DNA of 64,000 nucleotides, from the NCBI GenBank assembly GCA_030144965.1, contig JAMPUU010000019.1:1-64000 (forward strand). Reading direction: 5' to 3'. This DNA is from Nitrospira sp. BO4 (lineage in GTDB: Bacteria > Nitrospirota > Nitrospiria > Nitrospirales > Nitrospiraceae). A program made the position numbers and the translations under genes. Below are positions 1 through 64,000 of this stretch, piece after piece. The notes under the pieces were generated by a model. The model saw only the letters and a program-made list of their open reading frames with translations. It had not been told where the DNA came from and searched no databases. Numbering within the stretch: the stretch's first letter is position 1; each line of letters opens with the position of its first letter.

Positions 1-1
1 C

Positions 2-97
2 CCGGTGACCCTCGCTTCAGCAGAACCATACACAGTGACCATCAATCCTGCGCTGCCTGAGATTGGTAGTATTCAACTACAGGTGAGTAGCCAATAG
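2..97 (+). CDS. 3' end of an unidentified gene (partial)
   Basis: An open frame enters from the left edge and stops with TAG at 95-97, giving about 31 residues rich in Val, Thr, Ile, Pro and Ser, as in a beta-rich extracellular domain tail. The frame has no stop before the edge, and a perfect hairpin follows 10 bp after the stop, as expected for a gene end. The family cannot be named from so little sequence. Confidence 0.45.
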   Translation, partial: PVTLASAEPYTVTINPALPEIGSIQLQVSSQ

Positions 98-106
98 CAT
101 CGGAGC

Positions 107-139
107 TTCCGCAGGGGCGATGACCTCGCCCCTGCGGAA
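107..139 (+). terminator. Perfect 14-bp hairpin, probable terminator
   Basis: Bases 107-120 and 126-139 are exact reverse complements, separated by a 5-base loop. The hairpin sits 10 bp past the stop of the leftmost partial gene. No clear U-tract follows, so this may be a weak or Rho-assisted terminator or an RNA-stabilising hairpin rather than a canonical intrinsic terminator. Confidence 0.55.
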
Positions 140-964
140 ACCGTGGAGACATCATACACGCTAGTTTCAACCACAGTTGGCCGCTGCCGAACGAAGAGAG
201 GAGCTTGATCGGGCAGTTTGCAAAGCTCATGGCAATTGATGCCGGCTATCATTTCTGAGAAAAGCGGAATGCGATGGATACGCGGCCTCGGTTTCAGTCA
301 GTTCGTGAAGGGGCTTTCTATCAGGCTACGACCATGACGATACAAGACCTTCCTAGGAATACAACGTTCTAGTCCTAGCTAGTTACCGATATCTCACCTT
401 TTTTGTCCTGTTGTTACATAACCTATATAGAAGCCCTTGCCAGTGCCGGTGGTGTGTGCGCCGATCAATGACTAGAAGGCAATTCTTCGTACGAAAAGCG
501 AAGATAAGTCGATTGGCTAGGGGGCCGTGCTGGTCTTGCGCCTGGTAGGGATCGCGTTACCGGTAAACCACGGGATGTGGGTGGTGTCTGGCAGTGGCTT
601 GAGGGTGGGCTTTGCAATATGAACGGCAGTTTCTGGCGAACGTGGGCGCTTGCCTTTTGGAAGGGGCTTATTCCGGTTATTGAAAGCCATGACTTCATTA
701 TATCAAAAACCCATGGCAGATATGCGTACATTTCCATCTCACATACCTTCCAACTGGGATCACCAAATGCGCCATGACGCTAAAGCCGTCAGAAGCGACG
801 GACAAACGCCAGGACAACCCCAGTCAGGGTGATGGCTAATTCAGAGCCCGAGTTGTCTGCGCGTGATGTGAGGCCCCCAAGCCGGCCTTTTGCTCGATCT
901 TAAGCTTAATTCGGGCACCCATTGTCGGCAATGTGAGAGGCTCTTTGGCCTTGGAGAACCAACC
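140..964. other. Stretch with no supportable gene
   Basis: Only short overlapping frames of 60-90 codons occur here. They have no convincing ribosome-binding sites and low-complexity, Arg/Ser/Pro-rich translations. I see no RNA gene, repeat or recognisable protein fragment. It may be decayed accessory DNA. Confidence 0.5.
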
Positions 965-1168
965 ATGAGCCATATGATCAAAGACGTACAGCAGAACCGC
1001 TCGATACGAAAACAGCGGTCACCTCAGGATGACCGTTATGTGGTACTCACATTGACCCCGAACAATCGATCTCGTGAAACGCATCAGGGCACAAGTCTAG
1101 AATGGAGGCACGGGCCGTCAGCGCAACCTTGCCCGGTTGTTGAAGCCCTTTTCCCTAGGCGACACTAA
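965..1168 (+). CDS. Possible small hypothetical protein
   Basis: A 67-codon frame begins at an ATG preceded by GGAG with an 8-base gap. The translation is polar and basic with no hydrophobic core, membrane segment or recognisable motif. It runs convergently into the HtrA gene and overlaps its last bases by 4 bp. The ribosome-binding site is the only positive evidence and composition argues weakly against it, so a non-coding interpretation is about as likely. Confidence 0.22.
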   Translation: MSHMIKDVQQNRSIRKQRSPQDDRYVVLTLTPNNRSRETHQGTSLEWRHGPSAQPCPVVEALFPRRH

Positions 1169-2709
1169 CGAAGTGTTAGGTAAATTGTTCGGCCTTGGCG
1201 TTTCAGCAAGAGCAAGACCGCTTGGTCCTTTGGTAACTTGCCAATGATCTGCCCAAAGGCCTTCGCCGACGTCACCGCCTGGCGGTTTACTTCCAGGATG
1301 ATATCGCCCTCTCGGACACCCACTTCCTCAGCCGCACTCCCGGGCCGCACCCCGACAATGACGACGCCTCGTTCACTTGACTTCAAGCCATACCGACTAG
1401 CCAATTGTTCGGTCAGATCGCGAACCTCAAGACCGGACAGTGCTCCAGTGGGCGTGGCTGATTCGCCGTCGTCCTCCGCGTTTTGTGATAAGGATTTGGG
1501 TTGCTCCAAGATCGTGAGCTCCACTGCCTTCGGCTTCTTATCTCGAATGAACTTAATCATGACTTTTTTCCCCACCGGTGTCTGCCCCACGGCATTGCGT
1601 AGATGCGTCGGGGAATCCATCGGTTTGCCATCGTATTCCACGATCACGTCGGCTCGCTCGAATCCGGCTTTCTTCGCGGGGCTCTCGTCCATGACATCAC
1701 TGACCAGCACGCCCTTTGTCTCCGTGACACCGAATTGAGACGCCAATTCCGGTGTCAGCTCCTGAATAGATACCCCAAGCCACCCGCGAACAACTTTTCC
1801 CGTTTGTACGAGCTGTCCCATGATGGACTGCGCCATGTTGCTGGGCACGGCAAATCCGATCCCCATGTTTCCGCCGCTCTGGCTGAATATTGCCGTATTA
1901 ATCCCAACCAGCTCGCCCCGCACATTGACCAAAGCCCCGCCGGAGTTACCGGGGTTGATGGCTGCATCCGTTTGGATGAAATCTTCGTATTCGGCGATAC
2001 CTGCGGCCCGCCCAAGAGCGCTGACGATTCCCAGGGTCACAGTCTGTGTCAGGCCAAACGGATTTCCCACGGCAAGAACAAACTCCCCGACCTCCAGTTT
2101 GTCAGAATCGGCCAAGGACACGGTTGGAAGCCCCGCCGCATCGATCTTGACGACGGCCACATCTGTCTTTGGATCGGTGCCGATCAGCTTCGCCTTGAAT
2201 TCGCGTTTATCTGACAGGATGACACGGATTTCATCCGCCTTGCCCACCACATGATTATTGGTGATGATGAGTCCGTTAGAGTCGACGATCACGCCAGACC
2301 CAAGTCCTCCTTCTTTTCGTTCCTTCGGTTGTTCAAATTTCCGGGGAAACTCGTCGCCGAAAAACTTTCTAAACAAGGGGTCGTCAAACGGCACGGGCCC
2401 CGACCCTTGGGAACGACCGCTTTTGGTGGCGTAGATATTCACCACCGCCGGTTTCACCGACTTTGCAATGTCCACGAATGTTTGATTGCCGCCGCCCAGC
2501 ACGGGCTGAGGGGCGGTCGAGACGGGTTCGGCAATGAGAGGAGGCTGAACTAGAGAGGAGACGTCAGAAACTGCGTGTCCGGTAGGCAACCAGCCAAGGT
2601 CAGAAGCAATCACAAATCCAATCATGATCCCAGCCGTCAACCATATTGCGGGCACAAGCCAACTTCTGGGTCCACGAGGCGCTTTGCGGTCAAAATCTGT
2701 TTGATACAT
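1165..2709 (-). CDS. Periplasmic HtrA/DegQ-type serine protease (Do family)
   Basis: Envelope protease/chaperone expected to degrade misfolded periplasmic proteins. The 514-residue product has a membrane anchor or uncleaved signal at about 17-36, then a trypsin-like domain with the full triad: His153 in TNNHVV, Asp183 in DPKTDVAVVKID and Ser256 in NPGNSGGAL. Two PDZ domains follow at roughly 280-370 and 410-505. The ATG at 2709 was chosen over an upstream in-frame start (2862) because AGGAG lies 9 bases ahead and the signal segment then falls at the N terminus. It is one of two HtrA paralogues in the window (see 21471-22955). It lies downstream of, and in the same direction as, two small heat-shock protein genes, so the neighbourhood is proteostasis-themed. 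Length matches the family. Confidence 0.93.
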   Translation of the reverse strand: MYQTDFDRKAPRGPRSWLVPAIWLTAGIMIGFVIASDLGWLPTGHAVSDVSSLVQPPLIAEPVSTAPQPVLGGGNQTFVDIAKSVKPAVVNIYATKSGRSQGSGPVPFDDPLFRKFFGDEFPRKFEQPKERKEGGLGSGVIVDSNGLIITNNHVVGKADEIRVILSDKREFKAKLIGTDPKTDVAVVKIDAAGLPTVSLADSDKLEVGEFVLAVGNPFGLTQTVTLGIVSALGRAAGIAEYEDFIQTDAAINPGNSGGALVNVRGELVGINTAIFSQSGGNMGIGFAVPSNMAQSIMGQLVQTGKVVRGWLGVSIQELTPELASQFGVTETKGVLVSDVMDESPAKKAGFERADVIVEYDGKPMDSPTHLRNAVGQTPVGKKVMIKFIRDKKPKAVELTILEQPKSLSQNAEDDGESATPTGALSGLEVRDLTEQLASRYGLKSSERGVVIVGVRPGSAAEEVGVREGDIILEVNRQAVTSAKAFGQIIGKLPKDQAVLLLLKRQGRTIYLTLR

Positions 2710-3060
2710 GGCGTCGACTCCTGGCACTGTGAGTCTGGATGAGTGCCCTACATTTCGCCGCCCGATCAGTGAAATGAAGGCACGTGAAATACTGTCAGTA
2801 CTGCAACTGGCGGACCCGGAACTGGGCCTAAGCGGTTGTTTTACGCAGTGGCGTGAGAGCATGTCCCTTTCATTTGGAGAGGGTTCGTAAGCAATGTGTG
2901 CCGCATAGCACTCACTTCCGAGATAACATCCGCTTCACGCAGTTTTTCATAATTCTCAGCAAAGCGAAGTCAAGAGGAGGGTGAACGGGAGCGGCTGATA
3001 ACATTGTACGTATTTATGGGTTTCAGACCAGATATGAATATGTCGGTTATCCATCGAAGG

Positions 3061-3124
3061 AAAAAACCGTCCTGTGGGAATCACAACACAACACAGGAAC
3101 GGCCCGTCTTGCTAAACGGGCCGT
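3061..3124 (-). terminator. Terminator of the downstream Hsp20 gene, with two alternative stems
   Basis: Read on the minus strand, a 9-bp stem (3116-3124 with 3099-3107) is followed by an overlapping stem joining roughly 3096-3107 with 3067-3076, which runs directly into six U residues (3061-3066). The second stem plus U-tract is a typical intrinsic terminator about 35 bp after the hsp20 stop. The two stems share bases and cannot form fully at once. Confidence 0.6.
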
Positions 3125-3158
3125 ATCTGTGGATCGCAATGCATTGGCAGGAGCCTCG

Positions 3159-3623
3159 TTATGCCGCTTTCACATCGATGGTTTTGGCTTGGGAGTGAGC
3201 AGATTTCGGTAAGTGAACGTATAGCATCCCATCCCTAAATTCCGCCTTCACGAGTGCCACCTCGACCGAATCCGGGAGCGTAAAGCTCCGGAGAAAGCGT
3301 CCGTACGCCCGTTCAAGGCGATGAAATCGACGTCCGGGGCCCTTGGGCTCTTCCCTCCGCTCGCCTTGGAGGAAAAGCACTCTATTGTCGACGGTCACCC
3401 GTATATCCCGTTTGTTCACCTCTGGCACTTCTACTTTGAGGTAATACTCGGCGTCTGTTTCAAGGACGTCCACGGAAGGGTACCAATCCGGGACCGTCAC
3501 CATTTCTTTGCCATCCACCTGGTGAGTTTCGGTCTGTTGATTTTTAGAATGTGACAAGAACCGGTTCATTCGCTCCGAAATGCCTTCGAGTTCACGGAGC
3601 GGATTCCAATGTGCGAGCTTCAT
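3159..3623 (-). CDS. Small heat-shock protein, Hsp20/alpha-crystallin family
   Basis: ATP-independent holdase chaperone that binds unfolding proteins in the cytoplasm. The 154-residue product has a short N-terminal arm opening with the WNPLREL pattern common in bacterial Hsp20s, then an alpha-crystallin domain at about 45-140 (segments PSVDVLETDAEYYLKVEVP and DGMLYVHLPK), and a short Lys-rich tail. The start has a strong AGGAGG about 9 bases upstream. A second, divergent Hsp20 lies at 5602-6036, and an HtrA protease follows downstream on the same strand. The C-terminal I-x-I anchoring motif is not obvious; TIDVK is the nearest match. Confidence 0.92.
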   Translation of the reverse strand: MKLAHWNPLRELEGISERMNRFLSHSKNQQTETHQVDGKEMVTVPDWYPSVDVLETDAEYYLKVEVPEVNKRDIRVTVDNRVLFLQGERREEPKGPGRRFHRLERAYGRFLRSFTLPDSVEVALVKAEFRDGMLYVHLPKSAHSQAKTIDVKAA

Positions 3624-3879
3624 ATCGTTTACCTCCTTTCATCAAGTCCACTCTCGGTTTTATAGACTGCATCGTCGTGCCGAGAGCCTACAAGGAAATG
3701 AATAATCTCGTCCTCCCATGAATCAACTCCCTTGGATGAAATGGGTAGGGTTTCAGCGGAGGTAGTATTTTTACACGAAGGTGGGCGGAGCCGCTTGCGA
3801 CGAGCGAACCCCGAAAAGTAGGCGAACTATTAGGCCGAGCCTTCTCCGATTTTCACATCGATCCGAGTACGGTGGACGT

Positions 3880-4539
3880 CTATGGAGCTTCCTCTGCCTT
3901 ACTGTCCTCATCCAGGTTGAGGGTGAGAAGTCTGCCCAATGCCTGTTGCCTGGCACGTTGTTCCACTAAAACTGCTATGTCGAAGAGACTCTGGTCATTC
4001 TCCTTATTCTCGAGCAGTCGCATACCCGACTGTAAGGCTTGGAAGGTGCGATCGAATACATTCAAATCGTGTACAAATTCCCCTTCCGCCTTCCGATCAT
4101 GAGGAAACGCCTCCATGTGTTGCTGGAACCGGACGACCGCCCTCTCTTTAGAAGCGAGCAATCTCAGCAGCTGGTTTTGCCAGAGCGCCAGTCGGACCGT
4201 TTGAGTGGCCTCGTGGGGAATGACGGGTATGGCAATTAGACCAAATACGTCCCCCTCAAGCGCCGCCTGGGCCATCGAAAGGTCTCGTTGACAGACCGTT
4301 ACGAGAAGAGGCGCGAGCAATTGATTCTTTTTCTTTTGGATGGAACGATAGGCTGGAAGCAACAGGGGGCTTACTACGACGGTATCGTAAGAAACGCTCT
4401 CGAACTTATGAGAGAGTTCCTCGGCGGAGGCACACGTGCCGATGGCGATATCGAGAATGTGGTCGAACAGCGTACAAGAGAGACGGTTGATCGTGCCATA
4501 ATCATGTTCAGCAATCAGAACCGATCGTATGAGCCTCAT
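3880..4539 (-). CDS. Receiver-like protein lacking the phospho-acceptor Asp
   Basis: The 219-residue product starts like a response-regulator receiver: a hydrophobic beta-1 ending in IAEHDYG, then a helix, then a strand reading VVVSPLLLP where a receiver normally has an acidic Asp before the conserved Pro. Here Ser occupies the phosphorylation position. Residues 115-200 are predicted helical and charged, possibly a coiled coil used as an output or dimerisation module. No DNA-binding domain is visible. The start ATG (4539) has a GGAGG only about 25 bases upstream, so the start is uncertain. The gene sits between two Hsp20 genes. The receiver fold is inferred from pattern only; the function is unknown. 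Confidence 0.6.
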   Translation of the reverse strand: MRLIRSVLIAEHDYGTINRLSCTLFDHILDIAIGTCASAEELSHKFESVSYDTVVVSPLLLPAYRSIQKKKNQLLAPLLVTVCQRDLSMAQAALEGDVFGLIAIPVIPHEATQTVRLALWQNQLLRLLASKERAVVRFQQHMEAFPHDRKAEGEFVHDLNVFDRTFQALQSGMRLLENKENDQSLFDIAVLVEQRARQQALGRLLTLNLDEDSKAEEAP

Positions 4540-4659
4540 ACGTCACCAGAATGGCCTGACCGCGCCCTCCTTTTACCGTGCCATCCGGCGGCGCCTCGAG
4601 CACCGCCGGGGCCTCGTCGGCGGAGAGTGCCAGGGTGCTATTCTCATTGTTATAAGCCG

Positions 4660-4734
4660 TCACAGTATGAATAGAGCCGTTATGAAAGGGGCCACAATAA
4701 GCCAGGTTGCAATAAGTCTGTAGAGGAATTTCAT
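4660..4734 (-). CDS. Possible 24-residue single-pass membrane peptide
   Basis: A very short frame starts at ATG 4732-4734 behind GGAGG with a gap of about 8 bases, the best ribosome-binding site near here, and ends at 4660. The peptide is almost entirely hydrophobic (Leu, Ile, Phe, Ala, Trp) after Lys2 and Arg6, consistent with a single inside-anchored helix. It lies upstream of the receiver-like gene on the same strand and may be a leader peptide or small membrane protein. An overlapping 81-codon frame starting at 4753 looks less protein-like. Confidence 0.35.
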   Translation of the reverse strand: MKFLYRLIATWLIVAPFITALFIL

Positions 4735-4802
4735 AGTCAGCCACCTCCTTCATATATCTGCCCCAGATTGTTCAGTCGCTCTTCTCTACCATGCTCCAAA
4801 TA

Positions 4803-5477
4803 CTACATATGCGTGCGCTCTAAACGAGACATCGCCATCTGCTTGCTTTGTATTCCAGGAGTGGGCAATGGAATCGGGACTCTCAGCGTTTCTTGTCGAC
4901 GGTACTGCTCCTGATCCTGCTCAAAGATTTGCTGGAGCTCGCGATCTGTGATCGTCAAGATCAAATCATAGAACTCGCGCCCTTGGTCTAGTTTATGAAA
5001 CTGAGCCAAGACCGACATGGTGCTACCGTCTTTCCACACTGTCTTCTTCACGGAGGCGATATTGGGTCCAGCGTCATAATCTGTCTGCTCTGCCACTGCG
5101 GGCTCCCCATAGGCTTCCTGCAGTCTTTGGCGTAGCTCTTTAAACCCACCGGGCACCGCATCATAGTTGTAATGAATAGCCAATTCTCGGAGACGGTCAT
5201 TGTAGAAGCGATATTCCACGCGTTGGACGGCGTGATCCTTCGATGGAAGTACGATGATACGTTGAGCGGGATCACGTCGATTCAGGGACACGCCTTTTGC
5301 ATCAGGCACAATACGGGTCAGTTCAGACAACGTCATCCCCAACCGAGCGCCTTGAAATGAACGGGGAAGCACAGTTTCCCTTGTATCGCCTTGGGCGGCC
5401 AAGCCTGGACCCGCCAAGTTCCCCAGTAACAGACCAACCATCAACATCATGCCTAGCGCGACGGATTTCACTTGCAT
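4803..5477 (-). CDS. Secreted hypothetical protein
   Basis: The 224-residue product has a clear Sec signal peptide: Lys4, then a hydrophobic stretch at about 7-23, and a likely cleavage after the AQG/LAA region near 27-28. The mature part is soluble and mixed alpha/beta. Its opening segment (FQGARLGMTLSEL) resembles the start of small periplasmic proteins of the kind that compare ligand-dependent folding units, but I do not recognise the family. The C-terminal region (about 175-195) is Glu/Gln-rich and helical. GGAGG lies 7-8 bases before the ATG. It is flanked by Hsp20 and receiver-like genes on the same strand, so a role in envelope stress is possible but only inferred from position. Confidence 0.7.
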   Translation of the reverse strand: MQVKSVALGMMLMVGLLLGNLAGPGLAAQGDTRETVLPRSFQGARLGMTLSELTRIVPDAKGVSLNRRDPAQRIIVLPSKDHAVQRVEYRFYNDRLRELAIHYNYDAVPGGFKELRQRLQEAYGEPAVAEQTDYDAGPNIASVKKTVWKDGSTMSVLAQFHKLDQGREFYDLILTITDRELQQIFEQDQEQYRRQETLRVPIPLPTPGIQSKQMAMSRLERTHM

Positions 5478-5601
5478 GGCAATGTCCTCCTTTCTTTACC
5501 TCATTACACCGCTCCAGGACTGTTGCATGACTGCCAGCTGTTTGGTCCCGCCGGCGCCTGAATCCAGGACCGCCGGCGAAGACGAGTACGTGTCACTTTC
5601 T

Positions 5602-6036
5602 TTATTCACACTCGATCATGATCGAGCGTGGTTTTGCCTGTTCCCGCTTCGGGAAGGTAATCGTTAACAGGCCCTGCTTATATGAGGCCATCGATTTCTC
5701 ATGGTCTGCATACTCCGGCAGGTTGAAGACACAGGAAAACGCACCGGCTCCGATCCCTTGCAAGTACCATCGTCTCCCCTCAGACTCGTTGCGCTTCCGT
5801 TCCCCCTTCACGCGGAGTATGTTGCTTTCTACCTGCACGGCGATCTGATTCGCCTCCAAGCCCGGAAGAGCCAACTGAACGGTGAAACCCTCTTCGTTCT
5901 CAAAAATATCGCAGGCTGGATTCCAGGACTGCGACCACCCATTCACAGATTGGATTGCGTCGTCCAGCAGATGATCAATTTGTGACTCGACCGATCGGTT
6001 AGGGAACAAGACAGGCAGTTGGTTTTCCCAAGACAT
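5602..6036 (-). CDS. Small heat-shock protein, Hsp20 family (second copy)
   Basis: Holdase chaperone of 144 residues. The alpha-crystallin domain spans about 40-135 and shows the typical FTVQLALPGLEANQIAVQV strand and LLTITFPK strand near the end. The N-terminal region includes SWENQLPVLFPNRSVE and differs strongly from the 3159-3623 copy, so the two are ancient paralogues rather than a recent duplication. The start is well supported by GGAGGTAG about 5 bases upstream. Two Hsp20 genes within 3 kb plus an HtrA protease make this a heat/envelope-stress cluster. No CIRCE-like inverted repeat was seen upstream. Confidence 0.92.
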   Translation of the reverse strand: MSWENQLPVLFPNRSVESQIDHLLDDAIQSVNGWSQSWNPACDIFENEEGFTVQLALPGLEANQIAVQVESNILRVKGERKRNESEGRRWYLQGIGAGAFSCVFNLPEYADHEKSMASYKQGLLTITFPKREQAKPRSIMIECE

Positions 6037-6118
6037 AGCTCTACCTCCTGTGATCTATAAAAAATGATTATTGAAATCAGCTGGAATGAAGGACTGCGTG
6101 AAGGGCCGGAGTACAGCT

Positions 6119-6592
6119 CTATAACAGCTGGCCAGACAGTGAGCCCTTCACCAAGTCCATCCAGTCCAGCTTGTCAACTGCGCATTTAGTAATGTCGAAA
6201 TTTCCCGAGTCAAGACCCTGTAGGTAGCAGATAAAAATCCGATGCAGATTGGTCGGGGCGAGTGAGAGGGCAAAAGGTTGGAGGACTGTTGAATACTCAC
6301 CGAGCCCCTTTGCTCTTTGTTCCAATCCACAGACCCCAAACACCAGCTCATCAAGGGTCAGCTCGCTAAGATTCGTGTCGGCTTGGTTTTCGACAACCCA
6401 CCGTAGAGCTCGATCAACCGATCCGCCGGGGCCATGCGCGGCCTCTACAGATGATCGGGAAATCATTGGGTTGGTGTTGGGGTTTCCTTTTTCGACGGGT
6501 ACCCTTCTGACGGATGCTTTGTGTTGGAAGGCGGGGGCTAGTTCAAGGAGGGAGAGCGCTGGATATAAATGGCTAGTCGTAGAGGACTCCAT
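6119..6592 (-). CDS. Hypothetical protein
   Basis: The frame runs to 6697; I place the start at the internal ATG 6592 because the residues before it are low-complexity and Pro/Gly-rich. The C-terminal 90 residues look genuine: alternating helical segments such as LSELTLDELVFGVCGLEQRAKGL and a hydrophobic LHRIFICYLQGL. No family is recognised. It lies between an Hsp20 gene and a tRNA-Leu remnant, inside accessory-looking DNA. The start is uncertain and the N-terminal half may be non-coding. Confidence 0.4.
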   Translation of the reverse strand: MESSTTSHLYPALSLLELAPAFQHKASVRRVPVEKGNPNTNPMISRSSVEAAHGPGGSVDRALRWVVENQADTNLSELTLDELVFGVCGLEQRAKGLGEYSTVLQPFALSLAPTNLHRIFICYLQGLDSGNFDITKCAVDKLDWMDLVKGSLSGQLL

Positions 6593-6667
6593 GTGGCCAC
6601 CCTGGCCTGCGACGAAAGGCGGGAGGGGCTCTTCTGCCAGAGGACTGTCAAGTGGATGCCCTATCCT

Positions 6668-6828
6668 GCTGTTTCCTGCCGTACCGTGCTGTCTCAAGAA
6701 TGCAGCTAAATATGGGGAAAACTGCAGCGGTGCGACATGGTGAGCAACAGGAGGAGAGAAGCTGCGCTCCCTTCAGGATCCCGCGCCCTCACGGCTGTCC
6801 GGGTTCAAATCCCGGCTTCGGCACCAAC
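6668..6828 (+). repeat. Degenerate direct repeat, copy A, ending in a tRNA-Leu-like 3' half
   Basis: This ~160-bp sequence aligns over its whole length with 10436-10599. Shared landmarks include CAAGAATGC, TAAATA, GAAACTGC and a TTCAGG segment, and both copies end in a T-arm-like sequence. The copies are clearly diverged. They bracket 3.6 kb of short hypothetical genes and look like old boundaries of an insertion. Confidence 0.5.
6760..6826 (+). pseudogene. tRNA-Leu remnant (3' part, CAG-like anticodon)
   Basis: The sequence keeps a CTTCAGGATC block resembling a Leu(CAG) anticodon loop, a long variable region, a perfect T-arm (CCGGG 6799-6803 / CCCGG 6811-6815 around TTCAAAT), a 3' acceptor strand CTTCGGC and an encoded ACCA (6823-6826). 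The 5' side does not contain the matching GCCGAAG acceptor strand or a D-arm, so no functional cloverleaf is possible. A truncated tRNA end of this type usually marks an integration boundary. Confidence 0.65.
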
Positions 6829-7109
6829 CCTCTTTCCCCGTTTCTATCAGGGGTTTCAGCGGTTCTGTAGCCTTCACTGTGCTGGCCATAAGAGACGTTC
6901 GTCAGTTACTCGTCGATCTCATACAGCACCTGCGCATTCGCTATCGAGTTGAATCCATGGTACCTTAATCAACTAGTCATCCTGTCCTTCGCGCCTCGTT
7001 CTTTAGCCTTCTCCGCGCGAATGATCCTGTTCCCCATGACAGGTCTTTGGGCTTACTCCGACTCACTCAGAGCGCTGAGGACATCTGTATTGAAACGAAA
7101 GGAGTCTTG

Positions 7110-7406
7110 ATGAGCCGTCTCAACTTAGAACCGCTCATGACATTTTCGGATGGATCATATCTGGCCATCAGCACGGAATGTTTACAAAAAGGCCACTTTT
7201 CCTGCTCCGTATATAGTGTCGTTGAAACGGGTGAATGCACGTCGTTCCGTATCATCGTGAACCCCCTCCTCTCGGCAGCCACGTGTTTGAATGCCCAAGA
7301 ACAGGCCTACAGCTGTGCCCTCCGCATCTATCCAGGCGCCGCCGCTGTCATGAAAAAACCACCCTATTTGGTCTGGCATGGGCCGCACTCGTCAGGGGTC
7401 CAGTGA
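7110..7406 (+). CDS. Small hypothetical protein
   Basis: 98-residue product. The ATG at 7110 is chosen over the upstream frame start because AAAGGAG lies 7 bases ahead. The middle reads like a compact beta domain (SDGSYLAISTEC, HFSCSVYSV, CTSFRIIVNP), followed by a helical AQEQAYSCALRIYPGAA segment. No signal peptide or known motif is seen. It opens a run of short plus-strand genes (7110-8402), several with the same beta-strands-then-helix layout, suggesting a lineage-specific family in accessory DNA. Function unknown. Confidence 0.55.
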   Translation: MSRLNLEPLMTFSDGSYLAISTECLQKGHFSCSVYSVVETGECTSFRIIVNPLLSAATCLNAQEQAYSCALRIYPGAAAVMKKPPYLVWHGPHSSGVQ

Positions 7407-7613
7407 TTGACCGCGAGGTGCTGCTGACTAAACACATGACGGGCGACGTCGAGTAGCCATTTCTTCTTGCTGGTGATTTCAGGGTAGAGATTGCTCCTGT
7501 TGACTGTCTCTGAAATTGGGAGTAGCCTTAACAGGTTATACTCTCCACACACATCTTGCCGACGACTCCTGGATGGCCTACCGCCGACACCTTGTGAGAA
7601 AGGCGGTGCCTCT

Positions 7614-7802
7614 ATGTTCGCGTTTACCGATCCTCCCTCTTCCCTGCGGATGGAACTTCAAGAATTCATCCGTTCCTGCGAAAACCTTCTGTCCTCAACG
7701 GTCTTCCCTTTCAATGTGCCGTTAGCACCAGATGAACGGCCTGTCGTTGAATATTACGTGGAAGAACTGAAGACCTACCTTCTCTCACCCCAGCGTCACT
7801 GA
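7614..7802 (+). CDS. Small hypothetical protein
   Basis: 62 residues starting at ATG 7614, with a modest GGCGGTG upstream. The composition is protein-like and helical (LRMELQEFIRSCENLL and VVEYYVEELKTYLLS), with a Pro-rich centre. No recognised family or membrane segment. It lies 38 bp before the next small gene in the same direction, so the two may be co-transcribed. Confidence 0.45.
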   Translation: MFAFTDPPSSLRMELQEFIRSCENLLSSTVFPFNVPLAPDERPVVEYYVEELKTYLLSPQRH

Positions 7803-7840
7803 CCAACGCTATGATGCAGTACCCTGTGAGGAGGCATGCG

Positions 7841-7999
7841 ATGTCTGATTACCGGCAGAGTATTCGTGAGCATCTCGTGGCCAGCAAAAAGCTGCTCGAA
7901 ACGGGAGACCTCTCAAATGATGAACCGGAGTCCTTGAGGAAAAAGATCGAGGGTCTATCTGCTCTCCTTGGTGAAGAAGGGACCAACGCAGAGCGATGA
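7841..7999 (+). CDS. Very small hypothetical protein
   Basis: 52 residues starting at ATG 7841, chosen over an upstream ATG because GAGGAGG is 6-8 bases ahead. The product is charged and helical, with a pattern like a short two-helix bundle (SIREHLVASKKLLETG then ESLRKKIEGLSALLGEE). No family is recognised. It is the third gene of a run of closely spaced small plus-strand genes. Confidence 0.5.
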   Translation: MSDYRQSIREHLVASKKLLETGDLSNDEPESLRKKIEGLSALLGEEGTNAER

Positions 8000-8081
8000 C
8001 CGCTGCAGGAATAGCCCTGGTGTCATGCTCCTCCGGTTTCTATGGTCCTTTGGATGAATGATTGGAGTGCAGGAAACGAGA

Positions 8082-8402
8082 ATGCTGGATTATAAGCATC
8101 GCAGGATCGAGTTGTTGCCGAGACGGCAAGCTGATGAGACCTGGCATTGCCAGTATCGCATTATTGAATTCCGACAAGTCTGCTGGGGGTACCACAATGG
8201 ACGCACCAACGGCGTCTTCCGTTCCCGCGAAGAGGCCACAGCGGCAGCCCTGGAAGAGGCGAAGCATATCGTTGATTCACTCGAACCACCTGCACAATTT
8301 CCGTTGTCCCAGCCTGCATCGATGATAGGAACGTACGGGGACAGGGTGCGAAAGCTGACTTACTCGTTCGTTCAATCCTGGATCAAAGGGGGCGCATTGT
8401 AG
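8082..8402 (+). CDS. Small hypothetical protein, paralogous at its C-terminus to the 10039-10197 product
   Basis: 106 residues from ATG 8082 (an in-frame start also exists at 8058). The N-terminal part alternates basic and hydrophobic residues in beta-like fashion (WHCQYRIIEF), followed by a helix reading SREEATAAALEEAKHIVDSL. That helix matches the 52-residue product at 10039-10197 (SREEAQAGALNQALRVIDSL), so the two are related. No known domain can be named. Confidence 0.5.
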   Translation: MLDYKHRRIELLPRRQADETWHCQYRIIEFRQVCWGYHNGRTNGVFRSREEATAAALEEAKHIVDSLEPPAQFPLSQPASMIGTYGDRVRKLTYSFVQSWIKGGAL

Positions 8403-8636
8403 GCTGCCATAACATACTGTCATCTCGATATATTTGCGGACAACTGCGGACGGGAGTAGTTCAACCATTCTCCCTACACATCCATCGCCCCCATCGGGGA
8501 AACCGAAATTGACCTGTGGCGAGTGCTCCAGGAATGGTAGTAACCCTGTTATGTGGTGCTCAACCATGTTTGGCAATGTGAGGAGGTTCCGCCCGTTGGT
8601 GTTGGAATCGGCGGTGATCGTCGGAATCCCAGCCGT

Positions 8637-8915
8637 CTACATGATGCGTTCCGCCAAGGTGTTGATGAACTGGGATTGACCCTCCTCCTGGAAGATCTTC
8701 GTCAGATCTTCAGGAAGCCGCTCGGCTGGTTTTGAGGGAAGCCGGCTATTGCTTAAACCGACATCCCATGTTCTATGAAGACCGCGCTCCCACTCACGCA
8801 CCCATGCTCGAATCGATTCATGCGTCGCTGTTGTCGCGCGCTGTATCTCGCTAATGGATCGCCCGTCCTTCCATAGACGAAAGCACTCTTTTTTTGAGTT
8901 GTCTCTCTGCGGCAT
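8637..8915 (-). CDS. Helix-turn-helix protein
   Basis: 92 residues with an excellent AGGAGG 4 bases before the ATG. Residues 8-45 form a transposase/resolvase-type HTH: a helix with KKECFRLWKDG, then SISEIQRATTATHESIRAWVREWERG, the usual pattern in which a recognition helix follows 'sISeI'. The C-terminal half is helical and unassigned. It could be a small regulator or the DNA-binding part of a mobile-element protein; no catalytic domain is attached. It is one of only two minus-strand calls within the repeat-bounded 6.7-10.6 kb stretch's small-gene run region. Confidence 0.6.
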   Translation of the reverse strand: MPQRDNSKKECFRLWKDGRSISEIQRATTATHESIRAWVREWERGLHRTWDVGLSNSRLPSKPAERLPEDLTKIFQEEGQSQFINTLAERIM

Positions 8916-9323
8916 GCTACCTCCTAGAGTGTCGGGTCCTTGCTCAATCCACTGACTGCAAGTAACTGAAAACTAACTATGGAGATCTTCTAACGATACC
9001 GTGAGTCGGCAGACTCGAGCGTCGGCAGGCGGATGCTCATTTTCACCGCCTTGCGATCGGTCTCACCGTATTGGGAAAAGTCCAAGTAAAATGTATTCGT
9101 ACCCATGCTGATTGAGGGTCTAGAAAAAGACGGAAGGGCGCGCAAATCAAGGCGCACACCCCGTTTATAGCAATAGATAGGAATCAATATCAATATATTG
9201 GGAACCCGAGGTCTTCTGTTGCGCTCCTGTCTCCTAAATCGGGCTTTTCATTGAAACTATGCCTATTTCACGTACACTCCGACAGACTGATTTTTCAGTG
9301 ATGGTGTATGTTGAAGGGGGAGT
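8916..9323. other. Intergenic, no supportable gene
   Basis: AT-richer than its surroundings. A 67-codon minus-strand frame (8990-9193) has no ribosome-binding site and was not accepted. The last ~80 bases form the upstream region of the CheY-like gene. Confidence 0.4.
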
Positions 9324-9686
9324 ATGGCCACGATATTGGTGATTGATGATGAGGCTCCCATTCGCACATTGTTATCGACGGCTCTTCAATCGGCAGGCCA
9401 TGAGGCGGTGGAAGCGTCCAACGGGCGCGAGGGGGTCGACTTATATCGTCAGAGCCCGGTGGATTTGGTCATCGTCGATATTCTAATGCCTGAGTTGAAT
9501 GGACTCGATACCATCATGGAGCTCACTCGCGAATTTCTGAATGTCAAAGTCATTGCCGTCTCCGGCGTGGTCGATGATCAGTCCATGCTTAGCACCGCCA
9601 GACTGTTGGGTGCACGACAAACGTTGCGCAAGCCCTTTGGAATAGATGAACTGTTATGGGCGGTCCGGTATGAGTTGGCGCACTAA
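9324..9686 (+). CDS. Stand-alone response-regulator receiver (CheY-like)
   Basis: Single-domain receiver of 120 residues with all key residues: acidic pair Asp8/Asp9, phospho-acceptor Asp52 in VDILMPE, Ser80 at the switch position and Lys103 in LRKPF. It would be phosphorylated by a histidine kinase and act by protein-protein contact, since no output domain is attached. GGGGGAG lies 4-5 bases before the ATG. No cognate kinase is adjacent; the only kinase in the window is at 19936-21339 and has its own partner. It sits in the repeat-bounded accessory stretch, so it may have arrived with it. Confidence 0.88.
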   Translation: MATILVIDDEAPIRTLLSTALQSAGHEAVEASNGREGVDLYRQSPVDLVIVDILMPELNGLDTIMELTREFLNVKVIAVSGVVDDQSMLSTARLLGARQTLRKPFGIDELLWAVRYELAH

Positions 9687-10038
9687 TTCGCTGGCTCAAA
9701 AAGGACGGTCAAGTGTGGCAGGATGGTCGGACGGAGAACATTTTTTGGACACGCTCTTTCTGTCGGCCATTGGAAGAAATATGTGCCCCATAATCCTATG
9801 GTGGAGACTCAGAAGCGATACATACCGACCTGATGATCCAGCAACAGCCGCTACGCGTCTTCTGCTGAATCACCGACACCGATCGTTCGGCCCTGTCGTG
9901 CAAAGGGGCCGTTTAGACCCCTTCCGTCTTCATACCTCCGATGCGGCGACTGGCATAGCTTCTGCACTACAGGATCACGGAGACTTCTTCTATGGAGGGA
10001 AGGAGTTGTGGGATGCGTGGAGACTGGAGGACACGCCA
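9687..10038. other. Intergenic, no supportable gene
   Basis: A frame continuous with the following small gene extends back through this region, but its translation is low-quality, it overlaps the CheY-like gene and it lacks a ribosome-binding site. I treat it as untranslated. Confidence 0.35.
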
Positions 10039-10197
10039 ATGCCCGACAATAGGGAACGCTGGATTGAGTTCGGCACAACACGATGGAAAGGTAACAAAGG
10101 ATGCCCTGACGGGAGCTTGGCGTCCCGTGAAGAGGCACAAGCAGGCGCGCTAAATCAGGCACTACGGGTCATCGATTCACTCACGACTCCAGTCTAA
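10039..10197 (+). CDS. Very small hypothetical protein, related to the 8082-8402 product
   Basis: 52 residues. The start at 10039 is set by GGAGG with an 8-base gap; a much longer upstream extension of the frame is unsupported. The C-terminal helix SREEAQAGALNQALRVIDSL parallels SREEATAAALEEAKHIVDSL in the 8082-8402 product. The N-terminal part contains WIEFGTTRWKG, possibly a short beta-hairpin. The function is unknown. Confidence 0.5.
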   Translation: MPDNRERWIEFGTTRWKGNKGCPDGSLASREEAQAGALNQALRVIDSLTTPV

Positions 10198-10256
10198 TCC
10201 CCATGTCGTTCAAGGCTCAGGAACAAGACGTCCATGGAATTCACCCAAAGGTGACA

Positions 10257-10391
10257 ATGATACCTGATCGCCTCTGTACCTGGTGCAGCGTTCCCATGAA
10301 GAAACGGGTGGTCGGCGGCGACCAGTTCGTCCACTACACCTGTCCCAAATGCCTCTTCCAGCACACGACCAGACCGCGTCCCAAGGCGTAA
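10257..10391 (+). CDS. Small zinc-ribbon protein
   Basis: 44 residues from ATG 10257, preceded by AAAGGTG; an upstream in-frame ATG at 10203 lacks a ribosome-binding site. Two Cys pairs, CTWC and CPKC, spaced by about 19 residues form a typical zinc ribbon, with basic residues between (MKKRV) and at the end (TRPRPKA), suggesting nucleic-acid contact. No catalytic domain. It closes the run of small genes before the second repeat copy. Confidence 0.55.
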   Translation: MIPDRLCTWCSVPMKKRVVGGDQFVHYTCPKCLFQHTTRPRPKA

Positions 10392-10435
10392 ACACCACCC
10401 GGATGACTGTCATGTCATGGCGAGCGGCTACCTAT

Positions 10436-10599
10436 GCTGTCGTTTCCAGCTGTCTTGCGCTGCCGCAAGAATGCTGTTAAATACTGGCGAAACTGCGCCG
10501 GCATGACTTAGGGCGACACAAGGGGGATAGAGGCCTCGCCTTCTTCAGGGTCTGACGCCTCGCGAGTGTTTGAGTGTTCAATCCAGGCTTTGACAGCAA
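10436..10599 (+). repeat. Degenerate direct repeat, copy B
   Basis: Counterpart of 6668-6828 in the same orientation. Its tRNA-like 3' end is more decayed: the T-arm-like segment reads GTGTTCAATCC and the ACCA end is lost. Shared blocks include CAAGAATGC, TAAATACTGG/TAAATATGG, GAAACTGC and CTTCAGG. Copy B ends about 300 bp before the Sel1-repeat gene. Confidence 0.45.
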
Positions 10600-10897
10600 C
10601 TTTCGCATGGCGCGTGCCGCGGACTCGTTATCGCTCCGTGGGCAGTGATCGTGAGCGTATGAGTTCCTCCAGTGGCTTCTATCCGTCAGAGTTGAACCGC
10701 TTCGCAGATGCCGACGAAGAACATCGTAACGAGAACAGCATTTTGGTGACATCTTCGCCTCGCGCAAGAATAGGCTTGCTCTCGTCTTACTCTGCTGTGG
10801 TGTAGGTAGAAGTGGAAGAGAAGAGTGTCTTGTTACTGAGTAATAGGAGGCTCAAGAGCCTGATGTTGTTCATAGTGTGCTCGAAGGTAGGTGCACG

Positions 10898-11392
10898 ATG
10901 AGGCTTTTCCTGCTCGCGGTGATTTTGGTCGTCGCCGGTGCGACACCAGCGGCAGCACTGTCCGGTGATGAACCATATGATGCGCTACAGCGTGGAGAGT
11001 TCAAGCTCGCAGCAGGACTCTTTTACCCCTTGGCAGAGAAAGGAGATGCGCGGGCGCAGTACAACCTTGGATTGCTGCATGCCAGCGGTCTGGGTGTGGG
11101 ACAGAACTACCAGTCGGCATTGAAATGGCACCGTCTGGCGGCGGGACAAGGCCACGCAGGAGCCCAGAACCAGTTAGCCCAGATGTACGCCAAGGGGGAG
11201 GGTGTTCCACAGGACTATATTCGTGCGCACATGTGGTACACGGTTGCGGCGGCATCGTCGAGTGGCGGTTCAAAAAATGAGTTGATGAAGGACCGAGACG
11301 TTATGGCTTCACACATGACTCCACCTCAGATCCAGAAAGCGCAGGAGATCGCGCAGCGTTGTCTGCAAAGTCAGTTCAAGAAGTGTGATTAG
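10898..11392 (+). CDS. Secreted Sel1-like repeat (TPR-type) protein
   Basis: 164 residues from ATG 10898, which has AAGGTAGGTG upstream and puts a Sec signal peptide (hydrophobic at about 4-20, ATPAAA cleavage region) at the N terminus. Two Sel1-like repeats are visible: ARAQYNLGLLHASGLGVGQNYQSALKW-type, then AGAQNQLAQMYAKGEGVPQDY, each with the Gly-x-Gly-Val turn. The C-terminal helix ends in CLQSQFKKCD. Such proteins are scaffolds for envelope protein complexes; no enzymatic motif is present. It lies 75 bp before the 14-repeat secreted protein, so they may form an operon. Confidence 0.85.
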   Translation: MRLFLLAVILVVAGATPAAALSGDEPYDALQRGEFKLAAGLFYPLAEKGDARAQYNLGLLHASGLGVGQNYQSALKWHRLAAGQGHAGAQNQLAQMYAKGEGVPQDYIRAHMWYTVAAASSSGGSKNELMKDRDVMASHMTPPQIQKAQEIAQRCLQSQFKKCD

Positions 11393-11467
11393 GAGAATCC
11401 TCCCGAGCAACTCTCCCTCTTGCCTCTTCCGCCCACCGTGGTTCAGACTATAGCCAACGGGTGCTTC

Positions 11468-13723
11468 ATGAAGCGCCGATCGGGCACGAAATCGATAAGA
11501 CTGGGGATCGCTCTCCTCGTCTTCATCATGCCTCCGCCGGGACGGGACCTGATCCTCTCTGCAGAGGCGGATGACACTGCTCTTGAGCGACCGGGCTTCT
11601 CGATTATTACCCGGGATGGCTCGGGCGATGCCGGTCAGTACAGCTCCGTGACCATCGGGGCCGACGGGCTGGCTCTCATCAGCTACTATGATGCCATCAA
11701 CGGCGACCTGAAGGTCGCCCACTGCTCCAACCAGACGTGCACCTCCGCGACGATCAGTTCTCTGGACCGCACCGGAGATGTCGGTCGGTACACCTCCATC
11801 GCCACCGGAAGCGATGACCTGGGCCTCATCACGTACCATGACGCCACGAACGGGGATTTGAAAGTTGCGCACTGCACCGATGTCGCCTGTACCTCGGCCA
11901 CGCTCACCGCTCTCGACCGCAATGGGAATGTCGGTCAGTACAGTTCCCTGACTATCGGTACCGACAAACTCCCCCTTATCACTTACTACGATGTCACGAA
12001 TGGAGACCTGAAAGCGGCGCATTGCAGCGACGTCGCCTGTAGGGCGGCTACGATTACCACGCTCACGTTTCTCAAAGCCGAGGAAAATGTCGGTCTGTAC
12101 ACCTCGGTTGCTATTGCCGGAGGCCAGGGGCTCATCAGCTACTATGACGCGACCGACCACTACTTGAAATCCGCCCTCTGTCCAGACCTACCTTGTACGG
12201 AACCCACGCTCACGACCACTCCAGATAAAACCGGCGATGTGGGCCAGTACAGTTCCGTGGCGATCGGTATGGACAGTCGGCCGCTCATCGGCTACTACGA
12301 TGCGACGAATGGCGATCTAAAAGTCGTGCACTGTGAGGAAGTGGTGTGCACGTCCGCAACGCGCACCGTTCTTGAGAGTGAAGGCGATGTCGGTCTCTAC
12401 ACCTCCACGACGATCGGTGCCGATGGCCTCGGCCTGATCAGCTACTACGACGCGACAAACGGGGATCTGAAAGTGGCCCACTGTGGCGACGTCGCGTGTA
12501 CCTTCGCTACCATCGCCACACCGGACAGCATCGGCAACGTCGGAGAACACAGTTCCGTGACCATCGGCACCGATGGATTTCCCTTCATCAGCTACTACGA
12601 CGTGACAAACGGGGATCTGAAAGTGGCTCACTGTGGCGACATAGAATGTATCTCTGCGACCGTGACTTTGCTGGATGGGGGAGCGATCAATGTAGGCGCG
12701 CCGTCTTCGATGGTGATGGGTCCTGATGGAAAGGGGCTTATCAGCTATCATGATGCGACGAAGGGCAACCTTAAGGTGATTCGCTGTGCCGATCTCGCCT
12801 GTGCCTCGGCCACGCTCACGACGATTGAAAGCCAGCACGATATCGGTCAGTTCACGTCGGTCTCGATCGGGACCGACGGACTCCCCTTTGTGGCGTACTA
12901 CGATGCGACGAACGGCGATCTGAACATCATGCACTGCGCTGATCTTGCCTGCATTACAGGGACTCAAACCACGTTGGACGAAACGGGACAGGTCGGGCAG
13001 TTTCCGTCGATGACCGTCGGGGTTGATGGTCGAGGTTTGATCAGCTACTACGACGCCACGAACGGGGACCTCAAGGTCGCCCACTGTGCCGACATTGCCT
13101 GTAGCTCAGCAAAGGCCACCATACTCGCCAGCAAAGGTGACGTCGGTCAATTTACTTCGGTCACCATCGGAGCCGACGGCCTGGCGCTGATCAGCTACTA
13201 TGATGCGACCAACGGGGACCTCAGGGTTGCGCATTGCGACGATCTCCCCTGTGCCTCAGCCACGCATAGTGTCTTGGACAGTTCAGGGCAGGTCGGTCAG
13301 TATAGCTCCGTGGTGGTTGGGTCCGATGGATTCGGCTTGATCAGCTACTACGACGCCACGAACGGGGACCTCAAAGTTGTCCATTGTACCGACCTTGCCT
13401 GTGGTTCAGCCAAGATCAGCACCCTTCACAGTCAGGGTGATATTGGTCGATTCACGTCGATGACCATCGGTCCTGACGGCCGAGGTCTGATCAGTTACTA
13501 CGATGCGACCAATGGGGATCTCAGAGTCGCCCATTGCATCGATGTTGAGTGTCGTTCGGCAACCCACACTGCCGTTCAGAATGAAGGCGATGTCGGTCGA
13601 TTCACGTCGATGATTATCGGGGTCGATGGCCGAGGCCTGATCAGCTACTACGATGTCACGCACGGAGACCTCAAGGTTGCCCACTGTTCCAATAGCCTGT
13701 GCCTCCCGCATCACCGCCGCTGA
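11468..13723 (+). CDS. Large secreted protein of 14 tandem ~50-residue repeats, predicted beta-propeller-like
   Basis: 751 residues from ATG 11468, the start that places a signal peptide ([10 protein letters not shown] then a hydrophobic core ending near residue 35) at the N terminus. The rest is 14 near-identical repeats with the core pattern [31 protein letters not shown]-x3-5-C-SAT. Each repeat carries a Cys pair 4-6 residues apart, likely a disulphide in an oxidising compartment. Four beta-strand-like segments per repeat and 14 repeats would suit two seven-bladed propellers, which is inference. No catalytic residues, cell-wall anchor or secretion tail were seen. The function is probably ligand or surface binding. 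Confidence 0.85.
   Translation: [751 protein letters not shown]
11620..13700 (+). repeat. 14 tandem ~150-bp coding repeats
   Basis: The repeat unit of about 150 bp recurs through the secreted protein, with conserved blocks such as ATCAGCTACTA and GACGCCACGAACGGGGA. Repeats 10-14 are the most alike at DNA level, suggesting recent copy-number change at the 3' end. Repeats 3, 4 and 7 carry small length differences. The repeats also create long spurious minus-strand frames. Confidence 0.85.
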
Positions 13724-13769
13724 GAAGCATCCGGCACCGCAATCCTGGTGCACGTGGCAGAACTGATCT

Positions 13770-15089
13770 CTATGACGAGCGAAGACCTCGGATTTCTGCC
13801 AACGTAGTTTCTATTTCATCCGGTGAGTTGAGGAGACTCGGCGCGAGCCGAGCATATTGCGTCGCGTACGGCGTCATGCTCCCGACGATCTTACGCTGAC
13901 GCAACTTTTCCACGATCTGACGAGGAGTCATTCCCGCTATTTCGAAACAGACGATCCCAGCCGAAAGATCCTGTGAGAGCGGTGTGTGGAGGGTGACCTG
14001 GGGCATGGCCGCCAAGCCCTGTTTCAGCTGTTGATTCAGTTCATAGATACGCTGAGTCACTTTGGATTTCCCGATGGCTTGATGAAACGCAAAGGCTTCA
14101 TCCAAGGCCCAGCGATGTTCGAACGAGTGGAACCCGCCGGGAGTCATGTGAACGGATTGAGGGAGGCCTCTCGAGGAGGCATTCTTCATCCAAAGATCAA
14201 AAACCTGCGTATTGAAAGTTGGGATGGTGGCCTGGGCAATCGGCCAGGCCTGTGGGTGCCCCCAGACGAGCCCGGTCCCTCGCGGGCCGAACATCCACTT
14301 GTGAGTCCCGGCGATCAGAAAGTCGCACCCGAGCTCGGGGAGGCGGAAATCCTCAACCCCCAAGGCATGGACCCCGTCTACGCAGAAGATGATGCGATCC
14401 TGCTCGCCTCTCGAGCGATTGATGGATTGGATGACCTCAGCCATTTCGTGGATTGGCAGCTTGAGTCCCGTGCTGGAATGGACCCAGGTAACGGCCACAA
14501 TGCGTGTGGCTGGGGTAATACCTTTTCGCAAGGAATCGAGGATCTCGCCGCGAGATACGGTTTTGAGTGAACGATAGAGAGTGATTTGACGCACGACGGC
14601 GCCCGTGCGTTCGGCGCGAAGGCGTAGCGCAGTTTCTGTCGAGTAGTGATCGTGGGTCGTCGTCAAGATGTCCTGTCCTTTACGAAGCGCCAGCCCGCTG
14701 TAGAGCAGGCCCAGCCCCATCGTCGTGCTGTCGGTCAGCGCGATATCGATGGGTTCAACACCCAGATAATCGGCTGCAGCCCGCAGAACCTTGGCCTCCT
14801 GCTTCTTCTCATGCTTGTACCAGTAGCCAATGGGATCGGCATCCAGGCCGGCTCGGTGCCGTTCGATCGCCTCCCGCACCGGCGTGGGATGAGACGCCAG
14901 AAAGAACGCCGCCAAATGGATGAGCTTGGGAGACAAGCGAAACTGCGTCCGCAGATCATCCCAGCCCGAAAACTTGCTCTGGAGTGGTTGTTGATCAGCC
15001 AAGGCGCGATCGTACGCACTTGCCAGAACCGCTGCGCCTAAGGCCAACCCCGTCCGCACCAGGAAACCTCGACGTCCAATGTCGCTCAT
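13770..15089 (-). CDS. Tat-exported class V aminotransferase-fold (PLP) enzyme
   Basis: 439 residues from ATG 15089, preceded by GGAGG with a 5-base gap. The N terminus is a twin-arginine signal: GRRGFLVRTG followed by a hydrophobic stretch ending ASAYDRALA. The body is an aminotransferase class V / isopenicillin-N-epimerase-like enzyme. The PLP Lys is about residue 264 in AGTHKWMFGPRGTG, and the aspartate that contacts the pyridine nitrogen is in FCVDGVHALG. Such enzymes act as cysteine desulfurases, epimerases or lyases; the substrate cannot be told here. Tat export of a folded PLP enzyme is unusual but logical, since the cofactor is inserted in the cytoplasm. It lies 110 bp after gcvP on the same strand. 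Confidence 0.88.
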   Translation of the reverse strand: MSDIGRRGFLVRTGLALGAAVLASAYDRALADQQPLQSKFSGWDDLRTQFRLSPKLIHLAAFFLASHPTPVREAIERHRAGLDADPIGYWYKHEKKQEAKVLRAAADYLGVEPIDIALTDSTTMGLGLLYSGLALRKGQDILTTTHDHYSTETALRLRAERTGAVVRQITLYRSLKTVSRGEILDSLRKGITPATRIVAVTWVHSSTGLKLPIHEMAEVIQSINRSRGEQDRIIFCVDGVHALGVEDFRLPELGCDFLIAGTHKWMFGPRGTGLVWGHPQAWPIAQATIPTFNTQVFDLWMKNASSRGLPQSVHMTPGGFHSFEHRWALDEAFAFHQAIGKSKVTQRIYELNQQLKQGLAAMPQVTLHTPLSQDLSAGIVCFEIAGMTPRQIVEKLRQRKIVGSMTPYATQYARLAPSLLNSPDEIETTLAEIRGLRSS

Positions 15090-15198
15090 ATGAACCTCCA
15101 GGTCAGAGCTGACAGCTGTACTGTACTGCGAGTTCAGAAAATCAGGCAAGGAGCGCGATCGTCACCCATGGAGGACCGCAACATAAGGGAGGCGCCTG

Positions 15199-18087
15199 CT
15201 AGGACTGGTAGGTTTCCATTGGCGGACAACTACAAACAAGGTGGCGGTCGCCGTATGCCTCGTCGATACGGCTCACGCTAGGCCAGAATTTGCTGTGCTT
15301 CAGCCATGGAGCCGGAAACGCCGCCTGTTCGCGGCTATACGGACGATTCCATTCTGTAGCCGTCACGATCGCAGCGGTGTGAGGAGCGTTCTTCAGCAGA
15401 TTGTTCGTGCGCGGTTGTCGTCCATCGACGATCTCTTGAATCTCGGCACGAATGAGGACGAGCGCCTCGCAGAGCCGATCGAGTTCGCCTTTGGCTTCGC
15501 TCTCCGTCGGTTCGACCATGAGGGTGCCGGCCACAGGGAACGACACGGTCGGCGCGTGGAAACCATAGTCCATCAATCGCTTGGCCACATCCATCGCCTC
15601 GACACCGGCGCTTTCCTTAAATTCGCGTAGATCCAGGATGAACTCATGAGCTACCAGTCCAGAGTCTCCCTTGTACAGAATGGAGTAATGCTTTTCCAGC
15701 CGCTTAGCCATATAGTTAGCGCTCAGGATGGCCACCTGTGTGGCTTTGGTGAGTCCGTCACGGCCCATCAAGGCAATATATACCCAGGAAATCGGGAGAA
15801 TGCTCGGGCTGCCGAATGGGGCCGCCGATACGGGACCGATGGCTTGCGGTCCACCGATCTTGACCACGGTGTGTCCCGGCAGAAACGGGACAAGATGCGG
15901 CGCCACTCCGATCGGTCCCACGCCAGGACCTCCGCCTCCATGGGGGATACAAAACGTCTTATGGAGATTGAGATGGCAGACATCGGCGCCGATGTCGCCC
16001 AGACGGCAGAGGCCGACCATGGCATTCATGTTGGCCCCATCGATATAGACCTGTCCGCCATGCGTGTGAACGATTTGGCAAATACGCCGCACGCTCGCCT
16101 CAAATACTCCATGGGTGGAAGGATACGTGAGCATCAGGGCCGACAACCGGTCCCGATATTGGGCGGCCTTGGCTTCCAGATCGGCGACATCCACGTTTCC
16201 GTGCCGATCGCAGGCGACGACGACAACCGTCATGCCGACCATGGCCGCACTGGCGGGATTCGTACCGTGAGCAGAAACGGGGATCAAGCACACGTCGCGG
16301 TGTGTTGCGCCCGTCGCCCGGTGGTAAGCCCTAATCACCATCAGGCCTGAATATTCACCCTGGGATCCTGCATTCGGTTGGAGGGAAAATGCCGCAAATC
16401 CGGCGATCTCGGCCAGCCAGGCTTCGAGTTGCCGGAACAGGGTCCGGTAGCCAAGAGTTTGTTCAACCGGGGCGAATGGGTGCAGGCGAGCGAACTCCGG
16501 CCAGGTGACCGGGAGCATTTCGGCGGTTGCATTCAGCTTCATCGTGCAGGATCCCAGTGGGATCATCGAGTGCACGAGCGACAGATCCTTGGATTGCAAA
16601 CGATGAAGATAGCGGAGCATCTCGTGTTCTGAGTGATATCGATGGAAAACTTCGTGCGTCAGATACTTACTAGTTCTCTCCAACGGAGCGGGATAGCGCA
16701 GATCGATAGTGGCGGCGAGGTCGGAGAGGCGGAACGGCAACTGATCCTGACCGACGAAGATCTGCAGAAGGTGGCGCACTTCTTGCCCGGAGCTGACTTC
16801 GTCGAGCGAGATGCCGATCGAGCCGTCCTCATAGTGTCGGAAATTGATCCCGTGTTCATCTGCCCTCACCGCAATCTGGTTGGCCTGAGCCTCGGATACC
16901 GGAACCCGAATCGTATCGAAGAAGACTTTCGTTGAGACTTCGAACCCAAGCCGGCGCAGTCCTTCAGCCAGCAGCAGCGAGAGGCCGCGTACGCGCTCGG
17001 CAATCCGACGCAGCCCGTCCGGCCCGTGGTACACCGCGAACATCGCGGCCATGACGGCCAGTAAGACTTGGGCCGTACAGATGTTGCTCGTGGCTTTCTC
17101 CCGTCGAATGTGTTGTTCCCGTGTTTGAAGCGAGAGCCTGATGGCTGGTTTGCCGGTCACGTCTTTTGAGACGCCGACGAGTCGACCCGGCACTTGCCGT
17201 TTGTACTCTTCCCTGGTGGCTAGAAATGCGGCGTGAGGGCCACCAAAGCCGATCGGCACACCGAACCGTTGTGTCGAACCAACGACGATATCAGCGCCGA
17301 ATTCTCCTGGTGAGCGGAGCAACGTCAAGGCGAGAAGATCGGTGGCGACCACCACCAGCGCGCCGGCCTCATGCGCCTGCGTGACCAAGGTACTGAAATC
17401 ACCCACATACCCGTCAGTAGCCGGGTACTGCAACAGAATGCCGCACAGTTGAGGACGCGAGCAATCAACGGACGAAAGGATCCCGGTTTGGATGACGATG
17501 CCGAGCGGTTCGGCTCTGGTCTGCAACACGGCCAACGTCTGTGGATGACAGTCTCGCGAGACGAAAAACTCTTTTCGCTCCTGACCAGCGTTGCGAGCGA
17601 TCGCATAGCACATCGCCATTGCTTCGGCTGCAGCGGTCGCTTCATCCAGCAGTGAGGCATTCGCCAGCGGGAGGCCGGTCAGGTCTGTCACCATGGTCTG
17701 GAAGTTAACGAGCGCCTCCAAGCGGCCTTGCGAGATCTCGGCTTGATACGGAGTGTATTGCGTATACCAGGCCGGATTTTCTAGAATGTTTCGTTGAATC
17801 ACGCCCGGGGTTACGCAGTCGTAGTACCCCATGCCGATAAGCGACCGATAGACCTTGTTCTGTGACGCGAGATCTTTCAGCCGGTCCAGCACGGCCTGTT
17901 CCCCTTCGCCGGCAGGAATGTCGAGAGGTTGATGGAGCCGAATGTCAGAGGGGATCACCGTATCGGACAAGGTATCGAGCGACTGTAGGCCTAACGTGGC
18001 CAGCATTTCTTGGATATCGGCTTGTGTGGGACCAATGTGCCGATGGAGAAAATCGTCGCTCGGTTGGAGCCAATTCTGAGTGGTCAT
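15199..18087 (-). CDS. gcvP: Glycine dehydrogenase (decarboxylating), P protein
   Basis: PLP-dependent subunit of the glycine cleavage system: decarboxylates glycine and passes the aminomethyl group to lipoyl-H protein. The product is 962 residues, the full-length fused form with both halves (equivalent to separate GcvPA and GcvPB). Landmarks: HRHIGPT near the N terminus, the PLP Lys at about 710 in [16 protein letters not shown], and [14 protein letters not shown] at the C terminus. The start at 18087 (MTTQNW) is chosen over an upstream in-frame codon because it aligns with the family N terminus. No gcvT or gcvH is nearby. No glycine riboswitch was recognised in the ~300 bp upstream. Confidence 0.97.
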
Positions 18088-18383
18088 CGAGTCATCTGTC
18101 CTCTGTTTGGGTTCTGCGAGATCGATATCAATGGCTGTCGTATCGACCGCGCAGCCTATCATGGCATCAGCTCTTTTCCAAGAGACGGAACCCCCGCTTT
18201 GGAGGGAGAGTCGATGGTCATTACACAGGATGTTCGCATGACGAAGAGGGTAGGTCGAAGCAGGCCTATGATGCGTCCGGTGGTCTCCGAGGGCTCCACG
18301 TCTTGCACAGGCGCTTACTTTCGTTGCTTTTCTCGGAATTCACGCTATTGTTGCCTCATCCCTCGAGTCCGGAGAGCTGACCT

Positions 18384-19028
18384 ATGGCGGCCATGAATCG
18401 GGGCTCCGATCAAACGACAGCCAAGGAACCTCGGTCCCGCTTCTCGGCGGGAAAGGTTGTCGTCATAGGCCTCGCTCTAGGGGTCACAGCGGTCATCGGA
18501 TACCTGGTCTTCAAGAGCCAAGGTCTGGTGACCGGTTTCTTGGCTCCTCATTTTCCCGCTACTCAGCCCAGCGTGGTTCTCACAGGACCACAGTCGAGGC
18601 CCGTCCCATCTGATGTACGTCTGACTCGTGAAGGGATCGACGTTCTTCTCGATGCCCTGGACGAAGCGATTCGCCGAAAAGATGTCGACGGCGTCGTGCG
18701 CCACATTACTCACGATGCCACCATTACCATTCATATGAAACAAGGCCCGCAGCAGCAGATGGCCATGCTGACGCGGGATGAATATCGGAAGACTTTGGCC
18801 ATGGCGTTTGCCTTTCCCAGCGCCAATGACTTCACCCGCACGAATACTTCGGTCTCGTTGGCTTCGGATGAACGCAGCGCGAAAGTCTCATTCAAGTCGA
18901 CGGAGACACTTCGACAGGCCAATCGAGAATTCAAGACGGAGGGAGAGGAAACGCTTGTCTTCAACATTCGCGACGGCAAGCCCATGATTACCTCTCTGGA
19001 ACAGACCTTCCCCGGCGATTCCACCTAG
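18384..19028 (+). CDS. Membrane-anchored NTF2/SnoaL-like protein
   Basis: 214 residues with GGAGAG about 7 bases before the ATG. A single membrane helix at about 23-43 (VVVIGLALGVTAVIGYLVF) follows a charged cytoplasmic start, then a linker and a soluble domain at about 75-205. The domain has an initial helix (REGIDVLLDALDEAIRRKDVDGVVRHI) and alternating beta-strands, typical of NTF2-like folds that often sit in the periplasm. No catalytic residues can be assigned. It lies 124 bp upstream of the response regulator gene, in the same direction. Confidence 0.7.
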   Translation: MAAMNRGSDQTTAKEPRSRFSAGKVVVIGLALGVTAVIGYLVFKSQGLVTGFLAPHFPATQPSVVLTGPQSRPVPSDVRLTREGIDVLLDALDEAIRRKDVDGVVRHITHDATITIHMKQGPQQQMAMLTRDEYRKTLAMAFAFPSANDFTRTNTSVSLASDERSAKVSFKSTETLRQANREFKTEGEETLVFNIRDGKPMITSLEQTFPGDST

Positions 19029-19152
19029 CCGCCTAGTCGGCGAATCGGCCTTCTCGTACGTGACTTCACGTTGAGCGCGCTCGTTCTCGCCGAGATTCAC
19101 GATCTCTGGTTTGATATAATCATCGCGCGGATCAACCTTTGTTGGAGTGACC

Positions 19153-19824
19153 ATGCGGGTTCTTGTCATAGAAGACGAAACCAAAGTCGGGTGTTTTATT
19201 AAGCGAGCACTTGAGGAAGAAAGTTATGCCGTCGACCTCTGCGAGGACGGAGCCAAAGGGTTGGAGATGGCCTTGTCGACCAACTATGATCTCCTTGTCG
19301 TCGACGTCATGTTGCCGTCCATGTCCGGTTTGGATGTGTTGAAGAACCTCCGCCGAGAACGGATTCAAACTCCGGTGTTGATCCTCTCGGCGCAATCTCA
19401 AATCGATCAGAGAGTCAAGGGACTGGACGCCGGCGCCGACGATTACCTGACAAAACCGTTCGCCATCGATGAGCTGTTGGCGCGTGTGCGCGCGTTGTTA
19501 CGCCGTGGCGCGACGGAAAGCCCTGGGATCCTTCAAGTCGACGACTTGATGCTCAACCCGGCGACGCGTGACGTGACCCGGGGCGGACAACGCATCGATC
19601 TGACGCTGAAAGAGTATGCCTTGCTGGAATATCTGATGCGCCATACCGGCCGTGTCCTCACACGGCCCATGATCTCTGAGCACGTGTGGAATCAAGACTT
19701 CGATACCTTCACGAATGTCATCGACGTCTATGTGAACTATCTCCGGAATAAAATCGACCGAGGCCGAACCAAGAAACTGATCCATACCATCCGCGGGAGC
19801 GGGTATATGCTGAAGGCCGACTAG
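19153..19824 (+). CDS. OmpR-family response regulator
   Basis: Two-component transcription regulator, 223 residues. The receiver domain (1-115) has acidic residues Glu8/Asp9, phospho-acceptor Asp51 in VVDVMLPS and Lys101 in LTKPF; the winged-helix DNA-binding domain (about 125-220) ends with the usual RGSGYMLK. The ATG at 19153 is preferred to an upstream in-frame GTG (19147) because GGAG then has a 5-base gap. Partner kinase is the next gene (19936), and an htrA gene follows it, suggesting control of envelope stress as in CpxRA/MprAB-type systems; that link is inference. Confidence 0.95.
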   Translation: MRVLVIEDETKVGCFIKRALEEESYAVDLCEDGAKGLEMALSTNYDLLVVDVMLPSMSGLDVLKNLRRERIQTPVLILSAQSQIDQRVKGLDAGADDYLTKPFAIDELLARVRALLRRGATESPGILQVDDLMLNPATRDVTRGGQRIDLTLKEYALLEYLMRHTGRVLTRPMISEHVWNQDFDTFTNVIDVYVNYLRNKIDRGRTKKLIHTIRGSGYMLKAD

Positions 19825-19935
19825 CACGATGCCGAGGCAACCGGCCGCCCCCTCACGCAGTGGCTTCAGCCATACCAAACCGACAGCAAGGTTTCGCCGA
19901 GATTTCGTGCCGTCGTCACCGACCGGGAGTTGCCT

Positions 19936-21339
19936 ATGCCGTTACGTGTCCGGCTGACCCTCTGGTACGGGAGTGCCCTTGCCCTCATTTTGATCATCTT
20001 CTCCGTCATTCTTTACGCTGTGACGGCGCAACATCTTCGCGACGCCGTCGATGAATCGCTCGAAGAAACGGCCGCCACGGCGGTGCGCTCACTGGAAGAG
20101 CGGGGGTTTCTTCCTCTGGTCAACGAAGAGGAATTGCTTTCGCAATTTCCCGAGCTGGCGCGAATCGACAAGTTCTTCCAGATTTTCAGCCCTTCCGGCA
20201 CGATCACGATCCGCTCGCCGAATATCAAGCAGCATGAAGTTCCGCTCAGCCGAACCGCCCTCGAAACCGCATTTGCCGGACAGAGCACCTTTGAGTCGGC
20301 TAAGTATCCCCACGAGCCTCCGCTGCGGTTGATCTCCGTGCCGATCATGTTCCGCGGCAATCTGCTGTATATCGTGCAGGTCGGCACGTCGATGGAGTCG
20401 GTGGGAGAAACGCTCCGGAGGTTCCTCGTTCTACTCGTTGTGGCAATCCCGATCGCGCTGGCGGTCTCTCTGGCAGGGGGCTGGTTCTTGGCGGGCCGGG
20501 CGCTGCGCCCGGTCGATAAAATCACCCTTGCCGCACAACGCATTGCCGCAGGAGATCTCAGTCAGCGCCTGAGCATGCCGGCAGCGCATGATGAAATCGG
20601 TCGCCTGGCGGCCACGTTCAACAACATGATCGGGCGGCTGGACACCTCGTTTCGCCAAATCCGTCAATTCACCAGCGACGCATCACATGAGTTGCGGACG
20701 CCTTTGACCGTGATGAAAGGTGAAACGGATCTGGTTCTGCGGCGACCTCGCCCGCTGGAGGATTACAAGTCGGTACTTGAAAGCAATCTGGAAGAGATCG
20801 ATCGGATGACCCGAATCGTCGACGAGCTCTTGTTCCTTTCCCGCGCCGATATGGGTGAAGTCAAAATGGAATCATTGCCCGTCGCGCTGGAGTCCCTGGT
20901 CGAAGACATTCATCGTCAGGCCACCTTGCTTGGACAGGAGCGGAATGTCGAAGTGGTGCTCGGAACGGTCATGCCGGTGGTCGTCCAGGGCGATGACTTG
21001 CGCCTTCGTGAACTGCTGCTGAATCTCGTCGAGAATGCGATGAAATATTCGCATCCAGGCGGCAAAGTTGAGATCTCGTTGTTGAACGATGGACGGGAAG
21101 CTCGACTCTCGATCACTGACCATGGCATCGGTATCGATCCGGCCGACCACAAACGGATTTTCCAGCGTTTCTTCCGCACCGACGTAGCCCGAGCCCACAC
21201 GAAGAAGGGAACGGGTCTGGGGCTCGCCATCTGCGCCTGGATCGCAGATCTACACAAAGGCCGAGTAGAGGTCAAAAGCAATATTGGCCAAGGGTCAACC
21301 TTCACCGTCGTGCTCCCCCTCACGCGCCCTTCTGCTTAA
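19936..21339 (+). CDS. Sensor histidine kinase (HAMP, HisKA, HATPase)
   Basis: 467 residues from ATG 19936 (GGGAG 6 bases upstream). Membrane helices at about 8-29 and 163-187 enclose a ~130-residue periplasmic sensor. A HAMP domain spans about 188-240. Phospho-acceptor His251 lies in SDASHELRTPL. N box (LLNLVENAMKYS), G1 (DHGIGIDP) and G2 (GTGLGLAIC) are intact, so the kinase should be active. The layout resembles CusS-type metal/envelope sensors, but no metal-binding signature is evident. It follows its response regulator by 111 bp and precedes htrA by 131 bp. Confidence 0.95.
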   Translation: MPLRVRLTLWYGSALALILIIFSVILYAVTAQHLRDAVDESLEETAATAVRSLEERGFLPLVNEEELLSQFPELARIDKFFQIFSPSGTITIRSPNIKQHEVPLSRTALETAFAGQSTFESAKYPHEPPLRLISVPIMFRGNLLYIVQVGTSMESVGETLRRFLVLLVVAIPIALAVSLAGGWFLAGRALRPVDKITLAAQRIAAGDLSQRLSMPAAHDEIGRLAATFNNMIGRLDTSFRQIRQFTSDASHELRTPLTVMKGETDLVLRRPRPLEDYKSVLESNLEEIDRMTRIVDELLFLSRADMGEVKMESLPVALESLVEDIHRQATLLGQERNVEVVLGTVMPVVVQGDDLRLRELLLNLVENAMKYSHPGGKVEISLLNDGREARLSITDHGIGIDPADHKRIFQRFFRTDVARAHTKKGTGLGLAICAWIADLHKGRVEVKSNIGQGSTFTVVLPLTRPSA

Positions 21340-21470
21340 CGAACTCTAATACTGGGCTAATCCCACTCTCATCACCGGTTGTTAGATTTCTTCGTACACA
21401 TTCACGATCCGCCCGACGGCAGGCATCACAGTGAGCTGGTTCTCATCTAGCAGTCCAAAAAGGAGGACGT

Positions 21471-22955
21471 ATGTCATCACGCCTACTTGGTAAGGTCGGT
21501 TCCGCAATCGGAATCGGTCTCGTGGGTGGAGTCTTGGTTTGGGGAGGTCACTCGCTCAGTACATCCCACGCATCCAGTGCCCCCACTTCAACTCCAGTGG
21601 CTGCGGCCACCACAACTCCCACGAACGGGTTTACGGAAGTCGCAAAACAAGCTACTCCGGCGGTCGTCAATATTACGACGGTCATGACGGAAAAGGTCTC
21701 GGACGGATCATCCCTCCCTGATGAACTACGCGACCGAATGGAAGAGTTCTTCGGAAAGCCGCTCGACCCAAGACATCGGGGGCCGCAGAACCCCTTGGAG
21801 CCTCGAGGACCTCGACGAAGTCAGGGATCCGGCGTAATCGTTTCCTCAGACGGATATGTGTTGACGAACAATCATGTGATCGCCAATGCTCAAGAAGTCA
21901 GCGTGACCCTTCCTGACAAACGAGAATTCAAGGGAAAGATCGTCGGCACTGATCCGAAGACTGACCTTGCCGTCGTCAAGATCAACGCCAGCGATCTTCC
22001 CAGCGTACGATGGGGAGATGCCTCCAAACTGCAAGTCGGTGAGTATGTCCTTGCGGTCGGCAATCCGTTCGGGTTGAATTCCACGGTGACGCTCGGGATT
22101 GTGAGCGCCGTCGGACGCGGTCATATGGGGATTACTCAGTATGAAGATTTTATTCAAACGGACGCCGCCATCAACCCGGGCAACTCAGGCGGTGCGCTGG
22201 TGAATACCAATGGTGAACTTGTCGGCATCAATACGGCGATCTTTTCACAGACCGGTGGCTATCAAGGCGTAGGGTTCGCCGTGTCGACGACGATGGCCAA
22301 GCCGATCTATGAGAGTCTTGTCAGGACCGGCAAAGTTGTCCGAGGCTATCTCGGCATCGGTCTCCAGGATTTGAATCAAGATCTGGCGAAGTCCTTCAGC
22401 ATCAATGATTCTAAGGGCGCCTTAATCAGCGACGTGAAGGAGAACAGCCCGGCTGACCAGGCCGGACTTAAACAGGGCGACGTTATCGTTGAATACCACG
22501 GCACTCCCGTGGAGGATGGCGTCGCATTGCAGCGATTGGTGACCAGAACTGCCGTCGGCACCAAAGTGCCGTTGAAAGTAATTCGCGACGGTCGCGAACG
22601 TGAGATGACGGTCAAAGTCGGTGAACAGCCGGACGAAACGAAGATCGCCAAGGTGGAAAGGGCCAATGCGGACCACGCCTTGTCCGGTCTCGCGGTCGAG
22701 GACCTCGATCAGGATATGGCCAGGGACCTTGGGCTCAATGGGAAGCGGGGTGTAGTGGTGACAGGGGTAGAACCGGGTAGTGGAGCCGAAAAGGCCGGCC
22801 TCCTACCGGGCGATCTCATTCGAGAGATTAACCGGCAACCAATCAAGTCGGTGAAGGATTTTGAGAAGGTGTCCTCGGATGTGAAGAAGGGAGGAACCGT
22901 TTTGATTCTGATCAATCGCCGTGGGAACTCGTTGTTTCTATCCGCCAAAATCTAA
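21471..22955 (+). CDS. Periplasmic HtrA/DegP-type serine protease (second copy)
   Basis: 494 residues with a signal/anchor at about 7-27 and a Ser/Thr-rich linker to residue 52. Triad: His135 in TNNHVI, Asp165 in DPKTDLAVVKI, Ser239 in NPGNSGGAL. Two PDZ domains follow at about 275-365 and 390-490. AAAGGAGG lies 5-6 bases before the ATG. A short Pro/Arg-rich loop (about 95-117) precedes the protease core. It is clearly paralogous to the 1165-2709 gene yet diverged. Location right after a two-component system suggests it is that system's target or effector, as in other bacteria; this is inferred. Confidence 0.95.
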   Translation: MSSRLLGKVGSAIGIGLVGGVLVWGGHSLSTSHASSAPTSTPVAAATTTPTNGFTEVAKQATPAVVNITTVMTEKVSDGSSLPDELRDRMEEFFGKPLDPRHRGPQNPLEPRGPRRSQGSGVIVSSDGYVLTNNHVIANAQEVSVTLPDKREFKGKIVGTDPKTDLAVVKINASDLPSVRWGDASKLQVGEYVLAVGNPFGLNSTVTLGIVSAVGRGHMGITQYEDFIQTDAAINPGNSGGALVNTNGELVGINTAIFSQTGGYQGVGFAVSTTMAKPIYESLVRTGKVVRGYLGIGLQDLNQDLAKSFSINDSKGALISDVKENSPADQAGLKQGDVIVEYHGTPVEDGVALQRLVTRTAVGTKVPLKVIRDGREREMTVKVGEQPDETKIAKVERANADHALSGLAVEDLDQDMARDLGLNGKRGVVVTGVEPGSGAEKAGLLPGDLIREINRQPIKSVKDFEKVSSDVKKGGTVLILINRRGNSLFLSAKI

Positions 22956-22976
22956 CGCAAGACACTAGGCCTGAAC

Positions 22977-23019
22977 GCGCAAGGGAGCCGGATTCAAGCG
23001 GCTGCCTTGCGCGCTCTTT
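22977..23019 (+). terminator. Terminator after the second htrA gene
   Basis: GCGCAAGG (22977-22984) pairs with CCTTGCGC (23005-23012), with an inner AGCCG/CGGCT pairing, followed by a short pyrimidine/T-rich GCTCTTTCC. It lies 22 bp after the htrA stop and 17 bp before the convergent purU end, so it may serve both directions. Confidence 0.6.
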
Positions 23020-23035
23020 CCAGCCGATGAACAGC

Positions 23036-23902
23036 CTAGTCGAACACCACGGTTTTTCTGCCGTACACTAATACACGCCGCTCGATGTGGCGCCGGACGG
23101 CACGAGCCAACACGATTTCCTCCAAGTCACGCCCTTTCCGCACGAGATCGTCCACCGTATCCCGATGTCCCACGCGAATCACGTCTTGCTCGATGATCGG
23201 CCCTTCGTCCAGGTCCTGGGTCGCATAATGCGCGGTCGCTCCGATGATCTTCACGCCGCGGTCATAGGCTTGCCGATAAGGATTTGCCCCGATGAAGGCT
23301 GGCAGAAAGGAATGGTGAATGTTGATCACCGGACAACCGACCTGGGTGAGAAAGTCCGCACTGAGGATTTGCATGTAACGAGCCATCACGACGAGCTCAA
23401 CGGTATGCTCCTTTAGGCGCGCCAAGACCTGCCGTTCCTGCTGCGGCTTGGTCTCCTTGGTAACGGGATACACAGCAAACGGGATCTTGAAGAGATCGGC
23501 CCAGGTCGCGCAGGTGTCATGATTCGAAATGATGACAGGAATATCGATATGCAGCTCGTCTCGACGGTGCCGCTGGAGGAGGTCCGCCAAACAGTGATCC
23601 TGCTTCGACACGAACATGCCGACCCGGGTGCGTCGGCTGGACGGATGCACCTCGTAGTGCATCTCGTACACTTTGGCGATGGGCTCAAAGGCCGCCGGAA
23701 TGTCGCCCACGGGAATTTGGAATCCCTCCGTCGCAAACTCCATCCGCATGAGAAAATCGTTCGTCTCTTCGTCCGTGTGATGGTCGGAGTCGAGAATGTT
23801 GCCGCCGAAATCGTGAATGAATCCCGACACTCGCGCGACGATGCCTTTACGGTCTTTGCAATGGATCAGCAGAATGATGGAATCTTTTCTCGACGCGGTC
23901 AT
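23036..23902 (-). CDS. purU: Formyltetrahydrofolate deformylase
   Basis: Hydrolyses 10-formyl-THF to formate and THF, balancing the C1 pool. 288 residues: an N-terminal ACT-like domain (about 1-85, starting IILLIHCKDRKGIVARV) and a formyltransferase-fold domain (about 90-285). Conserved catalytic pieces are visible: the NIHHSFLPAF block with its His, and HYATQDLDEGPIIEQD with the essential Asp. Length and order match PurU. The start is ATG 23902; no strong ribosome-binding site upstream. It lies 58 bp from rimO on the same strand. Confidence 0.95.
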   Translation of the reverse strand: MTASRKDSIILLIHCKDRKGIVARVSGFIHDFGGNILDSDHHTDEETNDFLMRMEFATEGFQIPVGDIPAAFEPIAKVYEMHYEVHPSSRRTRVGMFVSKQDHCLADLLQRHRRDELHIDIPVIISNHDTCATWADLFKIPFAVYPVTKETKPQQERQVLARLKEHTVELVVMARYMQILSADFLTQVGCPVINIHHSFLPAFIGANPYRQAYDRGVKIIGATAHYATQDLDEGPIIEQDVIRVGHRDTVDDLVRKGRDLEEIVLARAVRRHIERRVLVYGRKTVVFD

Positions 23903-23960
23903 CGGTTCTCACTCCATGAAATGACAAGTATGAGTGTAGCAGAGCGGGGGAAAATAAGAA

Positions 23961-25421
23961 TCAGCGGACTGGATTGGTGACGATGTGTCCGACAAGATCA
24001 AAACCCGCCGCATCCGTAATCTGGACCTTGCAGAAGTCGCCGGGCGCTGGATCGTCAACCCTTTGACGCGGTGAGCGCTGCGTGCGGCGATCGGCCGCAC
24101 CTTCGTCGATATAGACGACGCCGTCTATTTCAGGAGCGAGCCCTGCGTGGCGCCCTTCCAGCGCGCCATCTGTTTCTTCAGATCGGCCATCGACAAGCAC
24201 GTCAAGGATAGAGCCGACCTTGGCCCGTCCTTTGGCCGTCGCGATCGATTCCTGTATCGAAAGGAGGGCATTACGGCGCTCATCCATAATTTCCCGCTCG
24301 ACCTTTTCGTCCAAGTCGGCGGCCGGAGTCCTCTCCTCGTCCGAGTAGAGAAACACCGCGACTCGGTCAAACTCAGCCTGCTCCACATAGTTGCGCAGTT
24401 CGGTGAAGGCCGCCTCGTTTTCTCCCGGGAAGCCGACGATGAAGGCCGTCCGAAACGCTACACCGGGAATGCGCTCCCGTATGCGATCGACCAGGGATTC
24501 AATCGCAGCGCGATCGCCCAGCCGATGCATGCGTTTGAGCATGCGGTCATTGATGTGCTGAAGCGGCATGTCGATATATTTCGTGATCTTTTCTTCCCCG
24601 GCATAGAGATCCAGCAGATCATCTGTGACCTGCTGCGGGTAAAGGTAGAACGGCCGGATCCACCGGAGGCCTTCAACCTTCACCAATTCACGGAACAGTC
24701 GGACTAAGCCTTGGCGAAGGCCAAGATCGACACCGTAGTTGACCGTGTCTTGCGAGATGAGGTTGATTTCCTTCACCCCTTCTTCCGCGAGTTTCTGCGC
24801 TTCCGCGACAATGGATTCCACCGGCCGGCTGCGTTGCTTGCCTCGCATCAGCGGGATGGCGCAGAAGGTACAATTCCGGTTACAACCTTCAGCGATTTTC
24901 ACATAGGCGCTGTGCTGTTGACCCAGCCTGAGACGGGGGGCCAGTTCATCATAGAGATACGGGGGTTGGCTGATCCAGAGTCGCCGATGCCGCTTCTTCG
25001 GAGCCAATAAGTCTCGACAGATCTCGGCAATCTTGCCGAACTCGCCGGTGCCGACTACCGCATCCAGTTCCGGCAATTCCTTCAGTAAGTCCCCCTGATA
25101 CCGTTGCGCCAAGCAGCCGGCCGCGATCAAGATACGGCAGGTTCCTGTTTTCTTCAGATGACCGTGCTCCAGGATCGTGTTAATCGATTCCTGTTTGGCT
25201 TCTTCGATGAAGCCGCAGGTATTCACGATGACCACCTCGGCTTTTTGGGGATCACCAGTCAGCTGAAACCCTTCAGATACAAGCGTGCCAAGCATGATTT
25301 CCGAATCGACCTGATTTTTGGAGCAGCCAAGATTCACGAACCCGATCGTGGTCGTTGGGCCGTTCGCACCAACTGGCGTGGCAGATTTAGAACGTTGTGG
25401 AACAATCAGGGGCTGGGACAT
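23961..25421 (-). CDS. rimO: Ribosomal protein S12 (Asp89) methylthiotransferase
   Basis: Radical SAM enzyme that methylthiolates S12. 486 residues: an N-terminal UPF0004 domain with cysteines for the second [4Fe-4S] cluster (the GFVNLGCSKNQVDSE block, then NTCGFIEEAKQES and AAGCLAQRY), a radical SAM domain with the C-x3-C-x2-C motif (EGCNRNCTFC), and a C-terminal TRAM domain including 'ITDAAGFDLVGHI'. The ISQDTVNYGVDL segment is typical of RimO rather than MiaB. About 30 extra N-terminal residues precede the conserved start, so the annotated start may be early. Confidence 0.94.
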   Translation of the reverse strand: MSQPLIVPQRSKSATPVGANGPTTTIGFVNLGCSKNQVDSEIMLGTLVSEGFQLTGDPQKAEVVIVNTCGFIEEAKQESINTILEHGHLKKTGTCRILIAAGCLAQRYQGDLLKELPELDAVVGTGEFGKIAEICRDLLAPKKRHRRLWISQPPYLYDELAPRLRLGQQHSAYVKIAEGCNRNCTFCAIPLMRGKQRSRPVESIVAEAQKLAEEGVKEINLISQDTVNYGVDLGLRQGLVRLFRELVKVEGLRWIRPFYLYPQQVTDDLLDLYAGEEKITKYIDMPLQHINDRMLKRMHRLGDRAAIESLVDRIRERIPGVAFRTAFIVGFPGENEAAFTELRNYVEQAEFDRVAVFLYSDEERTPAADLDEKVEREIMDERRNALLSIQESIATAKGRAKVGSILDVLVDGRSEETDGALEGRHAGLAPEIDGVVYIDEGAADRRTQRSPRQRVDDPAPGDFCKVQITDAAGFDLVGHIVTNPVR

Positions 25422-25502
25422 GAAGGCAGTCTACGGGAGGGTCGAAAAGCCTGTCAATCAGACCCTTGCGGGATCTGGATCAATTCCCCTAGAGTGTTCC
25501 TC

Positions 25503-26039
25503 ATGATTCGCACGTTTCAGGGCATCAAGCCGACAGTCCCGAAGTCTTGCTTTGTTGAAACCACCGCCGTCGTCATTGGCGATGTCGTCATGGGCGAGGA
25601 CTGCAGTGTGTGGTTTAACGCGGTCATTCGGGGCGATGTGAATTACATCAGGATCGGAGATCGGACCAACGTACAAGATCTCTGCATGTTGCACGTTACT
25701 CATGACACTCACCCCCTGGTAATCGGGAATGCGGTCACGATCGGCCATCACGTCGTACTGCATGGTTGCACGATTCACGATCGTGTATTGGTGGGGATGG
25801 GGGCGATCATCATGGATGGCGCGGTGATCGGGGAGGATTCGGTGGTGGGAGCGGGCGCACTCGTTGTGGAAGGTACGATTGTCCCGCCGAAGAGTCTGAT
25901 CCTCGGTGCTCCGGCGAAGGTCAGGCGACCGGTCACGGAGAAGGAGTTGGCCTGGATCAGGGAATCGGCGGACAATTATGTGAAGTATGCAAGGCAGTAT
26001 ATGGGCGATACGGGTAAAAAGACCGGTTTTGAGCTCTGA
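25503..26039 (+). CDS. Gamma-carbonic-anhydrase-family left-handed beta-helix protein
   Basis: 178 residues from ATG 25503. It has the hexapeptide-repeat pattern of a trimeric left-handed beta-helix (for example VIRGDVNYIRIGDRTNVQD, VTIGHHVVLHGC, GMGAIIMDGAVIG). Histidines in LHVTH and GHHVVLHGC sit where gamma-carbonic anhydrases bind metal, so zinc or iron binding is likely. Many members of this family (YrdA/PaaY-like) lack proven carbonic anhydrase activity, so the reaction is not asserted. A C-terminal helix extends to residue 178. It is transcribed divergently from rimO with a gap of about 80 bp. Confidence 0.88.
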   Translation: MIRTFQGIKPTVPKSCFVETTAVVIGDVVMGEDCSVWFNAVIRGDVNYIRIGDRTNVQDLCMLHVTHDTHPLVIGNAVTIGHHVVLHGCTIHDRVLVGMGAIIMDGAVIGEDSVVGAGALVVEGTIVPPKSLILGAPAKVRRPVTEKELAWIRESADNYVKYARQYMGDTGKKTGFEL

Positions 26040-26063
26040 CAGGCATCAGACAGGTGTCTCTCC

Positions 26064-26756
26064 CTATTTACCGACTTTGATGAAACAGATCGGATCGCCC
26101 ACGAGCGCCGTGGGATATTGTCTCTGCTCCACACGATAAGGCACTTGGTGTCGATGGCACCAGTCCGCAATCCATACCACTTCCTCCGTGGACGTGGTCA
26201 CCAGGCCCGGCACATCTAATTTTGACATGCAGCGGTTCACGATCGCTTGGACGATCCGCCGCTCTTTCTGAAAGAGCACATGCTGGAAGGTGACCGGATC
26301 AGCGCGACCATATGACAGCGTGGAGAGGTGGGGGAACCGCTCCGGATCGTTGAGCACGCTGACGATCCAGATGTGATTGAATCGACCTTGTGCTCGGGAG
26401 GCATCGAGAGCGTGGAAACGAATCGGTAAACCGCGACACGCACGATTGAGCACCGCGACCTCCAAGCGCCGAAGGTTATACGGCTCCACCGTGCGTTGGC
26501 GGCCGATCGCTTCGGCAAGTAGTGCCGGAAGCTCCGCCACTCCGGCGCCGACATAGAGACTTCCCCCATCACGCGGCAACCTCCGTACGAGCGCTTCGGC
26601 CACAGTAGTTCCCAGTCTCCGGCAAGGCGCTCGCTTGGTGCGCCAGAACTCATCGCCACCTTCATAACAGTAGACGGCCTCCAGCCGTTTGTAATCGAGG
26701 CGATCAAACACGTCGCTGATAACTCGCCGGGTAGTATAAGCAAGGCGTTTCCCCAT
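26064..26756 (-). CDS. Hypothetical protein, possible class I SAM methyltransferase
   Basis: 230 residues from ATG 26756 (a GTG at 26765 is also possible). The segment GGSLYVGAGVAELPALLAEAIG resembles the glycine-rich motif I of class I methyltransferases, followed by a strand and an acidic-turn region. The C terminus (VWIADWCHRHQVPYRVEQRQYPT) fits the last strands of that fold. Without a clear second motif the call is tentative. It converges on the carbonic-anhydrase-type gene, 24 bp apart. Confidence 0.5.
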   Translation of the reverse strand: MGKRLAYTTRRVISDVFDRLDYKRLEAVYCYEGGDEFWRTKRAPCRRLGTTVAEALVRRLPRDGGSLYVGAGVAELPALLAEAIGRQRTVEPYNLRRLEVAVLNRACRGLPIRFHALDASRAQGRFNHIWIVSVLNDPERFPHLSTLSYGRADPVTFQHVLFQKERRIVQAIVNRCMSKLDVPGLVTTSTEEVVWIADWCHRHQVPYRVEQRQYPTALVGDPICFIKVGK

Positions 26757-26792
26757 GCCGCTCACGTAGGTCGCATCTCTCTGACGACGGTT

Positions 26793-27584
26793 TTAGGCCA
26801 ATCCACTCTTTAGCGCTTGAACCTGTTGATACACAGCCCTTCTGCGCTCATCTGAATACAAGGAGTTCGTCTCTCTGAGAATAGCGTTGACTATAGGATG
26901 ATGCTCATTCGTTACAGTGCCAATGCATCTCTTCACCGTCTCCAAAGCTTTCCCTGAAACGTTGTCGCGAATATCATTTCCCAACAGGAACGCCCCTGCA
27001 TCCTCATATCTCGCTATGCATGCTAAACCCGCGAGTTCAAATCGACGTGCCTGGTTAGCCTCATAGTGCTCCATGACGTAGGAGAGATCCACAAGGTCTC
27101 GCGGATATGTTCTGTCCAAATAGGCCACCACCTTTAAGACCGCGAACAGCCACAGTGGTACGATCGGCAGTACCAACCCTTGCATAACCTCAACCTGTCT
27201 TGCATATTGAAACACTTCCGCAAACCCAGTCAGATTCATGTGGTTGCCAGATTTCCTCCAAACCAGGATGTCCTCGGGGCCATCTGAGATCCCATAAGGA
27301 ATGAGATCGATCTCTGCTGTCTGATAATAAAGCCGGTGCTCCTGTTCCCCGTGGCCTTGCCGAAAACCCAATTTGGCGAGGTCCGATATGACAGCTTCCC
27401 AATCTGCCCACGACGACAATTTGATCACATGATCGGCGTCGCGCGTCTCGCGAGTGCCGACATCCGAGGAGAGTAGAATGCTTGGAACAAGTGCACCCAC
27501 AAGTGCGAATGAAATCCCTTTACGGTCAAAGTAGGCGGCGAGCACATTCATCGCATGCGCAAGATGGGCCTCAATCTTTGGCAA
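26793..27584 (-). CDS. Nucleotidyltransferase, AbiEii-like toxin
   Basis: 263 residues. The N-terminal half is a minimal nucleotidyltransferase: FALVGALVPSILLSSD then TRETRDADHVIK, giving the Gly-x-x-x and Asp-x-Asp catalytic pattern, and AEIDLIPYG with a further carboxylate. WLFAVLKVVAYLDRTYPRDLVDL matches the Lys-containing helix of AbiEii/AbiGii proteins. The family acts as a toxin by nucleotide transfer to tRNA or other targets. Start (27584) overlaps the end of the upstream gene by 14 bp, the usual antitoxin-toxin order for type IV AbiE systems. Whether it is active is unknown; the motif residues look intact. Confidence 0.75.
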   Translation of the reverse strand: MPKIEAHLAHAMNVLAAYFDRKGISFALVGALVPSILLSSDVGTRETRDADHVIKLSSWADWEAVISDLAKLGFRQGHGEQEHRLYYQTAEIDLIPYGISDGPEDILVWRKSGNHMNLTGFAEVFQYARQVEVMQGLVLPIVPLWLFAVLKVVAYLDRTYPRDLVDLSYVMEHYEANQARRFELAGLACIARYEDAGAFLLGNDIRDNVSGKALETVKRCIGTVTNEHHPIVNAILRETNSLYSDERRRAVYQQVQALKSGLA

Positions 27585-28659
27585 GGGTCGGCTCCAAGTA
27601 CTTGTGGTAGATAAGCCGAGCGGTTTCGAGGTCGCGGTCGGTGGCTCGACATAACAGTTCGGCGTAAACCAATAAAGGGTGCACTACCGGGTAAGGCTCT
27701 TGTTTTCCCCAGAACCGGAAGACATTCGGTGAAAACGCCTTGATGACGGTGATCGGTCCTTCTGTAACGGGCAACCACTTCAAGGTCCGAAGAGCTTCAT
27801 CCTGTCGCCACAATTCAACGAAGACCGTGAGGACTTTGCCGCGGTAGTGATGGACCAATTCGTCCGCGCCGAACCCTCCTGTGAGTCCCCACGATAGCCC
27901 CTGATCCGAGGCATAGTGGTGGAAACTCTTGACAACGGATTCTAGGTTGTTTTTCAGATCTCTGAACTCACCGAGAAAGAGTTTGGGGCGAAGGCGGCTT
28001 GCATACCCCTGGACCCAGCGCTCCACCAATTCCTTCTTCCGAAGCAAACGAAATCGCTCATTGCCGAGCGGTTCCAGATATCCCTGTTCCCTAAGATCTC
28101 GTTTCACCCATCCCACCGTTCCCAGAGCTACGCCATTCGCATGGGAGAGATGCCGATAGGGAGTGTTGATGGAATCTGGCTCAATGAGCAGGCCGAAAAG
28201 AAGTGTAAGACCGCTCGGCTGAAACAGCCTGGTTGGTTTTTCCTTCTGAGAGGTTGGTGGTTTTTTGCCTTCGACATAAATATAAAGACCTGGGTCACGG
28301 CTTAGGAACAGGTTGCCTGCTGTATCAATAAAATTGACGCCAGCGTGTCGTAGCTTCCCAGCAAGCAGTGGATTGACGTAATCAGCAAGCAATAAAAGCC
28401 CTGTCGCCTTCCCCCTTCGACTGCGATCGGCGTTCGCTCTAATGAGCAGATGCTGAACTACTTGTGGGCGAAGATGAGCCTTTACCTCGAATAAATAGTG
28501 ATAGTTCTTACCTTTGGTTTTGATCGTGACCTCACCATCCCATCCATGGTCCCTGGGACCAACCTCGCGCCGGAGATTTGCAACGCGAAGAGGATGGACG
28601 GCCTTGAGCCGATCCAATGTTGAGGCGATGATCTGAGATTCTTGCGCAATGCGTCTCAT
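27571..28659 (-). CDS. AbiEi-like antitoxin
   Basis: 362 residues from ATG 28659, chosen among several in-frame starts; no strong ribosome-binding site is visible. The N-terminal region (about 30-150) includes YHYLFEVKAHLRPQ and GKATGLLLLADYVNP, reminiscent of a nuclease-like fold seen in this antitoxin family. The middle contains a winged-helix-like stretch (YRHLSHANGVALGTVGWVKRDLREQGYL) expected to bind the operator, and the C-terminal part includes GLTGGFGADELVHHYRGKVLTVF. AbiEi antitoxins repress their own operon; a repeat-type operator was not found by eye. The family assignment rests on this pattern and the overlap with the AbiEii-like gene. Confidence 0.7.
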   Translation of the reverse strand: MRRIAQESQIIASTLDRLKAVHPLRVANLRREVGPRDHGWDGEVTIKTKGKNYHYLFEVKAHLRPQVVQHLLIRANADRSRRGKATGLLLLADYVNPLLAGKLRHAGVNFIDTAGNLFLSRDPGLYIYVEGKKPPTSQKEKPTRLFQPSGLTLLFGLLIEPDSINTPYRHLSHANGVALGTVGWVKRDLREQGYLEPLGNERFRLLRKKELVERWVQGYASRLRPKLFLGEFRDLKNNLESVVKSFHHYASDQGLSWGLTGGFGADELVHHYRGKVLTVFVELWRQDEALRTLKWLPVTEGPITVIKAFSPNVFRFWGKQEPYPVVHPLLVYAELLCRATDRDLETARLIYHKYLEPTLAKD

Positions 28660-28780
28660 AGTGATCGGCAATATAGCACGTTCATGAATCATGAACAATA
28701 GGATTGAGTGAACATATTGCCTATAGAGAGTAGGAGTTCTTAAAGGTAAAGAACTCGCGATCGGCAAGAGGCTAGGGCGC

Positions 28781-29029
28781 CTATAACTCTCCCTGGAACG
28801 CGCGGTGGAGCATCGACTGAAAGAGATCATCAAGATGTCGGCGAGAGGCAAATTCTTTCTGGAAACTGAGAGATGGAACCGGCACAGGCAGACCTCGTAA
28901 CTGAGTCATGTTAATACTGGCGAGATGGATTGTTCTTATTGCGCAACCCAGAAAATATTCCTTGGCAGTGGGAGTCTGAAGAAATGTCTCGAAGTACACG
29001 GGGAGCAACTTTGATTGTTCGAGTCGCAC
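28781..29029 (-). pseudogene. Type I restriction specificity subunit (HsdS), C-terminal remnant
   Basis: 82 codons resembling the last part of HsdS: TIHLASINMTQLRGLPVPVPSLSFQKEF, the usual end of a target-recognition domain, followed directly by the HRAFQGEL terminus. The long helical spacer normally lying between these parts appears shortened. The target-recognition domains proper are missing and no ribosome-binding site serves the GTG at its start. It ends close to the AbiEi start. It abuts an HsdM remnant in the opposite direction at about 29030. Confidence 0.7.
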
Positions 29030-29033
29030 CCTA

Positions 29034-29168
29034 AAGAATGACTGGAGCCTCGCCGCAGGCCGCTACAAACCCGTGACCGTTGAAGCAGTTGACCACGACA
29101 AGCCGCAAGACATCCTTGGCGACGTGCTCAAGCTCGAACACGAGATCATCAAGGATGGTTTTGAACCA
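29034..29168 (+). pseudogene. Type I restriction methylase (HsdM), C-terminal remnant
   Basis: The plus strand encodes KNDWSLAAGRYKPVTVEA followed by an acidic helix (PQDILGDVLKLEHEIIKDG), matching the C-terminal 'NDWSLxxGRY' segment and helix of type I N6-adenine methyltransferases. The catalytic domain is absent and the frame runs on into unrelated sequence. It is oriented opposite to the HsdS remnant it touches, so a deletion plus inversion has joined two ends of a former hsd operon. Confidence 0.65.
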
Positions 29169-29221
29169 GGTGAGGAGGGATACCTCGGAGGGAGAATCTC
29201 AGAAAGATGTGCCGCTCGACC

Positions 29222-29821
29222 TCACGCTTTCCCCTTGGCCTGGAAGCCGATCCGTCGCGTGGGTGCGTCGGGTGGCGGTTGCAGCAGTGGTTGCAGTTTC
29301 TCGTACAGATCGACCAAGGCGGTATCGTGCTCAAGCAAGGTCTTATCAATTTCAGCTAGGCGCTTAAGAATGGCCCGATTGGCAGCGATATGTTCACGCA
29401 GTCGAACAAAGGCTCGTATCACAAAGACGCTCATGTGGATTGCCCGTTCGCTATGGAGAATGTTGGCGACCATCATGGCGCCGTGCTCAGTGAACGCCCA
29501 GGGTCGGTACGCCATTCCGCGATGGCGGCTGGAACTGGTCGCAAATTGCGACCAGTTCACATTTATCCCTGTCATTCCAACTGATTGCGACGTTGAGGTC
29601 GCAAATGTCGACTTCAAGTTATTGAACTCCACAGTGGTGAGCTGAAAGGCAAAATCATCGGGGAACCGCCGTTGGTTTCGTTTGAAGGCTTCGTTAAAGC
29701 GCTTCGTAGGCACTCCGTATAGTCTGGCCAAATCCGCATCCAGGATGACGCGCTGGTTTCTAAGGACCAGGATGAGGGGCTCTAAGGAATCAGGGACAAG
29801 ATCGGCTTTTCGTGAAGGCAT
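29222..29821 (-). CDS. ORF6N-domain protein
   Basis: 199 residues. The first ~90 are an ORF6N domain: LILVLRNQRVILDADLARLYGVPTKRFNEAFKRN, then RRFPDDFAFQLT. ORF6N is a DNA-binding domain typical of phage antirepressors and of genes within type I restriction loci. The middle includes MAYRPWAFTEHGAMM, common in this family, and the C-terminal third is a long helix (REHIAANRAILKRLAEIDKTLLEHD) ending in a Pro-rich, basic tail. It lies just beside the hsd remnants and fits as a survivor of the same locus. Confidence 0.85.
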   Translation of the reverse strand: MPSRKADLVPDSLEPLILVLRNQRVILDADLARLYGVPTKRFNEAFKRNQRRFPDDFAFQLTTVEFNNLKSTFATSTSQSVGMTGINVNWSQFATSSSRHRGMAYRPWAFTEHGAMMVANILHSERAIHMSVFVIRAFVRLREHIAANRAILKRLAEIDKTLLEHDTALVDLYEKLQPLLQPPPDAPTRRIGFQAKGKA

Positions 29822-29902
29822 CGATCAGCTCTCCCATGAAAGTTACGTCTTTCTTGCTCCGCACAGCGCAGCGGGCAGTCTAGCCAATACACTGAATGAA
29901 CG

Positions 29903-30784
29903 CTACGTAATAGGTCGGGCGGCCAACGCCATGACGGCTGCTGTGACCCCATCGGCGACTGAGGCGATAAAGTCGAGATTCAACGTGTCGAGGGTATCGG
30001 TCGGCCGATGATAATGAGGATTACGGAAGTTCGCGGTGTCGGTCAGCATGACGGCCGGGAACCCCTGTTCCCAGAACGACGTGTGGTCGCTACGTCTTGT
30101 GTCCGGCAGCTTTTCTCCGTTGCCCGGCACAACCAAAGGAACAATCGGAAGGTGCGATTTCATCGTCTGGGCGATGGAGCTCGTCAAGTCCCGTGACCGC
30201 TCATTGCCGATCACGGCAAGGAAATTTGCTGTCGTGGGAACGGCGATCGGCACACCGGGGGGGATTTTCTGCGAACCTTCTTGATGGCTCGCATAACCGA
30301 CGCACTCCAGCACGATCGCTCCATGAATGGCATGATGGTTCTTCCGAAGGAATGAGGTATAGGCGAAGCTGCCAAGGAGATTGTGTTCCTCCAAGTTGAA
30401 GGCGATGAACTGGACCGGCCTGGCCAATTTTATACTTCGGACCTGACGAGCTGCGTGTAGGAGCACCGCGAGCGCGCTGGCATTGTCATCAGCGCCGGGA
30501 GACCCTTCAATTGTATCGAAGTGCGCGGCAAGAATCAGAGGGAGCGCGTGTTCATCGTGCAGAGAACTGGAGCGCGCCGTTCCGATGACATTCCGATAGG
30601 GCTTGCCCAATGCTTCGAATTCATGCGCAGTGACGGCGAGCCCGGCTTCCATGAATCGGCGGCGCAGATACGCTTCCGTCTGCTGTAAGCGGACTGGAGA
30701 GGACAGGGGATGCCGCTCTCCTACCAGATGGCGAAGGTCTTCTTTGAGAAGGTTGCGATCAACGGGCACGTGGGTTTCCGTCAA
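29903..30784 (-). CDS. M28-family zinc peptidase
   Basis: Predicted di-zinc aminopeptidase/exopeptidase of 293 residues. Metal ligands in order: His in LILAAHFDT, Asp in GADDNAS, Glu pair in NLEEHNLLGS (catalytic Glu plus ligand), Asp in RRSDHTSFWE and His in PHYHRPTDT. No signal peptide is evident, suggesting a cytoplasmic location. It lies 8 bp after argB and is likely the last gene of the trmFO-xerC-hslVU-argB operon. Its substrate is unknown. Confidence 0.9.
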   Translation of the reverse strand: MTETHVPVDRNLLKEDLRHLVGERHPLSSPVRLQQTEAYLRRRFMEAGLAVTAHEFEALGKPYRNVIGTARSSSLHDEHALPLILAAHFDTIEGSPGADDNASALAVLLHAARQVRSIKLARPVQFIAFNLEEHNLLGSFAYTSFLRKNHHAIHGAIVLECVGYASHQEGSQKIPPGVPIAVPTTANFLAVIGNERSRDLTSSIAQTMKSHLPIVPLVVPGNGEKLPDTRRSDHTSFWEQGFPAVMLTDTANFRNPHYHRPTDTLDTLNLDFIASVADGVTAAVMALAARPIT

Positions 30785-30792
30785 GGGAAGGA

Positions 30793-31689
30793 TTAGGTCA
30801 CAATCTCGGTGCCGATACCTTTGTGCGTGAAGATTTCCAGCAGAACGGCATGGGGAATGCGCCCATCGATGATATGGGCCTTGCCGACTCCCTCAGCTAT
30901 TGCCTCCAGGCAGGCATGAACTTTCGGGATCATGCCTTCCGTGATGATCCCTTTCTTCATCATACGTTGCACATCTTTTCGAGACACCGTGGAAAGGTGG
31001 CGTCCGTTGGCATCGCGAATGCCTTTGATATCCGTCATCATCAGAAGCTTCTCCGCGCGCAGTGCACCGGCCACCGCCCCAGCCACGAGATCCGCGTTGA
31101 TATTGTATGTATTGCCCTCGCGGTCTGTTCCTATGGGTGCGATGACGGGGATGTAGTGGTCGTCCTGAAGATTGCGTAACAGACCCGGATCGACCTTTTC
31201 AATGTCGCCCACCAACCCAAAGTCGCCTTCACCATCTTCTCCCTCCAAGTCGCGCTCCAGACTTTCTGCCCAGGCCTTGGCCGTCAACGGCTTGCTGAGA
31301 ATCAAGCCACCGTCCTTTCCGCTTAAACCGACCGCGCTTCCACCGTGCCGGTTGATGAGATCGGTGATCTCCATGTTGATTTTTCCGGCCAAGACCATTT
31401 CCACGATTTCCATCGTGGCCTCGTCGGTGATGCGGACGCCGTGACGAAATTTTGCTTCGATGCCGAGCCGATCCAGCATCTTGTCGATTTGCGGGCCGCC
31501 GCCGTGAATGATGACGGGATTGATCCCCACGTACTTCAATAGCACGATATCCTGCGCAAAGCGTTCTTTGAGCGAAGAGTCCGTCATCGCATGGCCACCG
31601 TATTTGACGACCACGGTTTTCCCGCGGAACGTGCGAATATACGGAAGGGCTTCGATGAGAACGTTGGCCTTCTTGATCAGTCGGTTCAT
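30793..31689 (-). CDS. argB: Acetylglutamate kinase
   Basis: Phosphorylates N-acetyl-L-glutamate in arginine biosynthesis. 298 residues from ATG 31689, where GGAG lies 7 bases upstream; a TTG at 31701 is less likely. Landmarks: VVVKYGGHAM near the N terminus, HGGGPQID for phosphate binding, and IGTDREGNTYNINADLVAGAVA near the substrate site. Length matches the amino-acid-kinase family without an extra regulatory domain. It is part of a tight minus-strand operon, 61 bp after hslU. Confidence 0.96.
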   Translation of the reverse strand: MNRLIKKANVLIEALPYIRTFRGKTVVVKYGGHAMTDSSLKERFAQDIVLLKYVGINPVIIHGGGPQIDKMLDRLGIEAKFRHGVRITDEATMEIVEMVLAGKINMEITDLINRHGGSAVGLSGKDGGLILSKPLTAKAWAESLERDLEGEDGEGDFGLVGDIEKVDPGLLRNLQDDHYIPVIAPIGTDREGNTYNINADLVAGAVAGALRAEKLLMMTDIKGIRDANGRHLSTVSRKDVQRMMKKGIITEGMIPKVHACLEAIAEGVGKAHIIDGRIPHAVLLEIFTHKGIGTEIVT

Positions 31690-31750
31690 GCTTGGCTCCA
31701 AGCTATCAAGTTCGGCGACCGTATCGGCCGATGTCGACGATGATCAGCTC

Positions 31751-33148
31751 TTAGAGTATATACCGGCTCAAATCCTGGTCCTTGACGATATCTTTCAAGC
31801 GCTCCCTCACGTAAGAGGCGGTGATGTCGATTCGTTTGTCGGGCCATCCGGGCCCTTCGAAGGAAATTTCCTCAAGCAACCGCTCCATGATGGTGAAGAG
31901 CCGGCGCGCGCCGATGTTCTCGGTCCGTTCATTCACCTGCACCGCGACCTCGGCGATCTCTTCCAGGCCGTCCTTGGCAAACTCAATGGTGAGGCCTTCT
32001 GTGGCCAGCAAGGCCTGATATTGACGGACCAACGCGCCTTTCGGCTCCGTCAGAATACGGACAAAATCATCTTTTGATAAGGGACTGAGTTCCACCCGGA
32101 TGGGAAACCGTCCTTGAAGCTCCGGGATCAGGTCGGACGGCTTTGCCACATGAAAGGCGCCGGCGGCGATGAAGAGAATATGATCCGTCACGACCGGGCC
32201 GTGTTTCGTAGTGACCGTACATCCTTCTACGATGGGGAGTAAGTCGCGTTGCACGCCTTCCCGCGACACATCCGGTCCCATGGTACGTTCGCGGCCGGCG
32301 ATCTTATCGATCTCATCGAGGAACACGATTCCGGTCTGTTCCACCTTGGCGATGGCTTCACGTGTGGCGTCATCCATATCGATCAATTTCTGGGCTTCTT
32401 CCTGTGTCAGGTGTTTGAGCGCCTCCGGCACCTTCATCACCCGCTTCTTTTTCTTACCTTGGAACATTCCACCCAGCATGTCACGGAGATTGTTCTCGAG
32501 GTCGTCAAGCCCTCCGACGTTGGAGATCACGCCGACCGGAAGCCCGCGTTCTTTTACTTCCATTTCAACCGTGCGTTCGTCCAGCTTTCCTTCCCGCAAC
32601 TGCAGTCGAAGTTTCGACCGGGTGGCCTCGTGGGAATCCGGCGGTGTGTGGGTGGACGTCTCGTCCGCGCTTTCCCCAAATCCTGGTCGAGGGGGCGGCG
32701 GCGGCAAGAGAAGATCGAGTAGTCGCTCCTCTCCCTGTTGTTCGGCCTTTTGCTGAACGGAGGCAAGGCGTTGGGTCTTGACCATATTGATGGCCAGCTC
32801 GGTCAAATCGCGAATGATGGATTCCACATCGCGCCCGACGTAGCCGACTTCGGTGAATTTCGACGCTTCGACCTTGAGGAAAGGGGCCTCGGCCAACTTG
32901 GCGAGCCGTCTGGCGATCTCGGTCTTCCCGACTCCAGTCGGCCCGATCATGATAATGTTCTTCGGCATCACCTCATCGCGCAGGTCAGGAGCCACCTGCT
33001 GGCGACGCCAGCGGTTGCGAAGGGCAATGGCGACCATCCGCTTCGCGTCCTTTTGCCCGATCACATAACGATTCAGTTCCTCGACAATTTGACGCGGGGT
33101 GAGGCTATTGAGATTCAGCGGTTCGGAGTCGCTCGTGAGATGCTTCAT
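31751..33148 (-). CDS. hslU: HslUV protease ATPase subunit
   Basis: AAA+ unfoldase that feeds substrates to HslV. 465 residues: Walker A Lys75 in [13 protein letters not shown], Walker B and sensor in FLDEIDKIA (about 265-275), I-domain insertion at about 110-240 (with the polyproline [12 protein letters not shown]), and the C-terminal [16 protein letters not shown] tail that activates HslV. The pore GYVGRDVE loop is present. It begins 9 bp after the hslV stop. Functional coupling to hslV is established for the family. Confidence 0.97.
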
Positions 33149-33157
33149 GATAATGAG

Positions 33158-33694
33158 TTATCCTCGAAGTTCTTCAACAATAATCTGTTGGTTAGTGTAG
33201 ATGTCAATAGAGCCCGCGATGGTCATGGCTTCGGTGACGATCACCGGGGCCTCGAGTTGCGAATGGCGTAACAGGGCTCTGGCAGCCGCGAGAGCATAGG
33301 GTCCACCCGAGCCGATGGCCAAAATGCCGTCTTCCGGCTCCACAACATCGCCGGTTCCTGAAATGACGAACGACTGGTCACGACCTGCGACGGCCAGGAG
33401 CGCTTCCAAACGTCGAAGCACGCGGTCGGTTCGCCAATCTTTCGCGAGCTCAACCGCTGCCCTGGTGAGATTGCCTCGATACTCCTCCAACTTGGCCTCA
33501 AATTTCTCGAACAGCGTAAAGGCATCCGCGGTGGCCCCGGCAAATCCGGCCAGTACTTGATCATGATGCAGGCGTCGAAGCTTTTTGGCGTTGTGCTTCA
33601 TCACCGTGGTGCCTACGGTCACCTGGCCGTCGCATCCCATGGCGACCCGTCCGTCGCGTCGGACACACAAGATGGTGGTCGATCGAATAATCAT
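33158..33694 (-). CDS. hslV: HslUV protease proteolytic subunit
   Basis: Proteasome-like threonine protease. 178 residues; the nucleophile is expected at the first Thr of the S-T-T-I sequence (residue 6) after removal of a 5-residue propeptide. [14 protein letters not shown] and KLRRLH-type segments are typical. The start overlaps the xerC stop by 4 bp (ATGA), indicating translational coupling. The propeptide is slightly longer than the single Met in E. coli. Confidence 0.96.
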
Positions 33695-34629
33695 GAAGAT
33701 TTGCGGTCCTTTCCCGAGATGATGCTCGCTGCCTTGGCTCGAGGATGGGCTCGATCATAGACGGCGAGGAGTTGATCCGTCGCCACATGTGTATATTTTT
33801 GTGTTGTGCTCAGCGAGGCGTGCCCGAGCATTTCCTGTATGGAGCGGAGATCCGCGCCTTCGTCGAGCAGGTGCGTTGCGTAGGAATGCCGCAGAGCATG
33901 AGGACTTACCGATCCGCCGACGAGACGGCTGGAGTACCGCGAAACAATTTGAGCGACGCTCCGAGTCGTGATCCGGCCTCCACGATGATTTAAGAAAATC
34001 GGAGCCGATACCTGTGAAGCGATGGCCGGCACACGCAAGGATGTCCGATACACCCGGATCGCGTGCAGCGCCACGTCCCCGATCGGAACCACCCGCTCCT
34101 TGCGACCTTTGCCCTTGAGGCGGACAACCCCGTCCGCCTCGTTCAGGTCCCCATAGTTGATTCCGACGACTTCACTCACTCGAGCGCCAGTGGAGTACAA
34201 TGTTTCGAGCAAGGCACGATCCCGCAAGGAGAGCGGTGAGACCCCCGTAGGAAATTCCATGAGCGCCGCGGCATCGTCCTTTGTCAACACTCGAGGGAGC
34301 GGCTTTGGTAGCTTAGGGCTTCTCAGGCTTTCTGCGGGGTTGGTCCGAACCACGCCTTCACGAACCAGAAACCGAAAGAAACTCCGAAGACAAGCGAGTT
34401 TCCTCGCCAAGGATGACGCTTTCTCGCCCTGTCGATCCAGGCTGTGGAGATAGGCACGAACATCGTCGCTGGTGACTGCATCGACTCGGATGCGGATGGG
34501 CTCTTCTTCCGTTCGACGGAGAAACCTTGCCAGTTGTTGAAGGTCGGATCGGTAATTGCGAATGGTCTCGTCCGACGCATTGCGCTCAACGTGCAGGTAC
34601 TTTATGAAAGCCCTGATTGTATCTTCCAT
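33691..34629 (-). CDS. xerC: Tyrosine recombinase XerC
   Basis: Chromosome-dimer resolution recombinase. 312 residues from ATG 34629, which lies within the end of trmFO (28-bp overlap) and has GAGG upstream; a long N-terminal extension of the frame is not translated. Catalytic set: Arg150 (STGARVSEV), Lys174, His244/Arg247 ([10 protein letters not shown]), His270 ([15 protein letters not shown]) and nucleophile Tyr279. The N-terminal core-binding domain occupies about 1-95. The trmFO-xerC-hslVU order matches the codY-type operon of Firmicutes. Confidence 0.95.
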
Positions 34630-35918
34630 GAGTTGAAATCCTCGAGGGCACGCTGGCTCAACGCGCGGCGCTTCTTGTCTTTGTCTTTGGGAGGGTTCGA
34701 CAAGGGAGGAAACAAGCCGAAATTGGTGTTCATCGGTTGGAAATGGCGAGGGTCCGATGAAGTGATATGAGAAACCAGACAGCCATGCGCTGTTGTGGGT
34801 GGCGGCGTGATCAATGGTTGCTCTGCTAGAGCCCGCGCCGCATTGATGCCGGCCAAGCCTCCCATGGCCGCCGATTCTGTATAGCCTTCCACGCCGATGA
34901 GTTGCCCCGCAAAGAATAGTGTGCTGCGTGCCTTGAATTGCAGCGTGTTGAAGAGGAGTTGAGGGGAATTGATGAAGGTGTTGCGATGGAGGCTCCCATA
35001 CCGCAGGAACTCGGCTTGTTCGAGCCCGGGAATCATGCGAAACACGCGCTTCTGCTCCGGGTAGGTGAGTTTCGTCTGGAATCCTACCATGTTGTAGCAC
35101 GTGCGATGGATGTTTTCTGTCCGCAGCTGCACGACTGCCGCCGGCTCTATCCCGGTCCGCGGATCCTTCAGGCCGACTGGCTTCAGAGGACCGAACTGCA
35201 TTGTCTGGCGGCCACGTTCTGCCAACACTTCAATCGGAACGCAGGCCTCGAAATAGGGAGTTTTCTCAAATTCCTTTGGCTGCACCTTCTCCGCTGCCAT
35301 CAGAGTATCGTAAAAGGCGTCGTACTGCGTATCGGTCATGGGGCAATTCAGATAGTCATCTCCACCCTTGTCGTAGCGAGAGGCACGAAAGACGATGTCC
35401 ATGTTAATGGAATCCGCGTCGATGATCGGCGAGATGGCGTCGTAAAAATAGAGGTGCTTCGATTGTGTCACAGCGCGGATGGCCTGTGAGAGTTTATCCG
35501 AGGTCAACGGCCCTGTGGCGATAATGCAGAGGCAATCCACGGGAATTTCCGCAATCTCTTCGTGAAGAATTCTGATGCGAGGATGTCCTTCCAAGGCCTG
35601 GGTTATGGTCTGCGAGAACCGCTCACGATCGACAGCCAGCGCCGATCCGGCCGGCACTCTGGCCTGCTCGGCGGCAGAGATGATCAGCGAGTTGACGCGG
35701 CGCATCTCCTCCTTGAGAATGCCTGGCGCATTCAGAGGATCAGTGGATCCCAGTGAATTCGAGCACACGAGCTCGGCCAATCCTCCGGTTTTATGCGCCT
35801 TCGTCATCTCTTTTGGGCGCATTTCATAGAGCGTGACTCTGGCTCCGCGATTCGCCGCTTGCCAGGCCGCTTCCGAACCGGCCAGACCACCGCCCACGAT
35901 GACGACGTCATCTCTCAT
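34602..35918 (-). CDS. trmFO: tRNA (uracil-5-)-methyltransferase, folate/FAD dependent
   Basis: Forms m5U54 in tRNA using methylene-THF and FADH2. 438 residues from ATG 35918, with AAGGA 8 bases upstream; the nearer ATG at 35927 leaves almost no spacing. The FAD-binding VVIVGGGLAGSEAAW is at the start. ELVCSNSLGS contains the conserved Cys region, and ATGPLTSDKLSQAI, YFYDAISPI and FAGQLIGVEGYTESAA are TrmFO hallmarks. It is the first gene of the operon, transcribed divergently from tRNA-Val. Confidence 0.96.
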   Translation of the reverse strand: MRDDVVIVGGGLAGSEAAWQAANRGARVTLYEMRPKEMTKAHKTGGLAELVCSNSLGSTDPLNAPGILKEEMRRVNSLIISAAEQARVPAGSALAVDRERFSQTITQALEGHPRIRILHEEIAEIPVDCLCIIATGPLTSDKLSQAIRAVTQSKHLYFYDAISPIIDADSINMDIVFRASRYDKGGDDYLNCPMTDTQYDAFYDTLMAAEKVQPKEFEKTPYFEACVPIEVLAERGRQTMQFGPLKPVGLKDPRTGIEPAAVVQLRTENIHRTCYNMVGFQTKLTYPEQKRVFRMIPGLEQAEFLRYGSLHRNTFINSPQLLFNTLQFKARSTLFFAGQLIGVEGYTESAAMGGLAGINAARALAEQPLITPPPTTAHGCLVSHITSSDPRHFQPMNTNFGLFPPLSNPPKDKDKKRRALSQRALEDFNSWKIQSGLS

Positions 35919-35992
35919 GATCGACATTCCTTGCCGTGAAAGGCGTTCATTCTAGAAACCGTCTTTTGGTGAAGTCAAGGAGAGAGACAACG

Positions 35993-36022
35993 TTGAACCA
36001 CGCCAAAATCTCGTGCTAGACT
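35993..36022 (+). promoter_or_regulatory. Predicted sigma-70-type promoter for tRNA-Val
   Basis: TTGAAC (35993-35998) and TAGACT (36017-36022) are separated by 18 bp. The -10 end is 12 bp before the tRNA, leaving room for a normal start site. Confidence 0.5.
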
Positions 36023-36034
36023 CCCCCTCCGGTC

Positions 36035-36109
36035 GGGCGATTAGCTCAGTGGTAGAGCGCTTCCTTCACACGGAAGAGGCCACAGGTTCGATACCTGTAT
36101 CGCCCACCA
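36035..36109 (+). tRNA. tRNA-Val (CAC)
   Basis: 75 nt including an encoded CCA. Acceptor GGGCGAT (36035-36041) pairs with ATCGCCC (36099-36105). Anticodon stem CTTCC/GGAAG with loop TTCACAC gives CAC. T-arm ACAGG-TTCGATA-CCTGT is intact. The 3' end is duplicated at 40254-40283. Confidence 0.95.
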
Positions 36110-36110
36110 T
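36081..36110 (+). repeat. Putative att repeat, left copy (tRNA-Val 3' end)
   Basis: 30 bp matching 40254-40283 at 28 positions; mismatches are at the base after CACAG and at the base before ATACC. The last 20 bases are identical. It covers the T-arm, acceptor strand and CCA. Confidence 0.75.
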
Positions 36111-36134
36111 CTTTCCCACGGCACCGTGCGCTCT

Positions 36135-36434
36135 TATCGTCCACGATCAGTCTGGGCGTCATCTCCGCCACTATCCGACCTCCAAAGAACGTACGGAAGC
36201 GTTTCACGAAGACCTGACCTGTCTGGTGGCTTGCCAACTTCACGAGATGCTTTCGCTCGAAACGATCCATTAGTTCGTCGAAAGCTCGGGTCTTTTCTTT
36301 GAGGCGATCCAAATACTGCCCCTCAATCAGCTGAACCTTCACCTTAGTCATGATCGAGTCTGCCAACGCCCGATTCGCCGTCCCAGAAAAATCAAATTCA
36401 TCCACCAGACATTCCCTCGTTTAACGAGCCCCAC
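36135..36434 (-). pseudogene. Tyrosine integrase remnant (N-terminal part, frameshifted)
   Basis: A start GTG at 36434 with AAAGGAGG upstream begins GLVKRGNVWWMN, the arm-binding domain of a tyrosine integrase. Near 36370-36385 the frame shifts by one position, and the protein continues in another frame as TANRALADSIMTKVKVQLIEG... RFERKHLVKLASHQTG... AEMTPRLI, the core-binding domain. The catalytic domain is gone; sequence ends about 25 bp from the tRNA. It cannot be functional. Confidence 0.75.
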
Positions 36435-36812
36435 GGTCTTCCTCCTTTCATTTTTGGCTCGCTGTCGGTGGTCTCCCCGGGGGGGCGGAGTATGGGCGTC
36501 TCGCGTGGCCGCTTCAATGACACGATCCAGATCGCGGTGACTGATCTGGCACTCTCGCGGCATTGATGCTGGTGATTTCCCCTCAAACGATTCCAACCAT
36601 TCCGTCACCTTGTCCCGCTCGAACCGAATCAAGCCATGAATCTTTCGACGGGGGATCTTACCTTGAGCCCAGAGGTTGAGCGTTGAGGGTTTGATGTTGA
36701 GCCAGGCGGATAAGCCAATCGGTTGTGGGTTCTCTCTGACGGGACTATGTCTTGCCTCGGGATTGAGGCATTCAGCTACAACGGTTTGTATTCTGTTGAG
36801 GCACAACACCAC
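36435..36812 (-). pseudogene. Excisionase-like helix-turn-helix remnant
   Basis: The frame carries LSAWLNIKPSTLNLWAQGKIPRRKIHGLIRFERDKVTEWLES-type residues, an AlpA/excisionase HTH with the usual 'aew-L-sti-W-G-IP--ki' layout. Its own stop appears lost, so the frame runs directly into the integrase remnant. It resembles the HTH genes of the intact element at 62.7-63.3 kb in role. Whether a shorter functional protein remains is uncertain. Confidence 0.5.
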
Positions 36813-36973
36813 AGGCCGATGCAGCTCAGCGGATCAGCTGAGGGAAAGCCATGACGAGTAAAGCCCGAAGTCACGGTGCATTCCATGTCCTCCGGTTGAC
36901 TGCTTTTCGATCGAACCGTGATGGCATTCAAGATGCTTTAGCAACTTCATGGAACGTACAAGGAGGAGTTGTG

Positions 36974-37444
36974 ATGGCGATGATTAAACGAGGCGGCTCT
37001 CTCGTCGTGATGTTGATGCTCATGGCGACGATGCTGTCATGCGGCTCGCGCCCGCCGATCGATGACCGCGTTCCCTCCACGCACTTGGAAAAAGCCCTCG
37101 CCTTGCAGGCACCGTTCGGTGATGCGCGGCACGCTGCACCGGAGATTGTGGCAGCGGGGAAAACTCTCTATGAGGGCAAAGGCACCTGTCATCTCTGTCA
37201 TGGGTTGAGCGGGAAAGGAGATGGCCCGGCCAACCATATGCATGCCAAAAATCCTCCCCGAGATTTCACGGATTGCGCGGTGCAGAGAGATCGCGACGAT
37301 GGCGAGCTCTTCTGGATTATCAAGTACGGTAGTCCAGGAACTGCCATGCAGGCCCTCATTCCGAACCTTCTCAGTGAAGAGGAAGGCTGGAAAGTGATTG
37401 CTTATCTGCGAACCTTCTGCAAGTGGGGAGAGCCACCGGCTTAA
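36974..37444 (+). CDS. Monohaem cytochrome c lipoprotein
   Basis: 156 residues from ATG 36974 with AGGAGGAG upstream; upstream in-frame codons are not used. A lipobox ends at Cys23 (LMATMLSC), predicting a lipid-anchored envelope protein. One c-type haem site, C72-H-L-C75-H76, lies in a cytochrome-c-fold domain with 'GKGDGPA' after it and a C-terminal helix (WKVIAYLRTFC). A Met in the GTAMQAL region is a plausible sixth ligand. It lies 79 bp before the cytochrome-porin gene, suggesting joint function in outer-membrane/periplasmic electron transfer. Confidence 0.88.
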   Translation: MAMIKRGGSLVVMLMLMATMLSCGSRPPIDDRVPSTHLEKALALQAPFGDARHAAPEIVAAGKTLYEGKGTCHLCHGLSGKGDGPANHMHAKNPPRDFTDCAVQRDRDDGELFWIIKYGSPGTAMQALIPNLLSEEEGWKVIAYLRTFCKWGEPPA

Positions 37445-37523
37445 CCTGGTTTCCTGATCTCTTGGCAGGGAACAACGCCCACTATTTTAGTTCGGGCGAG
37501 AGTGGAAAGGAGCTCGTTGGGGT

Positions 37524-38984
37524 ATGAAACACCGTCTAGGGGTGCAAGCCACTCTCCTGCTGGTCGGGCTGATTGCCTTGGTGGGCTATGACTGGAGCCA
37601 ACTCGCCACCGACGCCCAGGCGATTCCCGCGTTTGCCCGGAAGTACGGGTTCTCATGTAATGTCTGTCACGTGCCCGGCTTCCCGAAACTCAACGACACC
37701 GGCAATATCTTCCGCGATCAAGGCTATCAAGTGGATTCTGAACGGGATCTGCCGACGCACGAAAGCATCTCCATGGGGTACATTCCCATTTCCTTCCGCA
37801 CGACGGTGGGCTATCAACGAGCCAGTGTTCGGACCGACGCCACCGGCGTGACCACGGGAGGGTTCGGCTTCACGGGATTGGATATCCTCAGTTTCGGAAC
37901 CCTGACGCGCAATATCGCCTTTGGGGTTGTGTATACGCCGGGATTGGGGAGTGCTGGATTTGGGACTGGCGCCAGTGATAGTGATCTCGAGGCCGCGTTT
38001 GTCCGACTGATGCGGCTAGAACAATTTCTGGGAGTGAAACCTGAAGCCGGCAATTATCTCCTGAACCTGAAGGTGGGTAAATTCGAGCTGGATGTGCCCT
38101 TCAGCGAGAAACGCAGTCCGACCCTGAATACCCCGTTTGTGCTGTATCATTATTTACCCGGCACACCATACACATCGACCATCAGCGGGACCTCCACGAG
38201 TTCCTATCTCAATCCCAACTCGTTTGCGATCGGCGAGAATCAACCTGGTCTTGAGCTGACCGGGATAAAGAAGACGGCTGCTACGGAAGGGTACTTCCGA
38301 TACACCCTCGCCGCTCTCACGACCAATGCCTTTTCCGGGCCGCTCAGCGGATGCAGCGCCGGGACGACGTGTGGTACGGGAGGCCGAAACGTCAACTTCT
38401 ATGGTCATGTCACCCAGTCGTTCGGAGGCTATGGCATCGTGTCTGGACATCGGCTCGGCCTGTTCGGCGCCTATGGCACAGCACCTACGGTCGTCAATGC
38501 GACGTGTCCGACCTGCCAAGCGGTTGCCGGCAGCGGGCAACCCTTCCACCGCGTCGGAGGCGACTTCAGCTTGACCTTCGATGGGCAATGGAACTTGTTC
38601 GGCGCGCTGATGTATGGCAACGATAGTAAGAACTTGTTTACGTCCCAAGGCATCGTCAACGCACAGCGGGCGGCTTGGTATGGGGCATTTGTGCAATTGG
38701 ACTGGTATCCGACGCTGCTTCCCTTCATCCATATGCCAGGGTGGCTGTTGTCGTATCGCTACGACTTGATCCGCAACATCCAGCAAGGGGATCCGACTTT
38801 CGCCAAGGACTATAACAACGTGAACTCTCATACGTTCATGGGGCGGTATTACCTCCATCAGTCCAGCCGAACCGATATTGCGCTGCACATGGAGTACAAC
38901 TTCTACCAGACCGCCAGGGTCGGAACCGGTGGCGGGGATTTACACGGCCAGACGCTGCTGTCCGGAATCGACTTTGCGTTCTAA
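37524..38984 (+). CDS. Fused monohaem cytochrome/outer-membrane beta-barrel, Cyc2-like
   Basis: 486 residues. Signal peptide to about residue 32, then a short cytochrome head: IPAFARKYGFSCNVCH (haem Cys45/Cys48, His49) and a downstream PKLNDTGNIFRDQGY segment. The remaining ~410 residues show alternating amphipathic strands with aromatic girdles and end in Phe (GIDFAF), typical of an outer-membrane barrel. This layout is that of Cyc2-type cytochrome-porins, in which one haem is wrapped in a barrel to pass electrons across the outer membrane. The established family oxidises Fe(II); substrate here is not proven. Four extra Cys appear in loops (GCSAGTTC, ATCPTC). GGAG lies upstream of the ATG. 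Confidence 0.8.
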   Translation: MKHRLGVQATLLLVGLIALVGYDWSQLATDAQAIPAFARKYGFSCNVCHVPGFPKLNDTGNIFRDQGYQVDSERDLPTHESISMGYIPISFRTTVGYQRASVRTDATGVTTGGFGFTGLDILSFGTLTRNIAFGVVYTPGLGSAGFGTGASDSDLEAAFVRLMRLEQFLGVKPEAGNYLLNLKVGKFELDVPFSEKRSPTLNTPFVLYHYLPGTPYTSTISGTSTSSYLNPNSFAIGENQPGLELTGIKKTAATEGYFRYTLAALTTNAFSGPLSGCSAGTTCGTGGRNVNFYGHVTQSFGGYGIVSGHRLGLFGAYGTAPTVVNATCPTCQAVAGSGQPFHRVGGDFSLTFDGQWNLFGALMYGNDSKNLFTSQGIVNAQRAAWYGAFVQLDWYPTLLPFIHMPGWLLSYRYDLIRNIQQGDPTFAKDYNNVNSHTFMGRYYLHQSSRTDIALHMEYNFYQTARVGTGGGDLHGQTLLSGIDFAF

Positions 38985-39066
38985 TTGAGGTGAAAGTGTG
39001 GCCGCAAGAATTCACCAGCGTCGGAGGATCGGTGAACTGGTGGGGTACGATTCCAATGAGTCATGA

Positions 39067-39930
39067 ATGATGCGATCATCGCGAATCGGATTGGTCGGAC
39101 TCACTGTGTGCCTGGTCGCATGCTCCGGCCCACCCCTGAGTACCACGGTGGTGAGGGCCGCCACGCCCATCACGCGAACCGCCTGTCACCAATGTGAGGA
39201 GGCAGCCCGGTTTGTCCGGCTCCAACAGATGTCCGATGACTCTCACGCGGCTTCCTCTCGCCAGTTCACACATCCACTTGTCCTCACTCCTGAGGAATGG
39301 ACCGCGCTCCTCGCGACCGTGCAGGTCCAGCGTCAAGCCGAGGGCCTTCTGTTCCGGGACCCACCAGGGCCGGTGCTCCCCGCCTTCACTCCGGAGGACA
39401 TCAGATTTCTCTGCGCCGCATTGAGCCAGGCCTTTGCGCAAGCCCAACCCCATGAAATGGTCGTGTTTGGACTCAGTCACCTGAACTCGTACAACATGAC
39501 TGAATTCACGACCGGCGGATGGTTCGCCGAAGGGTCTTCGCTGCATCTTGTCTTAGCAAACTATCGAAAGGTCGTCACCATGCCGGGTACCCGTCAATTG
39601 CTTTGGGAGCGCCCCCTGCGTCCGGATGCAGGCCCTCGCTACGATCTGGTCGCGAGCCAGTATCAGACACCCGTGGGCGACGCTGGGGCGTGGGCGGGTC
39701 TGTTTTCGCCCTCCCCAGCTGAAGTGAGTATTTCGTACCAGGCGGTGCTGGTTGGAGAGCCGGGCGACCCCTCGACACCTCAGAAAGAGCTTGCATCTTC
39801 CCCTGATAGGGATCCTCCCACTCTGTCACTCGAAGAGCGCCTCCGGATGCTGAAGCGGTGGCACGACCAGGGGTTGATCACGGAAGACGAGTATCATGTC
39901 AAGAAACAACGGCTCCTGGAACGCTTCTAA
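39067..39930 (+). CDS. Lipoprotein with C-terminal SHOCT domain
   Basis: 287 residues; signal with lipobox VCLVAC near residue 19, so membrane-anchored. The central domain (about 60-230) is unrecognised and includes HEMVVFGLSHLNSYNM. Residues from about 255 form a SHOCT domain (LEERLRMLKRWHDQGLITEDEY), a short helical module often found on membrane-associated proteins. A TACHQCEEA segment near the N terminus has a C-x2-C but no following His, so it is not a haem site. It is 82 bp after the cytochrome-porin gene, in the same direction and inside the same island. Confidence 0.72.
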   Translation: MMRSSRIGLVGLTVCLVACSGPPLSTTVVRAATPITRTACHQCEEAARFVRLQQMSDDSHAASSRQFTHPLVLTPEEWTALLATVQVQRQAEGLLFRDPPGPVLPAFTPEDIRFLCAALSQAFAQAQPHEMVVFGLSHLNSYNMTEFTTGGWFAEGSSLHLVLANYRKVVTMPGTRQLLWERPLRPDAGPRYDLVASQYQTPVGDAGAWAGLFSPSPAEVSISYQAVLVGEPGDPSTPQKELASSPDRDPPTLSLEERLRMLKRWHDQGLITEDEYHVKKQRLLERF

Positions 39931-40453
39931 GCCATCTCGCGCAGAAATCATTGCGATAGTCCAATCGCGTAACGACCACAGTACTTAACCAACAAGAACT
40001 GACTACTGAACCATTGATAACCCGAACAATCCTTTAGACAATCATCTTCCGACATTGGTTCTCATAGGACAAACCTAGCCTCCGAAGGGAGCGTGATACC
40101 GGATGAGAACGAGCAACAACGTCGTAACGAACGATTGCTTCTGAGGGGACAGCCCAGTTTTTCCCAACGCAAGGATGGGCAGGGGACAGATTGGAATATA
40201 CATACAGCAGATCGTGTTGTTCTTGATTTCCGTCTGTCCTCTCAAGGCCTACGCACAGATTCTATACCTGTATCGCCCACCATGTTGTCCTGCTGGGTGC
40301 TTACTCTAACTCCTTGGAAATATTGATACAGTAGCTTGGAAGCAACGCCTCGTGTTCTGGACAGAAATGAGGACGTCAGCTACACTTCTGATTGTGGTGA
40401 TGTGTCTGGCTTGAGGATCGCGTGGTGAGGACCAAAACAAGCGAGGTAATGTT
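39931..40453. other. Intergenic with right att repeat
   Basis: No gene is supported. It contains the right tRNA-Val-end repeat at 40254-40283. A GGGGACAG motif occurs twice (about 40146 and 40192) within 50 bp, reminiscent of REP-type elements, but no full palindrome was established. Confidence 0.4.
40254..40283 (+). repeat. Putative att repeat, right copy (tRNA-Val 3' end)
   Basis: 28/30 identical to 36081-36110 and in the same orientation. No tRNA body precedes it, so it is a 3'-end duplication rather than a second tRNA. Confidence 0.75.
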
Positions 40454-40795
40454 ATGAGAGCAACGTGGACGGTTGTCGGTATCATGATGTTGGCTATGGT
40501 CGCAGCTGGCTGCAGCACAACACACCAGCAACGTGCCGGCGCCGATGATAAGGAATACACTCCCCCGACGAGCATTTACAACATTCTGGATAGCACTGCA
40601 CTGGTCTATTCAGACCCGGCTGCTGGATCAGCCGTGAACGATCATCCTCTTCGTTGGCTCGGGTTCGTTTCACATCCGATAGGCCAAGCTTTCGACTACG
40701 GGATTAATCGGCCTTTGTACACGCTCTCGAGCGGGTTCTCGTATCTCAGCGGGTACACGGCAGAAGACAATATGCTAGACGCACAACGCCGCTAA
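40454..40795 (+). CDS. Small lipoprotein
   Basis: 113 residues with lipobox VAAGC near residue 20. The mature part has a Tyr/Leu-rich segment (YNILDSTALVYSD, HPIGQAFDYGINRPLYTLSSGFSYLSGYT) with no enzymatic motif. AGG precedes the ATG by about 8 bases. It is the first gene outside the tRNA-Val island and is followed by a strong terminator. The family is not recognised. Confidence 0.75.
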   Translation: MRATWTVVGIMMLAMVAAGCSTTHQQRAGADDKEYTPPTSIYNILDSTALVYSDPAAGSAVNDHPLRWLGFVSHPIGQAFDYGINRPLYTLSSGFSYLSGYTAEDNMLDAQRR

Positions 40796-40820
40796 ACTCA
40801 GCCAGTGCTTTTGCGAAAGC

Positions 40821-40851
40821 CGAGGCCCACTCTTTGGAAGCGTGGGCCTCG
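40821..40851 (+). terminator. Terminator after the small lipoprotein gene
   Basis: CGAGGCCCAC (40821-40830) pairs perfectly with GTGGGCCTCG (40842-40851), followed by CAGTTTCCTCTT. A 10-bp GC-rich stem 26 bp after the stop codon supports an intrinsic terminator, with a weak U-tract. Confidence 0.7.
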
Positions 40852-40913
40852 CAGTTTCCTCTTCGCCAAGACCCCCTCAAATCGTGTATTGTCCCTCTTA
40901 TAGGGATCCAGTC

Positions 40914-42062
40914 ATGAGTTTCTTGAGATACCTGTCTTCAGCCGGTTTGTTGATAATATTGGGTCTTACGATCGGGTGCAGCGGCCCAGCAGCCCCCGTT
41001 CGGCCCCCCCTCCCTCCCTCAAAAACCGATCTCGTTCTGCTTGCCTCGACGGCACTCTGCGAGCGCAAGGCCGAATTTCTAGAAAAACATCCTCCCACGA
41101 CGCACACGTCGAGAGACTGGGGAGCAGGCCGCGAACTCACGATTTCGTTGGAGAAGAGTGCCTCGCACGGAGAAGAATCCTACTTCTTCGACGAAGATGG
41201 TGTCCTGGTGGGGGTACTCTTTACGTTCCCCCGAGGGCTGGACCTCAAGCCGTATTCAGTGCTCCGGCAGACGCTCTCGCAGCTGAAGCCGTCACTCGAG
41301 TTCTACTTGAACGTAGCCGAATTGGAGACGAGAACGAACATGGAGAGCAGTGCTCTTCTGGAAACCGGCGACGAGAAAAGCACGACCCAGTATCTCGTCA
41401 CAAGTCTGCGAGAGCATCCGATGTTGCTTCAAGCTTCCTTCACCATCGACCCGTATGTGCGGCTGTTTTCTCCATACCGGCGGGAGTTTCTCGATCGGCT
41501 TCGCAACCCGACAGGAGGCAAGGGAGGACAGAAGATGGAGAGTCAAGGAATCGAAGACAAGGAGCCGTTCGCGTCTTTGCAGCAATTCGCCCGTGGCCAA
41601 GCCGCGCAGCTCGCCTATTGCGGTGAAAAAAACTATGATATCGCGGCCGACGCCTACCAGAAAGCCATTACAAGTGGGTTTACCAACAAGGTGTGGCTTG
41701 CCGAAGCTCGACATAAGCTGGGAGTCGCTTGGCAAGCGAAGGGTCAATTCGAAAAAGCGAAAACAGAGTTGCTGGAATCGCTCGCTCTCAGACCCAACAT
41801 CCCCGAAGTGCTGAACAACCTCGGAACAGTTCAGGTCAAACTCGGTGATAAAGCCGCCGGCTTGAGCTCGTTTGAAAGAGCGGTCGTCCTTCGCCCCAAC
41901 TATGCTCTAGCCCGATACAACCTTGCCGAAGCGTCTGAAATGACGAATCCAAAGCGCGCCCTCTCCGAATACGAAACCTACCTTGCCATCGTAGAAGGGG
42001 TTCCCGAAGAGGCGGATCGCATTGCTTACGTAAAGGAACGCATCAAGGTATTAAAGCAGTAG
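40914..42062 (+). CDS. TPR-repeat lipoprotein
   Basis: 382 residues from ATG 40914; lipobox LGLTIGC at residue ~22. The N-terminal domain (about 30-200) is unrecognised. Three or four TPR units occupy about 235-370, with typical Trp/Gly/Ala/Pro positions: LAYCGEKNYDIAADAYQKAI, ARHKLGVAWQAKGQFEKAKTELLESLALRPN, LNNLGTVQVKLGDKAAGLSSFERAVVLRPNY. TPR lipoproteins commonly assemble envelope complexes. The partner is unknown. Confidence 0.85.
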   Translation: MSFLRYLSSAGLLIILGLTIGCSGPAAPVRPPLPPSKTDLVLLASTALCERKAEFLEKHPPTTHTSRDWGAGRELTISLEKSASHGEESYFFDEDGVLVGVLFTFPRGLDLKPYSVLRQTLSQLKPSLEFYLNVAELETRTNMESSALLETGDEKSTTQYLVTSLREHPMLLQASFTIDPYVRLFSPYRREFLDRLRNPTGGKGGQKMESQGIEDKEPFASLQQFARGQAAQLAYCGEKNYDIAADAYQKAITSGFTNKVWLAEARHKLGVAWQAKGQFEKAKTELLESLALRPNIPEVLNNLGTVQVKLGDKAAGLSSFERAVVLRPNYALARYNLAEASEMTNPKRALSEYETYLAIVEGVPEEADRIAYVKERIKVLKQ

Positions 42063-42167
42063 TCTTCACTCTACGTACTCGGCCCTACCAGGGTCCGCGA
42101 CTTAACGACGAACAAGTAATTCTTGGAGAATGTCGTCGGAGCAAGAGTTTCAATATGACAAAATGGC

Positions 42168-42617
42168 TCAGCCTCGAGCCCGTTCCTGCTGTTCCTGGAG
42201 GGTTTTGCACTCGATGCAGAGTGTGGTCACGGGACGGGCTTTGAGCCGCTTGTAAGGGATGTCTCCGCCGCAGTGTTCGCAAATCCCATAGGTCGCGACA
42301 TTCATCCGTTCCAGAGCCTCGTCGATCTTCTTGAGCAACTTCCGCTCGCGCTCGCGAATTCGCATAGAAAAATTCTGATCGACTTCGGCGGAAGCTTGGT
42401 CGCTGACGTCTGGAAATGCCTCGAGATCGCCGCGGTGCGTCAGCACTTCCCCAACCTCATTCAGGATTGCCGCACGCTGGCGCTCAAGGTCACGGCGAAT
42501 GTCAGGGTATTTTGCCTTCTTGGCAGGTGCTTTCTGACTATCTCTCGAACCCTTGGTGCGCGCCGTGCTCGGCGATTTGGTCGAAGGAGCGCGTTTACTG
42601 GACGGGCGTGCTTTCAT
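42168..42617 (-). CDS. DksA/TraR-type zinc-finger regulator
   Basis: 149 residues from ATG 42617 (GGAA 8 bases upstream). A basic N-terminal tail (about 1-45, Ser/Lys/Arg-rich) precedes a coiled coil (about 45-110) and a four-Cys zinc finger: CEHCGG and CIEC with KRLKARPVTT between, the DksA/TraR signature. Such proteins bind RNA polymerase in the secondary channel and alter promoter choice, often with ppGpp. The coiled-coil tip lacks an obvious DxxDxA motif (DVSDQASAEVD is the nearest), so DksA-like activity is likely but not certain. Confidence 0.85.
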   Translation of the reverse strand: MKARPSSKRAPSTKSPSTARTKGSRDSQKAPAKKAKYPDIRRDLERQRAAILNEVGEVLTHRGDLEAFPDVSDQASAEVDQNFSMRIRERERKLLKKIDEALERMNVATYGICEHCGGDIPYKRLKARPVTTLCIECKTLQEQQERARG

Positions 42618-42689
42618 AGCCAAGTTCCATGTGTGAGAAAACAGCAAACTATACCAACCTGAATCAGGAGGGTCAACGAGGACCGAACG

Positions 42690-43292
42690 CTACAAATCTC
42701 GCCGACCTTCGATCGATTTCAACAACGTCACTTCGTCCGCATACTCAATGTCCATGCCCACGGGAATTCCATAGGCGATTCGAGAAACACGCACACCGAA
42801 CGGCTTGAGCAACCGGGTGAGGTAGATTGCCGTGGCTTCTCCTTCAATCGTAGGGTTCGTTGCAAGAATGATTTCTTCGACCCCTCCGAGTTTTACACGC
42901 TCAATGAGTTCGTCAGCTTTGATATCTCCCGGACCTACGCCGTCGAGCGGCGAAAGCGCGCCCAACAGAACGTGATAAAGTCCATGGTAGGCGCCGGCGC
43001 GTTCAACCGCATAGAGGGTGCTCGGTTCTTCAACGACAAAAATCTTAGTACGATCGCGCTTAGGGTCAAGACAAAACTCGCACAAATCCCCTTCGGCGAT
43101 ATTCCGGCAGCTTCTGCAAAATGCCAGCCCATCCTTCACTGCACGTATGGCATCCGCCAAGCGCAAGGCGTCCTCCCGTTCAGCTTTCATGAGGTGAAAA
43201 GCCAAACGCTGCGCGCTCTTGTGGCCGATTCCCGGGAGACGGACCAGCTCCTTGATCAATCTTGCCAACAGCCCTTGCTGATCGACGGCCAT
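42690..43292 (-). CDS. recR: Recombination mediator protein RecR
   Basis: DNA-repair protein of the RecFOR pathway. 200 residues: N-terminal helix-hairpin-helix (LPGIGHKSAQRLAFHLM), C4 zinc finger Cys59/62/71/74, then a Toprim domain with VVEEPSTLYAVERAGAYHGLYHVLLG. The start overlaps the ybaB stop by one base (TGATG). The recR-ybaB-dnaX order is widely conserved in bacteria. Confidence 0.97.
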   Translation of the reverse strand: MAVDQQGLLARLIKELVRLPGIGHKSAQRLAFHLMKAEREDALRLADAIRAVKDGLAFCRSCRNIAEGDLCEFCLDPKRDRTKIFVVEEPSTLYAVERAGAYHGLYHVLLGALSPLDGVGPGDIKADELIERVKLGGVEEIILATNPTIEGEATAIYLTRLLKPFGVRVSRIAYGIPVGMDIEYADEVTLLKSIEGRRDL

Positions 43293-43615
43293 CAGAAAAG
43301 GCCCGGGATTTTCATCCCCCCGGTCAGCGCTTTCATTTCGCCTTCCATCAATTCCTTGGCTTTACGGAGCGCCTCATTCGTCGCAGCCACCACGAGATCC
43401 TGAAGCATATCGACATCGCCGCTTTTGACGACCTCGGGATCGATGACCACGCTAACAATCTGCATCGCACCATTCGCCGTTACCGTGACAATCCCACCGC
43501 CCGCCGTCCCGCTGGCGGTTTTCGATGCCGCCTGCTCCTGAATCTTGGCCATTTGCTCCTGCATAGCCTGGGCTTGTTTGAGGATGTTGCTCATGTTGCC
43601 GAAAGGATTTTTCAT
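43292..43615 (-). CDS. Nucleoid-associated protein, YbaB/EbfC family
   Basis: 107 residues: a helical start (FGNMSNILKQAQAMQEQMAKIQE), a beta-hairpin with VTVTANGAMQIVSVVIDPEV, and a C-terminal helix. The family forms DNA-binding dimers of unclear precise role. The start overlaps the dnaX stop by 4 bp (ATGA), so translation is coupled. The Gly-rich C-terminal end (GGMKIPGLF) is typical. Confidence 0.95.
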   Translation of the reverse strand: MKNPFGNMSNILKQAQAMQEQMAKIQEQAASKTASGTAGGGIVTVTANGAMQIVSVVIDPEVVKSGDVDMLQDLVVAATNEALRKAKELMEGEMKALTGGMKIPGLF

Positions 43616-45408
43616 TCGCTTGCCTCCTGTTGGGCTATGGTACGAACATCGGCTAACTCGACGCCGAATATCTCAAGTGCCTGCTTGACCGTCGGATTTG
43701 CCTTCGCACGTTCGAATAACACCAACCGCTGCTCTTGTTCCTTGGCTGCTCGTGCTTGCGCCATCGTCGGCCCCTGTGGATGCGTGTCGGTGAGTTCAAT
43801 GATGCGAACCCGCACGGGGTGCCCCAATTGCTGCTCACAAAGCTTTGCTACCACGTGGAGATTCTCTTCCTTCTCCAGTCTGCCCCTGGCCAGGGTTGCC
43901 TGCTTGGCAAACCCGATGGTGACGAAGCCGCTTTCCATCCCGATAAACCGACCGGCTTCCAGGAAGGGTGCGATGTTTGGAAATGACGCAGCGACCTCTT
44001 CTTGGACTGATTCCCAATGCAGTGTCGGTTGTGGGCCGACGGCTGTGGGAAGGTGAGGAATCGAGGTGGTTGTCGTCGTATCGGTGACGAGCTTGTGGGA
44101 TGGAACGGGTGCATTCGCACGCTCTTCGTTCTTTCCTACCTCGGATGAGGGAGGTCTAGAGACCGATTTTGAGGCAAGAGATACGTCCTGTCGCACAGTC
44201 GGGGGAGGCGGTGTCGATGGCGCAGTCTTCTGTGCTTCAGGCGCAACCGAAAGTTTTTGGCTTGAAGACGGCCCTGTCGGGAGCGGCCGGGCAACGACAC
44301 TCTCCCTTTGACGCAGCAATCGCGTGGCTCGAACCGCCGCGGTCTCCATAACAAATCGAGGATGAGCGGTGAACCGTAATGAATCTTCCGCCTGGAGGAA
44401 GATTGCGAACAGTTCCTGAAGCTGTTCCGGAGTCAGCGTCTTCGCATCCATCGAAAGCTGCTTCAGATCTTCTTCCGATGTTTCGATCAAGCTCTGCAAC
44501 TCTCGTGTGCCAGGAACGACTGCCGCCACAAGCAAATTGCGGAGGTGTTCCACCACTTCGGCGCAAAATGCGCGCAAGTCATGTCCCTGGTCCAACAAAT
44601 TCGCCAGACTGGCTAGAGCGGTGGGGCTGTCTTGGGTGATCATGGCTCCGATGAGCCCCTGCACCAGCTCTTGTGGCACTGTGCCCAATAGCACTTCGAG
44701 ATCCGTGTGCCGGATGGTCTTCCCGCCATAGGCAATTGCCTGATCGAGCAAACTCAGAGCATCTCGCATACTACCTTCACTGGCACGAGCCAGGGCTACG
44801 AAGCTTCGTTCCTCGAGTGTCAACCCGTCCTGGACAGCCACGTGTCGAAGGCGTTCGATGATTTCGGTTCTGGCAATCCGCCGAAAATTATAATGCTGGC
44901 ATCGAGAAAGAATCGTCGCAGGGATCTTGTGGATTTCCGTTGTCGCAAAAATGAAGACCACATGTGCCGGCGGTTCTTCGAGCGTCTTCAACAGGGCATT
45001 GAAGGCTGAATTTGAGAGCATGTGAACTTCGTCGATGATATAGACTCGAAACTGACCACGAAACGGCGAGAATTTGACGTTCTCGCGGATCTCGCGAACA
45101 TCGTCCACGCCGGTATTGGACGCGCCGTCAATCTCGATCACGTCGACTGAGCTTCCTTGCGCAATCTCGCGGCAGTTTTCGCATGTATCGCACGGACGAC
45201 TGGTCAGCCCTCGTTCGCAGTTGAGCGCCTTCGCAAGGATACGCGCGACGGTCGTTTTCCCCACGCCTCGCGTGCCGGAAAAGAGGTAGGCGTGAGCGAT
45301 CCGCTTGGTGGAAACCGCGTTCATCAGCGTTTGGACGACATGGGGCTGCCCAATCACATCGTCAAACGTGCCGGGCCGGTATTTTCGTGCGGAGACTTGG
45401 TAGTCCAA
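43612..45408 (-). CDS. dnaX: DNA polymerase III subunit gamma/tau
   Basis: Clamp-loader ATPase, 598 residues. AAA+ domain (about 1-240) with Walker A Lys51 in FSGTRGVGKTT, zinc-binding cysteines (CERGLTSRPCDTCENC), Walker B in IDEVHMLS and SRC box LSRCQHY. Domain III follows to about 370, then a Pro/Ser-rich linker and a short domain ending in a DnaX-type C terminus (about 480-590). No obvious programmed frameshift heptamer (A-rich slippery site) was noticed by eye. Confidence 0.97.
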   Translation of the reverse strand: MDYQVSARKYRPGTFDDVIGQPHVVQTLMNAVSTKRIAHAYLFSGTRGVGKTTVARILAKALNCERGLTSRPCDTCENCREIAQGSSVDVIEIDGASNTGVDDVREIRENVKFSPFRGQFRVYIIDEVHMLSNSAFNALLKTLEEPPAHVVFIFATTEIHKIPATILSRCQHYNFRRIARTEIIERLRHVAVQDGLTLEERSFVALARASEGSMRDALSLLDQAIAYGGKTIRHTDLEVLLGTVPQELVQGLIGAMITQDSPTALASLANLLDQGHDLRAFCAEVVEHLRNLLVAAVVPGTRELQSLIETSEEDLKQLSMDAKTLTPEQLQELFAIFLQAEDSLRFTAHPRFVMETAAVRATRLLRQRESVVARPLPTGPSSSQKLSVAPEAQKTAPSTPPPPTVRQDVSLASKSVSRPPSSEVGKNEERANAPVPSHKLVTDTTTTTSIPHLPTAVGPQPTLHWESVQEEVAASFPNIAPFLEAGRFIGMESGFVTIGFAKQATLARGRLEKEENLHVVAKLCEQQLGHPVRVRIIELTDTHPQGPTMAQARAAKEQEQRLVLFERAKANPTVKQALEIFGVELADVRTIAQQEASE

Positions 45409-45516
45409 TGGATGCTTTACTCCCTATGGTGAGCGATATTCCAGGAGTGATGCAGATGCGAGACTTGGATCATCGGGGCAGTTCTGGTTCTTTCAACGCG
45501 TCTGATAAAAAGCAGT

Positions 45517-45617
45517 GGGGCCAGGTGATCCTGCGGCACACAGAACTGGCTGCTTACCGTTGCTTCCTTCCGGACCTGGCGGGGTTCACAGGGTTCTATT
45601 GCACAGGGCCCAGCCCC
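45517..45617 (-). ncRNA. ffs: Signal recognition particle RNA, small bacterial type
   Basis: On the minus strand a ~100-nt element begins GGGGCTGGGCCC and ends CCTGGCCCC, giving a closing stem. The apical region contains the hallmark GTCCGGAAGGAAGCA with the symmetric loop sequence for Ffh binding. A U-rich stretch (TTTTTAT) follows at about 45506-45510. It lies upstream of dnaX, a common location. Confidence 0.85.
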
Positions 45618-45722
45618 TATTCTCACGCTAGGCTCTCCAACAGTCCACACATGAGGTGTCATCCGCCCGTAACAATTACGATCCAACGATCAAAGAGCGG
45701 GCGATACACACGAAGTGCGGTA

Positions 45723-45812
<90 letters not shown>

Positions 45813-46060
45813 GCGTCGAGAAGTGTAAAGGGTGGCATCTTAGCATGCGTGTTCATGACCGGCAAGGCGGACGGTCTAGCCGTTGCGTCGGTTATGAGCT
45901 GGCCAGAAGGCGATTCTTGTCTCAAGACAATCACCTTTTGAGTTGCACCACGGTGAGCAGGAAAGAAGAGATTGCTCTCTACCCAGAGAAATCGATGAGG
46001 GGACCAACCTATCTGACCGAACCATTCCTACTAGGGATGGAGTACCCCCGGTCGTATGGG

Positions 46061-46090
46061 TTGACACTTGCATATCTTCGACGGTACAAC
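46061..46090 (+). promoter_or_regulatory. Possible promoter for tRNA-Leu(UAG)/tig
   Basis: TTGACA (46061-46066) and TACAAC (46085-46090) are separated by 18 bp, about 64 bp ahead of the tRNA. The -35 box is consensus, the -10 box is weaker. Confidence 0.4.
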
Positions 46091-46153
46091 GCTATACGAC
46101 ATCGCGTGTTTTCGCTGTCTTACGGTGATAGCTTCGCAGACGTTCTCCACTGT

Positions 46154-46236
46154 GCGAGAGTGGCGGAACTGGCAGACGCGCGAGACTTAGGATCTCGTGG
46201 GCAACCGTGGGGGTTCAAGTCCCCCCTCTCGCACCA
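46154..46236 (+). tRNA. tRNA-Leu (UAG)
   Basis: 83 nt with CCA encoded. Acceptor GCGAGAG/CTCTCGC, anticodon stem CGAGA/TCTCG with loop CTTAGGA giving TAG, a long variable arm and T-arm GGGGG-TTCAAGT-CCCCC. It is 28 bp before tig. Confidence 0.95.
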
Positions 46237-46264
46237 CTACATCAATCCTTGAGGGAGCCCGATT

Positions 46265-47587
46265 TTGACAATGAAAATGGAAGTGACCGAGTTAGGGCCG
46301 ATGAGACGTGCCTTGAAAATCGAAGTGCCGGCCGACGAGGTGACACAGCAATTTTCACGCGCTTATTTGGAGCTCAGCCGTCAGGTTCACATTCCAGGGT
46401 TTCGGCCAGGAAAAGCTCCCCTGGCGATTCTAGAGAAGCGGTATGCCAAAGCAGTCGAAGAAGATGTGATTCGAAAGCTTGTGCCGGATTTCTATGGTCG
46501 AGCCATCAAACAAGCCGGTATCAATCCAGTCGTGGTGGATATTCCCCCCCTGGATAGGGTCACAATCAAGAAGGATTCCCCATTTACCTTCACGGCGACA
46601 GTCGAAATCAAACCCACGATCGAGCTGCGTAGTTATAGAGCCCCTAATCCTATTTCTCTCCCAGCCGACAAGCGTACCGTTGCAGAGGAACAGGTAGACC
46701 GTGCTCTCGAGGTGTTACGAGAGCAACAGGCTCGGTTGGATGCGGCGCCTGCCGGTACGGTCTTAGCCGAGGGAGACTATGCCATCGTCGATCTCGAGGG
46801 ATACCTGGATGATATCGCTCTGGAAGGCACAAAGAAAGAAGGTCAACTGCATAAGGTGGGTTCGAAGGCCGCCTTACTGGGGATTGAAATCGATGCACAC
46901 CTTATTGGAAGACATGACGGAGAGGTTATAGACATCCCTCAGACCTATCCGGTGAGTCATCCGGATCAGCGTGTCGCAGGAAAATCTGTCAGGTTCCGTC
47001 TCGATATCAAGGGGGTCAAACACAAAAAGCTTCCGGCTCTTGACGATGAATTCGCCAAGGACTGTGGACCATACGCATCGCTCCAAGAGTTAAAGGACAA
47101 GCTGCGCGGTGAAATGGAAAAGGCGCTCAAGAAAGATATCGAGGAGTCTTACAAAGATGTCATTCTCAAACGCCTGATTGACACCCATCATTTCGACCTT
47201 CCTGATACACTCGTGGAACGTGAACTCAGCACGATTGTGCGGCAGAAATTACAAGCACGGCAGCGGGGGAAAGCTCTCGACTCCCCCCCCGCAGCTGATG
47301 CAGAAGAACTGAAAAAGATTCGCGAGGAACACCGTGAAGAAGCGAATCGTCGTGTCAAGGCTGGATTGATCCTGGAAGCCATCGCTGAGAAGGAAGGTTT
47401 GGCTGTGAGCCAGGAAGATCTGAACAACGAGGTGACTCGATTGGCCACGGAACTGAGGGTGCCGATGGCCGATCTCGTAAAAATGATTCAAGCAGGTGGC
47501 CAGGACTCCATCGATGAATTACGAGCACGGATCTTGGCCGACAAAGCTTTGGATGTCGTCTATCGGCAAGCGGTCATTCAAGGATAA
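46265..47587 (+). CDS. tig: Trigger factor
   Basis: Ribosome-associated chaperone and peptidyl-prolyl isomerase. 440 residues: ribosome-binding domain (about 1-110) with the signature GFRPGKAPL, PPIase domain (about 155-250) and a C-terminal helical substrate domain. GGGAG at 46253-46257 has ideal spacing (7 bases) to a TTG at 46265, which I take as the start; ATGs at 46271 and 46277 lie 13 or more bases away and are alternatives. tig-clpP-clpX is a conserved gene order. Confidence 0.94.
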
Positions 47588-47651
47588 GCGCAACCACTCA
47601 GAGCCCCTGATCGCAACGGACAGGAGCCGTCGAGGAAAGGAATCGAGGAAC

Positions 47652-48278
47652 ATGTTGGTCCCGATCGTCGTGGAGCAAACCAATCGAGGCGAACGAGCCT
47701 ATGATATTTATTCACGCCTTCTCAAAGACCGTATCATTTTCCTTGGTGCCCCGATTGACGATGTCTTCGCCAATTTGGTGATCGCGCAGCTTCTCTTCCT
47801 TGAAGCGGAGGATCCCGAGAAAGACATCAATCTCTATGTCAATTCGCCTGGAGGCAGCGTGACGGCCGGATTAGGCATCTACGATACCATGCAATATGTT
47901 AAACCCCCGATCAACACCATCTGTCTCGGTCAGGCTGCCAGTATGGGAGCGCTCCTATTGACCGCAGGAACAAAGGGCAAACGGTTTGCGCTGCCGAATG
48001 CCAGGGTGATGATTCACCAACCGTTGGGTGGATTCCAAGGACAGGCGACGGAAATCGACATCCACGCTCGAGAGATTCTAAAGATTCGCGAACGCCTCAA
48101 CGAGATCATGGCTAAGCACACGGGGCAACCGATCGAGAAGATTGCTCATGACACGGAACGGGATTATTTCATGTCCGGTGAGGAAGCGAAGCGATACGGT
48201 ATTATTGACGAGGTCATTACGCGGCCACCGAAATTCATGAAAGCCGTAGAATCCGGAGACGGAGCTAAAGGTAAGTAA
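47652..48278 (+). CDS. clpP: ATP-dependent Clp protease proteolytic subunit
   Basis: Serine protease forming tetradecamers with ClpX. 208 residues from ATG 47652 (GAGGAA upstream); the frame extends earlier but without support. Catalytic triad Ser97 (QAASMGA), His122 (MIHQPLGG) and Asp171 (TERDYFMS). It lies 64 bp after tig and 13 bp before clpX, so it forms an operon with it. Confidence 0.98.
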
Positions 48279-48291
48279 CACAGGAGGGTAC

Positions 48292-49548
48292 ATGGCCAAG
48301 CAGGAAAAGATGGACCGGCACTTGCGATGTTCTTTCTGTGGGAAAAGCCGTGATGAGGTTCGAAAACTGATTGCCGGACCGACCGTCTATATCTGTGATG
48401 AATGTGTCAACCTCTGTAATGACATCATCGCTGAGGATTGGGAAGAAGCCAAAGAAGAGATTTCGTCGAAGCTCAAGAAACCGGCGGAAATCAAACATCA
48501 CCTCGATCAGTATGTGATCGGACAGGAACGTGCGAAACGCATTTTGTCTGTGGCCGTGCACAACCATTACAAGCGCATCTCGTCAAAAGAAAAGGAAGTT
48601 GACGATATCGAGCTTCAAAAGGGCAATATTCTCATGGTGGGCCCAACCGGAACGGGGAAGACGCTCTTGGCCCAAACCTTGGCCAAGTATTTGGATGTCC
48701 CGTTTACCCTCGCCGATGCCACAACGCTGACCGAAGCCGGTTATGTGGGCGAAGATGTCGAGAATATCATTCTGAAGCTCCTGCAAGCGGCCGACTATGA
48801 CGTAGAGCGGGCTGAGCGCGGGATCGTCTACATCGATGAGATCGACAAGATCAGCCGGAAAAGCGACAGCCCGTCGATTACTCGCGACGTATCCGGTGAA
48901 GGCGTTCAGCAGGCTCTGCTGAAGCTGATAGAAGGCACGGTGGCGAATGTCCCGCCGCAAGGAGGAAGAAAGCATCCGCATCAAGAATTTATTCAAGTCA
49001 ACACCAGCAACATTCTGTTCATTTGTGGTGGGGCGTTCGTCGGGTTGGAGCAGATCATCGAACAGCGTCTGAATCGAAAATCGATGGGCTTCGGAGCTGA
49101 AATTCGTGGGAGAAGCGACGTTCGCTTAGGCGATCTGTTGGCCAAGGTGCAGCCTGAGGATTTCTTGAAGTACGGCCTGATTCCTGAGTTTGTCGGAAGG
49201 TTGCCGGTCGTAGCGACGCTGGAGGAGTTGGACGAGCGAGCTCTGATTCGTATCCTGACCGAACCACGCAATGCCCTGACGAAGCAGTATGAAAAGCTGC
49301 TGTCATTCGAGAAGGTTAAGCTTCGATTTACGGAGGGGGCGCTGGGGGCGGCCGCACGAAAAGCCTATTTACAAAAGACGGGGGCTCGGGGACTTCGGGC
49401 GATCTTGGAAGAAGTCATGCTCGACGTCATGTACGATGCTCCTTCGCAGAAACAGATCATGGAGGTCGTGATTACGGAGGATGCTATTTTGGGTAAGAAT
49501 CCACCGATGCGCATCTTCGAACAGGAAAATGACGCTAAGTCTGCGTAA
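48292..49548 (+). CDS. clpX: ATP-dependent Clp protease ATPase subunit
   Basis: AAA+ unfoldase of ClpXP. 418 residues. N-terminal zinc finger Cys13/16/35/38, Walker A in [16 protein letters not shown], Walker B in [10 protein letters not shown], the GYVGEDVE pore loop and the IGF-type loop region near 265 that docks on ClpP ([13 protein letters not shown]). The C-terminal small domain ends normally. AGGAGGG lies 5-6 bases before the ATG. Confidence 0.98.
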
Positions 49549-49729
49549 ACACTGCTAAATTATTAAAGTTCCACTCGGTCTTATACGATGGCTCGAGTGG
49601 GTTCCCATCGGACCGCTTCTTGTACCAGCGAGTACCGTGTCTTTCCTTTAGCTCCTCCTCTCATCTTTTCTCGACAAGTAGAAACGCTGCGCTATACTTG
49701 CCACGTGCACGCCGCTGAATGGAGGATGT

Positions 49730-50248
49730 GTGAAATACCCCGTTTCTTCAAGTCTTCGCCACAAGGGTAAGGTCCTGGAATTGGATGCGGCGCGAGAGAT
49801 GGTCATCTTGTTGGGGATCAATGGGGAAGCGATCGGGAGTTTGTCGTGGGACTTCGTCATCGATCAAATTCTCGCGTACCGCAAGGTGTCTGTGCAAAAG
49901 GAAATCCGGTCAGAACCGCGCATTTCCCTCGCATTTCGGGTTCGCTACAACACCCCGGAAGGACCTCGATTCGAGAGTCGTGCGGGTGGTATCGGTGGAG
50001 GAGGGTTGTTTATTGAAAGCCAAGCGCCTCTTCCGATAGGGACCAAACTGGCCATGGAGTTCTCGCTTCCCGAGAAGTCCGAGGAATGGTTGCTGGCCAA
50101 AGGGACTGTGGCCTGGGTCTGTCCAAAAGCCGATCAATATACGTTCAGTCCTGGAATGGGAGTACGGTTTACTGAAATTGCTGAGGATGTCCGCGATCGA
50201 ATCCATGAAATCGTGAAATCGATTCAGAACACGAGTCAAGCAGCCTAA
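49730..50248 (+). CDS. PilZ-like domain protein (first of a tandem pair)
   Basis: 172 residues from GTG 49730, with GGAGGAT just upstream (short 4-base spacing). N-terminal ~65 residues form a separate unit; the PilZ-like domain (about 70-165) has EPRISLAFRVRYNTPEG and then GGIGGGGLFIESQAPLP. The canonical c-di-GMP motif has D/N-x-S-x-x-G; here G-I-G-G-G-G replaces it, so c-di-GMP binding is doubtful. The C-terminal FSPGMGVRFTEI segment is typical of such domains. The following gene is a paralogue. Confidence 0.8.
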   Translation: MKYPVSSSLRHKGKVLELDAAREMVILLGINGEAIGSLSWDFVIDQILAYRKVSVQKEIRSEPRISLAFRVRYNTPEGPRFESRAGGIGGGGLFIESQAPLPIGTKLAMEFSLPEKSEEWLLAKGTVAWVCPKADQYTFSPGMGVRFTEIAEDVRDRIHEIVKSIQNTSQAA

Positions 50249-50289
50249 TTCCGTTCCTCATGCAGACCTCCCGGAACAATGACGGTTCT

Positions 50290-50808
50290 ATGAAGTTTTT
50301 TGTCGTTTCTACCGCAGGTCATCAGGGTAAATCGCTCCTCATAGACCCCGGGCATGAAGCAATCAACGTGCATGACACTTCAGGTCAGTTGTTGGGCAAT
50401 ATGCCGTGGGGGGCGATCATTGAGCGTGTCCTCGCCAGCAGCGAAGATGCTCGGTTTGCCCATTGTCGGACGCAGCCACGTGCGCCCCTCGCACTGAAGG
50501 TTCGTTACACAACGCCGGAAGGAAAACAGTTCGATAGTCTGACCGGAGGAATCGGCGGCGGAGGGCTCTTTATTGAGAGTGGCGCTCCTCTGAGTCCGGG
50601 CACAGAGTTGACGGTCGAATTCGCGCTTCCGGATCGGCCGTGGGATAAATTCCAGGCTAAGGCGAAAGTCGCTTGGGTCCGCAACAGACCCGAGCGATAC
50701 CTCCTTTTCCCAGGCATGGGCGTCCAGTTCATGGAATTGGACAAGAAGATTGAGGAGCAACTGGTAGGACTCGTCGAAGCTTTGAATCGCAGCCGAAATC
50801 CGCTCTGA
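50290..50808 (+). CDS. PilZ-like domain protein (second of a tandem pair)
   Basis: 172 residues from ATG 50290, chosen because MKFFVVSTAGHQGKSL lines up with the start of the preceding paralogue; no strong ribosome-binding site exists. The PilZ-like domain again replaces the D-x-S-x-x-G motif with GGIGGGGLFIESGAPLS, although RAPLALKVRYTTPEG retains the strand. The two proteins share the same full-length layout, indicating tandem duplication. The end FPGMGVQFMELDKKIEEQL is conserved. Confidence 0.8.
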   Translation: MKFFVVSTAGHQGKSLLIDPGHEAINVHDTSGQLLGNMPWGAIIERVLASSEDARFAHCRTQPRAPLALKVRYTTPEGKQFDSLTGGIGGGGLFIESGAPLSPGTELTVEFALPDRPWDKFQAKAKVAWVRNRPERYLLFPGMGVQFMELDKKIEEQLVGLVEALNRSRNPL

Positions 50809-50913
50809 CCCACCCTAGTCTTTGACATCAAGACTCTCGTCCTGCAGCATGACCCATGTCATTTTAGTCTCGGCAATCAACCGCCTACGATTCGAGGCGA
50901 TGCGGGCAGAGGA

Positions 50914-51714
50914 TCACGCGGATCTTGGTGGGTCGTCTTGTACAGGCGGGAGTTCCTTAGCGGCATCGATGGATTGTTGGATTTCCTTTTGTGCTGCATC
51001 CATTTCAGCTTGAATGGTGCGCATCTGAGGGTCGACACTGCTTCGGACATCAGTCACGGCTTGCCGAAACGATCGTACGACCTCCCCAAGGCCTTCACCC
51101 AGATTCTGTAGGTCATCCGGCGATACTCCAACGGACGGCGTCGCTTTCGCTTTGAGAGCAGCTTGTTGCGCCTGCACACGGGCGACCGCATCCTTATTGA
51201 CGATGGCTGAAGGACGTTTTGCGGCTGGTTTCGCATGAGCGCCGGCCGGCAACGATGGGTACGAGACACGAGCCGTCGGAGGCGGAGCTGCAGCCCGTTC
51301 CTCCATCGACACCACCTGGCTTGCGACTGACGCAGAGGGTTGATTTGGTGGAGACAGCGACGCTTGAGGATTTTGTGGGCTTGAGTTGTAGAGCAACGAG
51401 GCCGTGGTGCCAGGTGTGAGCTCAGGCCCCGGGATGTATGGAACATTCGGTTTGGCCGGTGTCGGAGACGGTGTTGTGACAGTGGGCGAGGTTGTTGTGA
51501 CAGCCGCAGGAGCCTGAACTGGTTGTGGCGGTTGTCCGGTTTCCTGCTGGACCTGACCCGAAGAAGGCTGGGGAGGTTCGTTGACTTCTTTCCTAAACCC
51601 CTTCAGCGCCTTGCCGACACCCTCACCGATCTGTGGTAGACGCCCCGCCCCAAAAATGATCAGCACAATCACTAGAATAATAATGAGCTCGGAAAAACCC
51701 ATTGTGCCGAACAT
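50914..51714 (-). CDS. tatA: TatA/TatB-type twin-arginine translocase protein with long C-terminal tail
   Basis: 266 residues, against about 60-100 for a usual TatA. The N terminus is canonical: a membrane helix at about 7-22 ([22 protein letters not shown]) followed by an amphipathic helix with [22 protein letters not shown]. Residues 50-200 are Pro/Thr/Ala-rich linker, and 205-255 is a charged helix ([43 protein letters not shown]). The window also encodes a Tat substrate at 13770-15089. No tatC is nearby. Confidence 0.85.
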
Positions 51715-51827
51715 GCACGGCCTCGCACTGGTCCTGGATTAGGTGCCTTTACTGGATGAGTGAATCTAGCCGCCCCATAGACATCGTGTCAAGAAAGGGT
51801 GGGAGCAGAACGAACGGATGGCCAAAA

Positions 51828-53030
51828 TCAAAGCAGCGGCACAACTTCTGTCTGAAGCGGTAGACCGTGCACAACGGCTTCACGATCCGAGACATAGACA
51901 TCGAGCTCACTCCTGATTCCGAACTCTCCGGGAAGGTAGATGCCCGGCTCAATGGAAAAACAGGTTTTCGGCATGAGCCGACGACCGTCCTGAGTTTCCA
52001 GGTTGTCGATATTAGCCCCGTTGCCATGAACTTCCTCACCGATTGAGTGACCGGTTCGGTGAATGAAGAAGTCGCCATAGCCTGCCTCGCGAATCACGTG
52101 GCGGCAGACATCGTCGACCTCCCAGCCGTATGGAAATCGTCCCGCAGCGATCTGTTCCTGGACAAATGACAGTGCCGCATCGCGCCCTCGCCGCACATGT
52201 TCAAAGATCATGCGTTGCTTTGCCGGCACGTGCGTACCGGTGTAGCCGGTCCAGGTAATGTCGCCGTAGACTGCCCCGGGTGCGGTTTGTTTAGCCCACA
52301 GATCAATCAGCACCAAATTGTCTCGAGTAATGGACGAGGAGCCGGATTCGGCAGGACCGTAATGAGGATCGGCGCTATGGGCATCGACGGCGGCAATCGG
52401 AGCACTGGATGTCGTCATGCCCGTGTCGCGAATACGAGAGAGAATGAATTGTTGCAGTCCGTATTCGGATAGCGGACGTTCGTGGGTGAGACACGACGCA
52501 ACGTGGGAGAAGGCGTCATCGACGATACCCCTGAGCCTCGTCACTGCGTATCGATGAGATTCCAGTTGCGCATCTGTCCAGACAGCCTCAAAACGTTGAA
52601 CCAGATCGGCTGATGTGACCACCTCGAGCCCGAAACTCCGCATTAACTCGATCGTACCCGCATCGACCCTCGAGAGGTACGGCACAGCGTTGAGCGGTGA
52701 ATACTGCATGGCAATTCGGCATCGGCCTCGCAAGAGGGAAGCCAATGCCATTCGCTGCTGTTCCCATGATACGTAGTGCTGCGTTTGACCGGGTAATTCA
52801 TCCAGCACATGGGGTTCGATCTTATGAAGGAGTTTGACCGGTTCCCCGCTCGTAGGGATCCAATAGTACCAGCGCCGGGTGACGTGCCGAGTCGGATCAA
52901 GGAGCAACACCCGATAGGCTAGCGGGTCACTCCCACGAAAGTCGTAGAAGAGCCATCCATCAATTGTCTGGGCGTCTCGAAGCGCTTCTTGGATCGCGAG
53001 GATACGCGCATGGTGCGCAGTGAGGTTCAT
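51828..53030 (-). CDS. M24-family metallopeptidase (Xaa-Pro aminopeptidase-like)
   Basis: 400 residues: an N-terminal domain (about 1-170) and a pita-bread catalytic domain. Metal ligands in order: Asp in LVLIDLWAKQ, Asp in YGDITWTGY, His in FIHRTGHSIGEEVHG, Glu in CFSIEPGIYL and Glu in GIRSELDVYV. It likely cleaves N-terminal Xaa-Pro bonds in the cytoplasm. No signal peptide is seen. It lies about 110 bp upstream of tatA on the same strand. Confidence 0.92.
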   Translation of the reverse strand: MNLTAHHARILAIQEALRDAQTIDGWLFYDFRGSDPLAYRVLLLDPTRHVTRRWYYWIPTSGEPVKLLHKIEPHVLDELPGQTQHYVSWEQQRMALASLLRGRCRIAMQYSPLNAVPYLSRVDAGTIELMRSFGLEVVTSADLVQRFEAVWTDAQLESHRYAVTRLRGIVDDAFSHVASCLTHERPLSEYGLQQFILSRIRDTGMTTSSAPIAAVDAHSADPHYGPAESGSSSITRDNLVLIDLWAKQTAPGAVYGDITWTGYTGTHVPAKQRMIFEHVRRGRDAALSFVQEQIAAGRFPYGWEVDDVCRHVIREAGYGDFFIHRTGHSIGEEVHGNGANIDNLETQDGRRLMPKTCFSIEPGIYLPGEFGIRSELDVYVSDREAVVHGLPLQTEVVPLL

Positions 53031-53109
53031 ACGATGGCATCTTATCCTTGGGCTAGAGAGGCGTCAATCAAGCCGGGCTCGTTGTGTGAATATGTTACAA
53101 TGATGGGCG

Positions 53110-53586
53110 ATGATGTCGGAATCACCTCGAGATATCCCAGCCTATCGAGTGACGTTCTTTTTTGGGCCCGAACCCGTTGAGGGAAAATCAGACGCGCTGG
53201 TCTGCGTGTTCAATGTCAAAAAGCGGAGTTGGAAGGCGGGCATCCAGGTCGCTGTCGAACTCAACACCGTCCAGCTTTCGACTCTTCAACAGCGGATACA
53301 ACTCACCGATCGACTTGCGAAGAGTTTGACGGCAGTCGATCCCCACGAGCTTGCACACTATCAAGAACGCACGGCCGATCTGTTCGCTCAAGCCCTCTGC
53401 TGGTGCAAGCTCGATCTTCGAGTACAGGCGGGTCTGACTCAAGAAAATCAGCGAATTCGAGCCGACGAGTTGGTGATCGAATTGGATCATGAGGTCGGCG
53501 CGCGCTCCGAATATGTTATCGCCTATATTTTGGAAGAATTGGATCTGGCAGCTGATCATTCGTTGCCATCGTCCTTCGGCTCGTAA
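53110..53586 (+). CDS. Hypothetical protein
   Basis: 158 residues. The N-terminal 60 residues look beta-rich (YRVTFFFGPEPVEGKSDALVCVFNVKKRSWKAGIQVAVEL), followed by a helical part with ERTADLFAQALCWCKLDL and a C-terminal helix. No known domain is recognised. The start may be the first or second of two adjacent ATGs (53110 or 53113). Confidence 0.65.
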   Translation: MMSESPRDIPAYRVTFFFGPEPVEGKSDALVCVFNVKKRSWKAGIQVAVELNTVQLSTLQQRIQLTDRLAKSLTAVDPHELAHYQERTADLFAQALCWCKLDLRVQAGLTQENQRIRADELVIELDHEVGARSEYVIAYILEELDLAADHSLPSSFGS

Positions 53587-53699
53587 ATCGGCAGGGGGTT
53601 TGCATTTACCAGCGGATTTGTTATAACGCATGCCAGTGTTATCGTGTGATTACTGGCGGCTCGATTTGTCTATGGATTGAGCGGAAGGAGGCGACGCCT

Positions 53700-54092
53700 G
53701 TGAGACTCCCGATCGTTATATTCATGGTTATCATCACCTACTGTTCGATGGTTGCGGCTCCAGCCTGGAGTCAGTCGTCCTCAGCCGATACGCAGCAAGG
53801 GACGGCTTCTGGTGCGGGTATGGGAGCTGCGTCTGCCGCTGCCACTATTTTATATTTCCCGTTTAAAGCGGCATTTGCCATCGGTGGAGGTATTGTCGGT
53901 GGCTTGGCCTATGTCTTTTCGGGTTTTAGCGAACCAACGGCAAAGAGTATCTGGATCCCCAGCATGTACGGGACTTACGTCATTACTCCCGAGCATCTCA
54001 GCGGTGATCGTCCGGTCCGGTTCCTCGGAGTAGCTGCTGAAAACGAGGGAGCGCCGGCTGCCTCTGCGCCGATGAGCCACCCCGCTCAGTGA
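53700..54092 (+). CDS. Small exported hypothetical protein
   Basis: 130 residues from GTG 53700, with GGAAGGAGG 8 bases upstream; an upstream in-frame start at 53646 has no ribosome-binding site. A signal peptide (hydrophobic at about 5-20, cleaved after PAWSQ) precedes a Gly/Ala-rich hydrophobic segment (AAATILYFPFKAAFAIGGGIVGGLAYVF) that could be a membrane helix. The C-terminal tail is Pro/Ala/Glu-rich. It ends 1 base before the next gene. Confidence 0.7.
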   Translation: MRLPIVIFMVIITYCSMVAAPAWSQSSSADTQQGTASGAGMGAASAAATILYFPFKAAFAIGGGIVGGLAYVFSGFSEPTAKSIWIPSMYGTYVITPEHLSGDRPVRFLGVAAENEGAPAASAPMSHPAQ

Positions 54093-54093
54093 T

Positions 54094-54834
54094 ATGAACC
54101 CTGTCATCGGTGTGACGCCAGACTTCAATGCCGGTGACAGGAAAGACATGGGTGGACGCGAGCCGACCTACTTCCTGCGAGCCCGTTATATTCGGGCCAT
54201 CGAAGAACTCGGTGGAATTCCTCTCATTCTTCCCTTAGTGGCTGAGCCTTCCGCTCGACGTCGGCTCCTTGACAAGGTCGACGGGCTCCTCATGACCGGC
54301 AGCGGGCCGGACCTTCCGCCCAGTCTCTACGGAGAACGGCAGCGCTACAAGTTTCCGCTAGTCAGTGAGCGCCGTGCCGATTTTGAGCTGGAGTTAGTCC
54401 GCCAGGCCAGAATGCGAGACCTCCCGTTGCTAGGAATCTGCGGAGGCATGCAAGCGATCAATGTTGCGTGTGGAGGTAGTCTCTTTCAGGACATTCCCGC
54501 ACAGGTGCCGAACGCGATGGATCATCGTCAAAAGAGGAAGGCGATCCATGTCTCGCATCCGGTAACCGTGGCCCCCAAGAGTCTCTTGAACAAGGTCGTC
54601 GCACGAGGGAAGCTCATGGTCAATAGTTCCCATCACCAATCGGTCAAGACGGTTGCTCCATCGCTCATCGCAAGTGCCGTTGCACCCGATGGCATCATAG
54701 AAGCGATCGAATCTCCCGGGCATCGATTTCTGCTCGCCATTCAGTGGCATCCCGAATTTTTATTTGAGCGTCACGCGGTCCATCGGCGACTGTTCGAAGC
54801 CTTGTTGCGCGCGGCGCGACGAACTCGCTCATGA
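54094..54834 (+). CDS. Class I glutamine amidotransferase, gamma-Glu-GABA hydrolase-like
   Basis: Peptidase C26-type hydrolase of 246 residues. Catalytic Cys116 in LLGICGGMQ and His in QWHPEF near the C terminus with a Glu two residues on form the triad. The NSSHHQSVK block is typical of PuuD-like enzymes. It probably hydrolyses a gamma-glutamyl compound; the substrate is not determined. The gene starts 1 base after the preceding stop and ends 129 bp before an APC permease, suggesting uptake and hydrolysis of an amino-compound. Confidence 0.9.
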   Translation: MNPVIGVTPDFNAGDRKDMGGREPTYFLRARYIRAIEELGGIPLILPLVAEPSARRRLLDKVDGLLMTGSGPDLPPSLYGERQRYKFPLVSERRADFELELVRQARMRDLPLLGICGGMQAINVACGGSLFQDIPAQVPNAMDHRQKRKAIHVSHPVTVAPKSLLNKVVARGKLMVNSSHHQSVKTVAPSLIASAVAPDGIIEAIESPGHRFLLAIQWHPEFLFERHAVHRRLFEALLRAARRTRS

Positions 54835-54963
54835 ATGTGACGTGCCGTCCAAACGATCACAATCGGTCACCATCAGCATTCCCCTGCTATACTTGATCTT
54901 TATGGGACCTCCAGTCATAGATCCCACCACTGCGAATCCTAGCAGCTTGGGCTGGGAGAGACC

Positions 54964-56412
54964 GTGAGAAGCCGACTTCTCCGGACGAAATCCATCGATC
55001 AAATCCTCGCCGACGCCGACCGTCCGGAACATCGACTCAAGAAGACATTGACGGCCTGGGATCTGACGGCACTTGGGATCGGCGCGATCATTGGGACCGG
55101 CATCTTCGTCCTGGTGGGGACCGCCATTGTGGGCGATGCTCAGCGGCCAGGAGCTGGACCTGGGATTATTCTCTCGTTCGTCCTCTCCGGGCTCACCTGT
55201 GCATTAGCCGCGCTCTGCTATGCCGAGTTCGCGGCCATGATCCCCGTCGCTGGGTCGGCCTACACCTTTTCGTACGCCACGCTGGGAGAGTTTCTCGCCT
55301 GGCTCACGGGGTGGAATCTGATCCTCGAATACGGGGTCGCCTGCGTTGCGGTTGCCATCGGCTGGTCCGGCTACTTCAATAAATTGCTGAAGCTCGCGGG
55401 ACTGGAATTGCCCTATTGGGCAACCAATCCACCTCATTGGGCCGGCGGCCCGGAGGGAAGTATCGCTAATTTTCCGGCTGCAATCATCGTGCTGCTGGTC
55501 ACAGCCATCCTCGTGATAGGAATCAAAGAAAGTGCTCGGGCGGCCGGCATGATCGTCCTTCTCAAACTTGCGGTCATTCTCTTCTTCATCGCCGTCGGGG
55601 CTCCTGCCGTGAACGCGGACAATTGGACGCCCTTCATGCCCAACGGGTTCGAGGGGGTCCGGGCCGCTGCCGCCATCATCTTCTTTGCGTACATCGGATT
55701 TGATGCTGTCTCAACGGCTGCAGAGGAGGCTCGAAACCCTCAACGAGATGTTCCGTTGGGGATTCTTGGCTCGTTGGCTGTCTGCACCGTACTCTATATT
55801 TCTGTGGCTGCTGTGCTCACCGGCTTGGTCCCTGCGAATCAAATCGATATTCACGCTCCAGTGGCCGAAGCGCTCAGCCTCGTTGGGTTCAAGTGGGGCG
55901 CTGCCATCGTTGCAATCGGAGCTGTGGCGGGTATTACCAGTGTGCTGGTCGTCATGATGCTTGGACAAATTCGCGTGTTCTTTGCGATGTCACGTGATCA
56001 ACTTGTGAGTCCGGGCTTATCCAAGGTTCATCCGACGTTTGGAACCCCGCATCGCGCCACGATCATAACAGGGCTGGCTGTGGCAATCCTGGCGGCGCTG
56101 TTTCACATCGGGGACGCAGCCGATATGACCAACATCGGAACTTTCTTCGCCTTTGTGCTCGTCTGCTTCGGTGTCATGCTGCTCCGGTACACGAAGCCGG
56201 ATCAGCCCCGTCCCTTTCGTCTGCCCTTCATGCCTCTCGTACCGATCCTGAGCATTGGGGCGTGTCTTTACCTCATGGCAGGTTTGCCTTGGGTCACATG
56301 GATCCGCTTTGGGGTGTGGACCACCATTGGCATTCTCGTCTACGCCCTTTATGGGATGAAACACAGCAGACTGGCCGTGCAACCCGCCAACCGCGATGGA
56401 ATGTCTCGATGA
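54964..56412 (+). CDS. APC-family amino-acid permease, CAT subfamily
   Basis: 482 residues from GTG 54964 (GGGAG upstream). About 12 transmembrane helices begin near residue 30. Landmarks are [18 protein letters not shown] in helix 1 and the [23 protein letters not shown] block of cationic amino acid transporters. The final residues form a short polar tail. It would import amino acids with proton coupling. Following the amidotransferase gene, it may supply a related substrate. Confidence 0.9.
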
Positions 56413-56428
56413 GTCCGGGGTAAAGAAA

Positions 56429-56890
56429 CTAATCCGACTTTCCGGTCGGCTGTGTCGCAGAAGCAGGTGCTGTGGTAGACGCTTCTCCGACCGGGGCAGT
56501 AGCGGCTTGAACTGCGGCCGTAGCAGGCGTGGCCGGAGATGGGCTTGGAGAGGTACCTGCCGGAACTGCAGCAGGCTTGGGGGCAGCAGCAGGTTTGGGC
56601 GGAGGTGTAGCCGGCTTCGGTGGCGCGGGTTTCTCCGGCTTAATGCCTCTTTCCCAGGCCGGACCCGAATACATATCCGCGGTTAACCCCTTCGTCTTCC
56701 ATTTTTCCTCGAAATCGGCCGCGGCTTTGTTGGGGGTTTCACCGATACCTGTCACATCGTTCCAAGGATAAACCTTCGGCCCAATCTGGCAACCGGACTC
56801 TGTCCGTTTCAGGTACAAAGCAATGGGATTGCCCCGGTAGGGTCCAAGAAAAATATGGACAGATCCAACGTACTCGAGCAATGAGGCCAT
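56429..56890 (-). CDS. Hypothetical protein with Pro/Ala-rich C-terminal tail
   Basis: 153 residues from ATG 56890, chosen for GGGGAG with a 5-base gap. Residues 1-80 are folded-looking (YVGSVHIFLGPYRGNPIALYLKRT... WNDVTGIGETPNKAAADFEEKW), while 85-150 are low-complexity Pro/Ala/Thr/Ser. The family is not recognised. It lies downstream of nagZ on the same strand and convergent with the permease gene. Confidence 0.55.
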   Translation of the reverse strand: MASLLEYVGSVHIFLGPYRGNPIALYLKRTESGCQIGPKVYPWNDVTGIGETPNKAAADFEEKWKTKGLTADMYSGPAWERGIKPEKPAPPKPATPPPKPAAAPKPAAVPAGTSPSPSPATPATAAVQAATAPVGEASTTAPASATQPTGKSD

Positions 56891-57004
56891 AAGGCTCCCC
56901 AGAAATGCCCATGATGCCATAAGAAGTGAGAAGGGAGCAAGGCCGACTGAGGCAATCGCTGGGTGTCGGGGGCTGGAGAAAAAGGAAGAGGCGAATTGTC
57001 CCGT

Positions 57005-58111
57005 TCAGGTGTCGATTTTCGAGAATCGCTCGCGAGCCTGATTGATGGAACGCAAGAGGGCCTTGTGGCTTCGGCAGCCGACCGCAAGCTTTGCATCGGA
57101 AATCGTGACCGGTCGATAGGGAAGCAGGAAACGTTCCTTCAATCGACGGATCCGAGCGAGGGATTGTGCCAGCCGTGCAGCAGAAATGTCCCCATTCCCG
57201 ACGGCCTTGTCAACCGCGTTGAACGCGGCCACGACTCTGTTGCGATCTTTGCAGATCAGAGGCATATCGCAGCCGGCCTGAATGGCCTGAACCGTCGCGT
57301 CTCCGATGCCGTAATGATCGATGATCGCGTGCATCTCGAGATCGTCTGTCAATACGACCCCGTCATAGTGCAACTCCTCGCGAAGAAATCTCCCAATAAT
57401 CGCTGGAGACAGCGTCGCCGGGCGGGTGTCGTCCAACGCTTGATACAAAACATGGGCCGTCATCAGCGTCGCTACGCCGTTTGCCACCGCATGCCTGAAC
57501 GGTGGAAACTCAATACGCTCGAGTCGTTCGCGTGCCGCCGTCACGATGGGCAATTCCTTGTGCGAATCCGAAGTGGTGTCGCCATGCCCGGGAAAGTGTT
57601 TCCCACAAGCCACCACACGATTGTCCTGAAGACCACCCACCGTAGCCAACCCTAATTGAGAGACGAGCTCAGGGGCTGAGCCGAAAGCCCGATCACCGAT
57701 CACCGGATTCGTCGGGTTGCTGTTCACATCCAGCACCGGGGACATATTCATGTTGATGCCGACGGCCTTGAGCTCCTTTGCGGTCGTTGCTGCTGCAGCG
57801 TAGGCCAGTTCAGATGAGTGACATCGCCCCAGAACCTCGCATGGCGGGAAGATCGTGAATTCTTTCGGCAACCGTGAGACACGTCCCCCTTCTTGATCGA
57901 TGGAAATTAATAGTGGGGAATGGGGGCTGCAGCGCTGGAGGTGGTTCGTCAAGTCAATGATCTGTGGCACTGAATCGAGGTTTCTCGCAAACAGGATCAC
58001 TCCACCCGGCTTATACTCTGTGATAAGCGCGGCCAGGTCGGATGAAACGGTGGTCCCGTCGAACCCTATCATGAAGAGCTGGCCGATCTGGTCGCGAGAA
58101 ATGGTCTGCAT
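57005..58111 (-). CDS. nagZ: Beta-N-acetylhexosaminidase, GH3 family
   Basis: Cytoplasmic peptidoglycan-recycling hydrolase that removes GlcNAc from muropeptides. 368 residues, a single GH3 barrel. The KHFPGHGDTTSDSH segment carries the His/Asp dyad, and VVLTDDLEMHA carries the nucleophile Asp. SIDQEGGRVSRL is also a family hallmark. The C terminus is slightly longer than the minimal enzyme. It lies 12 bp from pepA on the same strand. Confidence 0.94.
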   Translation of the reverse strand: MQTISRDQIGQLFMIGFDGTTVSSDLAALITEYKPGGVILFARNLDSVPQIIDLTNHLQRCSPHSPLLISIDQEGGRVSRLPKEFTIFPPCEVLGRCHSSELAYAAAATTAKELKAVGINMNMSPVLDVNSNPTNPVIGDRAFGSAPELVSQLGLATVGGLQDNRVVACGKHFPGHGDTTSDSHKELPIVTAARERLERIEFPPFRHAVANGVATLMTAHVLYQALDDTRPATLSPAIIGRFLREELHYDGVVLTDDLEMHAIIDHYGIGDATVQAIQAGCDMPLICKDRNRVVAAFNAVDKAVGNGDISAARLAQSLARIRRLKERFLLPYRPVTISDAKLAVGCRSHKALLRSINQARERFSKIDT

Positions 58112-58123
58112 TCGTTCTCTCGT

Positions 58124-59635
58124 TTACAGGGAGCGAGTGATGAGGAACTGGATCAACAGCCTGGTCCCAATGCCGGTAGGGCCTTTGGGAATATACGCCC
58201 GTTCTCGTTCGCTCCAATCGGTGCTGGCGATGTCGAGATGGATCCAGGGACAGTCGCCGACGAACTTGCTCAAGAACAGAGCCGCCGTGATCATGCCGCC
58301 CCCACGTCCGCCGATATTCCGCATGTCGGCCACATCGCTGCGTAATTGCTCAAAATACTCGTCCCACAGCGGCATTTCCCACACGCGCTCACCCGCGCGG
58401 AGACCGGCCTTACGGATGGCGTCTTTCAAGTTCGCATCCGTGCCGAACATGCCGATCGCGAACTGACCGAGCGCGACGACACACGCCCCTGTCAGCGTGG
58501 CAATGTCGATGAGCGCGGCCGGTTTGAATCGGGTTGCGTAGGCAAGGCCGTCAGAAAGGATCAGGCGACCCTCGGCATCGGTGTTCTGCACTTCCACCGT
58601 CTTGCCGGAAAGCGTCTTGACGACGTCACCGGGCCTCATCGCCCGTCCCCCGGGCATATTCTCCGCCGCCGGAAGAATGCTGATGAGATTGAGGGGCAGC
58701 TTCAGCCGAGCTGCCGCTCGCATCGCAGCCAGCACCTCTGCTCCGCCGGTCATGTCGGCCTTCATCTGTTCCATATTCTCTGCGGGCTTGAGAGAGATCC
58801 CGCCAGTGTCGAACGTGATGGTCTTCCCGACGAGAACCACCGGCCGGTCGTCTTTCTTCTTGGCTCCGTGGTACTGGAGAATGATGAATTTCGGCGGTTC
58901 ATGGCTGCCTTTCGCCACACCGAGTAACGCGCCCATGCCAAGTTCTTCTATGTCCTTCTGCTCGAGGATTTTCAGACTGATGCCGGCTTCCTTCGCCACG
59001 GCCTTCGCCTCGATGGCGATCTTCGTCGGTGTCATCACATTGGAAGGATGGTTGCATAGGTCCCGGACAAACACGGTGGCTTCAGCCGTCGCGACACCGC
59101 GACGAATCCCTTCAGACAACTGACGCAGTTGAGTTTTCTGAGGAGCCAGAATGGTCATTGCCGTCACGTCCCTACCTGTTGGAGTGTCACTCCGATAGGC
59201 GGTAAATTGATAGCTCCCCAAGATGGCTCCTTCGGCCATGGCCTGTGCCACATCCATCGGTGAGGTGCCGCGAGGCACTAGGCTCGGCAGCGCCACCGTA
59301 AAAACGCTGGATTTCGCTTGGCGCACTCGTTTAACCGCATGTCCCAGAGCTTGGCGAATCTGATCCAACCCCAGCTCATGTTTCTTGCCGAGACCGACAA
59401 GAATCAGCCGCTTTGCTGGAATTTTTCCATGCGTATGGAACAGCACCACCTCATTAGCCCTTCCTTCAAACTCCTTCGATTGCAGAAGTTCGTTGAGCGA
59501 TCCACCGAGAGACCGGTCCAACACCGCCCCGTCTTCTTTGGACCATCCCGCTCCTTCACAATGCAGGATGACCAGCGCATCCGTCATCTCGGTGTTAACC
59601 CGTCCTTGTTTTGGCTCAACCCGCATGATCTGCAT
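58124..59635 (-). CDS. pepA: Leucyl aminopeptidase (M17)
   Basis: Two-metal cytosolic aminopeptidase of 503 residues. The C-terminal catalytic domain (about 170-490) contains VGKTITFDTGGISLKP, DMTGGAE and the signature NTDAEGRL; zinc ligands lie in the Lys/Asp/Asp/Glu positions of these blocks. The N-terminal domain (about 1-165) is the usual M17 regulatory module. The start is ATG 59635, with an alternative Met three codons on. Confidence 0.95.
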   Translation of the reverse strand: MQIMRVEPKQGRVNTEMTDALVILHCEGAGWSKEDGAVLDRSLGGSLNELLQSKEFEGRANEVVLFHTHGKIPAKRLILVGLGKKHELGLDQIRQALGHAVKRVRQAKSSVFTVALPSLVPRGTSPMDVAQAMAEGAILGSYQFTAYRSDTPTGRDVTAMTILAPQKTQLRQLSEGIRRGVATAEATVFVRDLCNHPSNVMTPTKIAIEAKAVAKEAGISLKILEQKDIEELGMGALLGVAKGSHEPPKFIILQYHGAKKKDDRPVVLVGKTITFDTGGISLKPAENMEQMKADMTGGAEVLAAMRAAARLKLPLNLISILPAAENMPGGRAMRPGDVVKTLSGKTVEVQNTDAEGRLILSDGLAYATRFKPAALIDIATLTGACVVALGQFAIGMFGTDANLKDAIRKAGLRAGERVWEMPLWDEYFEQLRSDVADMRNIGGRGGGMITAALFLSKFVGDCPWIHLDIASTDWSERERAYIPKGPTGIGTRLLIQFLITRSL

Positions 59636-59727
59636 TCGGTTCTCCTTTGTATGTCAGTCGGCCGATGTCATCCGTCGATCACCGATCATCCCCGGCCTTC
59701 ACACATCCCACGTGACGAGTGATGGCC

Positions 59728-60363
59728 TTATACTCCCCGCATATCGGGTGCCCAAATATGCTTGTGCAGTTGCAGCTGAAGGCGAATTGGCAGACGATCT
59801 GCCAGCAGCCATTCAGCCAAGTGGCGGGGATCCAGTGTGCCGAATACCGGACTGAAGAGGACAGGACAGCGTTCGGGCAGTCGGAAGCGATCCAGAACGT
59901 GTTTCGCCCATTCATAATCACGGCGGTCTTGGATGACAAATTTCACTTCATCCTGTGGTCGTAACCGTTCCACATTGGACCAGTGCATCCGTTCCATCAT
60001 GCCGCTCCCTGGACATTTCACATCCAGAATGATGCGCACGGAGGGGTCGACGACGGACGTATCGACGGCCCCGCTGGTTTCGAGGAGAACCGTGAGTCCT
60101 TCCTCACACAACCGACGCAGCAACGCGGCCGTGTCCGCTTGTGCCAACGGTTCACCTCCTGTGACCTCCACCAGCGGACAGCCGTAGGAGCGCACCTGTT
60201 CGAGAATGTACTCAATGGACTGGTCCGTTCCTCCGAAGAACGCGTACTCCGTGTCACACCAGACGCAACGAAGCGGGCAACCGGTCAGGCGTACGAATAC
60301 GCAGGGCTTCCCGGCGAAGGTGGATTCGCCCTGAACACTATGGAAGATTTCTGTCACGCGCAT
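59728..60363 (-). CDS. queE: 7-carboxy-7-deazaguanine synthase
   Basis: Radical SAM enzyme of queuosine/7-deazaguanine biosynthesis. 211 residues with the cluster motif C29-x3-C33-x2-C36 (TGCPLRCVWCDT), the substrate-recognition FHSVQGESTFAG start, EVTGGEPLAQ and the ILDVKCPGSG stretch. Residue count matches the compact QueE type. No queC/D/F lies in the window. It is 92 bp after pepA on the same strand. Confidence 0.94.
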   Translation of the reverse strand: MRVTEIFHSVQGESTFAGKPCVFVRLTGCPLRCVWCDTEYAFFGGTDQSIEYILEQVRSYGCPLVEVTGGEPLAQADTAALLRRLCEEGLTVLLETSGAVDTSVVDPSVRIILDVKCPGSGMMERMHWSNVERLRPQDEVKFVIQDRRDYEWAKHVLDRFRLPERCPVLFSPVFGTLDPRHLAEWLLADRLPIRLQLQLHKHIWAPDMRGV

Positions 60364-60441
60364 GAGAAAGGTGTGGGCTCGCCGATGTGTCGGTCGGGGG
60401 ATTCGGCGAGGGAGATAGTGGATCTGATCACAAGCCGTCGC

Positions 60442-61122
60442 TCATTGCCATTTGACAACAGGCCAGTTCTTACGCCGGGCGATGGAGGCCATTCCACGAA
60501 TGGGATTTACCACCGTCGGGTGTCCTACGGCACGGAGCAAGTCCAAATCACCGGGGCTGTCTCCATAGGCGTAGCACTGGGACAGATCAAGCGTCAGTTC
60601 ATGGGTTAATCGATCGATGAGTTGGCGTTTCCCCTCTCCATATGGAAGGGGAGGCACAAGGAAGCCGGTGTAGAGGCCGTTCTGTTGCTGCAACTGACTG
60701 GCAAAGCACCGATCGGCCCGAAGTGCGTCAGCGACGGGGGCGATCAGGAAATCGATGGAACCCGTCACGAAGATAATGGCATGGCCGGCCCGGCGATGCT
60801 CGTCGAGCATACGCATGGCTGTGGGAGAGACACGAGGACATAATTCCTCTCGACAGAATTCCTCACCCAAGGGTTGGATCACTTGCGAAGGCTTCCCGGC
60901 CAGGTAGAGCTTTCGTTCGCGGAGCGGATGTAACGACAGGGGCGGGAAATGCCGCAGGAGCCAAGACACACTTTCGCGAGCTTCGGGCCAGCCGATGATA
61001 CCGCGGCGCCACAGCCAGCGGAAAAATCTCACTTCGCTCGCTTCGCCAGGCAAGATGGTATTGTCGACATCAAAGAATGCCGCAACGGTGGCGGAAAGGC
61101 TTCGTTGATCAGTCCGTATCAT
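60442..61122 (-). CDS. HAD-superfamily phosphatase, SerB-like
   Basis: 226 residues from ATG 61122 (a longer in-frame start at 61212 is less likely; no ribosome-binding site settles it). HAD motif I is FFDVDNTIL with nucleophile Asp18 and Asp20; motif II Thr lies in FVTGSIDFL; motif III/IV in YAYGDSPGDLDLL. A cap of ~80 residues sits between motifs I and II (type IB), as in PSPase/CicA-like enzymes. Substrate unknown. Confidence 0.85.
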   Translation of the reverse strand: MIRTDQRSLSATVAAFFDVDNTILPGEASEVRFFRWLWRRGIIGWPEARESVSWLLRHFPPLSLHPLRERKLYLAGKPSQVIQPLGEEFCREELCPRVSPTAMRMLDEHRRAGHAIIFVTGSIDFLIAPVADALRADRCFASQLQQQNGLYTGFLVPPLPYGEGKRQLIDRLTHELTLDLSQCYAYGDSPGDLDLLRAVGHPTVVNPIRGMASIARRKNWPVVKWQ

Positions 61123-61178
61123 AAAAGCGCCGACCGAGTTACAAAATGAGAGGCCAATTCTACCGGAGGCATGGTTCA

Positions 61179-61208
61179 TTGACAAGAATTTTACCCTACT
61201 TCTATAAT
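61179..61208 (+). promoter_or_regulatory. Consensus sigma-70-type promoter for tRNA-Leu(GAG)
   Basis: TTGACA (61179-61184) and TATAAT (61203-61208) are both exact consensus, 18 bp apart, about 68 bp before the tRNA. It is the best promoter match I noticed in the window. Confidence 0.7.
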
Positions 61209-61276
61209 GCACCTCCTTTCCCCTCTATGCTGACCAAAGGCCTTGATGCAGGCTTCGTGTCAGCATCCTGCTGAGT

Positions 61277-61360
61277 GCCGAAGTGGTGGAATGGCAGACA
61301 CGCACGTTTGAGGGGCGTGTGGCGAAAGCCGTGCGGGTTCAAGTCCCGCCTTCGGCACCA
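61277..61360 (+). tRNA. tRNA-Leu (GAG)
   Basis: 84 nt with CCA encoded (61358-61360). Acceptor GCCGAAG/CTTCGGC, anticodon stem CACGT/GCGTG with loop TTGAGGG giving GAG, long variable arm and T-arm GCGGG-TTCAAGT-CCCGC. It directly abuts an integrase gene and is the probable attachment site. Confidence 0.95.
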
Positions 61361-61366
61361 TCTTTC

Positions 61367-62506
61367 TCAGAGCGTAGTGATTTCCGAGACTTGGTGAGGG
61401 GCGGTCTGGCGACGTGTTATAAGCGTGTTAAGACTTGCCATCGCAGCGTCTAACTTTTCTGCTTTAACAGTGCGGTAGCGTAGAAACATTTCGACCGAGG
61501 AATGACCGACGATTTTCATGATCGTTTCGGTATCGACCCCAGCATCTGCCAGATTGGTGACTGCACAGTGCCGAAGGTCATGGAAGATGAAATCTTCAAT
61601 GCCCTGCTCTCGGCAAAGCCGCTGGACCTCCCGATAGGTATGGTTCAGTTTGCTCCCATCCTTATGGAACACTAGGCCCTGAATGCGCGTCACCCCGTCA
61701 AGGCTCCTATGACGCTGGAGTTCACGACGTAGAGTTGCTGTGATGGGTACCAGGCGCTCCTGCCCTGTCTTGGTCAGATGTCCTGGAAGAAAGATTCGCC
61801 CCTTATCCAGGTCTACCCGGTCCCACGTGAGGGTAAGGATCTCTTCTAATCGCATGCCCGTGTGATAGCCAGTCAATAAAACGGGCTTAAACCATTCAGG
61901 TGCAGCCGTGTAGAGTCTTTCCCACTCAGCTGGCTCTAAAACTCGATTCCTTGCATTCTTTGGCTTTGGAGCCGCTACGAGCGAAGCAACATTGCGAGTT
62001 ACAAGATCCCGCTTCATTGCGTGCTTCATCATGTGCTTCAAAATATTATGATCCACATTGACTGTGGCGATTGCCCGGCACTTGCCTCGATCTTGCCTAA
62101 AGGATTCCACATCCTTTGCGGTCAGCTCGCTGAGCAATCGATGCTTACCAAAAAATGGGACTATAACCCGGTCAATACGCTGACAGCGCTCCTTGTAAGA
62201 CCGAAGCCGTTTTACTTCCTCTATTATTTTGTACTCGTCGGCCCATTGTCCAAGAGTGCTAATCCCATTTCCAACCCTCTCAGTGCACATTGTTCCGGCT
62301 AAGATCTTGGCCTTTATCACTGCCTCATGATCTTGGGCTATTTTTTTGTTAAGGCAGCCCACACGCCAGCGTTTCAGTTTGCCCAAACCTTCTGGAGCCA
62401 GCTGAAGAGTCTTGCCGTCATCGAAGACCCTCAATTCAACATAATAGCTCCTATCTGGGCGCTTGCCCTCCTTGGTATACGTCCATAACCGTTTGGTCAG
62501 TCCCAT
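61367..62506 (-). CDS. Tyrosine integrase
   Basis: Site-specific recombinase of 379 residues from ATG 62506, preceded by GGGGGATG. An N-terminal arm-binding domain (about 1-75), core-binding domain (about 82-170) and catalytic domain carry Arg219 (TGMRLEEIL), Lys246 (HLTKTGQ), His309/Arg312 (FHDLRHCA), His335 (VGHSSVEM) and nucleophile Tyr344. The set is complete, so the enzyme should be active. Its 3' end abuts the tRNA-Leu attachment site. Confidence 0.95.
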   Translation of the reverse strand: MGLTKRLWTYTKEGKRPDRSYYVELRVFDDGKTLQLAPEGLGKLKRWRVGCLNKKIAQDHEAVIKAKILAGTMCTERVGNGISTLGQWADEYKIIEEVKRLRSYKERCQRIDRVIVPFFGKHRLLSELTAKDVESFRQDRGKCRAIATVNVDHNILKHMMKHAMKRDLVTRNVASLVAAPKPKNARNRVLEPAEWERLYTAAPEWFKPVLLTGYHTGMRLEEILTLTWDRVDLDKGRIFLPGHLTKTGQERLVPITATLRRELQRHRSLDGVTRIQGLVFHKDGSKLNHTYREVQRLCREQGIEDFIFHDLRHCAVTNLADAGVDTETIMKIVGHSSVEMFLRYRTVKAEKLDAAMASLNTLITRRQTAPHQVSEITTL

Positions 62507-62510
62507 AGAC

Positions 62511-62717
62511 TCATCCCCCTTTCTTGATTGATCGTTCACCTATCAACTCTGCCACTGTGACACCTAAAGCCTTTGCTAAACGCCTCAAGGTACTCAGGCG
62601 AGGGTCATATCCACCCGCTTCAATCCGAGCTAGAGTAGCGACCGCAACGCCTGAGGCTTTCTTGAGTGCTCTCAAGCTCACCCCCTTTCCTTCTCGAATG
62701 GCTCTCAATTCTGTCAC
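62511..62717 (-). CDS. XRE-family HTH regulator
   Basis: 68 residues, a single Cro/CI-type HTH: TELRAIREGKGVSLRALKKASGVAVATLARIEAG, then LSTLRRLAKALGVTVAELIG. It likely regulates the integrase or element genes. It ends 4 bp before the integrase start, so the two are probably co-transcribed. Confidence 0.9.
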   Translation of the reverse strand: MTELRAIREGKGVSLRALKKASGVAVATLARIEAGGYDPRLSTLRRLAKALGVTVAELIGERSIKKGG

Positions 62718-62750
62718 GGGTCAGATGCTCTCATATGTGAGAACACACTG

Positions 62751-62960
62751 TCAACCCCATTTAGCCACCGGCATGACCGTCTGTTGTTGGATCCACTTAT
62801 CCAACTGCTCCAGGTCAAACTTGGTCAGCCGACCAACCTTCATATAGGGAATCCGCTTCTGGCTGGTCATTGTGTAGAGGGTATAGACAGACAAGCCGGT
62901 ATATTGTGCTGCTTCCTGAACCGTCAGCAATCGTCGTTCTATGGCGGTCTCACGATTCAT
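62751..62960 (-). CDS. Excisionase-like HTH protein
   Basis: 69 residues with a MerR/AlpA-type HTH: LLTVQEAAQYTGLSVYTLYTMTSQKRIPYMKVGRLTKF, followed by a short helix (LEQLDKWIQQQ). Such proteins act as excisionases or activators in integrative elements. GGAAGG lies upstream of the ATG. Confidence 0.85.
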   Translation of the reverse strand: MNRETAIERRLLTVQEAAQYTGLSVYTLYTMTSQKRIPYMKVGRLTKFDLEQLDKWIQQQTVMPVAKWG

Positions 62961-63133
62961 TCATACCTTCCTTTCAGCTGTTACAGGTCTGATTCACAAC
63001 CTATTGAAATTACGCAATGTGCTATTGCTGCTCTTTTTGTATATTTCCAAAGGACACTCGGAACCCCTTACTGTCAGGCAAATCTACAAAGTGTGAGCAC
63101 AGACTTACCCAGACGAGCCTAGACTAGCCGAGA

Positions 63134-63331
63134 CTACCTGCGCTCATTGAGCCATTTCAGTACCGTTTGGAGGTGATACCGCCTCAGGCGATTTCTGCCG
63201 ATAGATGGCAATCCCTGGTTCCTCCAACGTCGGATTGTGGATGGGCTGTAGCCGAGGTAAACCCGTAGATCGGGTTCGCTCAGATACCTGTCGTTCTGGT
63301 TCTTCTCCATGTTGGTCATTGCACTTGGCAT
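63134..63331 (-). CDS. HTH protein, excisionase-like
   Basis: 65 residues from the second of two adjacent ATGs (63331), which has GGAGG 6 bases upstream. The HTH pattern is YLSEPDLRVYLGYSPSTIRRWRNQGLPSIGRNRLRRYHLQTVLKWL. It differs clearly from the 62751-62960 protein, so the element carries two excisionase-type HTH genes. Confidence 0.8.
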   Translation of the reverse strand: MPSAMTNMEKNQNDRYLSEPDLRVYLGYSPSTIRRWRNQGLPSIGRNRLRRYHLQTVLKWLNERR

Positions 63332-63369
63332 CATTGCCCTCCAGTTAACTTTGTAAGTTGTAGCCCACG

Positions 63370-64000
63370 CTATCCAGCCATTTGCTGTCCCATCCCTAGA
63401 GTCTCAGGGGCGGGACCGTAATTCTTCTCATAAACTATGCGAGGCCGACCTTTGGCACCTTGGACCCGCTTGGCGATGGCATACCCCTCTTCCAACAGTT
63501 GCTTCAGTGCGATGTCTACGTTGATGCGTCGTTTGTTGAGTGCTTCTGCTATATCCACAGAAGTGCCTTCCTGCCCTTGATCCAACCAACCTCGAACGGC
63601 TGCCAATGTTCTGGCAAGTTCCTCGGCCTGAATGTCCCCCAAAGTCCATTCCCCTGGCCCTTTGAAATGAAACATCCATTCCGTACGCTCCACCAATTTC
63701 CCTTCGACATGCAGGACACGCTTAGTCTTCTCGTCATTCTGAACGGCGGCTAGACGAAGGATTTGCTTCGCAGCGGCACGGATAACGAACGAACCGGCCA
63801 CACTCTCGCCCGATTTGGTATCGTGGGTTATCAAGAGCACGGCGGTTCCGCTACTCTCGCAAATCTTATTGAATTCATTCATGACTGGGGCCATGCCTCC
63901 TGCCTGATTCATGGATTCTGCTCCTCCAGGAAGCATGAGATAGAGGGCATCCACGATCAGAAGGCGAGGGCGAATTTCATCTATTGCTCGTCCTAGGTCA
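63370..64000 (-). CDS. RepA-like RecA-fold ATPase (C-terminal part, truncated by window edge)
   Basis: The open frame continues past base 64000. The visible ~210 residues begin within the ATPase core: RAIDEIRPRLLIVDALYLML is a Walker B strand (hydrophobic stretch ending in Asp), followed by VLLITHDTKSG and a VAGSFVIRAAAKQILRL segment typical of phage/plasmid RepA-like AAA proteins. The C-terminal third is a winged-helix-like domain (VDIAEALNKRRINVDIALKQLLEEGYAIAKRV). It may unwind DNA for element replication. The Walker A motif is outside the window. Confidence 0.8.
   Translation of the reverse strand, partial: DLGRAIDEIRPRLLIVDALYLMLPGGAESMNQAGGMAPVMNEFNKICESSGTAVLLITHDTKSGESVAGSFVIRAAAKQILRLAAVQNDEKTKRVLHVEGKLVERTEWMFHFKGPGEWTLGDIQAEELARTLAAVRGWLDQGQEGTSVDIAEALNKRRINVDIALKQLLEEGYAIAKRVQGAKGRPRIVYEKNYGPAPETLGMGQQMAG

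Follow-up and report, generated by a model that had tools for sequence, protein, structure and literature searches.

In the window, i.e. the whole 64,000-nucleotide stretch of DNA analysed here, a gene for a predicted outer-membrane cytochrome–porin lies between the genes for a class I cytochrome c and a SHOCT-ended companion protein, all three on a genomic island of ca. 4.2 kb integrated at a tRNA gene (Table 1). By sequence comparison the cytochrome–porin belongs to the cytochrome-572 branch of the Cyc2 kind, and on balance it probably oxidises dissolved Fe(II) and passes the electron inward. The NxrA-like genes of the genome and the names of homologs point to a nitrite-oxidising Nitrospira as the most likely host. 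Its genome carries two long molybdopterin oxidoreductases that score below the cut-off of the family searched, one of which matches, in a part of 489 amino acids, a solved nitrite oxidoreductase subunit A (E 4.9e-178), and some close homologs of the barrel protein are named Nitrospira sp. In soils and water works, members of this genus are major oxidisers of nitrite.

Table 1. Features of the tRNA-Val island and of the barrel cytochrome gene (positions in the window)
Feature	Position	Strand	Basis and remarks
tRNA-Val (cac), integration target	36035..36109	+	ARAGORN; conserved in relatives
Short ORF overlapping the tRNA, recombinase-like remnant	36046..36405	-	by eye; no Pfam match
attL-like direct-repeat copy (tRNA 3' end)	36081..36113	+	repeat comparison
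Short ORF, excisionase/integrase-like remnant	36348..36812	-	by eye; weak HTH_17, 23.9 bits, cut-off 27
Class I monohaem cytochrome c (CHLCH)	36974..37444	+	PF00034 E 2.3e-9; predicted exported by eye
Cytochrome-572/Cyc2-type cytochrome–porin	37524..38984	+	486 aa; ORF, alignment, model, tree, profile comparison
Signal peptide, residues 1–33	37524..37622	+	by eye, AQA end
Haem-c attachment site, residues 45–49 CNVCH	37656..37670	+	ORF sequence and alignment
Predicted 16-strand barrel, residues 90–485	37791..38978	+	AlphaFold2 model
SHOCT-ended companion, 287 aa	39067..39930	+	lipoprotein-like N terminus by eye
attR-like direct-repeat copy	40254..40286	+	30/33 identical

The barrel gene starts with ATG, preceded by a Shine–Dalgarno-like AAGGAG recognised by eye, and the last residue of its product is Phe. 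The frame contains a single CXXCH (C45-N-V-C48-H49), set in a head that reads AIPAFARKY at residues 33–41 and continues from CNVCH through VPGF to PKL (P54-K55-L56). C45, C48, and H49, together with R39, K40, P54, K55, and L56, do not vary among the 61 family members aligned (the window protein, 56 of the 120 listed homologs, 742 in all, and four genome loci), which bears out the claim of the preliminary description that one haem-c site lies in an AFARK-type head. For the window copy dN/dS equals 0.069 against genome G001 and 0.083 against G070 (dS 0.60 and 1.39, respectively), and 0.066 between those two relatives; dS is saturated in three of the six pairs, all three with G033. The largely invariant head and the low dN/dS indicate that the barrel gene is intact and under selection. 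Pfam and NCBIfam searches of the protein gave nothing above any cut-off.

PMC8406198 gives rules for proteins of the Cyc2 kind, and those that can be tested on a sequence or a model agree with the window protein. It has 486 residues and one CXXCH (the rule being at least 365 amino acids and a CXXCH). The AXPXFAR[Q/K][T/Y] motif is found as A33-I-P-A-F-A-R-K-Y41, three residues before C45, the source placing it "5 amino acids upstream" of CXXCH by a counting convention that is ambiguous. The PXL motif is found as P54-K-L56, with four residues between H49 and P54; the published distance is "4 amino acids downstream" of CXXCH, with the same ambiguity of counting, and cytochrome 572 has three. The rule of a C-terminally fused 16-strand OprP/OprO-like porin has its counterpart in the AlphaFold2 model, in which a 16-strand barrel extends from residue 90 to 485. 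The closest solved structures to the modelled barrel are OprO/OprP, with other porins not far behind, and the same two proteins are the templates named for Cyc2 PV-1 (PMC8406198). The long strand region ending in Phe and the 16-strand barrel anticipated from the sequence were thus recovered by structure prediction, and the barrel cytochrome is predicted to sit in the outer membrane. Model confidence falls below 50 at residues 42–56, i.e. in the haem head, and because this part is poorly modelled we only infer the position of the haem in the barrel.

The assignment to a branch rests mainly on profile comparisons. The full-length profile of the window family matches the cytochrome-572 profile with E 2e-51 in hhalign, and the barrel-only profile, from which everything up to 30 residues past CXXCH had been cut away, still matches it with E 9e-38 over 381 columns (both pairwise E-values). 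The same barrel-only profile reaches E 0.04 over 20 columns with Cluster 1 (Gallionellaceae/Zetaproteobacteria; 17 sequences) and E 0.16 over 11 columns with Cluster 2 (Acidithiobacillus-type; 14 sequences), and the protein was accordingly not placed in either cluster proper, its barrel showing no clear relation to theirs. With four other AFARK- or AFSR-headed Nitrospira families the barrel-only values are 0.0006 (family B), 0.002, 0.14, and 0.15, scores that are less telling because these profiles hold two to three sequences each. In BLASTP the window protein aligns with the UniRef "Cytochrome 572" of Leptospirillum ferriphilum (P0270) at 124 bits and 28% identity over residues 31–460, and with that of L. 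ferrodiazotrophum (P0348) at 110 bits and 25%, up to the last residue. Against the 62 rows of the tree alignment, four proteins of group f21 match nearly full length (E 7e-25 to 2e-28), and the Cluster 1 and 2 rows match solely inside the first 146 residues. The tree of these rows joins the window family with the f21/Leptospirillum rows (support 100/99) and places Clusters 1 and 2 across a 100/98 branch from the window family; it is midpoint-rooted, has long branches, and includes two f21 rows of unusual residue composition, and the barrel profile result is independent of it. Both a match to a Cyc2-kind profile, that of cytochrome 572, over the full length and a barrel fold were therefore found, the two features whose joint absence the preliminary description had named as speaking against its proposal. 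Its Cyc2-type layout stands, and the branch is that of cytochrome 572 rather than those characteristic of neutrophilic iron oxidisers and of Acidithiobacillus.

Cluster labels were assigned by organism and head, independently of published tree files. Cluster 1 references came from 79 loci with a Cluster-1-like head (the 80 best-ranked of 576 relatives), whose titles name Gallionella, Sideroxydans, other Nitrosomonadales, Zetaproteobacteria, Deltaproteobacteria, Nitrospirae, and others; 32 of these loci were extracted, 17 entering the tree as Cluster 1 and two together with Cluster 2 (L149 is incomplete), and the rest being omitted to limit the size of the tree. Cluster 2 is represented by plasmid-borne relatives from Acidithiobacillus, Caballeronia, Methylocystis, and Ideonella with their metagenomic kin (8 of the 120 listed rows), a comparison set that excludes the tested chromosomal Acidithiobacillus protein. 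The f21 references are proteins of ca. 550 amino acids found by a head search, of which four of seven heads are in the tree, two being truncated and one unextracted. Group f21 is taken as Leptospirillaceae because its genomes carry cytochrome 579 over the curated cut-off, and the cytochrome-572 label is confirmed by the homolog search with an f21 protein, which returned the two UniRef entries P0270 and P0348. The cytochrome-572 profile was built from 16 of the 120 listed homologs, two of them so named.

The window protein shares with cytochrome 572, known for an unusual haem absorbing at 572 nm, a single haem site, the head F-[AS]-R-x-Y...C-x-x-CH...P-[KR]-L-x-D-x-G in the aligned sequences, and barrel homology over the full length, including a stretch close to H-x-TQSFGG-x-G. 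Both are also modelled as 16-strand barrels (PMC10654088 for cytochrome 572; our own model for the window protein). The two differ in that identity is 25–28%, the window protein has 486 residues against about 540–565 in the cytochromes compared, and four residues instead of three separate CXXCH from P-[KR]-L. Moreover, H455 is present in 61 of 61 members of the window family and in none of 16 cytochrome-572-type rows, which counts against full equivalence. Unlike the cytochrome-572 gene, the window gene lies on a tRNA island with neighbours that encode a cytochrome c and a SHOCT-ended protein, and its host is not known as an acidophile, in contrast to Leptospirillum. With Cyc2 of Cluster 1 (Mariprofundus, Gallionellaceae) the protein has in common the AXPXFAR head, CXXCH, PXL, and an OprP/OprO-related 16-strand porin, and with the Cluster 2 type the head motif and the fusion layout, but in neither case do the barrels display a clear profile relation. 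The MtrAB/MtoAB/PioAB systems resemble it as outer-membrane electron conduits with a beta-barrel (predicted for the window protein); however, they pair a 26-strand porin with a decahaem cytochrome that is a protein of its own (PMC10654088), whereas here the haem site is fused to the predicted barrel. Having one haem site and 16 predicted strands, with neither a multihaem cytochrome nor a 26-strand porin, the window protein was ruled out as a member of the MtrAB/PioAB type.

At least four other families of haem-headed porins occur in the genus and order (L007, L008, L011, L013, and relatives), with barrels not clearly related as judged from small profiles. A second genome of the species (G091) encodes an additional haem-headed porin of another family, with the head FSREHG (L168, G091:C1, about 3859638), for which the head search gave no counterpart in the window's genome.

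The cytochrome c, barrel, and 287-residue protein genes lie in the same direction between two copies of the tRNA-Val 3' end, 4173 bases apart and identical in 30 of 33 positions; a match of at least 22/33 to this repeat occurs nowhere else within the 64,000-nucleotide window. Eight of 11 relative tRNA-Val loci show an empty site, with the following gene 154–178 bases past the tRNA instead of 4345 as in the window. Of the other three, two stretches yielded no copy of that gene, and in one the contig ends. These loci come from 12 stretches, chosen among 39 matching genomes; 11 of the stretches contain the tRNA. G001 is one of the relatives with an empty site, and its barrel gene, 92% identical, is located on another contig. 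The location of the barrel gene in an island, proposed from the sequence, is thereby corroborated. No integrase domain was detected in the two short ORFs beside tRNA-Val, i.e. an intact integrase was not found there. G013 has, about 740 bases after tRNA-Val and close to where the contig ends, a segment (L063:4088-4427) that shares 83% identity with the recombinase end of the island and is perhaps another element at the same site. G070 carries the same trio beside a tRNA-Arg gene (L033:7604-7679), where no bounding repeat of at least 24 bases was found.

The cytochrome c encoded upstream of the barrel gene is likely a periplasmic electron acceptor. The c-type cytochrome that the preliminary description saw next to the barrel gene was recognised by its Pfam match, and at 10 of the 27 loci a homolog of it is a neighbour of the barrel gene. 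Its identification as cytochrome 579 was ruled out (70.3 bits with NF033864, the cut-off being 280 bits); another gene of the window's genome scores 135.4 bits with the same model. The SHOCT-ended companion family, without a match in solved structures, has a member encoded close to the barrel gene at 19 of the 27 loci (e.g. L217:5549-6358), and our guess is that the companion helps to assemble the conduit within the envelope. In G073 and G019 (L036, L037) the barrel and cytochrome c genes stand beside genes recognised by eye as coding for long chemotaxis-receptor-like (methyl-accepting) proteins, with more chemotaxis-like genes nearby in L036. In G239 a distantly related barrel gene is immediately preceded by one for a NapC/NirT-like protein with four haem sites (L228:2303-2836). 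A Cyc2-type gene followed by one for a c-type cytochrome was seen in all four plasmid records inspected (L023–L026, from Methylocystis, Caballeronia, Acidithiobacillus, and Ideonella), and plasmid-borne genes of this type mean that mobile cyc2 occurs elsewhere too.

Within the host's own genus the barrel family is present at E <= 1e-40 in 8 of 79 genomes, including the window's and the second genome of the species, G091, whose barrel protein is identical. Of 295 genomes sampled from the phylum, 102 have a match at E <= 1e-10, in many cases confined to the head, and 30 reach E <= 1e-60 by our own row count, among them 13 of the 16 listed genomes of genus g12. The own-genus trees comprise six of the eight genomes, the identical G091 copy and that of G075 being omitted; the latter (L034:8332-9790) is divided between two frames close to the head and is thus broken or misassembled. 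The six copies fall into three separate placements, with the window's group next to g14_G172 (97/86), G033 next to g14_G310 (100/99), and G019 with G073 apart. A single clade of all six was rejected with p-AU 1.1e-10 and one of four with p 0.0015, in tests run after the tree had been inspected. The simplest reading of these phylogenies is more than one acquisition in the genus, two of them from, or shared with, g14-like relatives, the alternative being old duplications followed by many losses. For the window copy the island itself argues for transfer and, together with the scattered own-genus copies, supports the earlier view that the gene was horizontally acquired.

The route of Fe(II) oxidation proposed here is drawn by analogy with cytochrome 572, which PMC8126622 describes as an outer-membrane protein that Fe(II) at low pH reduces readily and to completion, and on the same analogy the barrel cytochrome may serve in extracellular electron uptake. 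Fe2+ would reach the single haem (C45/C48/H49) through the barrel, the haem would take one electron from Fe(II) at the outer membrane, and the electron would pass to the co-encoded class I cytochrome c and further to the host respiratory chain; the cassette would have been acquired from a relative. Cluster 3 is regarded by Keffer et al. (PMC8406198) as the Cyc2 group of most uncertain function. FeGenie classes it as "probable iron oxidation and possible iron reduction", and Cluster 3 Cyc2 is present in some iron reducers, e.g. Geobacter (PMC7005843), so under oxygen shortage the same conduit could let electrons flow outward and reduce extracellular Fe(III) or a different acceptor. This appears rather unlikely, as cytochrome 572, the tested protein of the branch, accepts electrons from Fe(II) (PMC8126622), and one haem in a small porin is considered suited to dissolved Fe2+ (PMC8406198, PMC9040806).

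An envelope protein sensing iron or redox state, or detoxifying, rather than a growth conduit would agree with the chemotaxis-receptor-like neighbours in G019 and G073 (by eye), with nitrite being already the likely donor of the host, and with an island devoid of an oxidase gene; it is nevertheless quite unlikely given that 10 of 27 loci have a c-type cytochrome gene adjoining the barrel gene and that a barrel with a haem head is the layout of tested oxidases. That the gene is a functionless, decaying passenger of a dead island is very improbable: the recombinase module is indeed reduced to recombinase-like remnants, but the frame is open, ribosome-binding sites are visible by eye, dN/dS is 0.07–0.08, and the protein is identical in G091. 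We also consider it unlikely that the conduit takes up electrons from some other donor instead of Fe(II), e.g. Mn(II) or reduced organic shuttles, since we know of no biochemical precedent for this in the cytochrome-572 branch, even though a role in Mn(II) oxidation has been proposed for the Cyc2 homologs of "Ca. Manganitrophaceae", which belong to the same phylum, and Cyc2 homologs have been noted in Nitrospirales (PMC9040806). Fe(II) oxidation with inward electron flow thus remains the reading we prefer. A broader proposal, put forward tentatively as a possibility, is that a portable three-gene electron-uptake cassette moves between nitrite-oxidising Nitrospira via tRNA islands and adds Fe(II) as a second electron donor, with the companion as the third part of the conduit.

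Cyc2-like proteins in Nitrospira are not a new idea, as homologs from Nitrospira and Nitrospirales have been published: iron-oxidation potential (cyc2 or sulfocyanin homologs) was listed for candidate taxa including "Ca. Nitrospira defluvii" (PMC7005843), and a similarity network ties Cyc572 of Leptospirillum to homologs from Nitrospira and Acidobacteria (PMC10654088). A literature search, which mostly did not extend to subscription journals, returned no report of the cytochrome–barrel–SHOCT trio, its tRNA island, or its repeated transfer. Cytochrome 572, a long, isolated branch among the tested oxidases of the Cyc2 kind, gains a large family from outside Leptospirillum for comparison, and the conserved companion gene is now named as a candidate. 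Should Fe(II) be oxidised by this protein, a single cell would link the cycling of nitrogen with that of iron, by a trait that could spread with a cassette of about 3 kb.
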